From NCBI GenBank assembly GCA_903813345.2, contig CAIIXF020000011.1, positions 17,281,754-17,345,753 on the forward strand: a DNA stretch of 64,000 bases, written 5' to 3'. Below the pieces are notes generated by a model. That model was not told the origin of the DNA, searched no databases, and saw only the letters and a program-made list of their open reading frames with translations. The stretch comes from Owenia fusiformis. Taxonomy: Eukaryota > Annelida > Polychaeta > Sabellida > Oweniidae. The translations under genes were made by a program, and so were the position numbers. Shown piece by piece: positions 1 through 64,000 of this stretch (within the stretch, counting starts at the first letter, position 1; the number at the start of each line of letters is the position of its first letter).

Positions 1-482
<482 letters not shown>

Positions 483-1964
483 CCCATCACAATAGTGGCA
501 CGTTTTAAAACCTCTGTCGATAGGATTCCTGTTTTAAGTTATTTCTGTTCAACATCAATACAGAAAACTCCCCTATGACTCCTGGTTCAAAAGCTCGCCT
601 ATTTTCAAAATGGCCGCCATTTTTGTCTCGCGAAATTCACTTTTGACTGGCACGTTTTAAAACTTCTGTCGATAGGATTCCTGTTTTAAGTTATTTCTGT
701 TCAACATCAATACAGAAAACTCCCCTATGACTCCTGGTTCAAAAGCTCGCCTATTTTCAAAATGGCCACCATTTTTGTCTCGCGAAATTCACTTTTGACC
801 CATTTCCTAGCTTTACAAATAATTCCAGGTGTCCTACATTGTAAAAATCTGTGTCAATGTAAAGAGTAGATATATGAAATAATTTTGTTACAAAAAATCA
901 GCGAAAAATTATATCTATTTTTTTATTTTCAGCCATTTTAGTTAACATTGATTTGTCCATCTGACTTGTGAAATCCACTTTTCCGTCAACAACAGTGGCA
1001 CGTTTTAAAACCCCTGTCGATAGGATTCCTGTTTTAAGTTATTTCTGTTCAACATCAATACAGAAAACTCCCCTATGACTCCTGGCTCAAAAGCTCGCCT
1101 ATTTTCAAAATGGCCGCCATTTTTGTCTTGCGAAATTCACTTTTGACCTATTTCCTAGCTTTACAAATAATTTCAAGTGTCCTACATTGTAAAAATCCAT
1201 GTCAATGTAAAGAGTAGATGTATGAAATAATTTTGTTACGAAAAATCAGCAAAAAATTATATCCATTTTTTTTTTTTTTTTTTCAGCCATTTTAGTTAAC
1301 ATTGATTTGTCCATCTGTCTCGCAAAATCCACTTTTGGACCATTTGCCTTAAACCCTCTGTCGATAGGATTCCTGTTTTAAGTTAATTTTGTTCAACATC
1401 AATACAAAAAACTCTCCTATGACTCTTGGTACAAAAGCTTGCCTATTTTCAAAATGGTCACCATTCTTGTCCCGCGAAATTCACTTTTGGCCCATTTCCT
1501 AGCTTTACAAATAATTTCAGCTGTCCTGCATTGTAAAAAGCCATGTCACTGTAAAGAGTAGTTGTATGAAATAATTTTGTTACAAAAAATCGGCAAAATA
1601 TTATATCAGTTTTTTTTATTTTCAGCCATTTTAGTTAACATTGATTCGTCCATCTGTGTCTCAGTCAGTCCAAAAAAGTGGCAAGTTTTAAACCTCTGTC
1701 AACACTTTTTAAATCCTCTGTAGATAGGATTCCCAATTTGAAATAATTTTGTTCAACATCAATAAAGAAAAAAAAACCTGTGACTCCTGCTTCAAAATCT
1801 TGCCTAATTTCAAAATGGCCACCATTTTTGTCTCGGGAAATTCACTTTTGGCCCATTTCCTAGCTTTACAAATAAGTTCAGGTGTCCTGTATTGTAAAAA
1901 GCCATGTCTTTGTAAAGAGTAGTTGTATGAAATAATTTTGTCACAAAAAATCTGCAAAAAATTA
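483..1964. repeat. ~350-bp tandem repeat, four to five degenerate units
   Basis: The phrase 'gataggattcctgtttt' recurs near 519, 670, 1018 and 1362, and a diverged form occurs near 1723. Spacing is about 345-360 bp, with one short ~150-bp unit. Each unit contains 'caaaatggccgccatttttg', 'tcctagctttacaaata' and a T-rich stretch before 'cagccattttagttaac'. No coding potential is seen. The array is cut at 1964 by the mariner relic. Confidence 0.85.
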
Positions 1965-1966
1965 TA

Positions 1967-3015
1967 GGGTGTTCCAAAAGTATCAGGACTGGTGCTGGCA
2001 TTTTGTCAATTCTGCACCGAGTGTGTTCAAATTTTCACAAATGGTACCTTGGAGTAGTGCAACTAAAATTGTAAAGTTTCAGAAAAAATGATAAAATGCG
2101 GGTAAAGTTATGGTTACTATAGTAACGTGACATCACAATACCCGGGGCAACTTTTTCACGAAAATGTGATATCTAACATTTTTATATTACTGAAGAAAGT
2201 ATCTGATTCACCTATTACAATACAACATTTCTTGTTTGTTTTATTAGTTACTTTATAGTAATGGTGTTGCTATACAACTCAGATTCAAGTATGATTTCAT
2301 AATAATAATATTTATTCAATTTCCTGAAATATCATTATGTATTACAGTCTGGACAATTTACGATTGAGTTTTTGAAAAGACCCAATTTTAAGCCAATTAT
2401 CCACCTTGATAAGGCGTCTGCCCGCAAGTCAGAATTAAAGACTGCTGCAGCTATAGCGGAGTTAGGTCTTGAGGTCTAAGACCATGCACTATACTCTTCT
2501 GATCATGCAATATCTAATTTTTACTTTTATTTGGAGAATGGAATGCTAATCAGCGCGGTAAGACCGTTAAAGATGAGAATGACCTTCTCTAAGTTGTCCT
2601 ATCGACCCTGTGTGACATGTCATCAAATGGGTTTACTCATGTGTTTGAGTCATGGATACTGAGTGCTACTCTTGGACTGACCAAAGAGGACCCTACTTTT
2701 CAAAGTAGAGGATACATAGGAATATCAAATGATGTATTTAGCCAATGCAATTCCCACCAGTTGTTGGATTCTAACTTTGATATGGGATGTACAAAATGCT
2801 AAAGTCTCCGTAACTTTCTGCGTGGAATGTTGCCCCGGGTAGTGTGATGTCACGTTACCATAGCAACCATAACTCTACCCAAGTTTCATAATTTTTGTCG
2901 AAACTGTGCAGTCTAAGTAACAATACATGGAAGTACATCATGTAAAATTTTGAAGATGATTGGTGCATATTCAACAAGATGCCAGCACCAGTCCTGTTAC
3001 TTTTGGAACACCCTG
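1967..3015 (+). mobile_element. Decayed mariner-type DNA transposon
   Basis: The ends are inverted repeats of about 35 bp (GGGTGTTCCAAAAGTA at the left, its complement TACTTTTGGAACACCCTG at the right), flanked by TA on both sides (1965-1966 and 3016-3017), the Tc1/mariner target duplication. The inverted similarity continues inward (tagcaaccataac / ggttactatagtaac). Around 2400-2600 a plus-strand reading resembles the end of a mariner transposase catalytic core (DKASARKS, then YSSDHAISNFY, like DNARPHT and YSPDLAPSDF), but the first part of the gene is missing and stops and shifts are present. It is a non-autonomous, old, internally deleted copy. Confidence 0.8.
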
Positions 3016-3483
3016 TATACTTGTCTTTTTTATTTTCACTTTTGAGCAACACCATGTGAGCCCAGTACCCACGGTACTAATTTTATTATCATTTTTATTT
3101 ATGATCATCCAACTGAAAGAAGTTTTGGGGATATAGAGAATGACTGCATCTGTCCATCCATCTTTACCTTTGTCCATACATTTTTCTGTCCAGGCAATAA
3201 CTTGAATACGGTTGGCCCAATATTGTTTATATTTTACATTAAAATTAAAATCAATATGGAAAAATGTTACTCAAACAATGGAATATAAAATGCCAGTGAG
3301 AGAGTCCATTGTTCACCAAAGACATTCTCACTTAGACTTCAATTTGAGGCAATGGCTATATCTATCTCAAACCCACATATGCATGATCCCATTAGAGGAA
3401 GTATAATCTTATCATTGCCCCAGTGTTATATGTACATTTTTTCTGTTTCGCAACATCAAGTTCACGAGAGAGACCAAGATATG

Positions 3484-6400
3484 TTAGTAGTTTATGAGAG
3501 GTCCATAAAAGCGGTTTAGAGTATTATCATCTGGATTGCGAAAATAGTCCACACATGCATTGGCAAAATCCTCCTGGCTTATTAATCCATCACCATTTGA
3601 ATCCATGTAGTCAAACTGCATTTGTGCAAATCTCTTGTCAAGGCTCATCCCATTCCAATATATCATGTAGTTGTCAAATGTCATGAAGCCACAAGAATCC
3701 ATGCATAAAGCCTATAATAAATCAATGCAATGAAGATGTTCTGATAATGCTGTTTTTCTCAAATTCTGTATCAAAAAGGCAACAATTAGATAAATCACCA
3801 CAAAACACCCTACTACTAGCGTAAACTACCCTAAAGCATTTCTCAGTCACAGTCATGGTTGGCTGAATTAAATGATTCAATTTGCACAATGGGTCAAAGT
3901 TGACTTAGGACCAAGTTTTAATCATTGCAAAAATCAGTTCATTGGCCCAGGTATAATGCCCATAATAGTTTATTTGGGATTTTTACCTGGAAATGTCTTG
4001 ATGCCATGTTAAACCACTTTTCAATTGTTTCTGGGTCATCTTTGCATTTCCACACTGTAATAAGTTGGTCTGCCAATGAAGATGAACTGAGAATAACTTG
4101 CGAAGCCCCTAGATCACAGTAGTCTCGGAAGAGCTTGTATATGTCATCTCTTGCCTTGCCCATCAAGTTACCTGATGATCAAAGTTAGTTACTTTTGCTG
4201 ATAAACATTCAAACAAAAATTAAAATTAGCTCTGCTATTTTGTCATCATTTTGTGCTAATTGGTTTAGGTTGAATACACAAGAAGTCAGAACAACTGTTG
4301 AGTTTATAGTAATGAGTGTACCTGCTCTAACTGAATTATCTGCCATTACCATATGATCTTCATATCCTGCAAATCCATCCTTATCTTTATCATTGTTTAG
4401 TATTATTGTTAGCAGTTTTCTCATCCAGGTCAGGGGCAGCTGCCTGATCTTAAGTGAAAAATCTTTTTTATTAAAAAGGAATTTAATGCAACAAAACTAC
4501 AACTCTATTGTATTGTATGCAAAAGACATCAATATTGAGTTTGAACATTTGAACTGATTTGTAAAGATTCAGGTAGGTTATTGCAAACTGTCAGACATTT
4601 ATGTCTTTGATATGACTATTTCCTGACCATAGACAGGTATCTTTTTTATTGATCTATTCATTATCTTAAAGAAACGTCATATACAATGATAATAAAAGTC
4701 AATCGGCCTCAGAGATATTTAACTATAGCAATCAACCCATCAATATACTTTTTAGCTCACATGGTAAGCTATAGCTATCATTCACTTGTTCAGTGGTGTT
4801 GACCTCATTTTTACCAAAAATGCAATCATTTCTTACAATGTTTAATGCATTACTATTCTTTATTTGGATGTATCAATTAGTTCTTGAAAGGAAAACTGAA
4901 TTCCTCTTAAATTAGTGTTCTTCATGTTATTTCCCCATCAAAAAAAACTCATTTTATTCATCCAAATTCAGTATCTTTAAAGTTCCTGCAGGAATCCACT
5001 TTTCCATTTAGAAAATAGAACATGTCTCAAAACAACATTTTTGAAAAAGTATTTTGGTCCATTCAAGGTCCTCCATGTAGTCAATTGTTGGACGCTCGGT
5101 GCAGGCCTTTTTTGTCCAACAATTACCTACAAGGACAGCATTGCATCCCTGTCCTCTAGTTCAAACTTTTGAACCACTTTGTTTCAAACTTTTATACCCT
5201 TTTAGTTCAAATTTATGGACAATTTAGGTTTGAACATTTGAATTTAGAATAATATACATGTATGAACTATGTTTTAGATTTTTAGGCTTCAAACCTTTTG
5301 AATGCTATGACGTGTTATGTCTTGTATTTGTGGCTCAATTCAAAATGGACTAAAACCTGAATGCTACGTTCCCAGTTGGGGTTTTATCATATCATGGGCT
5401 GGATATTGCCAAAAGGAGTGAATTGTGCATATGAAATGTTCAAATTTGAGGTATCCAGGTGATTTGAGAAAATATAATATGTTTTGTTTGGTGCGGTTTT
5501 CTACTCTGTTGCGGAAGTTGCTGTTTTTCTATACAGAGTGGGCCTAAAACCAATACACAAGTTTAAAGATGAATATTATATGCCTTGTATTATTATACTC
5601 AGATACTAAAAATCAAAATTCTGCAAGCCAAAATGTGAAATTCTGCATTTTATCACGGCATTTTTCAAGGCATTTTTTGACAGATATTAAGATTTTTATT
5701 TGCATCTAAATCATGAAATCAATTGGCAAAAGACAGATAAGAGGGGTCTGGTGAACTAGAATGATTGATCATTCTATGCAATAGTCAGACATTGTAATCT
5801 CATTCTCAAGTGCAAATGTAAATATACAGGGTGTCCCGAAAGTATGGGGCCCCCCTAGGCAGACATATTCCAGGGTCCTCATAGTATGTGTCATATATCA
5901 TTTTAAAGCTTATCCAAAGTTACATTGATTTGCCAAGTATCATGGTTTAACTCTCAAATGGGAAAAAGTTATAGTCATTTTAAAAGTTAGTGTTTTGTCA
6001 AAATAAAGTTCAATTTTACGTCACTTTACAAGTCAATGTGTCCCCCCTTGGCCATGTTAACAGCAGCAATTATTTTCAGATATGACCTTGAAAGCCCTTA
6101 AAATAGGGGTGTGGAATTTTATAACCCTATTAAAACCTGTTAAGGGACTTTAGAAGAGTTTCCTTAGAGTTTCTACCCTCACCGTTCTCTTTTTCCAACT
6201 CAATATGCATCCGACCCGAAAAGAATTGCTGCTGTTAAGATGGCCTGGGAGGACACATTGACGAGTGATTTGGTGTAAAATTGAACTTAATTTTGACTAA
6301 ACACTAACTTTTAAAATGACTATAAGTGATTCCTCTTCGATAAAGTGAAAAACGATATGTCCATGTTATTTTCCCATAGAGAAAACTCATGCGATCAATT

Positions 6401-7262
6401 GCTTTCAGCTAATTTTGGTCACCCATAATGGATATCTTTAAAACCCCTGGAGGAATTATTTATTCCTTTAAAGGGTTTAATTGTGTGTCAAAACGCAACA
6501 TATTGATGCAACAAAAATTGGAAAAGCAGGGGTGGAAGGGGTTGAAAATTAGAACAACATTTCAGAAAAACATGTGGGTGGGTTGCTTGCATCGTCCCTG
6601 TCTCAAAGTCAAAATTATTTTATCATCTCTATCAGTGCTTTTCCTGGAGAAATACATTGGCCTAACATATGCACATGTTTTAATCCTGAGAAAATAGCCA
6701 AAATTCAACATATGTCTGTCTGACATTTGTTGCGATACTTTCCCTCCTCCTTTCCCTCCATATTGCAGTCACAGCTGCACTCAAAATGATTGACTGACTG
6801 ACTGATTGACTATAAATTCATTTAAAAGTAAATACACAATTGAAAGTTTTCCTTCCATTGTCCACAATTTGAAAATCTGCAATGAATATTTTTTGGTCGC
6901 TTATGACACCCCTGGTGCCAATTTTAGCCTCTTACTCTACAGGAAACAAAAGTATTTCAATGTCATATTGTTAGGAAATGATTTATCTTAAATTTGATAT
7001 AAAATACATGACATGGTTCAACATATATCATATGATATTCATCTTTAAACTTTTATATTGTTTTTTTGCCCATCCTGTAGATTGATAACATTTAGATAAG
7101 TTTAGAACAAACATTTGTACTTTCATCACACATTAATACCATCTCAACCTCATAATGTAATGCTGAGTGTGCTATGACTTTTTTTGTTATTATGAAAATG
7201 ACTTTATATTAATATAAAATGCTTACCTGTATATTGGGAGAGATGTTAGCACTGTCAGTCAT
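3484..7262 (-). CDS. SCP: Sarcoplasmic calcium-binding protein, copy A
   Basis: Four exons, joined 7262-7227, 4448-4322, 4171-3987 and 3711-3484 (36/127/185/228 bp), give 191 aa, with GT-AG borders and compatible phases (0, 1, 0). The start MTDSANISPNIQ is chosen because the same short exon precedes all three copies. EF-hand 1 is at about residues 32-43 (DKDKDGFAGYED), EF-hand 4 at 153-164 (DSNGDGLISQED, canonical), and the C-terminus is RFYGPLINY, similar to Nereis SCP (FWGPLV). The region corresponding to EF-3 (LCMDSCGFMTFDNY) lacks the expected first Asp, and EF-2 is degenerate, as is common in SCPs. SCPs are cytosolic calcium buffers of invertebrate muscle and neurons. Intron 1 is ~2.8 kb and contains a foldback transposon. 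It is the 3'-most of a tandem set of three. Confidence 0.85.
5827..6325. mobile_element. Truncated foldback element in SCP-A intron 1
   Basis: The left end is CAGGGTGTCCCGAAAGTATG preceded by TA. About 100 bp of the left arm (near 5970-6070, 'agttagtgttttgtcaaaat') returns as a reverse complement near 6225-6325 ('attttgactaaacactaact'). The outer part of the right arm is missing, so the element is truncated. The terminal motif resembles the other mariner-type elements in this window. Confidence 0.65.
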
Positions 7263-7589
7263 GGTTACTTCTTTTTCATTAACACAAGCTAGGTTTAAAT
7301 TACGTGCAACAAAACATTCAGGTTATTATCAAGTATCAAATAAATTTCTTTCATCTCTTTCAAATAATAATCCAGAGGTCATTGTGATACTGTTTTTATA
7401 ATAGATTAGGGAATGCTGTATACAAATATAGGATGATGTGGGGTTTGATGTCAGGTATATTTCTGAGTTATATTTATAAGTGTGGTTTTAACGATGCCCA
7501 GAGTGAGTTGAATACATCCCTCACAGAAATATATACAGATATCCAACGATCACATCATTTAATATTTGCTTTCCCAACGAACAAAGTTC

Positions 7590-8215
7590 GGTAAGGATAT
7601 AATGAAGCCCGTCAGTCCGTCCGTCAGTCCGTCTATCCATCTGTCCATCCAGAACTCGAATACCAGTCAAAGAGTTTCTTCATATTTGGTGGAAAGTTGT
7701 ATATTGGTGAAAAGAGATTTTTCAAGATGGCCACTGCTTTAAAAATGGTGAGGATTTTTTCGCAAAAATCTTATGTTTTTCATTTTAAACCAAAGTAATA
7801 AATATTACTATTTGAAATTTTGGTAGTATATTCACAACACCTATCTATTTCACATATATTCAGTGCTTTTCACCCTGACCCCCAGGGGCCATGAAGGGGG
7901 GTTTGGAAAACAGAAGTTTGTGTTACTTTTGAGATGTTTTTTGAAGTATAGCTTTATTAGACTAAAATGAAAGGCAATTAAGAGTAGATTGCAAATATTG
8001 TATCGTTTTTCTGATTCAGGGTGCGTAAAATTCAAAATGGCCACCTAATGTGAGATTTTGCAATCATTTTCTGTTCTCGTCGAAGTACAGATTTATGGCT
8101 ATAAAATACTCACATTGTAGGGATTTTAGAGCAGATCACAAGTATGGTATTGCTTTTCCGATTTGTGCCTAAGAAAATTCAAAATGGCTGCCTAGAGCAG
8201 AAATTCAACATTAGT
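7590..8215. repeat. Dispersed repeat with 'aagatggcc' motif
   Basis: This stretch (Tcc-rich 'gtcagtccgtc', then 'tcaagatggccactgctttaa' and 'ctgacccccaggggccatg') recurs in diverged form near 15950-16225 in the middle SCP copy and, in reverse orientation, near 22740-22885 in a URB1 intron. No ends or target duplications could be defined, and it does not look coding. It fills most of the upstream flank of SCP-A. Confidence 0.6.
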
Positions 8216-8493
8216 AAGAGATGGTAACAAGATACTACAATTATCTCAAGTATTTATAAAAGGGAAGAATAGACGGTAAATATAACATTGTGACTGTACA
8301 GATTTATGATTTATATAGTGTTCGTTGGGATTTGCTACTCTGTGGAGTTGCCGATTTCTAGTTTTATTATTTCCACATTATCCACCAGTAGTACACAATA
8401 TTGATATGATGTTTAGCTTCAACGTATTTTTCAAACATTTGCCATTGTGCTGTTGAAATTCACGATCTCCATTACAGCACAATAGTTAAAAAT

Positions 8494-9432
8494 TAATGAT
8501 TTGACTTTTTGTTTATACTTAAAAATTAGATTCGGATCATTCATGTAAAAGTTTGTAAATGTCTTCATGCTTCAATTAATTATTTGACTTTTTGTTAATA
8601 GTTCAAAAATTAGATTCGGATCATTCATGTAAAAGTCTGTAAATGTCTTCATGCTTCAATTAATTATTTGACTTTTTGTTAATAGTTCAAAAATTAGATT
8701 TGGATCTTTCATGTAAAAGTCTGTTAATTTCTTCATGCTTCAATTAATTATTTGACTTTTTGTTAATAGTTCAAAAATTAGATTCGGATCTTTCATGTAA
8801 AAGTCTGTAAATGTCTTCATGCTTCAATTAATTATTTGACTTTTTGTTAATAATTCAAAAATTAGATTCTGATCTTTGGTGTAAAAGTCTGTAAATGTCT
8901 TCATGCTTCAATTATTTATTTGACTTTTTGTTAATAGTTCAAAAATTAGATTCTGATCTTTGGTGTAAAAGTTTGTAAATGTCTTCATGCTTCACTTACT
9001 TATTTGACTTTTTGTTAATAGTTGAAAATTAGATTTGGATCTTTCATGTAAAAGTATGTTAATGTCTTTATGCTTCAATTAATTATTTGACTTTTTGTTA
9101 ATAGTTCAAAAATTAGATTCGGATCTTTCATGTAAAAGTCTGTTAATGTCTTCATGCTTCAATTAATTATTTGACTTTTTGTTAATAGTTCAAAAAATAG
9201 ATTCTGATTTTTGGTGTAAAAGTCTGGAAATGTCTTCATGCTTCAATTAATTATTTGACTTTTTGTTAATAGTTGAAAATTAGATTTGGATCTTTCATGT
9301 AAAAGTCTGTTAATGTCTTCATGCTTCAATTAATTATTTGACTTTTTGTTAATAGTTCAAAAATAAGATTCTGATCTTTGGTGTAAAAGTCTGGAAATGT
9401 CTTCATGCTTCAATTAATTATTTGACTTTTTG
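8494..9432. repeat. 84-bp tandem repeat, about 11 units
   Basis: The phrase 'tttgactttttgtt' recurs about every 83-84 bp (8501, 8584, 8668 and so on to about 9420). Each unit continues with 'aattagattcggatc', 'catgtaaaagtctg' and 'cttcatgcttcaattaa'. Units differ by a few bases and an alternative 'tgatctttggtg' form is scattered among them. No ORF and no spacer-like variable segments are present. It lies just outside the last exon of the middle SCP copy. Confidence 0.95.
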
Positions 9433-11786
9433 ATGTCATGTGCTAACTACAAAGATCAAAACATTCATTTTTCTAACCATCTAGAGCTAAATTAGTCTTC
9501 ATTTTTTGTGTTATCTTATTTTTCAGCCCAATGAGAAGTCCAAGATAGGCAATTAAGGAAAATGCATTGATGCCAACATATTAATACATCTTTTTGACAT
9601 ATGAATGGAACATCGTTATATATTTTTAGTCACATGGTATCCGATTGAGCAATGAGAGAATGAGTATCACAGCATGGAAATGATAATATACATTATTTTC
9701 TCATCATGTTGAGAAAAATTCATGTATCTAATGTTGTGAATTTACTGATTAACCAATACAATCCATGTAGTCAAACTGCATTCTTGCAAATCTCTTGTCA
9801 AGGCTATTCGCATTCCAATATATCATGTAGTTATCAAATGTCACGAAGCCAGAAGAATCCATGCATAAAGACTACAATTAATCAATAGTCAAATTTACAT
9901 AACACGCAACATTCCCAGACATCAAGTCTTGGCTTAAACATTTTAGAAAAATTATGTTGAGTTTACACCACCATTTTCAAGATGTCTTACCAAATATAAT
10001 TGAGTTTACACCTGTTTTTCTTAAATGTCTTAGAGATATGTAGGTATATATGTAAAATTATAAAAGCAGTTTAGTACTGGTTGAAGGGTGGGTCAGTCAA
10101 CATAGCTATTCCGATCCAGCTTCTATACTTTGTGCTAAAGAATGCATCAGTTTCAGAAAAACATGTCCTAAAGAGAGCATTGTTAAAAGCATGAAAGGGA
10201 GCAGGAAGATTTTGTGCATTATTAGGATATATTTCGAACAAGGGATGAGACGAGGGAATGGACCATGTGACACATGTAAACAGGAGGTTTCAAATTTTTT
10301 GTTCAGTGCAACGCATAAAACTGGGCTAATAGCTCTTAACTAAAACCGATGGATTTACACTCGCTTGAGAAAATGTGGATTCACATTACATTTGTAAAAC
10401 ATTTTAACGCTAAAGCATTTTACCCAAGACATCTTAGGGCTCTAGTGTAAATCCAAACATTGCCATGGAGATATTGTGCTAGATAAATTCTGTTTTTTTT
10501 TTTCAAATTCTACATACAGATTGTGTTCCCAAAAGGCAGAAACAAATAAATCATTTAACGACAAAACAAGTGATGTAGAGCTCAAGGAAATTTTCAAATA
10601 AACCTTTGAGTTAAGCTGTTTCCTCCTGTTGATTCAGCACTCTTTTGATTCATTTATTTGAATGTTAAAACATATATTCCTACATATGTTTTCACCTGTT
10701 GAGAACCTGTCAACTGTTTACTTATTAATGTAGGGTCTAACAGGGGTCCATAAAAATTAAAAAATATTAAATTTTGATATTTTTGATGTTTACAACTTAT
10801 AATCTACCAATGAATTGATTGTTGGAAAGGGAATAAGCATGATATATTTATTTTCTTTGTTAAATTGAAAAATGAGACTGTCAGTGCATCTGTATTTATT
10901 GTTCAATTTAAAAAAAGAAGTGTCACCTTTATTTCACTGCATTGAATATTTATCTTGTATTTCATGATTTGACTAGTAAGAACATACTATTTATTTGAAC
11001 TGTAATCCATGTCTTTTAATCACCTTTATCATTTGTATTCCCCAAGGTTGCACTTATTGTCATGCCTGTTTTGATTCATGATCTTTTGATTCATGTTCTT
11101 ATTGGAAATAAAAGTTGAATCTACGTACATACATAATTGTACAGGCCCATCGGATGGGGGATAGGGGTCTGTTAGGTGCGACTGCACCTCCTGTGACATC
11201 TCCTCACTGAAATTAAAAAGGGACCTTTTTTGTTATTTTTTCTAATTTACTCAGTATTTGAAGAAGGATCTTTTAAGTGTCATCTTAAAGGGACCCAACA
11301 CCATGGTCACATGATCAGTCGTGTGGAGGTAAGCTCCCAGTTGAAATAAAATCACTGTCCTCCTTTGGTTTCTGTGAAAAGTAGCTAATACCCTCATGTA
11401 TTGGTCAGTTTGTGTGTCACACGACTAATCCCCACCATATGCTTCATTCAACATATTTTATGCTATTGAGCTGCATATATAAACAGTACTTTGCAACTAA
11501 GGTCATACAGTATACTTACCCCTTGCAAATTGTAATTTATTGAATTCACAGTAAACCCATCAATTTTTAAGAAAACAAAGAATATTGTTCTCATGGATCT
11601 ATTATTTATGTTAGACTAACTATGAAAATATAAATATGAAATAATATGTTAGCTTGAAGTCATATATAAGATGAAAATATATGTTCATGCATTTGCATTT
11701 TTCCAAAGGGAATATTCCCATGTAAGTAAATACAGGTGCAATATATAATTTATATGTATATCTATGTCATCTGTCTATACTTAGAG

Positions 11787-11898
11787 GTTATGTCACTATG
11801 ACGTGAAATATGCCTGAGTTCTCCCAATATAGGCCGACCTTTGGAGGCTCTATATTTGGGCAAGAACGAAGGCATATTTCACGTCATAGTGACATAAC
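11787..11898. repeat. Near-perfect hairpin with 29-nt arms
   Basis: GTTATGTCACTATGACGTGA and the following nine bases at 11787-11815 are exactly mirrored at 11870-11898. The interior ('gttctcccaatatag' against 'ctatatttgggcaagaac') also pairs imperfectly, so the whole 112 bp can fold. Each arm carries a TGACGT half-site and the loop is rich in 'ggcc/ggc'. It is probably a tiny foldback element. A second, weaker hairpin ('gcgggctatatc' / 'gatatagctcgc') lies at about 12002-12052. Confidence 0.75.
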
Positions 11899-12131
11899 TG
11901 ATGTATTACATGCCTTTGTTCCCATGGTTACTTTGTATCAATGACGTGACGTCATGATATTATCATGGTTATTAAAGAAATCTAATATCAAAACGAGGTA
12001 AGCGGGCTATATCGGGGTAATCGGGCAATATCGGTGGATATAGCTCGCTAACTTTCCCATTGACTTCCATACAAATGCTTCGCTAGGTATGTAATACATG
12101 CGCGTATAGCCTAGTGTTACATGTGAACAAG

Positions 12132-12207
12132 ATGGTTCTGGAAAGAAATGAGCGTGGCAGATTTGCTAAAATGCCACATACACCACAAAAGCAAGACCAA
12201 TTTGAAA
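12132..12207 (+). other. Possible orphan first exon
   Basis: An ATG at 12132 opens 25 codons (MVLERNERGRFAKMPHTP, then QKQDQFE) and ends in a good donor, GAAA|GTAAGT, at 12208. The reading looks protein-like (basic N-terminus, as in transposase or small nuclear proteins), but no following exon could be found and the region is full of foldback sequence. It could be the first exon of a decayed transposon gene or chance. Function is not recognised. Confidence 0.25.
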
Positions 12208-13070
12208 GTAAGTTCATTATTCTCAAGGGTACACTTCAAGTGAAAGCTACATTGCTACAGGGTGGCCTATCATTCTGAGACAAATGTATTATCCAACGAT
12301 TGTGATTTTCGAAGCTAAAATATGATATCTTGAGCAGATGGAAATACATTCCCATGAGATATGTATATATAGTCAAAAGTGATAACTATTTATTGAGTGT
12401 AATGAAATATATCCTTCGCTAACTGCTTTTGTTTGAGATAATTATCATGAAATGTTTTTAAATCAATTTTTATGTGTGTCATTGATCCTAATCCACCCTG
12501 TAGTCTGGTGTTTGTAGAGCATTGCGACTCGTACAACTTATTCTCACAAATATCAAACCTCATTTACTAATTAATTTTTTGTGTGAATATGAAGAGTCCA
12601 AGCATTGCTTTTTTATGTTTATTGTATAGCTATATTTAGCCTTGATATCCATGATTTTTTAAAACAAAATCTCACCGTTAGATTTCGGGCTATTCATGTT
12701 TACTCATTTGTCTAATTGGAAAACAATGCAAATGAAATTCTAAGACGGTGAAAAATCATTAAAAAATACACAGATTCAGAATCCGGCAAGCATTTTCCCT
12801 TATTCCTCTCCGTTAAGAAGTTTTGCAAGGTGTTGGATTCCTTTAAATAAGGTATAATTCCAATGTATGTAATTTTGAATTTTTGTAATTGACTTAACAT
12901 TAGGATATCATCATGTATTGATATATGATGACATCCCCATATTAAGTCAATTGAACTGAAGAAAAAATAAAAACAAAAGATGTGAACTTTGCAAGCTTCA
13001 CCTTCTTTCAAAGGTCAAGGTCAAGGTTTTTCTTTACAATTTTCTCAAATAATTTATCACATTTTTTTAC

Positions 13071-13222
13071 GGACAAGAGTAAATCCCATGCGGGATATGG
13101 TATATTATTGATGTTTGGCCAATCAGATTTCAGCATTTAGTCCAGCCCTTGTCAGAGAAGTATTTTGTGATTGGTCAAACATCAATAATATACCATATGC
13201 CATATGGGATTTACTCTCGTCC
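13071..13222. mobile_element. Foldback element, ~58-bp arms
   Basis: 'ggacaagagtaaatccca' followed by 'ggtatattattgatgttt' at 13071-13125 is mirrored at 13168-13222 with few mismatches. The spacer is about 45 bp. T-runs lie at both edges and no clear target duplication is visible. It is non-coding and lies inside the long last intron of the middle SCP copy. Confidence 0.7.
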
Positions 13223-13408
13223 ATTTTTTTACAATTGATGATTTTGAAAATTAGACCCCAGCTGAAATCCAAAATTAATAAAAGCCTGTAATGTTGTATG
13301 ATGCTAAACAAATTCATAAATAGTCAATGATGTAATTATCACTAAAACAGACTAATTTGTTAGACTGTTACAATTATTTTTTAAAAATTAAAAAGTGTTA
13401 TGAGTTAT

Positions 13409-13742
13409 AGTCCACCCGTGTAGCTCAGCGGTAGCGCAGGTACCTCTTATGCAATAGGTCCCGGATTCGATCCCCGGTTCAGGCAAGACTAAATTTGCTT
13501 GTTTGCGTGAAGTACTTCAGGGTGTTTGACTGAGTGGTCCGCAACTCGTACAAAAGGCTGTGGTGTGTACTTATATGTCTATGTATTAGTGCACATAAAA
13601 GAACACAGGGCTCCTTCAAGGAGGGGTTTCTGGGTCTATCTTCCATGTTAATTACGTAAATTACGACCGTATATATACGGGACATACCCAAGAGATATTG
13701 CTCACCTTCATTGGTGGTAAACAAAATACAATACAATATACC
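13409..13742 (+). mobile_element. tRNA-derived SINE
   Basis: The head (13412-13486) carries RNA polymerase III box A-like GTAGCTCAGCGGTAGCGC and box B-like GGATTCGATCCCC, at tRNA spacing. The body contains 'gtgcacataaaagaacacag', a conserved-looking SINE core, and the tail is a short A-rich 'acaatacaatat' repeat. The acceptor stem does not pair and the anticodon arm is poor, so it is not a functional tRNA gene. A weak flanking repeat (tgagtt) may be the target duplication. Confidence 0.7.
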
Positions 13743-14021
13743 ACCCACTGTGAGTTTGGAGTCAATTTTGATCTTATTATTCAGTTGAAATTGTATAAAT
13801 GGTCTTTTTGTTAAAGAGTTTATGATATTTTTAGTTATTTATTGACTATTCAAAAGAAATCTTTAAATACAAAGAAAATTTTTTTTTAAATGATCCCTGC
13901 GTAATCCCAAATAAATGATAAACAGTAATGTTTTGCGATGCTCTACAAGCAATTCCATGTTCAGTGATATTGAATCTACAAATACAATATACATAAAACA
14001 GTGCTGCATCAACAGGAGGAA

Positions 14022-14598
14022 GTTATTGAAAAGAGGGTGAGTTGTTTGTAGATTGAATCGGGGGATTTTTTTCATGAATTTCGCTTATGTTTTTCATCCA
14101 AAAAACATCAATACACTTTAAAACATTTTGTTTACTTTAACATTACACCATGTAATCCAAAAATATATGTCTCGTTTTCAAAGATAATCCATGGATTAAC
14201 ACCCAGGTATTTTTATTTTTCAAACTTCAGAGGGCTGGGAATCAATGATGCTCAACGCTTTTGAATACGATAAATGCTGTTTTAAATAGGTTTTACGTAT
14301 GCCAATAATTTCTCAAATTATGTAATTTAATAAAACAGCATTTATCGTATTTAAAAGCGTTGAGCATCAATGATTCCCAGCCCTCTGAAGTTTGAAAAAT
14401 AAAAATATCTGGGTGTTAATCCATGGATTATCTTTGAAAACGAGACATATATTTTTGGATTACATGGTGTAATCTTAAGGTAAACAAAATGTTTTAAAGT
14501 GTATTGATGTTTTTTGGATGAAAAACATAAGCGAAATTCATGAAAAAAATCCCCCGATTCATTCTACAAACAACTCGCCCCCCTTTTGTCAATTCCTT
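14022..14598. repeat. Large palindrome with ~265-bp arms
   Basis: Left arm 14022-14285 and right arm 14329-14598 are reverse complements with only scattered differences. For example, 'tcgggggatttttttcatga' at the left matches 'tcatgaaaaaaatcccccga' at the right, and 'ctcaacgcttttgaatacga' matches 'tcgtatttaaaagcgttgag'. The spacer is about 43 bp. No coding sequence is present. It is a foldback transposon or a recent inverted duplication inside the middle SCP copy. Confidence 0.9.
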
Positions 14599-15072
14599 TA
14601 GTACTAATGATCAACTGCATTTATTTTATTCATTATACCCTAAAACCACATTTCTCTGTCACAATAATGGTTAAATGGTTGGCTAAATTTGGGACTGAAT
14701 TATAAATGATTCCATTTGCACAATGGGCCAAAGATTGCTCGGGACCAAGTTTTAGACATTGCAAAAATCTGTTCATGGGGCCAGGTATAATGCACCATAA
14801 ATGTTCTGTACTTTATTTTGGATTTTTACCTGGAAAATTCTTGAGGCCATATTGAACCATTTTTCAATTGTTTTTGGGTCATCTTTGCATTTCCACACTG
14901 TTATAAGTTGGTCTGCCAATGAAAATGAACTTGGGATATCTTGTGTATCCCCTGAATCACAGTAATCTCGGAAGAGCTTGTACATGTCATCTCTTGCCTC
15001 CCCTGTCAAGTTACCTGATGATCAAAGTTAGTTATGGGTGATATGTATGGTTTTCATTTGGAAAGCCTTGAA

Positions 15073-15830
15073 AAACCAATGAGCACAAGACAATAAAATG
15101 ATATAGCAGAGCTATCAGATAAATCTTTGTTTGAATGTTACTCAGGAAAAATACACTCCCAATTCTCAACACGCCGTACGTATGTTTTGGCGCATTAAGA
15201 TTCTTTCATCTTGATGTAAACATTTTCCAAGCTAAGCAGAGATGCCCCTCGTATCGCTATATGTCTCAACATTTTTCTGAACATGATCTAGAACTTCACA
15301 AATCTTCTAGAAACTACGGCAATATCATGGTGCATTTTATGCATACCATTCATGTCGTACACTTCTCAATTAATTTCTCTAAATTCTTCCATTTATTTTG
15401 GAAACTGAAGTGTCTGGATGATGTTTAATGATTTTATTAATTATTTAGTCACTTTAACATAATGATATAACTCAAGATGTCAGGAATATGATGTATATAT
15501 TGTTAAATTGACAACTTTTTTCAAGAAATTGTCGTGCTTTCTAGAAAATTTGAGAAGTTCAAGATCGTTTTCAGAAAAAATGTTTAGACTTAGTGATACA
15601 AGAGGCATCTATGTGCAGCGCAAGCAATGATTCTATGAAGAAGAAAGGCTCATAGTCTGTCAAAACTCTGAAATAAATGAATACTTACAAAATTGGTGCC
15701 AAAAGCACGTCATCCAGTACCATTTGTATGATGTAATGAGAATTGGGTGTGTACTTTTCCTGATTAACAGTCAAACAAAGTTTAAACTAACCTCTGCTAT
15801 ATCATTTCATCATCTTGTGCTGATTGGTTT
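15073..15830. repeat. Inverted repeat built on SCP intron sequence
   Basis: The stretch from 'gagcacaagac' through 'caggaaaaatacactcccaa' (about 15075-15170) returns inverted at about 15735-15828 ('ttgggtgtgtacttttcctg' to 'catcttgtgctgattggttt'). The right arm matches the corresponding SCP-A intron near 4220-4290, so the arms derive at least partly from the gene's own intron 2. About 565 bp of unrelated sequence lies between them. Confidence 0.65.
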
Positions 15831-16818
15831 AGGTTGATAGCGCAAGAAGTCTTGTCATCAAGACACTATGGAAACAATTAACTGGTCAGACTTGTTCTTA
15901 AGGGTCTAATTAGGTTTTGGGTGTGCTGTGTAACTAGTAAAGCCCTCCATCAGTCTGCCAGTCCTCTGTTCGTTCGGAAGATAAAGACTGATATTCATCA
16001 TATTTGGTGGGAAGATGTACATATATATCTGTGAACAGTTGTATGCAAAAGAATTCAAGACGGCCGCCGCTTTAAAAATTGCAGGAATCTGGCAGGAAAA
16101 TTTAAGATTTTTATTTTCTTCTTAAGTAATAAAAATCACTGTTTGAAATTTTCTATTTCATAGATATTCCTTTTTCCAGCCTGACCCCTGAGGGCCATGT
16201 ATGGGGCCTGGAAAATTATGTTAATATGTTATAATTGAAGTAAAAAAATTGAAATAAAAATCAATGTGTGTCATTCTAGAATTGTTGCAGTTCTATGCTT
16301 TTATTGGTCTTGAGACAAAGGTCAATACATAAAAAACAATAAATCAGAACAATCGCTGAGATTTAAGTAATGAGTATACCTGCTCTAACCAAATTATCTG
16401 CCATTACCATATGATCTTCATATCCTGCAAATCCATCCTTATCTTTATCATTGTTTAGTATTATTGTTAGTAGTTTTCTCATCCAGGTCAGGGGCAGCTG
16501 CCTGATCTTAAGTGAAAAATCTTTTTTAAAAGGAATTTAATGCAACAAAACTACAACTCTATTGTATTAATGCAAAAGACATCAATATTGAGTTTGAACA
16601 TTTCAACTGATTTGTAAAGATTCAGGTAGGTTATTGTAAACTGTCAGACATTTATGTCTTTGATATGACTATTTCCTGACCATGGACAGGTATATTTTTT
16701 TTATTGATCTATTCATTATCTTAAAGAAATGTCATATACAATGATAATAAAAGGCAATCGGCCTCAGAGATATTTAACTAGCAATCAACCCATCAACATA
16801 CTTTTTAGCTCACATGGT

Positions 16819-17347
16819 CACTGGTGATCCACTCGATTACGCTGGTTACCAAAACGGTTCGTTTTGGTAACAAAGTGTCGGAACGTCGAAGGCACGATTT
16901 TTCTCTGTTCCTTATTTCACGCGTTGTAGGCAGAATCCCCACGACGTTTTTTCTCAGAATGTGCATCAGTATCATATGTTTTAGAAAATGTACATGTTTG
17001 CGAAAAAAATAGCTCAGAAGACAACAGAATCGTCGATTTACTTCCTCACTTAAGTTACATAAACGGTTTTTTCGAAAAACAGTTAAGATCTGCACTTTTA
17101 ACCGAAACCGTTTATGTAACTTAAGTGAAGAAGTAAATCGACGATTCTTTTGTCTTCTGAACTATTTGTTCGCAAATATGTACAATTTCTTAAACATATG
17201 ATACTGATACACGTTTGTGTTAAAAAATGTCGTGGGAATTCTGCCTACAACGTGTAAAATAAGGAAACGAGAAAAATCGTACCTTCGATGTTCCGACATT
17301 TTGTTACCAAAACGAACCAACCAGCGTAATCGAGTGGATCACCAGTG
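16819..17347. mobile_element. Foldback transposon with 5-bp target duplication
   Basis: The arms start CACTGGTGATCCACTCGATT and end with its complement, and inverted similarity continues to the centre near 17075 (529 bp in all). ATGGT flanks both sides (16814-16818 and 17348-17352). The homologous site in SCP-A near 4757-4780 reads 'cacatggtaagctatagct' with a single ATGGT and no insertion, which directly shows the empty site. It is non-coding and younger than the SCP duplication. Confidence 0.88.
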
Positions 17348-18272
17348 ATGGTGAACTATAGCTATCATTCACTTGTTCAGTGGTGTTACTATTGGTAACG
17401 TTTTTTATTTTTTTTTATTATTTATTGTTCAGTTTAGGTTTAAACACATGTATAAAATGTTTTTCATGGGTAAGTCTCTCTTCCAAGCAATCCGTCTTGA
17501 ATTTATAAAACGGAAGTATACGGAATTTGATGTCTTGTTACTTTGCACAATGGGCTATATTCACACTTACAGGTAGCATTCTTGTAGTTTTGTCTCTAAT
17601 TTGCTGTCTGTGCACACGGACCCGGTTACGGAGACAATCACCTGTTTGGCTGATATAAATCTCTCCGCAACCCGCGCGCACATACCATAGCATATAGGAG
17701 ATCCTTCGATTTGCAATCTATTGCAATTTTAGGTGCCTTAGTTTCAATGTAATTGCAACATATATATATATATATAAGCACTAGTGCCAAAGGGAAAGGA
17801 CCAAAAGTTGTAATGGAACTTAGCAAGGAAAAGCAAACTCTAAGTGCATACCAGTCAAGAAAAATAAACCCCATCTAGCCCAAAACCATGATCTAACGTG
17901 AAAAGAAACAATGTCTAATACCCCCTTTCCCCCCATTATTCAAGAACCGATATCACAATCCAAGACCAGAACACCAGTTGGCCAGGACCATTGATAATGC
18001 TGAGTGTGCTATGATTTTTTGTTGACTTGAAAATAATTTTAATATAACATTCTTACCTGTATATTGGAAGAGATGTTAGCACTGTCAGTCATGGTCACTT
18101 CTCAGTTCTTTATAATGTAATAAACCTAGGATTTGTCTGAGTTTACTTTTGTAAGTACAACTAAACATTCAAGTCATTAAGTGTTAAATTTTCTTTCCTC
18201 TCTTTGAAATAGAAAATCACAGTGTTGGTTGATTAGCCGAGGTTATTGTGATCTTGTTTTTGACAGTTTAAC

Positions 18273-18665
18273 AAAGGACGATTCTCGGTTTGGAGAACAG
18301 TCTCCAGGGCTAATAATTTTTTAATGAAAAATATAGAAATATTACCCAAATTAAACTATAAATATTCAAAAGAGGACATTTAAATCTACAAGATGTAGGA
18401 TTTACAAATTGGTCTGAAGCAGGGATAACGTTCAATTTGACCGATTCAATAAAATACAAGTCTCGATTTGGGGAAAAAAGTTCATCAGTGTACTGTGCTA
18501 ATATTTTTTCGCGAAAAATCTAGAAATATTACCCAAATTAAATTATGACTGTTCAAAAGAAGCCATTCCAATCTATATTATGTAAAAAAATCAAATTTGT
18601 CCGAAGCAGGGATAATGCTCATTTAGATTGATGAACTTCGTTCTCCAAACCGAGAATCGTCCTTT
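18273..18665. mobile_element. MITE with perfect 26-bp inverted ends
   Basis: AAAGGACGATTCTCGGTTTG continuing to 'gagaac' is exactly mirrored at 18640-18665. Inside, a ~185-bp segment with 'gaaatattacccaaattaaa' is tandemly repeated twice. It is non-coding and inserted just upstream (in plus coordinates) of the duplicated 3' flank of SCP-B, where 'tatgatcatccaactgaaag' (shared with SCP-A at 3099) resumes directly after it. Superfamily unknown. Confidence 0.85.
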
Positions 18666-19011
18666 ATGATCATCCAACTGAAAGAAGTTTTGGGGATATA
18701 GGCTGCATCTATCCATCAATCTGTACCTTTGTCCAAACATTTTTCTGTCCAGGCAATATTTTACATTAAAATTAAAATCAATATGGAAAAATGTTGCTCG
18801 AACAATGGAATATAATATGCAAGTGAGAAAGTTCATTTCTCACCAAAGACATTCTCATCAAGACTTCAATTTGAGGCAATGGCTACATCTATCTTAAACA
18901 CACATATACATGATCCCATTAGAGGCAATATATATCTTATCAATGCCCCAATGTTACATGTATATTTTATCTGTTTTGCAATATCAAGTTCAGGAGAGAG
19001 ACCAAGATATG

Positions 19012-20420
19012 TTAGTAGTTTATGAGAGGTCCTAAAAAGCGGTTGAGAGTAGTTTCATCTGTATTACGAGTAAATTCCACAGATGCGTTGGCAAATTCCT
19101 CCTGGCTTATCAATCCGTCACCATTTGTATCCATGTAGTCAAACTGCATTCGTGCAAATCTCTTGTCAAGGCTCATCCCATTCCAAAATATCATGTAGTT
19201 ATCAAATGTCATGAAGCCAGAAGAATCCATGCATAGACACTACAAATCAGTGCCATAAAGTTATTCTGATGGATAAATGTTAAAACTTTTCAAATTCTAT
19301 AATGTTTCAAAAAATGCAACAAACTAATAAACCATCAAGTGACAAAATTGGCCTGGGGCCTTTTGGACATTGCAAAAATCAGTTAATTGGGTTAGGTTTT
19401 AATAATGCCGCGTAAATGTTCTAGTTTATTTGTGATTTTTACCTCGAAAATTTTTGAGAATATGTTCAACCAGATTTCAATTGTTTCTGGGTTGTCTTTG
19501 CATTTCCAAATTGATACAAGTTGGTCTGCCAATGAAATAGAACTGGGAATATCTTGTGAAGCCCCTAAATCACAGTAATCTTTGAAGACCCGGTACATGT
19601 CATCTCTTGCCTCCCCTGTCAAGTTACCTGATAATAAAAGCAATGGATGACTTGCATGATTTTCACGAGAAAACCTTTATGAACATTTCATAGTCAAGGA
19701 ATAAACAAAAATTAAACTTAGCTCAGCTATATTGTTGTAGTCTGGAGTTGATGGGTGTAGTGGGCAACACACAAAGCGTTGTTATCAAGAAAGCATGAAA
19801 ACAATCAACCGTTCATACTTGTAGAGGTCAAATTAAGTTTTGGGCATGCTGGGGAATAAACAAGGTATCCATCATCAATGTTTTTTGTCTAATTGTTCTA
19901 CAATCGTTGCAGTTGTATGCTTTTTATTATTTTAGAACAAGAAACAAAACAATAAACTAAAACAGTTATTGAGTTTAGTATTCAGTGTACCTTCCCTGAC
20001 AAGGTTATCTGCTACTACCATATGATCTTCTGGTCCTGCAACTCCATCTTTATCTTTATCAAAGCATTGTATTGCTGTAATTATTTTTCTCATCCAAGTC
20101 AGGGGTAGCTGTCTGATCTGAAGTGAAAAATCAGTCATCATAGCAATTCACTTGTTTGTCTGAAGTAGCTAAAAAGATGCTATAAATGTTATATTTTAGG
20201 TACGATATTGTTCACACTGTGCCTTGTTTAGTTTTGATCAGTGGAGAGAAAAACTTAAATAGACTTTAATACTTATTTATAAGTTCCACCAGTCAATACC
20301 ATCCTGACACCTATTTAATGTTGATTGTGTAGGATCTATTTTTTTGTTAACATAAAAATGATTTCAATATAAAAAAATACATACCTGAATGTTCGAAGAG
20401 ATGTTGACACTGTCAGCCAT
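19012..20420 (-). CDS. SCP: Sarcoplasmic calcium-binding protein, copy B
   Basis: Exons 20420-20385, 20117-19991, 19627-19443 and 19239-19012 (36/127/185/228 bp) join in frame to 191 aa beginning MADSVNISSNIQ and ending RFLGPLINY. EF-hand 1 is DKDKDGVAGPED and EF-hand 4 is DTNGDGLISQEE, both with good calcium ligands. The EF-3 equivalent (LCMDSSGFMTFDNY) again lacks the first acidic ligand. Introns are short, so this is the most compact and probably best-preserved copy. Like its paralogues it should act as a soluble calcium buffer. It lies on the opposite strand to URB1, whose first visible exon begins 860 bp away. Confidence 0.87.
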
Positions 20421-21281
20421 GGTTATTTCTCAGTTCTTTATAATGTAATAAACACAAGCTGTGGTTTAGATAAATGTTGTGCATCAAAACATTCAGCTCA
20501 TAAAGTGTCAAATAAATTTCTTCTCTTAAGTTTAAAATAAAAAATCACAGGTGTTGGTGACCGTGATCCTGTTTTTGATATACATTTTTTTTTCAATACA
20601 TTTATGTTGTATAATTTACTGAAAACTGATCTATTTAGTCAAGATTGATGATTGTAGATGTGTCATTCTGATCTATCTGAGTTCCCTTTATGTAATGCTT
20701 GAGAGAGTACAGACTATCCCACATTGGCTTGTAGATCATATGATATAGAATTCGAACAGTATCTCAAGGTCAATTAGAGGAAGTTTTTGCATTGCAATTA
20801 AGTACAGGCCAAAAAAAATCTTTCAAAATAATACAATTTTTGACCATTTTGAGCTCTTTGGGTCATTCTGGGCCAAGATTGTCAAAGAACACTCCCTGGA
20901 ATTGATTATTAAAAACTGAAACCCCCTTCTGGCTACAGGCCTGATTTATCCTATATAAAGAAATATTTGGATAACATTTTTAACTAATTCATTCAACAAC
21001 ATTTTGATTCTCAATGGCCTTAATGCTAAGGAGATAATTTATTTCCATTATTCTTTTCTTGTATATTATTTGTTTTAACAAGCAGTTTACTCAATAACAA
21101 TGTCCATTGAGATTAATTGTTATAAAAATATTGTAATACAATTAAATAGGAATCAAAAAATGAATTCGAAATATATATTCTGTCCTGTTTTAGTGATAGT
21201 GTTGATTGAAATGTAACCAAAAAAATAAAACCGTTTATAAAAAATTGAATATTAAATCTCCAATCATGGCTGTATTTTCAG
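20421..21281. other. Spacer between SCP-B and URB1 exons
   Basis: This is AT-rich sequence with no recognisable exon or repeat. It must hold the SCP-B promoter (minus strand) and the end of a URB1 intron (acceptor 'tgtattttcag' at 21271-21281). A run 'gataaatgttgtgcatcaaaac' near 20470 matches the SCP-A upstream flank near 7300, so the duplicated SCP unit reaches at least about 100 bp upstream of the start codon. Confidence 0.6.
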
Positions 21282-24200
21282 AGAGCAACTGGTCAACTTG
21301 AGTTTTACCTTGAATTACTTTGCACAGCTGTACAGAACATGTGTCCTAACAATGGTAATCCTAATGAAGATAATGGAGAGGAACCTATGGAAAATGAACA
21401 AACCAGTGACACTACAAATGACAACAATGATAATGATGAATCTAAAGAAAACGCATGTGACAGCATAAAAGTGCAAGATGCTGCTATTTCTAAACTGAAC
21501 AATGTTCTTAGACTTATTCTCAAGCACCCAGCCTTTCAGGAACACTTTCCTGAAAAGTTGCCATTTACTAGCTCAATGTGTAAAATGCTAACTGCCAATG
21601 CAGAGATCATCAAACACGTTGACATTAGAACCGAACTGAAGCCATTCCTTGGTAAAATCAAAACAGGGCTTTGCCAAGGAGAATGCACTCAGGTGTTGTT
21701 GGAGCACATGGCTGCTTTTGTTGATTTAATGGATGCAACAGAGTTAATCGATTTAGTTGGACATATGGATGCTGATGAGTTGGTGGTTGGTGAAGAACTG
21801 ACAAGAAATGGAGAAATAATTGTGGGCGGATTGAGACGCAATCTCACCCTTCACACAGAGAAGGTTATCCCAATTCAGTTGGTCTCTAAGCTAATGCACA
21901 TCACATGGGCTGTGAATAATAATGATTTATGGAGTATAGTAGATCAGTTAATGCAGGGGAACTCCATGTATGCGTTGGCTGTTACACAATCTTTGTTCAC
22001 CCTGCTTATACCTACCAAACTGGCCCCATCAACTCGGACGAAGCTGACACTATTGAACACCTTAATAAAGCAAAGCCCAGCCTTGAGATGTGTATTAATA
22101 GAGGAATTAAAACAGACATGGAGTCAATTGGATTTGGTCAGGATGACACCAGGGCTCACCTCAGCTATGTTATATATGACTGAAAAGGAGAGACTTGCCT
22201 TCTTTGACGTTGTGGCACCCAAGAAGGGGTTGGAGATATACTTTAAGGCCCTGAGTGAGAATGTCTTGGGGGAAGATGGGGGCTCTACCTTGTGTGGAAT
22301 GATGGAGATTTTACTTCAATGCAAATTGATTGGTAAGTGCTATAGTGACTATTATGTATTTTAGCTGCGAATTAAATTCAAAAACCTGCCTCTGAAACTT
22401 AATATTTTAATTTGGCAAAATGTTACATTAAGATATTACAATTTATATTTATAGCTGATGAAAGCAATTATTTTAGAGTATCCAATTTCTGTGAATCCAA
22501 GGTAAAAAGCAATGTACAGTGAAACCTGTAAAGTGGAACACCTCTAGAAGTGGAACACCTCTGTTATTGGAACACTTTTCATAGTCCCAAGACCAACTGA
22601 CTTATGTTAAATGAACCTCGTGGAACACCTTCTAAGTGGAACACTTCTTGGAGGTACCAAAAGTGTTCCATTTAGCAAGGTTTTACTGAACACATTGTCC
22701 AATATTTAGATAACTGCAACAACAAAATTTCAAACAATAATATTAATTACTTTGGTTAAGAATGAAAAAATTATGATTTTTGCGAAAAAGTCCCGTCATT
22801 TTTAAAGCGGCGGCCATCTTGAAATTATTTTTTTTAGCGTAAAACGATTCACCAATATACATCTTGAATAATGCTTCATTACAGATGACAAGAAATGGAA
22901 GAAGTTGCTGACAAGCATTACCAAGCATTTACAAGCTGAAGGTTTATTGGGAAAACCCCAGTTGGAGCTTTACAAAAGCATTGTGGAGTATCTTTCCCAT
23001 GAAGACTCCTTGGACTTGCATTATAAAACCAAATTCCTACAGGATTGTATTACATGTGTACAGAATATATCTGATGTGAAAGACCCAGTTATGCTTCAGA
23101 AACTGAATGATGTCATAACTGTCGCCTTGGAGACACTTGGTGATGTTGATGATGTTACTATAGCAAAAGCTATTGAAGCACAATGGCTGCCATTTGTGAA
23201 ATATTCTTTGAAGTAAGCACTCTGAGCCATCATTATTTAGTTTAGTATTTTACTATTTACCATATTTTGGGAATATGGAACATTTTGTATCATGGATTCT
23301 ATTTTAGAAGCATCGAATAAGATAATGTCCTCATATTTGAATTTGTGTACCATGTTGACTTCAATGTTCAGTGTTTCGAAATTGAGATCATCCATGTCAT
23401 TTTTGACATCTTTGTTTCAGGAATTTCTACACCGTTCCTAATGTTCTGGTTTTCATTGGAAAGATCATCACAAAATGCTATACACAACCCAAAGCCAAGG
23501 GTACAAATCAAGAAAATGAAGATAGCAATGAAGAAGCTATGGAGACAAACGAAGATGAGAACACAAACAATGACACAGATAGATCTGGATTGGAGTCAAC
23601 TCTCCCAGTATTGACCTTATTCCAAATGGTCATCAGTCATTCTAACTTTATGCAAGTTATAATGGGGAGTGTAGATAATGATCAGACTGAGGATGAAACT
23701 CTTAAGTCACCTATAGATGTCACTCAAATCCAAGATGGCGGTACAACAAGATCTGGTAAAACATGCAAGTCATCTTTACTTGATGTATTGATAAATCTGG
23801 TTGGTTTGGATGCTACATGCTGCAATGAGAACCACTTTAGTGTGTATTTAGGGGCATATGGGGCGACAATGTCTCTGGAGGATTCTAAGCTGCTATATTT
23901 GATGTCATTGTATGAGAAACATGGAGTCAGCTCCAATAAGTACAGGTAATGAGGAGATTGGAGAGAATTTCTCTTATAGTTTTTATTCCACATCTGTGAG
24001 ATATTGATTCAAAGAATGCAAATTCTAGATCAATTCATACCAGGTATGATAAGGCTAAAAACATCATGTGAAATGTCTCTAACATTTGTTTAGTAATTGA
24101 AGCATGTCAGTTGCTTTAGAATATGTCTGCATGTTCAAATAATAAGCTCTCATTTATTTGAAAATCCATTTTACCTATTTATTGGTCAGGTGTGTTAAGA

Positions 24201-27200
24201 TGCACTATATTTGGTCAAGTGAGACAGACATTTATATGAGATCTATTCAGCCTTGGATGGAAAATTGTGACAACAGCTGATAAGTTCTATTGTAACTTTG
24301 TTTCAGGCCATATCTCTGGGGTGAAAAGTCCCTAGAGCATGAAGAAGTAAAGCAAACGTTAGGTCCATCGCTAATGAAACAGGCCACAACAGAGCAGGTG
24401 ATTGGTCTACTGGATGTCGAACTGCTGCGTCGGTCAACGTTGAAGTTCCCCCTCCGAAGAAAACTTGAGGTATTTTACTACTGTAGATTGGGTTAATTTG
24501 GCGCCCGCTTTAATTTGGCGAATTTGGCGAAATTGAAAAATTCTTTTTGCATATCCACCAAATTAAATAGCCACCAATATGCCAAAAATGGTAAAATCGC
24601 CAAATTAAGTAGGGACCACAGTTTATCAGACTAATATGTTTTTAATTATTCACAAAGTTTCTTATTCTATATTTTTAGCCTGAGATTGCAGCAGAGGGTC
24701 TAGACAGTGATATAGAAGGATGTTATGACCCGTGTTTCATTTTGCCACTGTTTGCACACATTCTGGCTCCAGGTGGGTACTTGGTAAATAAATAGCACTT
24801 AATGGTGATGTGATGATAAGCAATTTATTGAAACAAATAAGCAATAAAAAATAATGTAAAGTGGCCCAAAATATTAGTATGTTTATCTTTATTTCGGATT
24901 TTCATTTTATTGATGAAAAATTTATTGATCTTGCCATACTGTTCTGCTGTATTCCACTATTATTGACACAGCTGTATGTTCAACAGTGTTTTAGGAATTT
25001 GTAAAAAAGTGCCTATGAGCCCGTGCTTTAATTTACAGTGAATTCAAATTAAATTCAGATATTGTCATATGATCATAATTGGTTGTGCATATATACTGGA
25101 TTGGCCATATATTATATTACCCAGAATGCAATAAGTTAAAGTTATAAAACCACATTTCTGCATACACGTATCTCAATATATGAAGTTCTCTTATCTGAAA
25201 GTCATTCTTGTTGATTGGAATTAGCCAAGTATGAAAGACATGACAATCTAACAGGTATATACCTTTAATTTCTTATTTCCAATTTTAGAATCCATTATCA
25301 GTTGCCACCAGTTCCTGGAGACAGGTTGCCTTGGTTACCTGCTGATGTCATTGAGCAGTCATGACATCACAATGCGTAAACTTGGTTACCATACCTTAGC
25401 ACGGTTCATGCAGCAAGTAGATGGCTCCAAGTTTAAGGAGAGAGATCAGGTATACAGTGATTTACTTCCTAAAACTTTAGAAGTGGACCATCTCATATTT
25501 CACCTCATTAAACTTGCCAAAATAGTCAAGTTACATTTCATCAAGTCATATGACTTACTTTTTGCCTAATAACTCATACAGGTTGAAGAAACCTATTCAA
25601 TTCTTTATCATACAGACTTCATACAGACATTCTAAATGATAATTATTTTACTAACCATCATTGCTAGATCACTTGTAAATATGATCCTCAATCGAAATAG
25701 TTGAAGTGAGTCCATTTCCTAATTTACATGTATGTCACCACTATTCTAACCACCATTTTTGTGGTGACCTGGGTAATATTGAGGTGTCTTTAACAAATGT
25801 TTCCAATCTTGTAATTGCAACCATATAGCCATTTTGTCATATGCCTTGTTTGGTTTGTCCTAGGTGCTGTACATGTTGGAGCTACTACGCAACAGTATGG
25901 TGAAACCTAACACCAAGTTCCCCTGCATTATAACTCTCTTCCTGGGCAAAGCTGTGGAACTATTGCTCAAACCAGGTAAGTTTAACATATGGTTCACCAC
26001 CAGAAGTGGTTATATACATGTATTGTTCTTGTCTCCAACTTTTGAGTGGCCTATCTTTGGCAGCCGTCTGTAGCAAATGGCAGGTGGTGACATTTTGCAT
26101 GTTATGTGTCCTTGTATTGAATATTTTCTCCAGAGTAACAAAACCCATCTTTTGAATTTTTTCATGCTTTTACATGCACATTGCCTATAACACATATGTT
26201 AGCCTAAAATGTTAAAAAAAATCAAATAGAATGAACAACAGTTGATTTGTTTGTAATTTCAGACAGCCATATGTACCAGCAGGTCTACTCTTTCCTCCTC
26301 ATCAAACCAAGTATAGATGTCACTAACATACCAGAATTCTACAAGTTCTTCAACTCTTCAGCATTGGAGGTAAGAAATGTATAATGAAACCTGCATGACA
26401 CTGTATATAGTTAAACAAGATACCTTAAGGTGTTTTTGCCTCTTGATAATGATGAACTTCTGGATGCCTCTTGCAGATGATGATGAGGATTATAGGGCAT
26501 TTGAGAGTCAGCGATTGCAATATCACAGTTTGGGAATTTTATTATTGTTTGCACTTTGTTTCTGAAGTATACCTTTTTAAGTAAGATTAATGTGCTCGAA
26601 CAAGTCTCAGGCCTGAGCCAGTTTTTGCCAAGGGGGGTTCACACATGACCATTTTGCCAGGAGGGTTTCTTACACACTTGACCCTCCCCCCTCAGGCTAC
26701 GAGCCTGAGTGTGATACTCCTTCAGGTAAAACAACATAACATTTAAATTCTAATGAACTCTGATGTTTCAGTTTAAATCTGAGAGAGCATGGATACTACA
26801 GCTAATGGCAGAGGGACTGCGTGAAACATCAGATTATCGCATGTTTGAGAAACGTTACGTCTTCAAACTTCTACTAAGTTTCTATGATTCCAGCACTAGT
26901 GATCCATACACCAAGAAACAAGTAAGATATTTAAATATCAAGAAAGTAATTTTGAGATGTGAAACAAGGTTACAAGAATGTAAGGCCTGAATAAGCTTAA
27001 TTCTTTTAACTTGTTTTAAGCATAGCTGATGGAAATTGAAGGTTGTGCATGCTCAACAAGTCTCGACCATTTCAGAGACATAACTGCTACATGAGACACA
27101 AGTGTGATATACTGGTTGAAAGAACTATCTAAACTAAATTAAAACTTAAATCACTGTATATACATGTAAAGTATAGGACTTGACTTTCTAAAGTAATGCC

Positions 27201-29514
27201 TGGGTCACATTTGCTCCCATTCATCGGCCAGCGCCTGGCCGATTGAGTGTTTTGCTCAATATTGTATTCAATTTTGAACAAAATACTCAATCGGCCGGGC
27301 GTCGTAGTGAAAATGTGACCAAGGTATAAAAGTCACATTATGTCTATATTTCTAACCAAAGCAATATTTGATATCTCTTATTGACTTACAGGTTCTATCA
27401 ATTGTGAAAGCAGGATGTGGCATCAAGTCAGTTGCCTTGGACCTTGTTAAGCAGCAGGCCTTGTTACAGTGGCTTGGACAGGCAGCTCAGTCATGGTAAG
27501 AACACAAGATTTCATTCTGTGTTTTCATTAATGCCTTGGTCACATTTGCTCCGATTTTCACTACGGCGCCTGGCCGATTGAGTATTTTGTTCAAAATTGA
27601 ATACAATATTGAGCAAAACAGGTGCCGGCCGATGGATCGGAGCAAATGTGACCCAGGCATAACTAACAGATATGATCCTTTGTGATTAGCACTAGAGCAT
27701 TTGTGAATTGCAAGGTGTCTACTATTTAAATTTTTGGGCCAGCCATATCACAAAATATTATCTGTCATTTTTCCATGCTTTATATTCATTTTCATCACTA
27801 TCATTTTTCAAAAATCCTGTTGTACAATATAAGTGTAAACTTGTTGTAAAAGGACCATAGATTAGAAATATAAACATGAATTAATAAAATAAATATTTCA
27901 ATATAGCCACCAAATTAAGGAATTGATTTCAAATCATGAACGTTTTTGAGGGAAACTATGCAATCAGTTCTAATGCATGTCATATTGTTATTCCAGTCGT
28001 GATCCAAAGGGACATGAGATTGTATTAGAAATCTTAGATATCTTGTGGAGAACTGTTCTAGGGGACAGAGACCATAGCTCAGATATTAGCTGCCTGCCCA
28101 TGCACTTTACTACAGACATGTATAACACTACACTGGCCCTTCTAAATACATTCAGGTATGTCTGTTTGTTTGTTTGTTTTATGTCATCGCCAGAAGTGGT
28201 GACATATTGTTATAGTCTCCAACTTTTTTTGTGGATTGTGATTGGTGTTTGGCATCCGGCGTCTGTAACAAATGTTACAACTGGCAGGTGGTGACATTTT
28301 TCATGTTGAAAATGCCTTGTTTTTGAAATGGCCATTGTAGAATATAACCTAGTGAACTCAAGAAGAAGAATATTGTGAAGTAGATTCCAAATACGTTATC
28401 ATGTCGTTAATGCGTTTCTATTTATTTAGTTTTAAGATCTTTTGCATGAAATAAGTTAATTTAACACATATACTCTTATTGGTAATCATAGTTCCCACTG
28501 GGATGAATTGACCGTTTCACATAAGCTTCTAGGCGAGGAAAGGAATTTTGAAGCTGATTAATAATTTGAAGTTCCACATAATATTTATTCAATTTGGACT
28601 TTCACTCGTTGTCTTATATTTTCAGGGGAGAGATGTCTCTACCAAGCTTTAAGCACCTACTAAAACTACTATGTTCCATCAGGGGACATCTCAATGCTAC
28701 AATGTTGCAGTACTCTAAGAGTTATATGCAGTGCTTCACTCTTGAGGTCACCCCTCACCATATTCACTCCTTACTGTCTACATGGGCCACCAGCAACCAG
28801 GATCAGCAACTAAAAGCAGACTTAGATAAAATACAGGGGGATGTTCTCTTGGATGTAACCGCAAGTTATAATATGAAACACAGTGGTGATGTGGAATGTC
28901 AAGTGTTACTGGCACAACTGCTGACCTCCTGGCAACCTGGTAGTGGAAACAAACACCAAATTGATAAAATGGAAATATATTTGGGGTGTGTCATGGTTAA
29001 GTGGCTTGTGGAACTCATCCAGAGTGCAAAACCAAAGTTAGAAAATTTATCTGATGTTATAAATTGGATAAAAGTCAACAGTCTATCGACGTCAAAATTG
29101 GGCAACGCTTTGAAATCATGTTTCGTCGGGCAGCCACTAGATGGCACTCCATGCCTTGCTGCCAAATTATTAACTGTGTTTAGTTTAGCGGATTCCGGAA
29201 AACAAGGTACAGAATCAACAATGAACATGAGATACAAATTGAAATCAAACATTAATGATATATTTTTTGGTCTAATGGATCATTTACAGATTCATTCCTC
29301 AGGGACACAGGTGGATGTGATTGATAGACTCTCTAGTAAAGATTATAACGACATATTGAAGGATGTGTTGCCCAAAGTTCAGGCCAAGTGTGAGCCAGGA
29401 GATAAACATGCGATTGATGTACTGAGTGTGTTCATAGCAGAATTATGGAGTAATTGCCATGCTCCACAGCATCTGAAGATAATTGTGAAAAACTATTTTA
29501 AGTTTGTGGTATAA
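21282..29514 (+). CDS. URB1: URB1 (Npa1-like nucleolar pre-ribosomal protein), C-terminal part
   Basis: Twelve exons join without a break: 21282-22332, 22885-23212, 23421-23945, 24307-24469, 24679-24772, 25289-25449, 25864-25975, 26263-26369, 26772-26921, 27392-27495, 27997-28155 and 28626-29514. They give 3843 bp, 1280 aa and stop, and every junction phase fits. Vertebrate URB1 is about 2270 aa. The piece aligns from near its middle to the end, including HFSVYLGAYGAT, YDPCFILPLF, SSHDITMRKLGYHTLARF and the FPCIITLFLGKAVELLLKP / EFYKFFNSSALE blocks. The product is an alpha-helical repeat scaffold that helps assemble early 60S pre-ribosomes in the nucleolus. The first exon starts at an acceptor, so upstream exons must exist, but none were found in 1-21281. 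An acidic Asp/Asn/Glu-rich linker lies near residues 20-55 of this piece. The last two exons are duplicated at 35924-37476. Confidence 0.9.
22517..22688. mobile_element. pogo/Tigger-like MITE
   Basis: It begins CAGTGAAACCTGTAAAGTGG after TA and ends in 'gcaaggttttactg'. The interior has repeated 'gtggaacac' motifs facing both ways. It sits in the URB1 intron after the first visible exon. The same family occurs at 30906-31000 (and its copy near 38443) and at 45998-46178. Confidence 0.75.
24481..24615. mobile_element. Truncated MITE, 'CTGTAGATTGGGTTAATTTG' family
   Basis: It starts CTGTAGATTGGGTTAATTTG after TA and runs through 'ggcgcccgctttaatttggc' to about 24615, where it stops without a matching right terminus. 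A full-length relative is at 53457-53738. It lies in the URB1 intron after the exon ending at 24469. Confidence 0.75.
27197..27326 (+). mobile_element. PIF/Harbinger-like MITE, copy 1 flanking a URB1 exon
   Basis: TAA|TGCCTGGGTCACATTTGCTC opens and ...GTGACCAAGGTA|TAA closes. The TAA repeats fit the 3-bp TWA targets of PIF/Harbinger elements. The interior is a 'ggccgattgag' palindrome. It lies upstream of the 104-bp URB1 exon 27392-27495 and is nearly the exact reverse complement of the copy downstream of that exon. Confidence 0.8.
27532..27659 (-). mobile_element. PIF/Harbinger-like MITE, copy 2 in inverted orientation
   Basis: TAA|TGCCTTGGTCACATTTGCTC ... GTGACCCAGGCA|TAA, with intact 3-bp duplications at 27529-27531 and 27660-27662. 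Its reverse complement matches the 27197-27326 copy almost throughout. More distant relatives with the same 'agtcacatttg' ends occur at 42784-42936, at 30655 and near 38190. Confidence 0.82.
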
Positions 29515-31206
29515 AATCAAATGCATGAAGATATTTTGATTATAACAAATCTCTTAATAATTTAGGTTAAAGAGCCTTAAAATACTATAATGATATGTAA
29601 ACATATGACTTGTGACATATTATTGTTGTTTTTGATTGATATCTGTTAGAAAGTGTTACAATACATTTGCAGGTGTTGACATCTTATCAATAGGATAGTT
29701 TCTAAATAGCAGAAAAATCTAGTGCTGCCATCTTTTATTCAGCTTTTAACTTGGGCTAGAGTTCCATTCACTTACATGCTAAAATCTTGAAAAAGTGGCT
29801 TAATTTCATGGTTTATCAAAGTGTGTTCGTTGAATCTGTATAAAACTTGAATGTTATACAACATGATGACCCTGTTTATTATGTACATGTTGTGATTAAA
29901 CATGCAAATGTTGATTGACATACAAATAATCCAAGGTTTTAAAGAATTCTAGCATTGCATCTATGGACATTTGGCCCGAGTTTTTTTAAATTTTCATATA
30001 AGATTATTCAAATTGCATAACTATGCAAATCAAAGCTATTGTAGGAGAAAACATTTCACTGAATTCAAATATGCCATTTAAAAGGAGGTAATGTAAGTCA
30101 TTCGAGGTCTAATATGCAAGTCTCTTAAAATCTCACGAAAAACGAGATTTAGCGAGATTTCAAAAGCTACATGGAAACTGTACTATAACAAAATCATTGT
30201 TACATTTCATATGCTTTGATGAAATGTTCATGCTTTCCCAATTCATTATATCGTCTAATAAGCTACCTGGAAAGAGTAGTAGACATGAGGGCAAAAAAAA
30301 GTATGACTCCCAGTTTCCAATTCCGTAGAGCACAAGCAGAATAGTCTTTGTCCACGCATTTGCAATATCTTTGCATATTAATAGATAAATTATTCTGAAA
30401 GTATAATGCTTTAAAACTGAATGATTTACAAAATTAACAAAATTGAGGTTTTAATATAAAGTCAGTTTGACAGACTATAAAAACACCAGCCTAGTTTGAT
30501 TAAGCCCATGCTGTAGTTAAAATCAGTTAATAACTGTGTCTGATAATGTGTCTTGTTTATTGTAATAAAAAATATGACGCCAACATTGAAATAAATTATA
30601 TACATGTTCTTGATTTTTACTAAAATACGATTCTAGGGGATTTCAATGTATAGTAATGCCCCAGTCACATGTGATCAACGGCAATGCACTGCGGCTGTAA
30701 CTTCCCAAAATCGAGAGAAATGCAAAGCATATATAGATTATCTATATCGATTAAATCATATGCCAAATAAAATGAATATGAGAGCGATCAGTCATATTTT
30801 CAAGACCTCAATGATAAAATCATCCCGAGATTATACCTTGTAATTAACATCTTCCAACATTTAAAATAGCTGCTATTGACATCAGATTGAGCAAACATGA
30901 TTATGCAGTTAAACCTGTCTAAGTGGAACGTCCGTGGTACCTATAAAATATATTCCAGAGGTCTTATACTTCTAGAAGTGTTCCACTCGAAGTTTCACCG
31001 TATGATACTTAAACCATATCACCTAAGAAATGCTGTCTATATCATATGTGAATGTCAAAAGTTTACAAAAGGTTCAACTGTTAAGGATGTAAATTGTATG
31101 ATAAGACATGTAGAGATATAATAGGCGACGGTAATTCTTGTTATACCAAGTACAATGTAGTCAATTGCTACTTGTAATAGAAAGTGTACATTAATTCCAA
31201 ACATGT
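29515..31206. other. Intergenic spacer between convergent URB1 and BtaA-like genes
   Basis: This holds the 3' ends of both genes. No coding exon is recognised. A pogo-like MITE fragment lies at 30906-31000 ('cagttaaacctgtctaagtg' to 'gtttcaccg') and a partial Harbinger-like MITE begins at about 30655 ('taatgccccagtcacatgtg'). Both are also present in the duplicated copy (near 38190 and 38443), so they predate the duplication. Confidence 0.65.
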
Positions 31207-32896
31207 TTATAATACTGTGGCCACCCTGAGCGGCTCCCAAATGGGTGAACGGTCCAGTAGTGTTGCAGACGCTTCTAATTCATGTTCAACCTTAATTGTC
31301 TTATTAATCATTTCACTTGGCCAGTATTTGGGCATTCCTTTCAAATTCCAAAACACTATTCTTCCACCTGGATTGCTGATTTTAGCAGCTGATTCAATTG
31401 CTGCATTGTGGTTGGCTAGGGACAACCAATCTGCTATGTTGGATACACAGATTCCATCAAACTTTGGTTGTTGAGTGCTTGGGTACTTGGCAAGCCAATC
31501 GGTGAGTTCTCCATGGACCCACTGCATACGACCAATGCGATCTTTTAGTGTTGCAAAGTTCTCCTCTTGGAGATATTCTCTGAGCTTGTATTTCCCAGAG
31601 TATCCGCCAGTGAAAAAGTATTCAGCAAAATGATTTTCTTTCATGGGAATGGACTTATAAATGTCTACCATTCTTCGGTAGAATAATGTTCCATAATCCA
31701 CATCTGGTATGATGGAATTATCGAAATCCTTCAACTGATTGTAGGCCCTCCTATACATTGCTTTTCTCCAGTGTTTTGTGTTAATCACTTCTTCAAAGAA
31801 GTTGGCCTGTTCCTCAATATCATCGCCCATTCCCAGGAATGTTTTGATATCACGTTTATCAAGTGCAACATAAACCATATCCTCGGCTGCATTTCTAAAA
31901 ATTGTATCAAATGTTCCACAGTGTATAACGCCAAACTCTATTTCAGATTTCATTGAGTCCCAAAATTCTCTTACATCTGGTGCCAGTGCTTTCCTGATTT
32001 CTTTATATATTCGGACACGTTCCTCTGGTTTCACATTTTCTCTGTCAACCCCAGCAAAGTCAATAAATTCTTGGTGCGTCAGATGTTTGATGCAAGCTGC
32101 CTGTAACTTTGCCAAATGCAGCTGTGGAATTGATAAATCAAGGGCCACAACATCAGCAGGGTCGTCTAGGAGAAGAGTCATAGCATTGGCACCACATGAT
32201 GCAATCGTGAAGATTCTGTCGCCACTTTTGATTTCCATTGCATGCCTTATTGGTGCAATATCTTCCCAATTCTGAATAAAGAAAAATCGAATTCTAACAA
32301 TAAAGAATACAGGTGCTGAGTTCGGACAATTTGAACAACACCCAACTCAAATTCTATCAATGAGAATTGCATAATAAGATTAGGTGAATACCAAATGTAC
32401 ATGTTGTACTTTGGAAAAACAGTTTGCTGAAATTATCAAAGTAAACAAATGATTGTGTTCTGATGTTACTTTAGTCTTGCTCAAAGACTGTATCCACCCC
32501 CACCCCCCACATTCACTCTCTTTACCTGGCAATATACAGAGAGAAGGATGAAGGGGGAGGGGGACTACAGGGTATTTTAAGCAAGACTAATGTTACTTCT
32601 ATTAAGTCTGTTTTGTAATTGTATAACAAATTAAAGTATACGAGCTGGACCAAGTTTGAATAGTAGGCTAATGACAATCACACTATGCGTGGCTTTGAGA
32701 GCAAATATCATTTTCGACTTTCTATGATTGCCGTGCACGAAGACAGACTCACCATAGCAAACAAAATATTCGAATTCTGTTCTTTGTGTGCTTGTTTTAC
32801 GTCTTCGGAATACTTCAATTTTTGCAGTCCACTATATGCTTTATAATATTTTGAACTTCTTCCGACCATATTTGAGATACGTCTAAGCAGTGCCAT
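31207..32896 (-). CDS. BtaA-like (DUF3419) aminocarboxypropyl transferase, copy 1
   Basis: Exon 1 (32896-32753, 48 codons, ends LFAM|gtgagt) and exon 2 (32271-31207) join in phase 0 to 402 aa, close to the usual ~400 aa of bacterial BtaA. BtaA moves a 3-amino-3-carboxypropyl group from S-adenosylmethionine to diacylglycerol, the first step to the betaine lipid DGTS. Visible family marks are NWED at 49-52 (like YNxxWEDP), the SAM loop DRIFTIASCGANAMTLLL at 66-83, VVALDLSIPQL from 89, and PGGRIVFWNL near 349-358. The site that usually reads SDHxDW appears as SNIADWL at 325-331, so activity may differ. No BtaB-type methyltransferase domain is attached. It is convergent with URB1 and intact, with a paralogue 7.5 kb away. 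An animal gene of this type is unexpected; the intron shows that it is a resident nuclear gene. Confidence 0.78.
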
Positions 32897-33366
32897 TTTG
32901 CTTTTTGATTTAAACCAGCATTCGATCTGCAGTTAAAATTGACCTTGGTTTATTGTTTCTGTAGGTGTCCTTTAAGAGGGTACGTCCAATGTAAAATTGC
33001 AACGGTTTAGTTCTTTTATAACCAGCATGTCCTTCTACATGTTCTAAGCAGCAAATAAATAAAGTTTTGTCAGTTTTAATATATATTTGAAAGCATCATA
33101 TAGTGTTGACGTTGTATGAATTCTCTGAACTTTGAAGCTTTCAAGTTGTGATATCTATGTGCGCCTGTATTGTTTTTATTTCATGTTTTACTTGTGTAAA
33201 TACTCGATATGTAGAACGAACAGGCATGTTGTCCTTCAATCCCTAGTTGAAAACAACCTGGACGACTGCATCATTCTGATACGCATCACAACTTTCTGTT
33301 TTACAACTTAAAATGTTTCTTGAAAATTGATGTCTCAAAGTGGGACAACACATGCAATCTTATATA

Positions 33367-34340
33367 CAGGGTGGTCAAAAAAACGGCAACCCTAGTTTTT
33401 CCTAATATCTTTGTCATTCTAAGGAATAACTCCCTGATATTTTACACATTTGTACATCATTCAATTTCCTACCAACCTACCATATTTCATGACCATCGGA
33501 CTGATAGTCACAATATTACTGCATTTTAAGCAACATACCCCAGGTGGCCACTTTCGGGCTATCTGAGCTGGACTGTTATCCAAATGGACTCCATTTCCAA
33601 CTTGATGCACTGGTAAACTATAACAATTATGTATTCTTGGGGAGCAAAGCACTTTATGAAGTAGTGGGGAGGCACCTTCACACAGACAGATGCACAGTTT
33701 AGTGTGTTCTCAGAAGATAGGGTCCTTTACCTTTGATGATGCTAACAGATATGCAATAACTGTCAACATCAAACTCTATTTTGTGATTCCCATGGAGTTC
33801 TTGGGGACTTTAGGTGAACCCAGGGGGGTTGAAAGGCAGCAACAGTGGTTCCAACAAGACAGAACCATACCCCATACACCAAATGATGCACAATATTGGC
33901 TTTAAGACCACTTCAATGACCACATTATCAGCAGTACAACAGACAATGAATGGGTACCCCATAGCCCAGATATGGCCCCATTTAATCTTTACCAGTGGGG
34001 ATACCCCAAAGATGGAGTGTAGGGTAATAACACCAGAAAGACATTTGACCTCAAAATAAAGATCACATGTGTCATTCAGGCCATACTTGCTGAGGAATGC
34101 TGTTATGTCATTGACAGGTTTGGAAAACATGTGCAGGTTTGCCTACAGCACGATATTGGAAAACTGGGGCACCTTGTTTAAAGTGCTGTAACATTGCGAC
34201 TATCAGACCAATGTTCATAAAATTACACAGTCTAGTATGAAATTGAATGATGTACATGTGTGCCAAATATCAGGACGAAATTTCCAAAAATGACAAAGAT
34301 ATGAGGAAAAATTAGGGTTGCCGTTTTTTTGACCACCCTG
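33367..34340 (+). mobile_element. Mariner-type relic inserted after the segmental duplication
   Basis: CAGGGTGGTCAAAAAAACGG opens, its complement closes, and TA flanks both sides (33365-33366 and 34341-34342). Arms are similar for over 100 bp ('cctaatatctttgtcattct'). A plus-strand trace of the transposase catalytic end remains (WFQQDRTIPHTPNDAQ near 33850, PHSPDMAPFNLYQWGY near 33960), but the N-terminal part is lost. The other duplication copy has the bare site 'cttatatatgacaccaag' at 40893-40910. Confidence 0.9.
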
Positions 34341-35098
34341 TATGACACCAAGACCTCTTGTACAGTTTCCAAATAGAAGTTTAGTGGCAATAAGATCATT
34401 TAACATACTTATGAACCCCTGTTTTATAAACTGTCAAAGATATGTTTTTCATTTTGAAGGGTCTATTGAAACTTCAATTTGGATCACTAAACATAGTCAC
34501 GTTTTGCCTTAACTTGAATGAAGTTTAGATCTATTCATATAAGACTACATTCAGGTGTAATAAACTCAGGGGAAAGGCATTAAATTCTGAATGACGAAAT
34601 TAATAAAATCGTGGTTGGATCTCATATTTTACATTTGGAAAGAAAAATATGAGATGAAAGCTTGATTGCGAAAGCTAAAAAATATTCTGAATCCCGCAGA
34701 TCATTGTCCTTTTACGAATAAAAAGATTGTGGGTTGATCTAGACATTGCCAAGAGGTCTCCCAAAGATATTTGTGAGATCCTCCTTTTCCATCATTTAAA
34801 AACATCCATTCTAAAATGTGAACTATTTAATGTTTTGTTTCAAAATTAGTTTACATGCACTAAGTCTGCTTTTACCTAGTATATGAAAAGTTTGAAAAGG
34901 CCTTTCTTTGATCCTCATTGCCATGCTTTTGATATTACTTTGACTTTCTGTAAGTTTGAGGTGAAATGGGAACTCCATTGTTGCATCTTCCATTCTGGTT
35001 TTGTTGGCAATCAAAGTATTTTTCTTCATGTTTTAGATTTGAATGTTATTCTAGCCTTGTGTACCAAATTATAGTTCGTTCTACGAGAATGATCTGTT

Positions 35099-35699
35099 CA
35101 TGTATATCCAAAATTATGGCATATTCTATACTTTCTATACTTTCGAACTGCTTTTTTTAATTATACTTTTTTCAGTCTTAGACGATTGGACTCTCTAAAG
35201 TCTATACATGTCTATACTTTCTATACTGTCTATACTTTTGATTTTGGTGAATTCCCTATGTCTATACTTTCGATACTTTCTATACTTTACATTTTGGTGA
35301 AATCCCTATGTCTATACTTTCTATACTTTCGATACTTTCTATACATTGTAAAACAATATGTGACGTCATAAGTTTCTTGGTCACTTTCGATTTTGGTGAA
35401 TTGCCTCAATGTATTGTAAAACAATATGTGATAGAAAGTATAGAAACTATAGACATCTAATTTGTCAAAGACAGTTTTGTGAAAAGCAGATAGAAAGTAT
35501 AGAAAGTATAGAAACTGTAGACATCTGAAGACAGTTATGGGGAAAAGCAGATCGAAAGTATAGAAAGTATAGAAACTATAGACATCTGATTTGTCGAAGA
35601 CAGTTATGGGGAAAAGCAGATCGAAAGTATAGAAACTATAGACATCTGATTTGTCGAAGACAGTTATGGGAAAAAGCAGATCGAAAGTATCAATTTCAG
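35099..35699. repeat. CTATACTTT satellite at the duplication junction
   Basis: From 35120 to about 35345 the plus strand is filled with 'tctatactttctatacttt' and 'cgatacttt'. From about 35430 to 35690 the complementary 'gaaagtatagaaactatag' recurs in a ~60-bp unit ('acatctgatttgtcgaagac', 'agttatggggaaaagcagat'), about four times. The two halves are inverted with respect to each other and flank 'gtaaaacaatatgtga' direct repeats. No gene is present. Confidence 0.9.
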
Positions 35700-35923
35700 G
35701 TGAATTGCAAGGTGTCTATTAAAAAAAAATTATTTTTAAATCCTGTTGTACAATTTAAGTGTAAACTTGTTGTACAAGGACCATAGATTAGAAATATAAA
35801 CATGAATTAATAAAATAGATGTTTCAATATAAGCCGCCAAATTAAGGAATTGATTTCAAATCATGAACGTTTTTGAGGGAAACTATGCAATCAGTTCTAA
35901 TGCCTGTCATATTGTAATTCCAG

Positions 35924-37476
35924 TCGTGATCCAAAGGGACATGAGATTGTATTAGAAATCTTAGATGTCTTGTGGAGAACTGTTCTAGGGGACAGAGACC
36001 ACAGCTCAGATATTAGCTGCCTGCCCGTGCACTTTACTACAGACATGTATAACACTACACTGGCCCTTCTAGACACATTCAGGTATGTCTGTTTGTTTGT
36101 TTTATGTCATCACCAGAAGTGTTGACATATTGTTATTGTCTCCATTTTTTGTGGATTGTGGTCGGTGATTTGTGGTTGGCATCCGGCGTCTGTAACAAAT
36201 GTTACAACTGGCAGGTAGTGACATTTTTCATGTTAAAAATGCCTTGTTTTTTATTTGTTTAAGTGACATATTTGAAATGGCCATTGTAGCATATAACCTA
36301 GGGAACTCTAGAAGAATATTGTGAAGTAAATTCCACATATTTTATCATGTAGTTAATGCTTTTCTATTTATTTAGTTCTAAGATCTTTTGCATGATGTAA
36401 GTACATGTAACACATATACTCTTATTGGTAATCTTAGTTCCCACTGGGATGAATTGACCGTTTCACATAAGCTTCTAGCCTAAGATGCATTGAGAAAGAA
36501 AGGAATTTTGAGGCCGATTAATAATTTGAAGTTCCACATATAATATTTGTACAATTTGGACTTTCACTTGTTCTCTTATATTTTCAGTGGAGAGATGTCT
36601 CTACCAAGCTTTAAGCAACTACTAGAACTACTATGTTCCATCAGGGGACATCTCAATGCTACAATGTTGCAGTACTCTAAGAGTCATATGCAGTGCTTCA
36701 CTCTTGAGGTCACCCCTCACCATATTCACTCCTTACTGTCTACATGGGCCACCAGCAACCAGGATCAGCAACTAAGAGCAGACTTAGATAAATTACATGG
36801 GGATGTTCTCTTGGATGTAACCGCAGGTTATAATATGAAAGACAGTGGTGATGTGGAATGTCAAGTGTTACTGGCACAACTGTTGACCTCCTGGCAACCT
36901 GGTAGTGGAAACAAACGCCAGATTGATAAAATGGAAATATATTTGGGGTGTGTCATGGTTAAGTGGCTTGTGGAATTCATCCAGAGTGCAAAACCAAAGT
37001 TAGAAATTTTATCTGATGTTATAAATTGGATAAAAGTTAACAGTCTATCGACGTCAAAATTGGGCAACGCTGTGAAATCATGTTTCGTCGGACAGCCACT
37101 AGATGGCACTCCATGCCTTGCTGCCAAATTATTAACTGTGTTCAGTTCAGCGGATTCCGGAAAACAAGGCACAGAATCAACAATGAACATGAGATACAAA
37201 TTGAAATCAAACATTAATGATATATTTTTTGGTCTAATGGATCATTTACAGATTCATTCCTCAGCGACACAGGTGGATGTGATCGATAGATTCTCTAGTA
37301 AAGATTATAAAGACATATTGAAGGATGTGTTGCCTAAAGTTCAGGCCAAGTGTGAGCCAGGAGATAAACATGTGATTGATGTACTGAGTGTGTTCATAGC
37401 AGAACTATGGAGTAATTGCCATGCTCCACAGCATCTGAAGATAATTGTGAAAAACTATTTTAAGTTGTTGGTATAA
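35924..37476 (+). pseudogene. Duplicated URB1 last two exons
   Basis: Exon 35924-36082 (159 bp) and exon 36588-37476 (889 bp) have the same lengths, phases and splice signals as URB1 exons 27997-28155 and 28626-29514, and both are fully open. The second acceptor changes the split codon from AGG to AGT (R to S). The larger exon differs from the original at about 19 of 296 residues. By eye, replacement changes outnumber silent ones roughly 2:1, which is close to neutral drift. No promoter or upstream URB1 exons exist here. It could be an inert fragment, or an alternative terminal-exon cassette reached by splicing from 27495 past the first stop and polyadenylation region. Confidence 0.75.
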
Positions 37477-38743
37477 AATCAAATGCATGAAGATATTTTG
37501 ATTATAACAAATCTCTTAATAATTTAGGTTTAAGAGCCTTAAATACTATAATGATATGTAAACATTTGACATGTGACATATTATTGTTGTTTTTGATTGA
37601 TATCTGTTACAAAGTGTTACAATACATTTGCAGGTGTTGACATCTTACCAATTGCAAAATCATTGTTACATTTCATATGCTTCGATGAAATGTTCATAAT
37701 TTCCCAATTCATTATCTCGTCTAATAAGCTACCTGGAAAGAGAAGTAGACATAAGGGCAAAAAAGTATGACTCCCAGTTTCCATTTCCGTAGAGCACACA
37801 GAATAGTTTTTATCCACGCATTTGCAATATCTTTGAATTTTGATCATCATCTACAGAATTTCACCTTTAAAAGATAAATTATTCTGAAAGTATAATGCAT
37901 AATAATGCATGGGGTTTTAATATAAAGTCAGTATGACAGACTGTAAAAAAACAAAAGCCTAGTTCGATTAAGCCATGGGTTTTCTAATTGAAAGCTCATG
38001 ATTAAGCCTATGCTGTAGTTAAAATCAGTTAATTAATTTCTGTGTCTGATTATGTGTCTTATTTATTCTAATAAAAAGATATGACGCCAACATTGAAATA
38101 AATGATATGAAATATATATAGAAATATACACATGTTCTTGAGTCTTGCTAAAATACGATTCTAGGGGGTTTCAATGTATAGTAATGACCCAGTCACATTT
38201 GATCTACGGCAATGCACGGCGGCCGTAACTTCCCAAAATCGAGAGAAATGCAAAGCATATATAGATTATCTATATCGATTAAATCATATGCCAAATAAAA
38301 TGAATCTATGAGAACGCTCAGTCATATTTTCAAGACCTCAGTGATAAAATCATCATCCCGACATTATAGCTAATGTAAACATCTTCCAACATTTAAAATA
38401 GCTGCTATTGACATCAGATTGAGCAAACATGATTATGCAGTTAAACCTGTCTAAGGGGAACATCCTTGGTACCTATAAAATATATTCCAGGGGTCTTATA
38501 CTTCTATAAGTGTTCCACTTGAAGTTTCACCGTATGATACTTCATGTACTTACACCGTGTCACCTAAGAAATGTTGTCTATATCATATGTGAATGTTACA
38601 AGCATACAATGGGTTCAACTGTTAAGGATGTAAATTGTATGATAAGAAATAGGTATAACAGGCGACGGTAATTCTTGCCACACCATGCACAATGTAGTCA
38701 ATTGCTACAAGTAATAGAAAGTGTACATTAATTCCAAACATGT

Positions 38744-40438
38744 TTATAATACTGTGGCCACCCTGAGTGGCTCCCAATTTGGAGAACGATCTAGTAGTGA
38801 TGCAGAAATTTCTAAATCATGTTCAATCTTAATGGTCTTATCGATCATTTCACTTGGCCAGTATTTCGGCATTCCTTTCAAATTCCAAAACACAATTCTT
38901 CCACCCGGATTGCTGATTTTAGCAGCTGATTCAATTGCTGCATTGTGGTTGGCTAGGGACAACCAATCTGCTATGTTGGATACACAGATGCCATCAAACT
39001 TTGGTTGTTGAGTACTTGGGTACTTGGCAAGCCAATCGGTGAGTTCTCCATGGACCCACTGCATACGTCCAATGCGATCTTTCAGCGTTGTAAAGTTCTC
39101 CTCTTGGAGATATTCTCTGAGCTTGTATTTCCCAGAGTATCCGCCAGTGAAAAAGTATTCAGCAAAATGATTTTCCTTCATCGGAATGGACTTATAAATG
39201 TCTACCATTCTTCGGTAGAATAATGTTCCATAGTCCACATCTGGTATGATGGAATAATCGAAATCCTTCATCTGATAGTAGGCCCTCCTATACATTGCTT
39301 TTCTCCAGTGTTTTGTGTTAATCACTTCTTCAAAGAAATTGGCCTGTTCCTCAATATTATCCCCCATTCCCAGAAATGTTTTGATATCACGTTTATCAAG
39401 TGCAACATGCACCATATCCTCGGCTGCATTTCTAAAGATTGTTTCCTGTGTTCCACAATGTATAACGCCAAACTCTATTTCAGATTTCATTGAGTCCCAA
39501 AACTCTCTTGCATCTGGTGCCAGTGCTTTCCTGATTTCTTTATATATTCGGACACGTTTCTCTGGTTTAACATTTTCTCTGTCAACTCCAGCAAAGTCAA
39601 TAAATTCTTGGTATGACAGATGTTTGACGCAAGCTGCTTGTAACTTTGCCATGTGCAACTGTGGAATTGATAAATCAAGGGCCACAACTTCAGCGGGATC
39701 ATCGAGTAGAAGGGTCATAGCATTGGCACCACATGATGCAATCGTGAAGATTCTATCACCACTTTTGATTTTCATTGCATGTCTTATTGGTGCAACATCT
39801 TCCCAATTCTGAATAAAGAAAAATCGAATTCTAATAATAAAGAATGCAGGTACTGAGTTCGGACAATTTGAACAACACCCAGCTCAAATTCTATCAATGA
39901 GAATTGCATAATAAGATTAGGTGAATACCAAATGCACTTTTACAGCTGTTTTGGAAAAACAGTTTGCTGAAATTATCAAAGTAAACAAATGATTGTGTTC
40001 TGATGTTACTTTAGTCTTGCTCAAAGACTGTATCCACCCCCCCCCCCCCACATTCACTCTCTTTACCTGGCAATATACAGAGAGAAGGATGAAGGGGGAG
40101 GGGGAGTACAGGGTCTTTTAAGCAAGATTAATGTTACTTCTATTAAGTCTGTTTTGTAATTGTATAACAAATTAAAGTATACTAGCTGGACCAAGTTTGA
40201 ATAGTACGCTAATGACAATCACACTATGCGTGGTTTTGAGAGCAAATATCATTTTTAACCTTTCTATGATTGCCGTGCTCGAAGACAGACTCACCATAGC
40301 AAACAAAATATTCGAATTTTGTTCTTTGTGTGCTTGTTTTACGCCTTCGGAATACTTCAGTTTTTGCAGTCCACTATTTGCTTTATAATATTTTGAACTT
40401 CTTCCGACCATATTTGAGATACGTCTAAGCAGTGCCAT
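38744..40438 (-). CDS. BtaA-like (DUF3419) aminocarboxypropyl transferase, copy 2
   Basis: Exon 1 (40438-40295) and exon 2 (39808-38744) have exactly the same lengths as copy 1 and give 402 aa. In the 343 residues from the second exon's first Met there are 22 differences from copy 1 (about 94% identity), while the SAM-binding loop, VALDLSIPQL, SNIADWL and PGGRIVFWNL are unchanged. Differences cluster near the C-terminus (for example MIDKTIKIEHDLE) and at AYYQMKDFDYS. Silent differences appear at least as numerous as replacements, so this copy seems to be under constraint, unlike the neighbouring URB1 exon copy. Role and caveats are as for copy 1. A fixed tandem pair could raise dosage or allow substrate divergence. 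Confidence 0.78.
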
Positions 40439-41671
40439 TTTGCTTTTTGATTTAAACCAGCATTCGATCTGCAGTTAAAATTGACCTGGATTTATTGTTT
40501 CTGTAGGTGTCCTTTAAGAGGGTTCGTCCAGTGTGAAATTACAAAGGTTTTGTTCTTTCATAACCAGCATGTCCTTCTAAGCAGCAAATAAATAAAGTTT
40601 TGTCAGTTTTAATATATATTTGAAAGCATCATGTAGTGTTGACGTTGTATGAATTCTCTGAACTTTGAAGCTTTCAAGTTGTGATATCTATGTGCGCCTG
40701 TATTGTTTTTATTTCATGTTTTACTTGTGTAAATACTCGATATGTAGAACGAACAGGCATGTTGTCCTTCAATCCCTAGTTGAAAACAACCTGAACTACT
40801 GCATCATTCTGATACGCATCACAACTTTCTGTTTTACAACTTAAAATGTTTCTTGAAAATTGATGTCTCAAAGTGGGACAACACATGCAATCTTATATAT
40901 GACACCAAGACCTCTTGTACAGTTTCCAAATAGAAGTTTAGTGGCAATAAGATCATTTAACATACTAATGAACCCCTGTTTTATAAACTGTCAAAGATGA
41001 GATGTTTTATCATTTTGAAGGGTCTATTGAAACTTCAATTTGCGTCACTAAACATAGTCACGTTTTGCCTTAACTTGAATAATGAAGTTTAGGTCTACTC
41101 GTATAAGACTACATTCAGGTGTAATAAACTCAGGGGAAAGGCATTAAATTCTGAATGACGAAATTAATAAAATCGTGGTTGGATCTCATATTTTACATTT
41201 GGAAAGAAAAAATATGAGATGAAAGCTTGATTGCGAAAGCTAAAAAATATTCTGAATCCCGCAGATCATTGTCCTTTTAAGTATAAAAAGATTGTGAGTT
41301 GATCTAGACATTGCCAAGAGGTCTCCCAAAGATATTTGTGAGATCCTCCTTTTCTATCATTTAAAAACATCCATTCTAACATGTGAACTATTTAGTGTTT
41401 TGTTTCAAAATTAGTTTACATGCACTAAGTCTGCTTTTACCTAGTATATGAAGAGTTTGAAAAGGCCTTTCTTTGATCCTCATTGCCATGCTTTTGATAT
41501 TACTTTGACTTTCTGTAAGTTTGAGGTGAAATGGGAACTCCATTGTTGCATCTTCCATTCTGGTTTTGTTGGCAATCAAAGTATTTTTCTTCATGTTTTA
41601 GATTTGAATGTTATTCTAGCCTTGTGTACCAAATTATAGTTCGTTCTACGAGAATGATCTGTTGGGGTACC

Positions 41672-41978
41672 AATTTCACGAGGACTATCCAGGCCCCGCT
41701 GATATCGCGAGCAATCAGCTAATGTTAGAAGCGGGGCCTTGAGAGATATGATAAAATTGAAATATATAATTTTCTATAAAACTTTAGGAAGTGAAACTCA
41801 GTACAACTTTATTTCATTGTACAATGGCTATTTCAATTGCAGGGCAAAGACATTCTTCAACTATAACTATATTTTATCATTTCTCTCAAGGACCCGCTTC
41901 TAACATGAGCTCATTGCTCACGATGTCAGCGGGAACTTGCTCACGATATACGGGGCCTGGATAGTCACCGTGAATTTT
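41672..41978. mobile_element. Foldback element beside the duplication breakpoint
   Basis: 'aatttcacgaggactatcc' with 'aggccccgctgatatcg' at the left is mirrored by 'ggggcctggatagtcaccgtgaatt' (read in parts) at the right. 'gttagaagcggggccttgag' also returns as 'ctcaaggacccgcttctaac'. The right arm has an extra ~15 bp, and the spacer of about 120 bp is AT-rich. It begins within 10 bp of the end of duplication copy 2. Confidence 0.75.
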
Positions 41979-42008
41979 GCCACCGCTCATACTTAAATTT
42001 TGTAATAA

Positions 42009-42158
42009 AGACGTAAGCTGGGGAACCGAAATAAAGCCAAGTATGTCGAACATTTATATCGTGGTGAACGCGAAAATATTATAAAAAGACTTGAGCGATG
42101 TCGCAGATCTACAGAATCCGAACATGATAACACACAGATAACCTCCCTTCCTCGAGCT
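42009..42158 (+). other. Possible orphan exon
   Basis: A 50-codon open stretch reads KAKYVEHLYRGERENIIKRL followed by ERCRRSTESEHDN and ends at CGAGCT|GTAAGTAC (42158), a near-ideal donor. Two stops precede it at 42003-42008, so any acceptor must lie inside 42009-42025 (for example after 'gacgtaag'). The charged helical character looks coding, but no partner exon or family was recognised. It may be a remnant of a transposon gene. Confidence 0.3.
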
Positions 42159-42783
42159 GTAAGTACTTAATTATCGAATTGACGAATGAAAAGAGCATGG
42201 TGTAAAGACTGGACGTCAAATACATACGCGTACACGCTCTAGCGTAGCCAGGATGAGGCAGACGTGCAGGCAATCGCTTTTTTCTTCCTTGCTACGCCAC
42301 TGACACGTCATCCTGATTTAAAGCTGTCACCTCGTGAGCTATTGATATTTGTTTGGGTTGCCTTTTTGTCTCACACTGATGTATAATATATGAGTAGTAT
42401 TCTAGTTGTAGAAACGTGGTAAATACATGAATAAATCTTTGCACAACTTGCTCGTTGGGCTACAGTCATATACAAAAACTGAATTTGTTGGACATTACCA
42501 CATGTAAATTCTAAATTATAAAACAGTATTGAAGGGCTACTTATGTACAAATTTGTAAATATATAAAATGAGAATGGTGTCAGAAATGAACCTTGAAGAA
42601 CTCCTTTGTAATTACTCAATTTGACTGGCTTATACGTATTTTGTGTTGTCCCAAGTGTATTTAATTTTCAAAACACAATGTTAACTCAATATTACAGTTT
42701 GGAAATTTTGTCATCTCGCCTCAAATATTACATTGTCATTTGTACATTGCTCTCTTCATAAGTTCATTCACTAGGGAGGTTAA

Positions 42784-42936
42784 GCCTCAGTTACATTTGC
42801 TCTACGGCGGCCGTAGCTTCACAAAATCGATGTACATTTTACTGCTTATCCCTATATATTTACTGCTGCATATTAATTTCGATTTTGGGAAGCTACGGCC
42901 ACCTTACGGTTGTCGTAGATCAAATGTGACTGAGGA
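42784..42936. mobile_element. Harbinger-like MITE, 'agtcacatttg' family
   Basis: 'gcctcagttacatttgctc' and 'gaggccgtag'-like GGCGGCCGTAGCTTC at the left are mirrored by 'gaagctacggcc' and 'gatcaaatgtgactgagg' at the right. About 60 bp of AT-rich loop lies between. The target duplication is eroded. It is related to the MITEs in the URB1 intron. Confidence 0.75.
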
Positions 42937-43518
42937 ATGAACATTTATGAGAGATCTTGTACTTGTGATATTTTGAACCCCATGGATTATGGGATTATTG
43001 CTCCTCCTCGGATCCGTTTTTCCAGGGACTTAATTAAAACAATTTCCATTTTAACCACTCAATCGAGCAAGTAAATACTGCAAAGGGGAGGTCTATAACC
43101 TAGGGGCTTATTCAATGAGTAAATAAATAATATTGTAACATACAAAGCATTATTGTATAATAAAAATTTATTAGCCCACATCCCAATTTACTGTTGATAT
43201 GGGGCGAAATGCAACAATGAGAGATACCTTATTTTATAAGTTTCAACTACTATACATCACATGTACTCTATATTCCATTATTACTATTAGACTAACACAA
43301 CATTATAAGTCTTGATTGGACAAGATTTTTGCTATATTTTCTAGTACTCCCACATTTTTCCAATATCTGTAATGCATTGATCAAAGAAATCTATATTATT
43401 TTAGATCAATATCTTACTAATATATCTACCAAAATGTGTAATACAATTACTCTCTATTCTCTGTATATAATGAAATTATGTAAGCAGTAAAATTACTCGC
43501 AACAATTTTGCATTTCTA

Positions 43519-43762
43519 CAGGGTGATCCAGATAGTATTACTAGAGCATATTTATGAACATATTCATTTTTTCTACTATATTAAATAGTTTGTGCAGCGT
43601 GACGTTGTATTGGTTACAATAATGACACTGATATCGACCAATCAAAAAGTTGAATTATCTGAGATAGTTACTCAGTCATGTGTATGGGACATCTGCACCA
43701 TTTCAAGATAATTGATAGCATTGAAATGGCAACATCTTTGATCTTACTTCTGGACCACCCTG
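43519..43762. mobile_element. Short TA-flanked MITE
   Basis: CAGGGTGATCCAGA and its complement TCTGGACCACCCTG bound 244 bp, with TA on each side (43517-43518 and 43763-43764). The interior has no transposase trace. The termini resemble the mariner-type ends elsewhere in the window. Flanks outside the TA are also inverted (gcatttc / gaaatgc). Confidence 0.8.
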
Positions 43763-43885
43763 TAGAAATGCAAAATTGATTTGAGTGTATTATGTATCAT
43801 CCTCCGATCACAGGGCTTCAAAATCCAGAATACGGTAGATAGGAGGTACGGATTCTGGCCACCTGCTTAGGAGGATGATTATGTA

Positions 43886-45341
43886 CTTAGGTCAGTCAAA
43901 AAGTTCTGTTTATTTATCTCTAACTTTGTCATTTTGAAGAATTGTTTCTTGATATTTGGTACATGTACAGAACATACATTTGTGCTAATATTGACTAAAT
44001 ATTGTATCTCAACTATCATTGGTTACTGAAAAATGGTTGCTATGGTAACAGAAGGACGATGTTCTCGGTTCAACCCAATTTTATTGATTTTCATACACTG
44101 TTATATTACATGAAATATACTTTAAACTGTCTTAATATTTAAAAACTCCTTTCTAACTAAGTCCCCGATGTCATATCTAAGTTTAATTTAGTTATTTAGC
44201 CTTCAAAATAGGAGCCCCCTGCAGCAATGACCTTTCGGTGCCTTTCTACCCAGTCTCTGAAGACACCTTTGAAACCACTAGCGGACAATTCATTTAAACG
44301 TCTGCGCACTGCTGCCTGCAGAGCCCCATCGGAATCAAATCGGAATCGAAGACCCCTCTTTAGATTGCTGAAGAGGTAAAAGTCACATGGAGATGTGTCT
44401 GGGGAGTATGGGGCTTGTGGAATCCTGCTCCATTGGAGGTCTTCTGAGGCAGTCTTGGCAACATTACTTGTATGGGGACGACCATTGTCCATATTCATCA
44501 AGAAACTGCCTCGAGACATCAATTCTTTCTTGCTTCTGTTCTTGAGTGAGGAATCTTGGAACCCATTTTGAGGCTACGTAACACTTTTTCAATACTTTAG
44601 TGATGATTGTATGACAAGAGCCATGAGAAATATTCAGAATGGAACTAATTTCATCCAGTGAAATGTGCCTATCTTGCTCAATCAACTCATGTATTTTCTC
44701 AGCATTGTCCTCATTCACAGAACTCTTGGGCCGGCCAGTTCGTGCTGAATCAGACAGTTTATCCCTTTTCCAGACAAGAAGTCATTGTACCATATACAGA
44801 CAGTATTATATCTTGGAGCATCCTGTCCAAAAGCACCTCTTGTAGTGTTTTCCTGTTTTCTACCATACACTGTATCAAGTTTCTTTGCTTCCACTTTAAC
44901 AACTTCTAGGAGAATCAATATTTGACATGATTTTTTCTCAAAATCCCTTTTTTACTTTTTCATCCTGAAAATCACCTATGTTAGCTGAAAATTGTCACAA
45001 TTGAATATTTCCTTGACTGTGATGTCTTCAAGACAATAGAATTGGCATCAAAACCTGTCAATTTGCACAATCTGATATTTTAAAATGAAAAACTGTTCAA
45101 TGAATTGATGCCAAAAGAAATTAATGTGACATTAAAAATATGACATTTTTTAGCTGAACCGTGTACCCCACAATTCTGTTACCATAGCAACCATAATTCA
45201 ATAACCAATCATAGTTGAGATACAATATTTAGCCAATAGTTGCACAAATATATGTTCTATAGATGTACCAAATATCAAAAAGTAAATCCTCAAAATGACA
45301 AAGTTAGAGATAAATAAACAGAACTTTTTGACTGACCCAAG
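43886..45341 (-). mobile_element. Mariner (DD34D) with ~165-bp inverted ends and broken transposase
   Basis: The ends CTTAGGTCAGTCAAAAAGTT / AACTTTTTGACTGACCCAAG are flanked by TA, and inverted similarity extends about 165 bp inwards, to 'ttgctatggtaacagaa'. On the minus strand the transposase appears in pieces. 44918-44715 has RGAFGQDAPRYNTVCIWYND (DNA-binding part). 44718-44464 has LDEISSILNIS and WVPRFLTQEQKQER in another frame. 44522-44196 has MDNGRPHTSNV and PYSPDTSPCDFYLF, with 34 residues between the second and third catalytic Asp, the mariner signature. The stretch with the first catalytic Asp is deleted and one frame shift lies near 44720, so it is not autonomous. Confidence 0.9.
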
Positions 45342-45997
45342 TATTAAAATGAATGTTTAATGTTCTTGATTGGTGATTACTATTATTACTATTACTACTG
45401 GTAATGGTATATTTCAATAAGCATGTGTATTATTATCCAGAATTGAATGAGTAAATGAGTAAACTGTTTCAAGCAATTTACATTTAGGCAAGTATAACAT
45501 TCGTTCTCAAACTGATCATGTAATATAATACAAAATATCAACAGTCAGTCACTCTTAACATTCAGTTATTTTCTTTTCCTTTTAAAAAGCATATCCAAAA
45601 TAAAGCTTTTCCTATGGCTCAATGTGGATTTATGGCATTGTTAATGCAATATGTACAAAATTGGGTATCAAAATATACGGTTAAACTACTAGGAATTAAC
45701 ATTACATGCTTTTCCTCAACCAATAAAATCTTGATTCAGCACTAAAATAATTTATAAAATAAAATATGTTGTAACTAGTATATCATGCAATTATGATTTC
45801 TACTAAAAGGACACAGTACTATGTACACTAAAATTTTGCAACTACAAGAATCACTAAGATGAATACATCTGTACATTAATGAACACTTTTTCACACTCCA
45901 GTGTTTATCAAACCCATCTGCCCAACTGTCTAAATCATCTCTCTGAGATAAATACCCCCTTTTACTTTTTTTCTCCTTTTATTGATTATACAAAATA

Positions 45998-46178
45998 CAA
46001 AACCTATCTTTATAGTGAACACCTCTCTCTAATGAACACCTGTCCCTAGTGGACACCCTTTTGCTGCACATACCCTATTGCCTTCTGTGTAAATTATCCT
46101 ACCTGTAATGAACACCTACAGGTACCAAAACTGAATGTTTTTTCTCTGAAAAAATGTTCAATATACACAGGTTTTACT
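45998..46178. mobile_element. pogo/Tigger-like MITE
   Basis: TA|CAAAACCTATCTTTATAGTG opens and 'cacaggttttactg|ta' closes. The interior repeats 'gaacacct' in direct and inverted form, as in the element at 22517-22688. It is non-coding. Confidence 0.65.
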
Positions 46179-46230
46179 GTATAGTACATACACATATGAA
46201 CACATGTATAATATATAGGCACCAGTCCAG

Positions 46231-47119
46231 AGGTGTGAATCTGGTGCAAGTTTCACATTACATAAATTGATCACTTATAGCACTTCAATATCTGCAGTCT
46301 GAGAGATTAATAGATCTCAACATGTACAGAGGTGTGAAAACATAAGTTGAGAATCTGGTGCAAGTTTCACATTACATAAATTGATCACTTATAGCACTTC
46401 AATATCTGCAGTCTGAGAGATTAATAGATCTCAACATGTACAGAGGTGTGAACATAAGATGAGAATCTGGTGCAAGTTTCACATTACATAAATTGATCAC
46501 TTATAGCACTTCAATATCTGTAGTCTGAGAGATTAATAGGTCTCAACATGTACAGAGGTGTGAAAACATAAGTTGAGAATCTGGTGCAAGTTTCACATTT
46601 CATGAATTGATCACTTATGGCACTTCAATATCTGTAGTCTGAGAGATTAATAGGTCTCAACATGTACAGAGGTGTGAACATAAGATGAGAATCTGGTGCA
46701 AGTTTCACATTTCATGAATTGATCACTTATAGCACTTCAATATCTGCAGTCTGAGAGATTAATAGGTCTCAACATGTACAGAGGTGTGAACATAAGATGA
46801 GAATCTGGTGCAAGTTTCACATTACATAAATTGATCACTTATAGCACTTCAATATCTGTAGTCTGAGAGATTAATAGGTCTCAACATGTACAGAGGTGTG
46901 AAAACATAAGTTGAGAATCTGGTGCAAGTTTCACATTTCATGAATTGATCACTTATAGCACTTCAATATCTGCAGTCTGAGAGATTAATAGGTCTCAACA
47001 TGTACAGAGGTGTGAAAACATAAGTTGAGAATCTGGTGCAAGTTTCACATTTCATGAATTGATCACTTATAGCACTTCAATATCTGTAGTCTGAGGGGTT
47101 AATAGGTTTCAACATGTAC
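46231..47119. repeat. 112/114-bp minisatellite, eight units
   Basis: 'ctggtgcaagtttcacatt' starts at 46241, 46355, 46467, 46581, 46693, 46805, 46919 and 47033. Units differ mainly by 'gtgaaaacataagttgag' (114 bp) against 'gtgaacataagatgag' (112 bp), and by 'acataaattg' against 'tcatgaattg'. The patchwork of variants suggests unequal exchange within the array. No coding content is seen. Confidence 0.97.
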
Positions 47120-47126
47120 TTGTTAA

Positions 47127-47923
47127 CCCCCCTATCACACCAAACTCGTTCTTACCCGTTCTTGCCAGTCCTACGAAAACGTCGTAAAACGGGCTCAATC
47201 TGGCTGTGGTCGGGAAATATGTCTGAAATAATTAGCTTCTTCGTTCTTAGACAGTTTTCAATACGTCCTTCTCGTTCGCAGTTCGTTCAGGTCGCACCAC
47301 GTCGGTGTGCAACGTAGTAGAACGCGTCCCTTAGTCTAGAAGGTCAACATGACCTGATTACAGAACGTTATGGTCGCCATCGAATTTTGAATCGATTCAA
47401 AATTCTAAAATCATATTCCCGTCTGAGAACGATCATAAAGTTCGTAAATAGACCTTAGAAAGTTGCAGCTACGTTCATTCCGTTCGCACACAGTTTTGAA
47501 GAATGCAGTGGCAACTTGTTTGGTGTGATAGCTACATTTTTGCTAACTCGTTCATAAGCAGTGTTAAATACGTTCTCAATCAGTTTAAATCCGTTTGCAA
47601 TTAGTTCTTCCTCGTTCTCAACGCGTCCTCGGACAATTCAACTCGTTGTTAAAACGTCCCTAGTAGGATTGAAGTACGACGGTTCCGTTCGTAGTACGTC
47701 CAGCTCGTCGTTAGTACGTTGTCACTCGTTCTAATTGTAGAACGTGACGACCACGAGAACATTTTGAGCATTGTCTAAGTTCTAGAGGACCTACCCGTTC
47801 GAGTACGTTCGATGAAGTTTGTTAATAGATCCCAAACGGTTCTTAGTAGGTCCAGTCCGTTCGTACACAGTTGAAGCCCGTTTTTGAGAACGTAGTGAGA
47901 ACTAGTTTGGTGTGATAGTAGGG
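47127..47923. mobile_element. piggyBac-like non-autonomous element rich in CGTTC
   Basis: TTAA (47123-47126) precedes CCCCCCTATCACACCAAACT. The other end is AGTTTGGTGTGATAGTAGGG followed by TTAT (47924-47927), one base from TTAA. CCC-type ends with TTAA targets are typical of piggyBac. The 797-bp interior has no ORF of note but contains dozens of 'cgttc', 'acgtcc' and 'agaacg' motifs in both directions, plus an internal copy of the terminal motif ('cttgtttggtgtgatagct' near 47517). Alternatively it is an unclassified foldback. Confidence 0.7.
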
Positions 47924-48232
47924 TTATAAATGAAATTCAGTGATCTCCCCAACATTAAAGCAAGTGGGCGTAGCACCGACCAGAGGTATTAAAAACAGGC
48001 TTGCACCCATGTGAATATCCATTGGCACCCACTTTAAAATGAGAAAAATCATGAATAAAAGGAATATTTTTGACCAATTTTTTTCAAAATGAGAATTTTG
48101 CACCCACTTGAGAAAAACTCCTGTGGAGAAGACTGTAGTCTGTAGATTCATTTTGAATTTGTTTGGGTCTACCAAAGCGATATTCTATAATCCATCAAAG
48201 CTTAAGTCTCGCTTAGAAATAAATGAATACAT

Positions 48233-51200
48233 TTACAAATGTTTTTGGTACTTTGATATGAAGTGTGCATGGAAATCAATTGCATTTGTAAATGTATTCT
48301 TACAATGGTTACATGCAAATGGTTGACCACTCATAGCATGGGTTGACATATGTTGCCAGTGAACGGTTTCATTCAAAAAGATGATCTTGCATAATTTGCA
48401 CTCATACAAGGCCCCATTGTGTTGAGCAAGTATCGAGTCGCTTGACACTTCAAGCGTCGCCCTCGAATGTTCATTTCCTTGTTTATTTTCAGCAATAACT
48501 TTACAATGACTTATCGTTCCATTCCCAGTGAGAGGTTTTGCAAGCCTCTCTGACTTTTCAAAGTAAATATTATTCATAACCTCAGAATCATTGAGATTAA
48601 TTACTTTATTTCTATCAATTTCTGTATCTGTATTTGATATCAAATTAGTATGTGTGTTGAACTCTTGTCCTGTTATGTTGTTGATAACAACTGATTTATT
48701 GTAATTAGTTATGTTATCTCCATTCTTTACTTTCTTGCCATCAGTTGATCTACTATCGTCTGTTTCAGTCATACTCTTCAAGGTAGAATCATCATTGACA
48801 TTTTCAAGTATCTGAGCTATTGTCTTGAATTGTTCTCTTGGTGTGTTGTTTGGATCATGGTTTAATTCACCATTAGTTAAACTAGTACTTATTGCTTTAC
48901 TTGCTTCAGCGTTCAAGGGTTTGTTTGTATCATCTTGATTGATGAATATCTGTTCAATGGTGGTACTATCCTTATTGGTCATTTCAGAGTTACTTGGGAG
49001 ATAATCAATGCTGGGAGAATTACATTGTTCTGTAGATATACCTTCTATATCACCTTCATTGCTGACCTGCTCATTGTGATCCTTAACAGAAGTGACACTG
49101 ATAATCATTGGTTGAAACTCATCATCTTCCTCTTCAAATTCTTTATTCAATTCTATTTTTATCTCCTCAAACATTTCATCATTTTTGTCCTTTGGCGCAA
49201 CATCTGAGTATTCGTCATTTTCCTCTGATTGTTGATCTTCAGCTGAACTCTGTATACTGGATATCTGGCTGATATGAGAGTAAGGCTCAATGAGGGTTTC
49301 ATGGACAGCTGGTCTTTCTTCTTGGATATCACACTGAAGTCTGGTGTCAAATTGAGATTGAAGAGGTACAAGATTTGATGTTTCTACATTATTAAGACCT
49401 GATATATCATCAATAGCTTCTGGAGGTTCTCCGTTTGGTACTTGAGTGGTCTTTAGGCGCCATCTATATCCAATCCTACCATCTTTATAAGTAAATTTAA
49501 TTTTGATATATTTCCCTTTCCATAATTTAGGGAAATGTCGCATTCTCCACTCGGGGAGTTTGGATTTGTGGAACCTTGTAATGTGTCTTTCCATTCCTGC
49601 TTGAAGCATCCTTGGACAGAAATCACATTTCCTTTTCTCAAAGTGGGATGTAGAATGCGCTGAAAGGCCGGATCTGTTGTCGAACACTTTGAAGCAAATC
49701 TTACATTGGACCCTATGATCTTGCTTAATTTTTTTGGCCTTTTTACGATGAACCTTTGCATCTTGAGTGACATTAGAGAACTGTTTACCCACTTGGGGAG
49801 CACCTGTTTTTTGGAAGCACAGCGTGTTGTTCTTATAGTGATGCTCAAGTTCAGCCATATTTAAAAAGTAAGTCCCGCATTTCTTGCAATGGGCCTGGAC
49901 TGTAATTTTAGTAGTACTTCTATGTTGTAAAGTCATGTTTTGTTTCGAGTTGTTTGACAATTTGTATCCGTAATTCTGATATTGATACTTTTTGCAAAGC
50001 TTTCTAGCATGGTAGCTTATCTTATTTGGCCTCACCATTTTCTTACAGTGTACACATTGAGTTAAATCTTTGTGCATGTGTACATGATGGCTGAATTTGT
50101 ATGGATCGGTGAATGCTTTAGCACAAATACTGCACACAATCTGACTCACATCTGGTGGAACTACAACTGCCTCCTTATCACTGTTTTTCTGGTACAGGTT
50201 CTTCCATTCACTCAGTTTATTGCTGTGTGCCTTACTGACATGATGATAAATATTTTTTCTGATACAGTTACAGTAAACGCATAGCTTATAACTATTGTGT
50301 AAGTTAATGTGAGTCTTTAGGTCACTCTGCAACTCAAAAGTTAGATCACATTTCTGACAAGATGTCTTATCAATCCACTTCCTCTTTCTTCCCCTGGTTG
50401 AATCGTTGAATATTTTGTCTTTCGCACTCTTTGCTGAGTTTCTTACTTTTATAGTATATCTATAATTCCTATCATTGCCACCTTCACTTTTAGATTCAAC
50501 ATGTTCTCCATCACTAGGCATCCAGTCTTTGTCACTTTTTTCCTCCATTTCTGCTTCCATTTCAGTATCATCTTGGTCAAGTATTTCAGTACTTTCCTCC
50601 TCTTCTGGCTCATTCTCTACTATAACTTTACTTTGACTTTCTGTTGTATTGCGTCCCTCCTGTGTGTTATCCAATTTTTCCTGTTTGGTATCATCAAAAG
50701 TTGGACTAGTCCTCACCGAAAGTGGTTCAGATGTTTTACCTTTTCCATGTACCCATTTATGATGCAAATTGAATGTTTTAAGACTGAAACATGTTCTTTG
50801 GCACAATTTACATTGAAAAGCTGGTTTACTTTTGTGCATTACAAGGGAGTAAGTACCTAGATCTTCTTCGTTTGAATGTTTTTTATCTGGCCATCTTGTG
50901 AGAATGTTATGGGCATTAACAAGATGCCGATTCATCGCAACTTTCCCCGTGTACATCTCTTGACAAACAGGACATGTCAGACACCCCGTTTCACAACACA
51001 GAACAGCTTTCTCATGAGAAGGGTGCTTTCTTTCACATTTATCGCAACTGAAGCTAGGCATATCATTTGGAATATCATCATGTTTAATGTATGATTCACT
51101 TTCTAAACCATCAACAGTATATTTGTCTTCTGGATATTTATCATGTACACTATCTATTTTTATAGGTGCTGATTGGATTGTTTTGAGTTTTTCCTTCTTT

Positions 51201-53221
51201 ATTATAGGCTTTCCCTCTTTATGTTTCCGAAGATGTCTTTTAAGATCACCAGATTTGCGTATTTGTTTCAAACAAATTCTACATTCATAGTACTCTTGAG
51301 TTCTGTTTTTAACTTTTGTTGTCTTGAGAACTTTGTTATACATGTTTTCCACTCTAAGCCTGGAATTGATTCTTTTAGTTCTAGATTTAGAGGGCTTATA
51401 AGAGGGACTAGTCTGAGAGTTAGCATGAGTTTTAGTAGAGACCATGCTCCTATGATTAGTAACAAAATGCTTCTTAAATAAGCATGTATAATTCCGCGTT
51501 ATATTGCACAATTTACAATGATAGTGTACTTTAGCTTTTCCACATTTACTTGTGGTTGGAATCATTGTGCATTTACTAGTGTCTTGGCAAAATTCTTCAA
51601 ATGTATAATATCCAGTTGATTTAGGAGCATCTTTTTCAGTTTTCAGCTTTATGCTATGCTGATTTTGATCTGGCCGATGGGTATTGCGATAATGCATTTT
51701 GAAGGTATGGGGAGAGAATGCTTTGTGATTACATAATTTACATTTAAAATGCACTGATGGTCTTCCTTTGTTTATTGCATCAATTTTATGGCATTTATCC
51801 TGAAAAAACAGCCAGTTTTTGTCATTTTCTGGTCTGTCTCTATTTAGTTCGATTTTATTTATCCCAACTCGCTTTGATTGTAGGAATGATGTTTTGACAT
51901 TATGCTTGTGTGCATAGTGACTGATCAACCCAGCTCTATTGATTATTACCTTTTCACAATGGTAGCATGGGAATTCATTCCCAGTATGACAACACAACAT
52001 AGCCATTTCATAGCTAGGCTGCAATGTTTGACATTGTTCGCATTTAAAACATGGTGTTCTATAGGCAGAGTCTGGCTGAGGTATCTCCTCAATAGGTTCA
52101 GATTTTACTGTGACATCAGTATCAGTAATTTCAACAGGATTATCCTCATCTGGTTCATTGGAGATTTTTTCGATTTTCTCGGGATACTGACTCTGGCTAA
52201 AATGTTCACGATTGTGTTTTAGAAAATTAGAAAGACGATATATAATTTCGAAACAAATCTTACATTGAAACCCAGTCAGACCATTCATTGTGACAGTATG
52301 ATCATCGAAATGCTTAGTGAATGCATCCATAGTTGGTACGGTTACATTACAGATTCGACATTGTATTACAATATTTCCCACATTGTTAATTTTTTCAGAC
52401 CAAGCATCTTTGTGCAAATTCATTTGCCCGAATGCTGGTTCAACACTGGACTTATCTTTTTCTTTTTTCTCAAACTGAATTTTCTGTTTATCATTGTTTG
52501 GTTGTTTATTTAAAACAACATCATTGTAACATTGAAAGACAGTTTTTATTTGATGTCGATCCCTCAGGTGGTTCATGCATGTTGTTTTGCTTTCCATTGG
52601 TAGGAGACAAACAAAGCATTTAAATGGGCCCACAGCACAACATAACTTTGCCATCTCCACACTTGGTTGAGCTGACTGACATTTATTGCAGAGGAATGAT
52701 GATATTGGTGATTCCTTTGAGATCGTCATTTTAATTGGGCGATTAAGAATGTGTTTTAGTTGACGATTCCCTCTACTGGAACCAGAATTGTCAGATTCTT
52801 CATATTCACTTTGATCATCTGGGCTAGAATCTTCTGACTGGCCTGATTGATTATACTCCATAGATATATCTTTAACACGCTTTGAAGCTTGGAGAAATGC
52901 TGATCTTTTACTATGGATAGGAGTGCTTACACTAAAATTGGAACCTTGCTCATTTTGCTGAGCCTGGATATCCCCTGTGCTAGGTGCCTGGATATCCAGG
53001 TCTGCAGTGGAGACGGGTGTCTTATTATAATGTTGCTGCATATGTTTTTGAAACTCACTAACAGTTGGCAGATGGATATCACACATACTACAACTATGAG
53101 GATCTAACCCTGCATGGAATTTTCTATAATGATCACTGTATTCAGAAACACTGTTTAAAGTCACTGCACATTTTATACACTCCATCTCCTTAGTCTTGAA
53201 GCCAACATTTGAACTATCCAT
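48233..53221 (-). CDS. Multi-C2H2 zinc-finger protein, 1662 aa
   Basis: One open exon runs from ATG at 53221 to TAA. About 20 zinc fingers occur: for example C15-C18, C44-C47, C288-C291, C320-C323, C494-C497, C569-C572, C647-C650, C803-C806, C955-C958, C1030-C1033, C1173-C1176, C1608-C1611 and C1637-C1640, each with following His pairs. Three times (178-223, 394-440, 726-771) a compound module appears with spacing C-x2-C-x12-CC-x6/7-C-x2-C-x12-H-x4-H. Acidic low-complexity linkers lie at 340-385, 860-910 and 1320-1500, and basic stretches near 610-640 and 1155-1170 may be nuclear signals. It is probably a nuclear DNA-binding regulator; no orthologue was recognised. Finger linkers are irregular, unlike KRAB-type arrays. 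Some fingers lack the last His (1056-1076 ends in Cys). A 5' non-coding exon is possible: a donor-like 'cttgg|gtaagtg' lies on the minus strand near 54017. Confidence 0.88.
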   Translation of the reverse strand: MDSSNVGFKTKEMECIKCAVTLNSVSEYSDHYRKFHAGLDPHSCSMCDIHLPTVSEFQKHMQQHYNKTPVSTADLDIQAPSTGDIQAQQNEQGSNFSVSTPIHSKRSAFLQASKRVKDISMEYNQSGQSEDSSPDDQSEYEESDNSGSSRGNRQLKHILNRPIKMTISKESPISSFLCNKCQSAQPSVEMAKLCCAVGPFKCFVCLLPMESKTTCMNHLRDRHQIKTVFQCYNDVVLNKQPNNDKQKIQFEKKEKDKSSVEPAFGQMNLHKDAWSEKINNVGNIVIQCRICNVTVPTMDAFTKHFDDHTVTMNGLTGFQCKICFEIIYRLSNFLKHNREHFSQSQYPEKIEKISNEPDEDNPVEITDTDVTVKSEPIEEIPQPDSAYRTPCFKCEQCQTLQPSYEMAMLCCHTGNEFPCYHCEKVIINRAGLISHYAHKHNVKTSFLQSKRVGINKIELNRDRPENDKNWLFFQDKCHKIDAINKGRPSVHFKCKLCNHKAFSPHTFKMHYRNTHRPDQNQHSIKLKTEKDAPKSTGYYTFEEFCQDTSKCTMIPTTSKCGKAKVHYHCKLCNITRNYTCLFKKHFVTNHRSMVSTKTHANSQTSPSYKPSKSRTKRINSRLRVENMYNKVLKTTKVKNRTQEYYECRICLKQIRKSGDLKRHLRKHKEGKPIIKKEKLKTIQSAPIKIDSVHDKYPEDKYTVDGLESESYIKHDDIPNDMPSFSCDKCERKHPSHEKAVLCCETGCLTCPVCQEMYTGKVAMNRHLVNAHNILTRWPDKKHSNEEDLGTYSLVMHKSKPAFQCKLCQRTCFSLKTFNLHHKWVHGKGKTSEPLSVRTSPTFDDTKQEKLDNTQEGRNTTESQSKVIVENEPEEEESTEILDQDDTEMEAEMEEKSDKDWMPSDGEHVESKSEGGNDRNYRYTIKVRNSAKSAKDKIFNDSTRGRKRKWIDKTSCQKCDLTFELQSDLKTHINLHNSYKLCVYCNCIRKNIYHHVSKAHSNKLSEWKNLYQKNSDKEAVVVPPDVSQIVCSICAKAFTDPYKFSHHVHMHKDLTQCVHCKKMVRPNKISYHARKLCKKYQYQNYGYKLSNNSKQNMTLQHRSTTKITVQAHCKKCGTYFLNMAELEHHYKNNTLCFQKTGAPQVGKQFSNVTQDAKVHRKKAKKIKQDHRVQCKICFKVFDNRSGLSAHSTSHFEKRKCDFCPRMLQAGMERHITRFHKSKLPEWRMRHFPKLWKGKYIKIKFTYKDGRIGYRWRLKTTQVPNGEPPEAIDDISGLNNVETSNLVPLQSQFDTRLQCDIQEERPAVHETLIEPYSHISQISSIQSSAEDQQSEENDEYSDVAPKDKNDEMFEEIKIELNKEFEEEDDEFQPMIISVTSVKDHNEQVSNEGDIEGISTEQCNSPSIDYLPSNSEMTNKDSTTIEQIFINQDDTNKPLNAEASKAISTSLTNGELNHDPNNTPREQFKTIAQILENVNDDSTLKSMTETDDSRSTDGKKVKNGDNITNYNKSVVINNITGQEFNTHTNLISNTDTEIDRNKVINLNDSEVMNNIYFEKSERLAKPLTGNGTISHCKVIAENKQGNEHSRATLEVSSDSILAQHNGALYECKLCKIIFLNETVHWQHMSTHAMSGQPFACNHCKNTFTNAIDFHAHFISKYQKHL

Positions 53222-53456
53222 TGTTCAGAGTTATAGTCTTCTTTTAGTCAATTAAAATGTCCAATGTCCACAGCCAAATGAGTGTTCAGCAACTGATGAT
53301 TAAAAGCCCCTGTACTTACAATTCCTCTTTGTTGAAGAGTTCCATTCTATATAGTGCCTTTCATCAGTCACTCCTGAAAGGCAATAAAATGTTCTTCTTG
53401 ACTGACAGGGTGACCCAAAATATTGGTGGTTTTAGAAGGTTTACTTTCCTCTAATA

Positions 53457-53738
53457 CTGTAGATTGGGTTAATTTGGCGCTACTTAATTTGGCGATTTTG
53501 CCATTTTTGGCATATTGGCGGCTATGTAATTTGGCAGATATGCAAAAAAATGTTAAACTAACGCAATGTTTGCGAATTACCATGTAAATGGGCATGTTTG
53601 GCTATGTTCACTAAACCGGAAGTGACCTAAATACACTGGACGAAATACCCTGGATAATTCAAGGGGATTCATTCTAAATTTTTTAATTTCGCCAAATTCG
53701 CCAAATTAAAGCGGGCGCCAAATTAACCCAATCTACAG
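53457..53738. mobile_element. MITE, 'CTGTAGATTGGGTTAATTTG' family, full length
   Basis: It is bounded by CTGTAGATTGGGTTAATTTG and its complement, with TA on both sides (53455-53456 and 53739-53740). The interior has inverted 'ccaaattcgccaaattaaa' and 'atttggcgattttgcc' stretches. It lies ~235 bp upstream of the zinc-finger start codon, so it may sit within its promoter or 5' intron. A truncated relative lies in URB1 at 24481. Confidence 0.88.
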
Positions 53739-53740
53739 TA

Positions 53741-56700
53741 GCAACAAGAAACTTTGCCTCTCTTAATAAAATCTTAAAACATAGCAAAAAATTTGTAGGT
53801 TTCAACAAAATTTTGAGATTTTCATAAAAATTAGAAAAAGTTTGTATTCATTCTTCAAAAGAACCCTATGGCTTAACACCCCATATCAAAATACCCCAAA
53901 ATTGTTATTTCTCTCATTTTCACAGAATTCAGAAACTCATACCTCCGAAACAATTCAACATACATTCCAGATTTCGAATTTTTGATGAAATAATTCCAAA
54001 TTATCAGAACACTTACCCAAGATATTTTTGCAGCAGACAGCAGTTGAAGCCTTGCAACAGTCCGACAATACTGCATATGGGAAGGAAGCTGAATAAAAAT
54101 GTATACAGAGATGATATTCCTTTACCAGTGTTCTCTCACGAGAAAGATAAGAACTTAACACATATTTAAAGAGTATTTTATAATATTTCAAAGAACAGAT
54201 AGTTTTAAAACAGATACATCTATTGAAGTAATGTTTAAACATTGGAACAGCTAACACAATAAACATATAGTTCAAGGAACTTTTAAAAGTTTATAATCAT
54301 GGATTCGAACATGACTGTATTCACGCCTTCTATAAACTGTGAACAAAGTCAACATTTCACCCGGGGTATATTCGTGAACAATGCCCCTGGTAATATGTGT
54401 AATGTGTGACGTCATAATGGCGGACCGTAGTAATCGCGGACCATAATGAATATTCGAAACATTTTGGTGAGTTTTCATGTTTGAATCGTAATATAAACCT
54501 CAGAGCAGGTGTAATATCCTCTAATACACCCCTTAGGGTACAGAAAACGTTTGTGCCTAGCCCTGCGGGATGTATTCAACAATATTACCCCTGCTCTTCA
54601 GTCTATATTTCTTAATTAGTTGAACTGAATACTTACTGAAGTTATACTCCAAACCAAGATATACAGCAACTATATCAATTTGTTGAGATTGTATATATGC
54701 TTAGAATGAAAATTCATTTCTGTCACATCTGAAAAATATGAAATGGAGTTGCTCTCTATCTAATCATACTGTTTGTACAATTTCCTACACCAGTTGCAAG
54801 ATTATTATTCTCAAATACTTCAGTTATAATCTTTAATTCTGATTGGTCAAAAAGCAATCAATGTTTTTGATGATCAATCAGACAATCATTTCTGGTTAAT
54901 ATGGTACTGTTATCAAAATTGTAGAATTTGTGTAAATTAAAAGTGATTTGACATTTCAAATAGACATCCCACAGCTCTAAGAATAAACTAGACAACATAA
55001 AACCAAAAAGCGTAGCAAATCCCATCGAACAGCCATGGCTGGCATTTTTACAAACAAAGTATAGCAAAAATCATAAAAGAACACACATAAACTGGCCACC
55101 ATTTTAAAAATGGTTGCTCAAGACCCAAATCATCATCAAAAAGGGTAATATGCTTCTTAGTAGACACAAATAAAATTTCAACAAAATTTCACACACCTAC
55201 ATGTAGATGTAGGCGGCCATTTTGATAAATGGCCGCCTACTAGCCAACTACCCGTTCGATGGGATAACAATTTCAAGTTAAATCATAACATACTTACGCA
55301 ACTATGTCTCCAGAAGAAAACAAGTCAAAGGCGGGTTAGTACAGACCAGCACTCTGCCAGCTAGAGAGTCAATATACACATCTATTGAAGTCCTCTCAAT
55401 AAGACAGGTTACTCTGCTGGTTCTGAAAAATATTTCAATTTTATATCAACATTTTAATATTCTTGACAAAAGATCACTAAATTTGGATTTATCAATTAAT
55501 AAATCGAAAATCGATCTTCACTTTATCAATGGAAATATCGACAACACATTTCAAAAGTTTTAATTACAAACTCATGTACATGTATATTTAAAATGTTGAG
55601 GGCTTGATGCACATTTTGAGCCAATGACCTTATTAGATTTTTAAAGCCTTATATGCACCATTTCTCGAACATAGTTTTTCTTATGACTAATCAATTGAGG
55701 CTTAATTATGTTTTGTGGCACCATCTATTTTTGGCTATTACAGCTTTTTCCTTACATTTTAAACCAATTTTCTCAAGTTGGTCTCAATGCAGCTTCTTTT
55801 TCTGTGTAGTTTCCAAGAGGGGAACCATTGGGCTTATAATTACTCTCTTCAATCTACAGAGCCTTTAAAACCCAACAATCTGAACTGATGATGCCGATTG
55901 TTTAATCTGAAAAATCAAAAAACACATGTTATGTAAAGAGGCCTTCTTAATGGTCTAAAACTGGTGTCTATACATACTCCTTTCCATTAACTGCTTAAAC
56001 AAACAACTATGTTTATCAATAATGGACTTAAAAATATGGCAGCAATATAATGTTCAAATATGGAGGAAGTCCTGCATTTCATTGAAATGTGCTTTAAGAA
56101 AAGAAATCTATAACATCGCAACCATCAAAACACAATATCTTTGTAGATTAATGTGACTGTATAAATGTAACTGTATAAATGTAGTTTGTGTAATGTTGTT
56201 TGATTTGATTGGTTACCCTTAAAAGAACAATACATGGCTGACAAGGAAGTAAAAATTAAAAAATTGACAAAGTCCAAATATGTGATTCATTTGCACAGCT
56301 CCTTTAATTAAACCTCATCATATCATGTTAAAATGTAACTAACAAATTAATGCAAGCAATCCTTGCATATTATGATACTTGTATTGATCACAATATCTAA
56401 TGTTATCAAATCCCAATAATAGTCTACTTTGACTGAGTCTAATTTTCTCAAAATCTGGAGAAAACCAGAATTTGATATTTTACAAGACAACATTGCAAAA
56501 TGTATTGATTCTAACAAATGTGGTAAGTTACCAGTACACGACAGAACACTCATAGAAAATCGCCAGCAATATTTCCCTTCTCGTGCAATTTTTGGCTAAA
56601 ACATCAAAAATACTTAAACTTTTTCAATAATATGACCTTTTCCCACAGTTTGTTTACAAGATTGGGATTCCAAAACAAGAACCCAAGACATAACTGCAAT

Positions 56701-57239
56701 AACTGACCCCTCTTCATTCCATGTTGAAACTATGGAGTGACACCGAAATTGAAACTGTCATGATTAAACATTATGTAATCTGGAAGAATTTCCTGGAAAT
56801 TGAAATATTAGAATATAAGCTGCATTTAAAATATCAGACTGACATCTATGTTTGAAACTACATACCACATTAGAAATTGAAAGTTGCCAATTGTCATATT
56901 CGTTGTTCCCTCTTCAAAAGAGGAGACGCAAAAGATTTTTCTTAATAGGGTCAAAATATTCCCCATGATGCAGCTCGCGAATGAAGAAATTCATACTTCC
57001 TTGTTTTCCCCCATAGGTTTAACAGGGGATTTTCACACCTATTTTTCAATCAATATATTCGTTCATATTCCCGTACGGGAGTACAGAAAAAATTATCAGA
57101 AACGATTGATCTCCTATTAATCTTAATATAACAGATTTTTTTTCATTGTTTTGATTCATCGTGTGGTGAAAACGATGATTGAAAAGTGAGAAAATATTCC
57201 GGAAGAAAAGGTCACGTGATCAGTTGACTAGTCGCCATA
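53741..57239. other. Spacer between divergent zinc-finger and C1orf131 genes
   Basis: No coding exon is recognised. It should hold both promoters. Visible are a CRE palindrome TGACGTCA at about 54409-54416, a small hairpin at 54502-54598 ('agagcaggtgtaatat' / 'atattacccctgctct'), inverted 'ggccgccta' and 'ccattttaaaaatgg' stretches at 55095-55250 (part of a dispersed repeat), and two donor-like minus-strand sites near 54017 and 55297 that could end 5' non-coding exons of the zinc-finger gene. An E-box CACGTG occurs near 57214. Confidence 0.5.
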
Positions 57240-57311
57240 TTGGAAAGAATAACTTCATTTGACTTTCAACACTTTCATTCAAATCTTACCGTACTACAAA
57301 CTGCAACATTA

Positions 57312-57605
57312 ATGCAAAAACAGAAGAAAAGTACTCATCTTCTAATTGCGTTACAGAGTTACGCTGAAAACCCACAAACAACTGAGCTGTTGACCACAGC
57401 AATAGAAGCTAGGAACAAAGCTGAAACGAGTCTAGGCCTACTAAACTAAAAGGATGAAGCTGAAGAAAAAATTAAAAAACATGACAAAAATCGAATCATA
57501 ACTTACAGTATGATGGCCTATGGAGAAGCCAACCATATTCACCAGTCGGTTCCCTTTATTTCTGGTAGACTAATTCAAATGCTTGCAAATGCTGAACATC
57601 GATGA
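57312..57605 (+). other. Small ORF interrupted by one in-frame TAA
   Basis: From ATG at 57312 the frame reads MQKQKKSTHLLIALQSYAEN and so on for 45 codons to TAA at 57447-57449. The same frame continues KDEAEEKIKKHDKNRIITYS ... GRLIQMLANAEHR to TGA at 57603-57605. Both halves are rich in Ala, Glu and Lys and look helical. A good donor (caacag|gtattt) follows at 57620. It may be a recently broken small gene, a stop-readthrough gene, or an upstream ORF in the 5' exon of the C1orf131 homologue 400 bp downstream. The family was not recognised. Confidence 0.35.
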
Positions 57606-58022
57606 TCGCGTATATCAACAGGTATTTAGCAATAAAATTAGATATTTATCAATCTTTTTTGTCTCATTTTGTTCTAAAGCTGACACTCGTTAGAATTTTT
57701 TTGACAAGGAAAAGTATATATATTACAGAGAGCAGTACACTGAAACAAACTACTTGATACTACTTGATGAGAAATAATATCAAATATGTATATTTCTAGT
57801 TGCATGTGAAAAGTTATTATTGGTCGAATCATTCTAATAAGCAAGTTATTTTATAACCGAAAGTTAAATTTTGTCATGATGGAAAACACATGAAAATGTC
57901 GAGTTGAAAAACATTTCGCTCATTTCCAGTTTTTTAGGTAAATAAACACATAACTAAACTATAATAACACACAGTGACTCAGTTATAGCTTCAAAGTATA
58001 CATTACTACAACAATCGCAAAT

Positions 58023-58934
58023 ATGAAACCAGGATTAGAAGACTTTGTGAGTGCCCAAAAAGGGAATAACTTTTCTGAAGAAAAAATTGAAAAATCAAAA
58101 CCAAAGGCAAAGCAGAAAGTAAAGTCAAAAGTGGACAAAAAGACAAGTTTTTCAAAAGGGAAAGTAACCAAACATTCAAAACCTAATAGTAGATTTGATA
58201 AGCTTATCAAACAGAAACTTGCTAAGCCTGTACAAAAAAGTGACCCAAAGAAGACAGAGCAAAAATATCTAAATGAATTACAGGCGTCACTTGGTATTGA
58301 CAGCACAACTAAAGATGAAATATCTGAATACTACAAGAACTTAGCTCTTCGCAAGAAAAGCAGCAAAAAGGCAAAGAAAAATAAGAAAAAGGTTGACTCT
58401 ACTTCGAATGACTCTAATAATGTACTGTCACAAAAAACAGTTGTGAAACCTGCACCAGCCGTTGACGTTATTGTTTTTGATGATCCAGCGAAACGAAATT
58501 TTGGAAAGAAGAAAAAAATTATGTCAGCATCTTCAGAGGATGATATTTTAGAGCCAAAGGGAATAAACATGGGACGTGCAAGAGCTGAGATTCTGCAACT
58601 TGTCATAACAGGGCTTGATGGGACCAAAAAAGAAGACGCTAAGCGGGAACTCGCACTCAAGCTAGGTGCAAAACCTCCAAAAAATGAGTATGTGAACTAT
58701 AAAGACCTCCTTGTTATCAACAAGGAAAAGAAAATCAAAGAGGAAGAGAAGCGTGAAATGGATAGAAAGCTTGGATTACGTGTCACAAAGGCTAAGAAGA
58801 AAGAAACAAAGAAGAAAAGTAAAGATGACATTGGATATCTTGATGGGCAAATTGGCAGATACAGAAGTGGAGTACAAGTCATTGACAAAAGGGAGATCAG
58901 AGCTATGTCAAAGGGCAAGAAACAATCTAAATAA
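58023..58934 (+). CDS. C1orf131: C1orf131 homologue (DUF4602), SSU processome component
   Basis: A single open exon encodes 303 aa, close to human C1orf131 (about 290 aa). The N-terminal half is Lys/Ser-rich and disordered, with nucleolar-type basic clusters (residues about 25-65 and 110-125). The conserved DUF4602 part lies near 180-300: INMGRARAEILQLVITGLDG, LALKLGAKPPKNEYVNYKDL, a Lys/Glu helix, MDRKLGLRVTK, then DGQIGRYRSGVQVIDKREI. The human protein is part of the small-subunit processome that folds and cleaves pre-18S rRNA. The start at 58023 is the first ATG in frame, after AT-rich leader sequence. It is intronless here. It is divergent from the zinc-finger gene. Confidence 0.8.
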   Translation: MKPGLEDFVSAQKGNNFSEEKIEKSKPKAKQKVKSKVDKKTSFSKGKVTKHSKPNSRFDKLIKQKLAKPVQKSDPKKTEQKYLNELQASLGIDSTTKDEISEYYKNLALRKKSSKKAKKNKKKVDSTSNDSNNVLSQKTVVKPAPAVDVIVFDDPAKRNFGKKKKIMSASSEDDILEPKGINMGRARAEILQLVITGLDGTKKEDAKRELALKLGAKPPKNEYVNYKDLLVINKEKKIKEEEKREMDRKLGLRVTKAKKKETKKKSKDDIGYLDGQIGRYRSGVQVIDKREIRAMSKGKKQSK

Positions 58935-59080
58935 TTGAAGTGTACAAAATATTGGATTTAATTGCCATATTTATTCTTATTACAATGATATAAGCATTTG
59001 TTGGGTAAAATGTGTTATCCATACCAAGTATGTTGTAATTATGTGCATCAATGTGTTACACCAGAAAAAAACGAATTAAG

Positions 59081-59107
59081 AATAAAGTGATTAATATCTG
59101 AAATAAA
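59081..59107 (+). terminator. Polyadenylation signals of the C1orf131 homologue
   Basis: Two AATAAA hexamers, at 59081-59086 and 59102-59107, lie about 150 bp after the stop codon in AT-rich sequence, at a suitable distance for the 3' end of this short transcript. Confidence 0.6.
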
Positions 59108-59554
59108 GCACCTCATTTTGTGTGGTTTTGGTAATGAACATTTATTATTATCATAATCAAGTGAGGTCAAATAAAGGGTTTAAAGGTAAAATGATAAAAT
59201 CCATTTTTATCCTTCAAAACAAATTTCAAGTTTGGATATAGAGAAGCTGTCTATTTGTCCTTTCATCCATCCATTTATTTGTCCAGGTAATAATAAAATG
59301 CAGGTTGACTGATTTGGTTCAACTATTATTAGTAAGTACATAAATTAGAATAAGGAATAGATTGGTAGGCCAATTGTACATGTAGCTATCAATTCTGTCA
59401 ACCCTTCTGACTTCAATTACTTATTGAAATGTATGTGATCTCTGTTGCTTGGGTGAACGTTTTACTGATCCTACATATTAGGACTCCGTCCAAAGATGTT
59501 TCAGGTGAAACAGAAAAATTCTATGAGGATCAGAATGATGATGAATAGAAATAA

Positions 59555-60780
59555 TGGTTTTGGGCTGATATAAAGATGGCAGCAGCAGTAGAATCCTACT
59601 CTCTCAGAAAGAGAATAAACAAAGATTGATCGTCATGCCCTCTTTATTTAAACATTTTTTCTATCGCCCTTTAGCCTATTGGAATATGACTTGATGGCGC
59701 TGAGACATTTTTCTGTTGTTTGTAGGTTATAAAACTATTGACTGATGCTTGTATGAAAAACGATGTTTCTGTTGTTTCGAGAAATTAAGACGTCGATGTA
59801 TGACACAACGACATAACCGATTCTTGAATGCTCTAGCTTGTATGATCTTGGAATAAAATCACCAGCATTCCCAGGTATGATATATGAACTACGATGTAGT
59901 TGTTGCTTGAAATACTGTTGCTTGTGTGGTACATTGCATGACATCCTTCAAGATCGGTCCTTCACTGCTTTCATAGCAGATCATGTAATGCAATTAATTA
60001 CGCTTGGGCCAAGGATGGCACATTGACATCACTGTTGTTTGTTTGAAAAGAAGATGATATTGTTCATTTGCCAATGAATATTTGACGTTACTTGATGTCA
60101 TTTGGCTGCAACTACATAAGGGTATTACTATTTGTTTACATGAAACATTTTTGCTTCTGTTGTTTGTATGTATATACAACGTACGTCGACGTGATTGTTG
60201 CTTGCTCTTACTTGGTTACATTTGAGCCAGGCCACAGGAAAGGGGGTCTTATCACAGATTTTTTCAATATTTTGATTTTTTGTTTACTAGTATCTTAAAA
60301 AGCATTAAGAGACCTTTCAAATAAGCCATCGCTTATGTCTTAACAATTTTTCTTGCAGATATAGACCAAAAGACAGCTTTGAATTCAGCACATTTTCCTC
60401 TTAATGTTGAGCACATTTTTGGCTCTGTAGCACAATTTTATTTTTTGTGATAAGACCGGTTTTCCTATGGCCAGGCTCATTTATAAAAAGCACAACATTC
60501 GTTTTGGATGTAACGTTATCTTTACATTTCTTGAGTGGCTAACTTTGTGTCGGACTGCAAAGAACATAGGCTAAGGGCACTAGATATAATTTTAAAATAA
60601 AGATGGCACTTGGTAATCAATCTGTGTTCATTAATATTTCTCTTTAAAGACTGCTTCAAACTTCCATGCAGTGTCTAAAGAGAAATATGACGACTAGCAC
60701 TGCCACGGAGTTCGAGCCTTGTTGAGAAAAAAAGATTAATAGGATTCTGCTGCTGCCACCTTTATATCGGGCCAAAACCT
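59555..60780. mobile_element. Possible 1.2-kb element with ~45-bp inverted ends
   Basis: 'ggttttgggctgatataaag' continuing 'atggcagcagcag' at 59555-59590 is mirrored at 60741-60780 ('ctgctgctgccacctttata' to 'ggccaaaacct'). No transposase trace or clear target duplication is seen. A second, smaller element (60224-60478) is nested inside. Confidence 0.5.
60224..60478. mobile_element. MITE with ~30-bp inverted ends
   Basis: 'gagccaggccacaggaaag' then 'ggtcttatcaca' at 60224-60256 is mirrored by 'tgtgataagacc' and 'ttcctatggccaggctc' ending at 60478. The 255-bp element is non-coding. No target duplication is clear. Confidence 0.7.
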
Positions 60781-63700
60781 ATGGTAAAAACTTAGGGTGT
60801 TGTCTGGACCATCCTTGGTCCAAGGGTATTTCCCTGGAGGTATTTCCCTTCTTACTGAATTTAAGCATCAATGAAGTCCTTTGAAGAATGATTGTCTGAA
60901 CTGCAGGCCACGTCTAGTTTGTGTCACTTGTGTGCAAATCAATTACTCGATGTCTATCAAACTATGAAACGTAAAAGACAGTTATGATGCCATTTAGAAA
61001 TCTGCATTAATCTTAAATGAACTTTTGAGAGAACATTCTTATATCTATAATATTTCAATTTCATTATAATTAATTGTAATTCACGCTAACTGAATTAAAT
61101 ATTCAAAAGTTATTGAACAAGTTCTGAGACCAACGCCCAAGTATCGATTTCTTATTTTTAAATTCTTAGTCTATTTTGGCAATGGTGAAATCTTCATCGA
61201 TTCGGGGGAATCAAAATGAAGAATAGTTTTGAAAATTCTGCTTGCGTAACCTTCCTACATCCTTGCACTATCAAACCATCCTTTAACATTCTCTTATTCA
61301 AGTTAAAAAATCGAATCAATAAATCATAACTCAGAGTACAGTTGATATTTTTGAAATAAAAAAGTGATAGAATGTGAAGATTCAATTTTCTCTACAAAAT
61401 ATATTGATTTGAAATATATTGATTTGCGATTCTCATGTAGAGCGACCAAGATGACGGGTCAAAAGATGCGACAAATGTAGTCATTATAAACATCATTAAG
61501 ATGCTTTAGATAGCCTACGTAAACATCTCCTATGTTTTTAACTTAACACGTTGTAAGCCTCTTAAAGTTTTTTTTAGCGTGGGAACTTTAATTATCGCCA
61601 AAATTAGGCCTAAAGGTACATGCATTCTTCTTCATTTTCTCATCCCGTCGATCGCAATGGTACCGAGGCCACCTAGGATACACTATACCATATTCTTACC
61701 ATACCCCGAGGCGATTTTGCTAAAACAAAGGTGAACTACGACATAGGTCATAGATTAAAGAATACTGGTCCTCGATGAAAATTCATAAATGTCGCGCTAA
61801 ATACTCATTGGAGAACATCAAAGAGACAGTCACAGGTATTCTCAGGTAAGCCTTTGATGTGCTCTTACATCCGCAAAACAATCGTTTTCGTTTGTTTTTA
61901 TTTTGATTGTAGTTTCCGGCTAATTAATGAATGGCCATCATCCCAGGTAGTGTCCGAGGGATTATTAAACCATCACTGTGACGCCCCGGTGTAACCAACA
62001 TTTGAAAACAGATTTAAACACTTTACTATCGTTTTGCCTTCCGAATCAATCAAATTAGACTGTTTAGGGGTAAAGGTTAGATGCAAGATTACTATTATTG
62101 CTGTTTTGATTATATTCCCCGGGAAATTAAGGAAATATCCCGTTCCTCGTGTGATATAATTTTAGAGAATCTTTGGATATTTGAGAGACCTTTACCTTGG
62201 GACCTTACTTTCTAGCTCTATCGAAGGCACCCTCTCGCTCTTCCATTCAACAAGGCCCCCTCAGTATACAGCAGGAGATCTTCTCTCATTACCTTACAAT
62301 GGACTTCCTTGCTCTTTTTAGCCTAAAGGGGATCTTATGTCTCTTCTGAAAGGGACTTATTTTATCCCATCTATACCTTATTCCATCTAGACCTAGGCCC
62401 TCTAGTCTTCACCCTCGTATGTTTCAAAATCTTGCATCATTTTGAAGCTCAAATTACTTTTCGATGTCACAAAAACCGTACCAAACACGTTTTCTGAACC
62501 CAAGCAAGATTACGCCAAAAAGATGTTCCCTGTAGTATTGCTTGTTGAAGTAGGAAGGGGTGGGGGTCCAGGATCAAATGGTTGATCTCATGTATCACCA
62601 CATCTGTGTCATTAATCACACAGAAACAAAAGAGCTATTTAAATAAGGCCGAAGAGGGACCAGTTTTGTAATAATGCACAATCGAGGGAATAAAAAAAAT
62701 TAACTAATTTTTGAAGTGTTATCCAAGATCAAATATTCAATAAAGAAGGATGAATAAGTCGTGATCTTCTGATGAACGTCGATATAAAAGTTCTTGGTTT
62801 AATCAACGTGGTCCGAAACTTTGACCTATCTACTTCCAAAGGGCGGAATCTACAAGTCAAAGTCAGACAATAGGACTCAATTTGGCAAAAGAGTGGACTT
62901 TTTAGACCAGAAGATCCCGAAAAATCTAAGGATTAATTTTCTTTTTCCGCTAATGAGGTTACCCGGCATTAGGAAGTCCTAATGAAAACCAATGAAGAAG
63001 ATCAGGGGAGTCAAAGTGTCAAATTAACCATTCTTAGCCCCAAGGTTGATTTAATGAAATTATTGGAATATTTTATTGGGCCAATCCAAATGGTAATACT
63101 GTTAATGAAGTTGTTCGCGATGCAAGACACCTTTAACCTGGGCGAAGATTAGATTTATTAAGCGTGAAACAAAAGTCCCGAAACTGGAAAGATAATTAAG
63201 AAAATATGGAGCAAGGTCTGGACGTCATGTTTCTATCATTTGGACATTGTATCAATCTAAGATTAGGAAAGGAAGATGAATTAAAGTTTTTTATCTTGGT
63301 ATCTGTCTTAACATTTGGATATGTTTACTGTTTTGTATTCGCTTCCAACTCAGTTCCAAACACAGTGGTTGGGAATGTAGGAATTTTTCTAATAAAATGT
63401 GTATTTCTAAATTTAGATATTTTAATCATAATTGTAATTGGATTTTGAAAGGTGATTTATAATTCATCCAAGATTCCTCGAGTTAGAATCCACGTTTGGA
63501 AAATTAGTAATACATTTCAAATTGAATATCTTAACTTATAGAGTATTGGACTATTGGGTGACATGTTAACTGGATAAAGAGAACGTTTTAATTACATTCA
63601 GCGTTAATTTAATAAATCGTTCGTCATTCTCCTGTTCTGATTGAGTTGCACCTTGGTAAAGGTGTGCCGCATACCTGTGGTAGGGTTGCCATGTTAGAGC

Positions 63701-64000
63701 TAGAGTTACCAACAACAGAACATTCCCCTTGCAGATGTCCATTCTCCCTTGAGTAATCCAAGAGTGCGGAATTCAATATGCCTCTGCAAGGGGGAGCGGT
63801 GGTTGGGTTGTCATGGCTAGGAGAATAGGGTTACATAGAACAAGGGTATCAATTGTCCGCCTGATCCATCCCAATCAGCTATCGACGAAAGTTTGGCATA
63901 CTATCACCTTCGTCTTGATCAAATTTCAATTTAATTCTAGGTGGGTTTCTTTAACTAAGGCTATGGATAGATGTAACACTTATTTGTAAAAATATTCTTG
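60781..64000. other. Non-coding 3' end of the window
   Basis: No exon, RNA gene or repeat was recognised. Open frames here (the longest about 80 codons at 63206-63448, hydrophobic) lack splice or start context and look like chance. GC content rises slightly near 61600-62600. A pyrimidine-rich stretch near 62205-62420 has several 'ccctct' runs. Confidence 0.5.

Follow-up and report, generated by a model that had tools for sequence, protein, structure and literature searches.

A tandem pair of DUF3419-family genes with presequence-like N-termini in the annelid Owenia fusiformis, outside canonical BtaA

The gene pair and its chromosomal setting

The window, a stretch of 64,000 nt from Owenia fusiformis (contig CAIIXF020000011.1, 17,281,754-17,345,753), carries two tandem and intact genes, A and B, both on the minus strand and each consisting of two exons with 402 codons, encoding 402 aa. 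The predicted introns, 486 nt in gene B and 481 nt in gene A, are both of the GT...AG type and placed after codon 48. The preliminary description had reported exactly such a pair, with an N-terminal intron and 402 codons, and this is confirmed at the following positions.

27800..35098, no strand assigned: tandem duplication unit, copy A (blastn), with two stretches lacking a counterpart in copy B
35729..41663, no strand assigned: tandem duplication unit, copy B (blastn)
31207..32271, minus strand: gene A exon 2, DUF3419 domain, 354 codons plus stop (Pfam)
31426..31443, minus strand: gene A SNIADW motif (sequence and motif alignment)
32272..32752, minus strand: gene A intron, 481 nt (sequence)
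32753..32896, minus strand: gene A exon 1, presequence-like, 48 codons (ORF and composition)
38744..39808, minus strand: gene B exon 2, DUF3419 domain, 354 codons plus stop (Pfam on the spliced protein)
38963..38980, minus strand: gene B SNIADW motif (motif alignment)
39674..39676, minus strand: gene B Asp 93, end of the second Rossmann strand (predicted structure and row comparison)
39797..39805, minus strand: gene B W-E-D (row comparison with bacterial DUF3419)
39809..40294, minus strand: gene B intron, GTGAGT...TTCAG (sequence; other paralogues also show an acceptor-like AG here)
40295..40438, minus strand: gene B exon 1, 48 codons (ORF, GT donor, similar exon upstream of paralogues)
40352..40438, minus strand: gene B residues 1-29, mitochondrial-presequence-like (composition and controls)

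The two copies of the duplication unit align in three pieces at 91-97% identity (blastn), and the last exon of a plus-strand neighbour gene has been duplicated along with genes A and B. Their proteins share 377 of 402 residues (94%), and the pair differs by 43.2 synonymous vs 27.8 nonsynonymous changes, giving a dN/dS of 0.149, so the finding is not due to chance. The window sits within a chromosome-scale contig of 37 Mb and also encodes FSAF1, which belongs to a eukaryotic ribosome-assembly family.

Both products match Pfam PF11899 far above its curated cut-off of 28.2 bits (gene B: E 6e-45, 154.5 bits, residues 39-364, model 5-341 of 385; gene A: E 2.8e-44, 152.3 bits, residues 39-390, model 5-374 of 385), which settles the family assignment proposed earlier, and the marks on which that proposal was based (WED, the SAM-binding glycine loop of the Rossmann core, VALDLS, PGGRIVFWNL) are found in both genes together with SNIADW. 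DUF3419 is the only Pfam domain over cut-off in the 402-aa product, with neither BtaB nor PEMT present, and no BtaB was detected by Pfam among seven other ORFs of the window that were scanned; the methyltransferase half is indeed missing from the product, as had been noted. The AlphaFold model of gene B (mean pLDDT 93.9) has the class I Rossmann SAM fold expected of the DUF3419 superfamily. No NCBIfam model scored over cut-off for the window protein, and a sequence comparison with solved structures found nothing significant (best E 0.25).

A large paralogous family and its first exon

The same genome contains about 37-39 DUF3419 places that fall into four deep paralogue groups, and an isolated recent gene pair is thereby ruled out. 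An intact large exon is present in 27 of these loci, a count that leaves out broken loci and the genes with extra introns (L040-L042); L022, which has no internal stop, was counted as intact, while L021, L036, L037, L039, L042 and others are broken or fragmentary, carrying stop codons or frame breaks. At one common intron position, an acceptor-like AG was seen in all four groups. In groups 3 and 4, five of the six comparisons with a defined value gave a dN/dS of 0.16-0.29, the sixth (L028-L029) being 0.64, and the expansion is mostly under purifying selection.

Exon 1 of gene B encodes the presequence-like N-terminus and the start of the DUF3419 domain (ILFAM). Its residues 1-29 are basic with no acidic residue and are followed by SE, with a putative cleavage site. 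In both window genes the first 26 residues contain six K/R and no D/E, and these N-termini have the look of the basic, acid-free presequences of nuclear-encoded mitochondrial proteins; binding to a membrane as a helix is another possible role of a basic N-terminus. Using a rule that ignores the N-terminus, and whose exon-end criterion was set after a first list had been inspected, exon 1 was found in 19 of 33 loci (not found in 14), and it was presequence-like in 17 of these 19, spanning all four groups. This figure is the rule-based repeat of an earlier composition list in which three low-ranked candidates (L022, L024, L032) had been chosen visually. For the bacterial control, the nearest upstream Met was taken as the start, such starts being unproven. 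Neither the size of the family nor the mitochondrial-type N-terminus had been recognized in the preliminary description.

Relation to bacterial and eukaryotic DUF3419 proteins

Bacterial BtaA is a SAM:diacylglycerol 3-amino-3-carboxypropyltransferase. The window genes share PF11899 with it and retain W-E-D (invariant in 101/101 bacterial rows, ten divergent 'misc' rows being set aside from the per-position counts and tallied separately), the Rossmann SAM loop, Asp 93 (7/8), W152 and N261; by analogy with class I methyltransferases, Asp 93 is likely the contact to the SAM ribose. They differ from BtaA in their PF11899 score (154 bits for a window gene vs 313-389 for BtaA rows), in SNIADW, in P279R and Y393W, in the lack of a BtaB half, and in lying outside the two BtaA clades. 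Eukaryotic BTA1, known from algae, fungi and choanoflagellates, is a bifunctional BtaA plus BtaB protein; compared by domain make-up only, it resembles the window genes in being eukaryotic and carrying DUF3419, whereas these lack the BtaB half and carry the presequence-like exon 1.

It had been stated that an SDHxDW site reads SNIADW in these genes. SNIADW is present, but the canonical BtaA form in our sample is mostly [L/F]LD[A/H/S][Q/M]DW, with Leu-Asp in 59/59 BtaA rows, and all eight window-group rows have Ser-Asn in place of a BtaA-type LLD[A/H]xDW site. Nor is this form peculiar to animals, since SN also occurs in 4/4 PEMT-type rows and 6/10 divergent bacterial rows, and the broader SN-x-x-[E/D]-W form in PEMT fusions and some divergent bacterial rows. 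Ser stands before the Asn/Asp place in all 38 non-BtaA rows and all four PEMT-fusion-type rows, and the bacterial non-BtaA motif is SD-I-F-E-Y (Asp in 36/38). Across the four animal groups the motif reads SNxxDW, SNVTDL/M, SNVGDA/V and mostly STVPxY; of groups 1-3, 18/18 rows retain the motif Asp as well as the E-D pair. In group 2 Ser replaces N261 and group 4 paralogues lack the W-E, N77 and D-W residues, so at least some family members may do other chemistry. The window group has replaced P279 by R and Y393 by W (8/8 each), both among eight invariant bacterial residues; hence its reaction or acceptor may differ from the bacterial one. A different product or acceptor, as raised earlier, is supported as a possibility.

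PEMT-DUF3419 fusion-type rows are represented by L047, L105, L106 and, by resemblance, L084; an N-terminal PEMT domain was found in L047, L172 and L173. They resemble the window genes in SN-[I/V]-x-E-W (4/4; window SNIADW) and P-[M/I]-K-E-N-Y-F (3/4; window P-M-K-E-N-H-F), but the animal genes have no membrane methyltransferase part and carry Asp where the fusions have Glu. L047 was the best tblastn match in the genome-contig scan, whose bacterial loci show 24-29% identity to the window protein. Such fusions indicate that the partner of DUF3419 need not be BtaB but can be another methyltransferase. Non-BtaA DUF3419 proteins of Gemmatimonadota (L054) and Rhodobacterales (L043) likewise are stand-alone and have the motif Ser, but read SD-I-F-E-Y against SN-x-x-D-W and form a separate clade; they lie in isoprenoid/lipid-type operons with PEP-utilising kinase, HMG-CoA reductase, MMPL, UbiA and AMP-binding neighbours. 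Nine plasmid records at 24-32% identity served as leads, and no viral relatives were found in three viral-contig scans or, by tblastn, in phages. Among viral structure models, Foldseek yielded a single strong hit: a Yasminevirus protein of 632 aa (E 2.0e-11, TMq 0.66).

Trees were built from hand-picked subsets (78 of 138 rows, and a second tree of 52 rows) comprising copies of this one animal genome and bacterial DUF3419, after removal of four fragments shorter than 300 aa and with six long-branch rows left out (L046, L107, L145, L166, L169, L171). All of the animal copies fall into a single clade, which lies outside both clades of bacterial BtaA, and a branch with 100/100 support separates them from the 30 BtaA rows, while the non-BtaA bacterial rows form their own clade of 24 (100/99). 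The AU test rejected placement of the animals inside either BtaA subclade (p 0.012 each), so that membership of BtaA proper, as implied by the preliminary description, is not supported; animals as sister to all BtaA were not rejected (p 0.32), and a clade of PEMT fusions and animals was disfavoured without being rejected (p 0.062). In the 52-row tree the animals group weakly (70/74) with L168 and L170, both from one genome of the phylum of L057, a placement that is not relied on. Judged by sequence, the window genes are not canonical BtaA.

Probable function and its alternatives

We consider it about evenly probable (roughly 0.5), largely by analogy with BtaA, that genes A and B belong to a mitochondrial, SAM-dependent, aminocarboxypropyl-transferase-like family that expanded in this animal outside canonical BtaA. 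The pair would be recent tandem duplicates within a large and old DUF3419-superfamily enzyme family, which may have originated by an old transfer. The presequence encoded by exon 1 would direct import into mitochondria and be removed there, and the mature part would be a class I Rossmann SAM-binding core with a large helical insertion. On the model of BtaA, it would bind SAM, transfer the 3-amino-3-carboxypropyl group and release methylthioadenosine. The acceptor, probably a lipid or some other mitochondrial compound with a hydroxyl group, would sit between the SN-x-x-D-W loop and the helical insertion. More tentatively, the approximately 27 intact genes in four motif groups could be diversified mitochondrial aminocarboxypropyl transferases making novel homoserine-type lipids or metabolites.

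An unlikely alternative is that the DUF3419 fold here supports methylation or other SAM chemistry, the paralogues having diverged towards different small molecules; it would suit the class I methyltransferase core, the active-site motif differing among groups and the large expansion mostly under purifying selection, but the retained E-D pair and motif Asp of groups 1-3 argue against it, and aminocarboxypropyl transfer is, to our knowledge, the only characterised DUF3419 reaction. Less likely still is a true betaine-lipid (DGTS/DGHS) enzyme that makes diacylglyceryl-homoserine, a separate animal N-methyltransferase completing DGTS. A sister position to all BtaA, which the AU test did not reject, and the PEMT-DUF3419 fusions, two of which adjoin a diacylglycerol-kinase-like gene, are compatible with it, and in algae DUF3419 is reported to predict DGTS, in 20 of 21 DUF3419-positive strains (PMC6642084). 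Against it stand the position outside both BtaA clades, the replaced BtaA motif, the missing BtaB half and a presequence pointing to mitochondria; moreover, a lipidomics review (PMC8708635) names algae or symbionts as the source of the betaine lipids found in sacoglossan sea slugs and in symbiotic cnidarians.

Non-catalytic or decaying relics, as the several broken or fragmentary loci might suggest, are very improbable in view of 27 intact large exons and the low dN/dS of the pair (0.15) and of most group 3 and 4 comparisons. Most descriptions of DUF3419 come from bacteria, algae and fungi, and one might suspect contamination with bacterial or algal DNA, or a transfer of very recent date; the probability of this is negligible, given an intron position common to all groups and the low identity to bacterial loci. 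Recent contamination or a bacterial contig is ruled out by the intron, the 37 Mb contig and the eukaryotic neighbour FSAF1, which equally bear out the animal host assumed before.

Among the literature matches listed (titles and abstract starts, subscription papers and preprints outside the scope), there was no report of an animal DUF3419/BtaA gene. From the genes alone, DGTS synthesis is a candidate role only, and given the family size, the non-BtaA position and the mitochondrial-type N-terminus, a DUF3419 match in an animal should not by itself be taken as a sign of DGTS synthesis. The family points to a mitochondrial SAM reaction in animals for which we know of no described animal enzyme. 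It also opens the source of such lipids in invertebrates to direct testing. If novel homoserine-type lipids were indeed its products, marine invertebrates could themselves make some of the betaine or homoserine lipids that are regarded as 'dietary'.

The tandem gene pair and its surroundings

The contig holding the window is 37.3 Mb long and the whole assembly 498 Mb; the features considered here are the following (window positions).

27800-35098 and 35729-41663: copies A and B of a direct tandem duplication
28582-29514 and 36544-37476, plus strand: last exon of a neighbour gene, open for about 310 aa, duplicated together with the DUF3419 gene
31207-32896, minus strand: gene A (DUF3419)
38744-40438, minus strand: gene B (DUF3419)
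57978-58931: Pfam match (8.9e-20) to FSAF1 (PF15375), a eukaryotic ribosome-assembly family

Genes A and B, produced by this duplication, each encode 402 aa, identical at 377 positions, and each is interrupted by a single intron after codon 48 (481 nt in gene A, 486 nt in gene B, as read from the sequence). Both proteins match PF11899 (DUF3419; E 6e-45 and 2.8e-44), the only Pfam family to exceed its cut-off in either, and the last exon of the neighbour gene matches no Pfam family over its cut-off. The two genes are separated by 43.2 synonymous and 27.8 nonsynonymous differences (dN/dS 0.149), a pattern showing purifying selection on the pair. The preliminary description of two intact genes holds, and the pair is real, intact and ordinary in its protein architecture.

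Copy A also carries a segment of roughly 975 bp that has inverted ends (33367-34340; TACAGGGTGGTCAAAAAAACGGCAACCCTA...), which we take to resemble a decayed mariner/Tc1-type element; copy B lacks it at a TA site, so its insertion probably followed the duplication. The first 575 nt of the window are a long simple repeat of four bases, leaving several frames open and containing no gene.

The family across the genome and its N-terminus

PF11899 gives 37 matches in the O. fusiformis genome, all 37 over the cut-off. A group 4 protein used as query recovers 42 matched stretches, merged by hand into about 37-39 places, 27 of which have an intact large exon. These loci fall into four deep paralogue groups.

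Paralogue groups and their identity to gene B
Group 1, window-like: 64-94% (exon 2)
Group 2, cluster on C5: 49-51%
Group 3: 29-32%
Group 4: 31-35%

Pairs within groups 3 and 4 are mostly under purifying selection (e.g., dN/dS 0.20 and 0.16), with synonymous sites saturated in two comparisons; the close pair L028-L029 gives 0.64, from few changes. Of 35 loci, 34 have an acceptor-like AG at the corresponding position, before N49 or, in group 3, two codons before E-D, and in the remaining locus (L035) the frame reads ...FAFQ-NYIDM, matching the expectation for the same junction. This common place suggests one intron that is probably older than the family expansion.

A rule based on exon end and length only, written after a first list of candidates, finds exactly one exon 1 candidate in 19 of 33 loci, across all four groups, and none in 14, and its reverse-strand control yields no candidate in the 33 loci. 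In 17 of these 19 exons the first 26 residues lack Asp and Glu and include at least three Lys/Arg, and the other two have one Glu each; the same composition occurs in 116 of 8799 mature-protein windows and 5 of 111 bacterial N-termini. Ahead of the likely mature start, group 2, some group 4 genes and the paralogue L009 have Arg-x-Tyr|Ser or Arg-Tyr-Phe|Ser, which we take to resemble a presequence cleavage site of R-3 type; in the window genes the corresponding place reads Lys-Leu-Lys-Tyr|Ser-Glu. Judged from these sequence features, the exon 1 N-terminus is likely to be a mitochondrial presequence, with a probability that we put at roughly 0.8.

Position among bacterial DUF3419 proteins

The bacterial sample was drawn from one tblastn scan of genome contigs (20 loci) and from PF11899 searches of the genomes around those loci, where matches at E ≤ 0.001 were found, set by set, in 12/12, 15/150, 23/247, 33/289, 20/194, 7/251, 19/229, 2/47 and 3/145 genomes. 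The scores of full-length matches separate into two levels, 313-389 bits for canonical BtaA and roughly 124-257 bits for a second class, compared with about 154 bits for the window genes. In a 78-row tree all 17 animal rows form one clade (100/99), and a branch (100/100) sets off all 30 BtaA rows with the animals outside. Grouping the animals with either BtaA subclade was rejected (AU p 0.012 each), and their placement as sister of all BtaA was not (AU p 0.32). A 52-row tree with animals from groups 1 and 2 only again places BtaA apart (100/99), with a long animal branch (1.84). Both trees comprise bacterial and animal rows, the omission of eukaryotic BTA1 being their main gap. Of the BtaA likeness originally proposed, membership in the DUF3419 family is retained, but not a place inside either BtaA subclade.

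Eight positions do not vary among the 101 bacterial rows that remain once ten divergent rows are excluded. The window group (8/8) keeps W50, E51, D52, G75, N77 and N261, and has Arg for P279 and Trp for Y393, both invariant in the bacterial rows. The SNIADW site, earlier noted as departing from BtaA, does differ from the BtaA form ([L/F]LD[A/H/S][Q/M]DW, with few exceptions among 59 rows), but it is not peculiar to the animal. The counterpart in 38 non-BtaA rows is mostly LSDIFEYM (28 exact; Ser in 38, Asp in 36), four rows of PEMT-fusion type have FSN[I/V]FEW, and six of the ten divergent rows have SN (e.g., LSNISDWM, LSNALDWV), so the animal state is common to bacterial DUF3419 outside BtaA. 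Among the paralogues, group 2 reads SNVTDL/M, with Ser in the place of N261, group 3 SNVGDA/V, and group 4 mostly STVPxY. In group 4 rows showing those places, W-E, N77 and the motif Asp and Trp are gone, and its chemistry may accordingly differ. The group 4 loci L027-L035 keep the Rossmann SAM core with most superfamily-invariant active-site residues gone, and of their three comparisons that yield a dN/dS value, two show purifying selection.

Bacterial gene neighbourhoods and possible function

Non-BtaA DUF3419 genes adjoin genes for a PEP-utilising kinase, GNAT, HMG-CoA reductase and MMPL (L054) or for UbiA, a PEP-utilising kinase and an AMP-binding protein (L043). In further cases DUF3419 is joined in one protein to a PEMT/ICMT-type membrane methyltransferase.

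L047 4221-6062, L172 4030-5868 and L173 4056-5939: PEMT-DUF3419 proteins, Pfam-tested
L084: PEMT-DUF3419 protein, by resemblance
L054 72-9763: Gemmatimonadota operon of PEP-utilising kinase, GNAT, HMG-CoA reductase, DUF3419, membrane protein and MMPL, Pfam-tested
L053 and L057 (a MAG labelled Euryarchaeota): similar operons, by ORF resemblance

A diacylglycerol-kinase-like gene adjoins the joined gene in L047 and L173, and the joined proteins are possibly one-protein betaine-lipid synthases that dispense with BtaB; the L054-type operon is a possible isoprenoid-lipid pathway of a new kind. Together, the neighbours and fusions suggest that, in place of diacylglycerol or alongside it, other lipids or isoprenoids may serve as acceptors. 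A 632-aa protein of the giant virus Yasminevirus (BFVD A0A5K0UB36) has a predicted fold matching the animal model (E 2.0e-11, TMq 0.66), and is perhaps a viral DUF3419 protein.

In algae, the presence of DUF3419 predicts DGTS (PMC6642084). The legend of a BtaA tree names bacteria, algae, plants, fungi and choanoflagellates, the word metazoa being absent from its text (PMC10685587), and according to a lipidomics review the betaine lipids in sacoglossan sea slugs and in symbiotic cnidarians come from algae or symbionts (PMC8708635). Neither betaine nor DUF3419 appears in the main text of a metazoan gene-transfer compendium (PMC13342648), and no report of an animal DUF3419 family was among the literature matches listed. 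DGTS synthesis by the animal proteins is a possible reading, though not the favoured one. What is unexpected about the DUF3419 genes here is their taxon, their number and their likely compartment.
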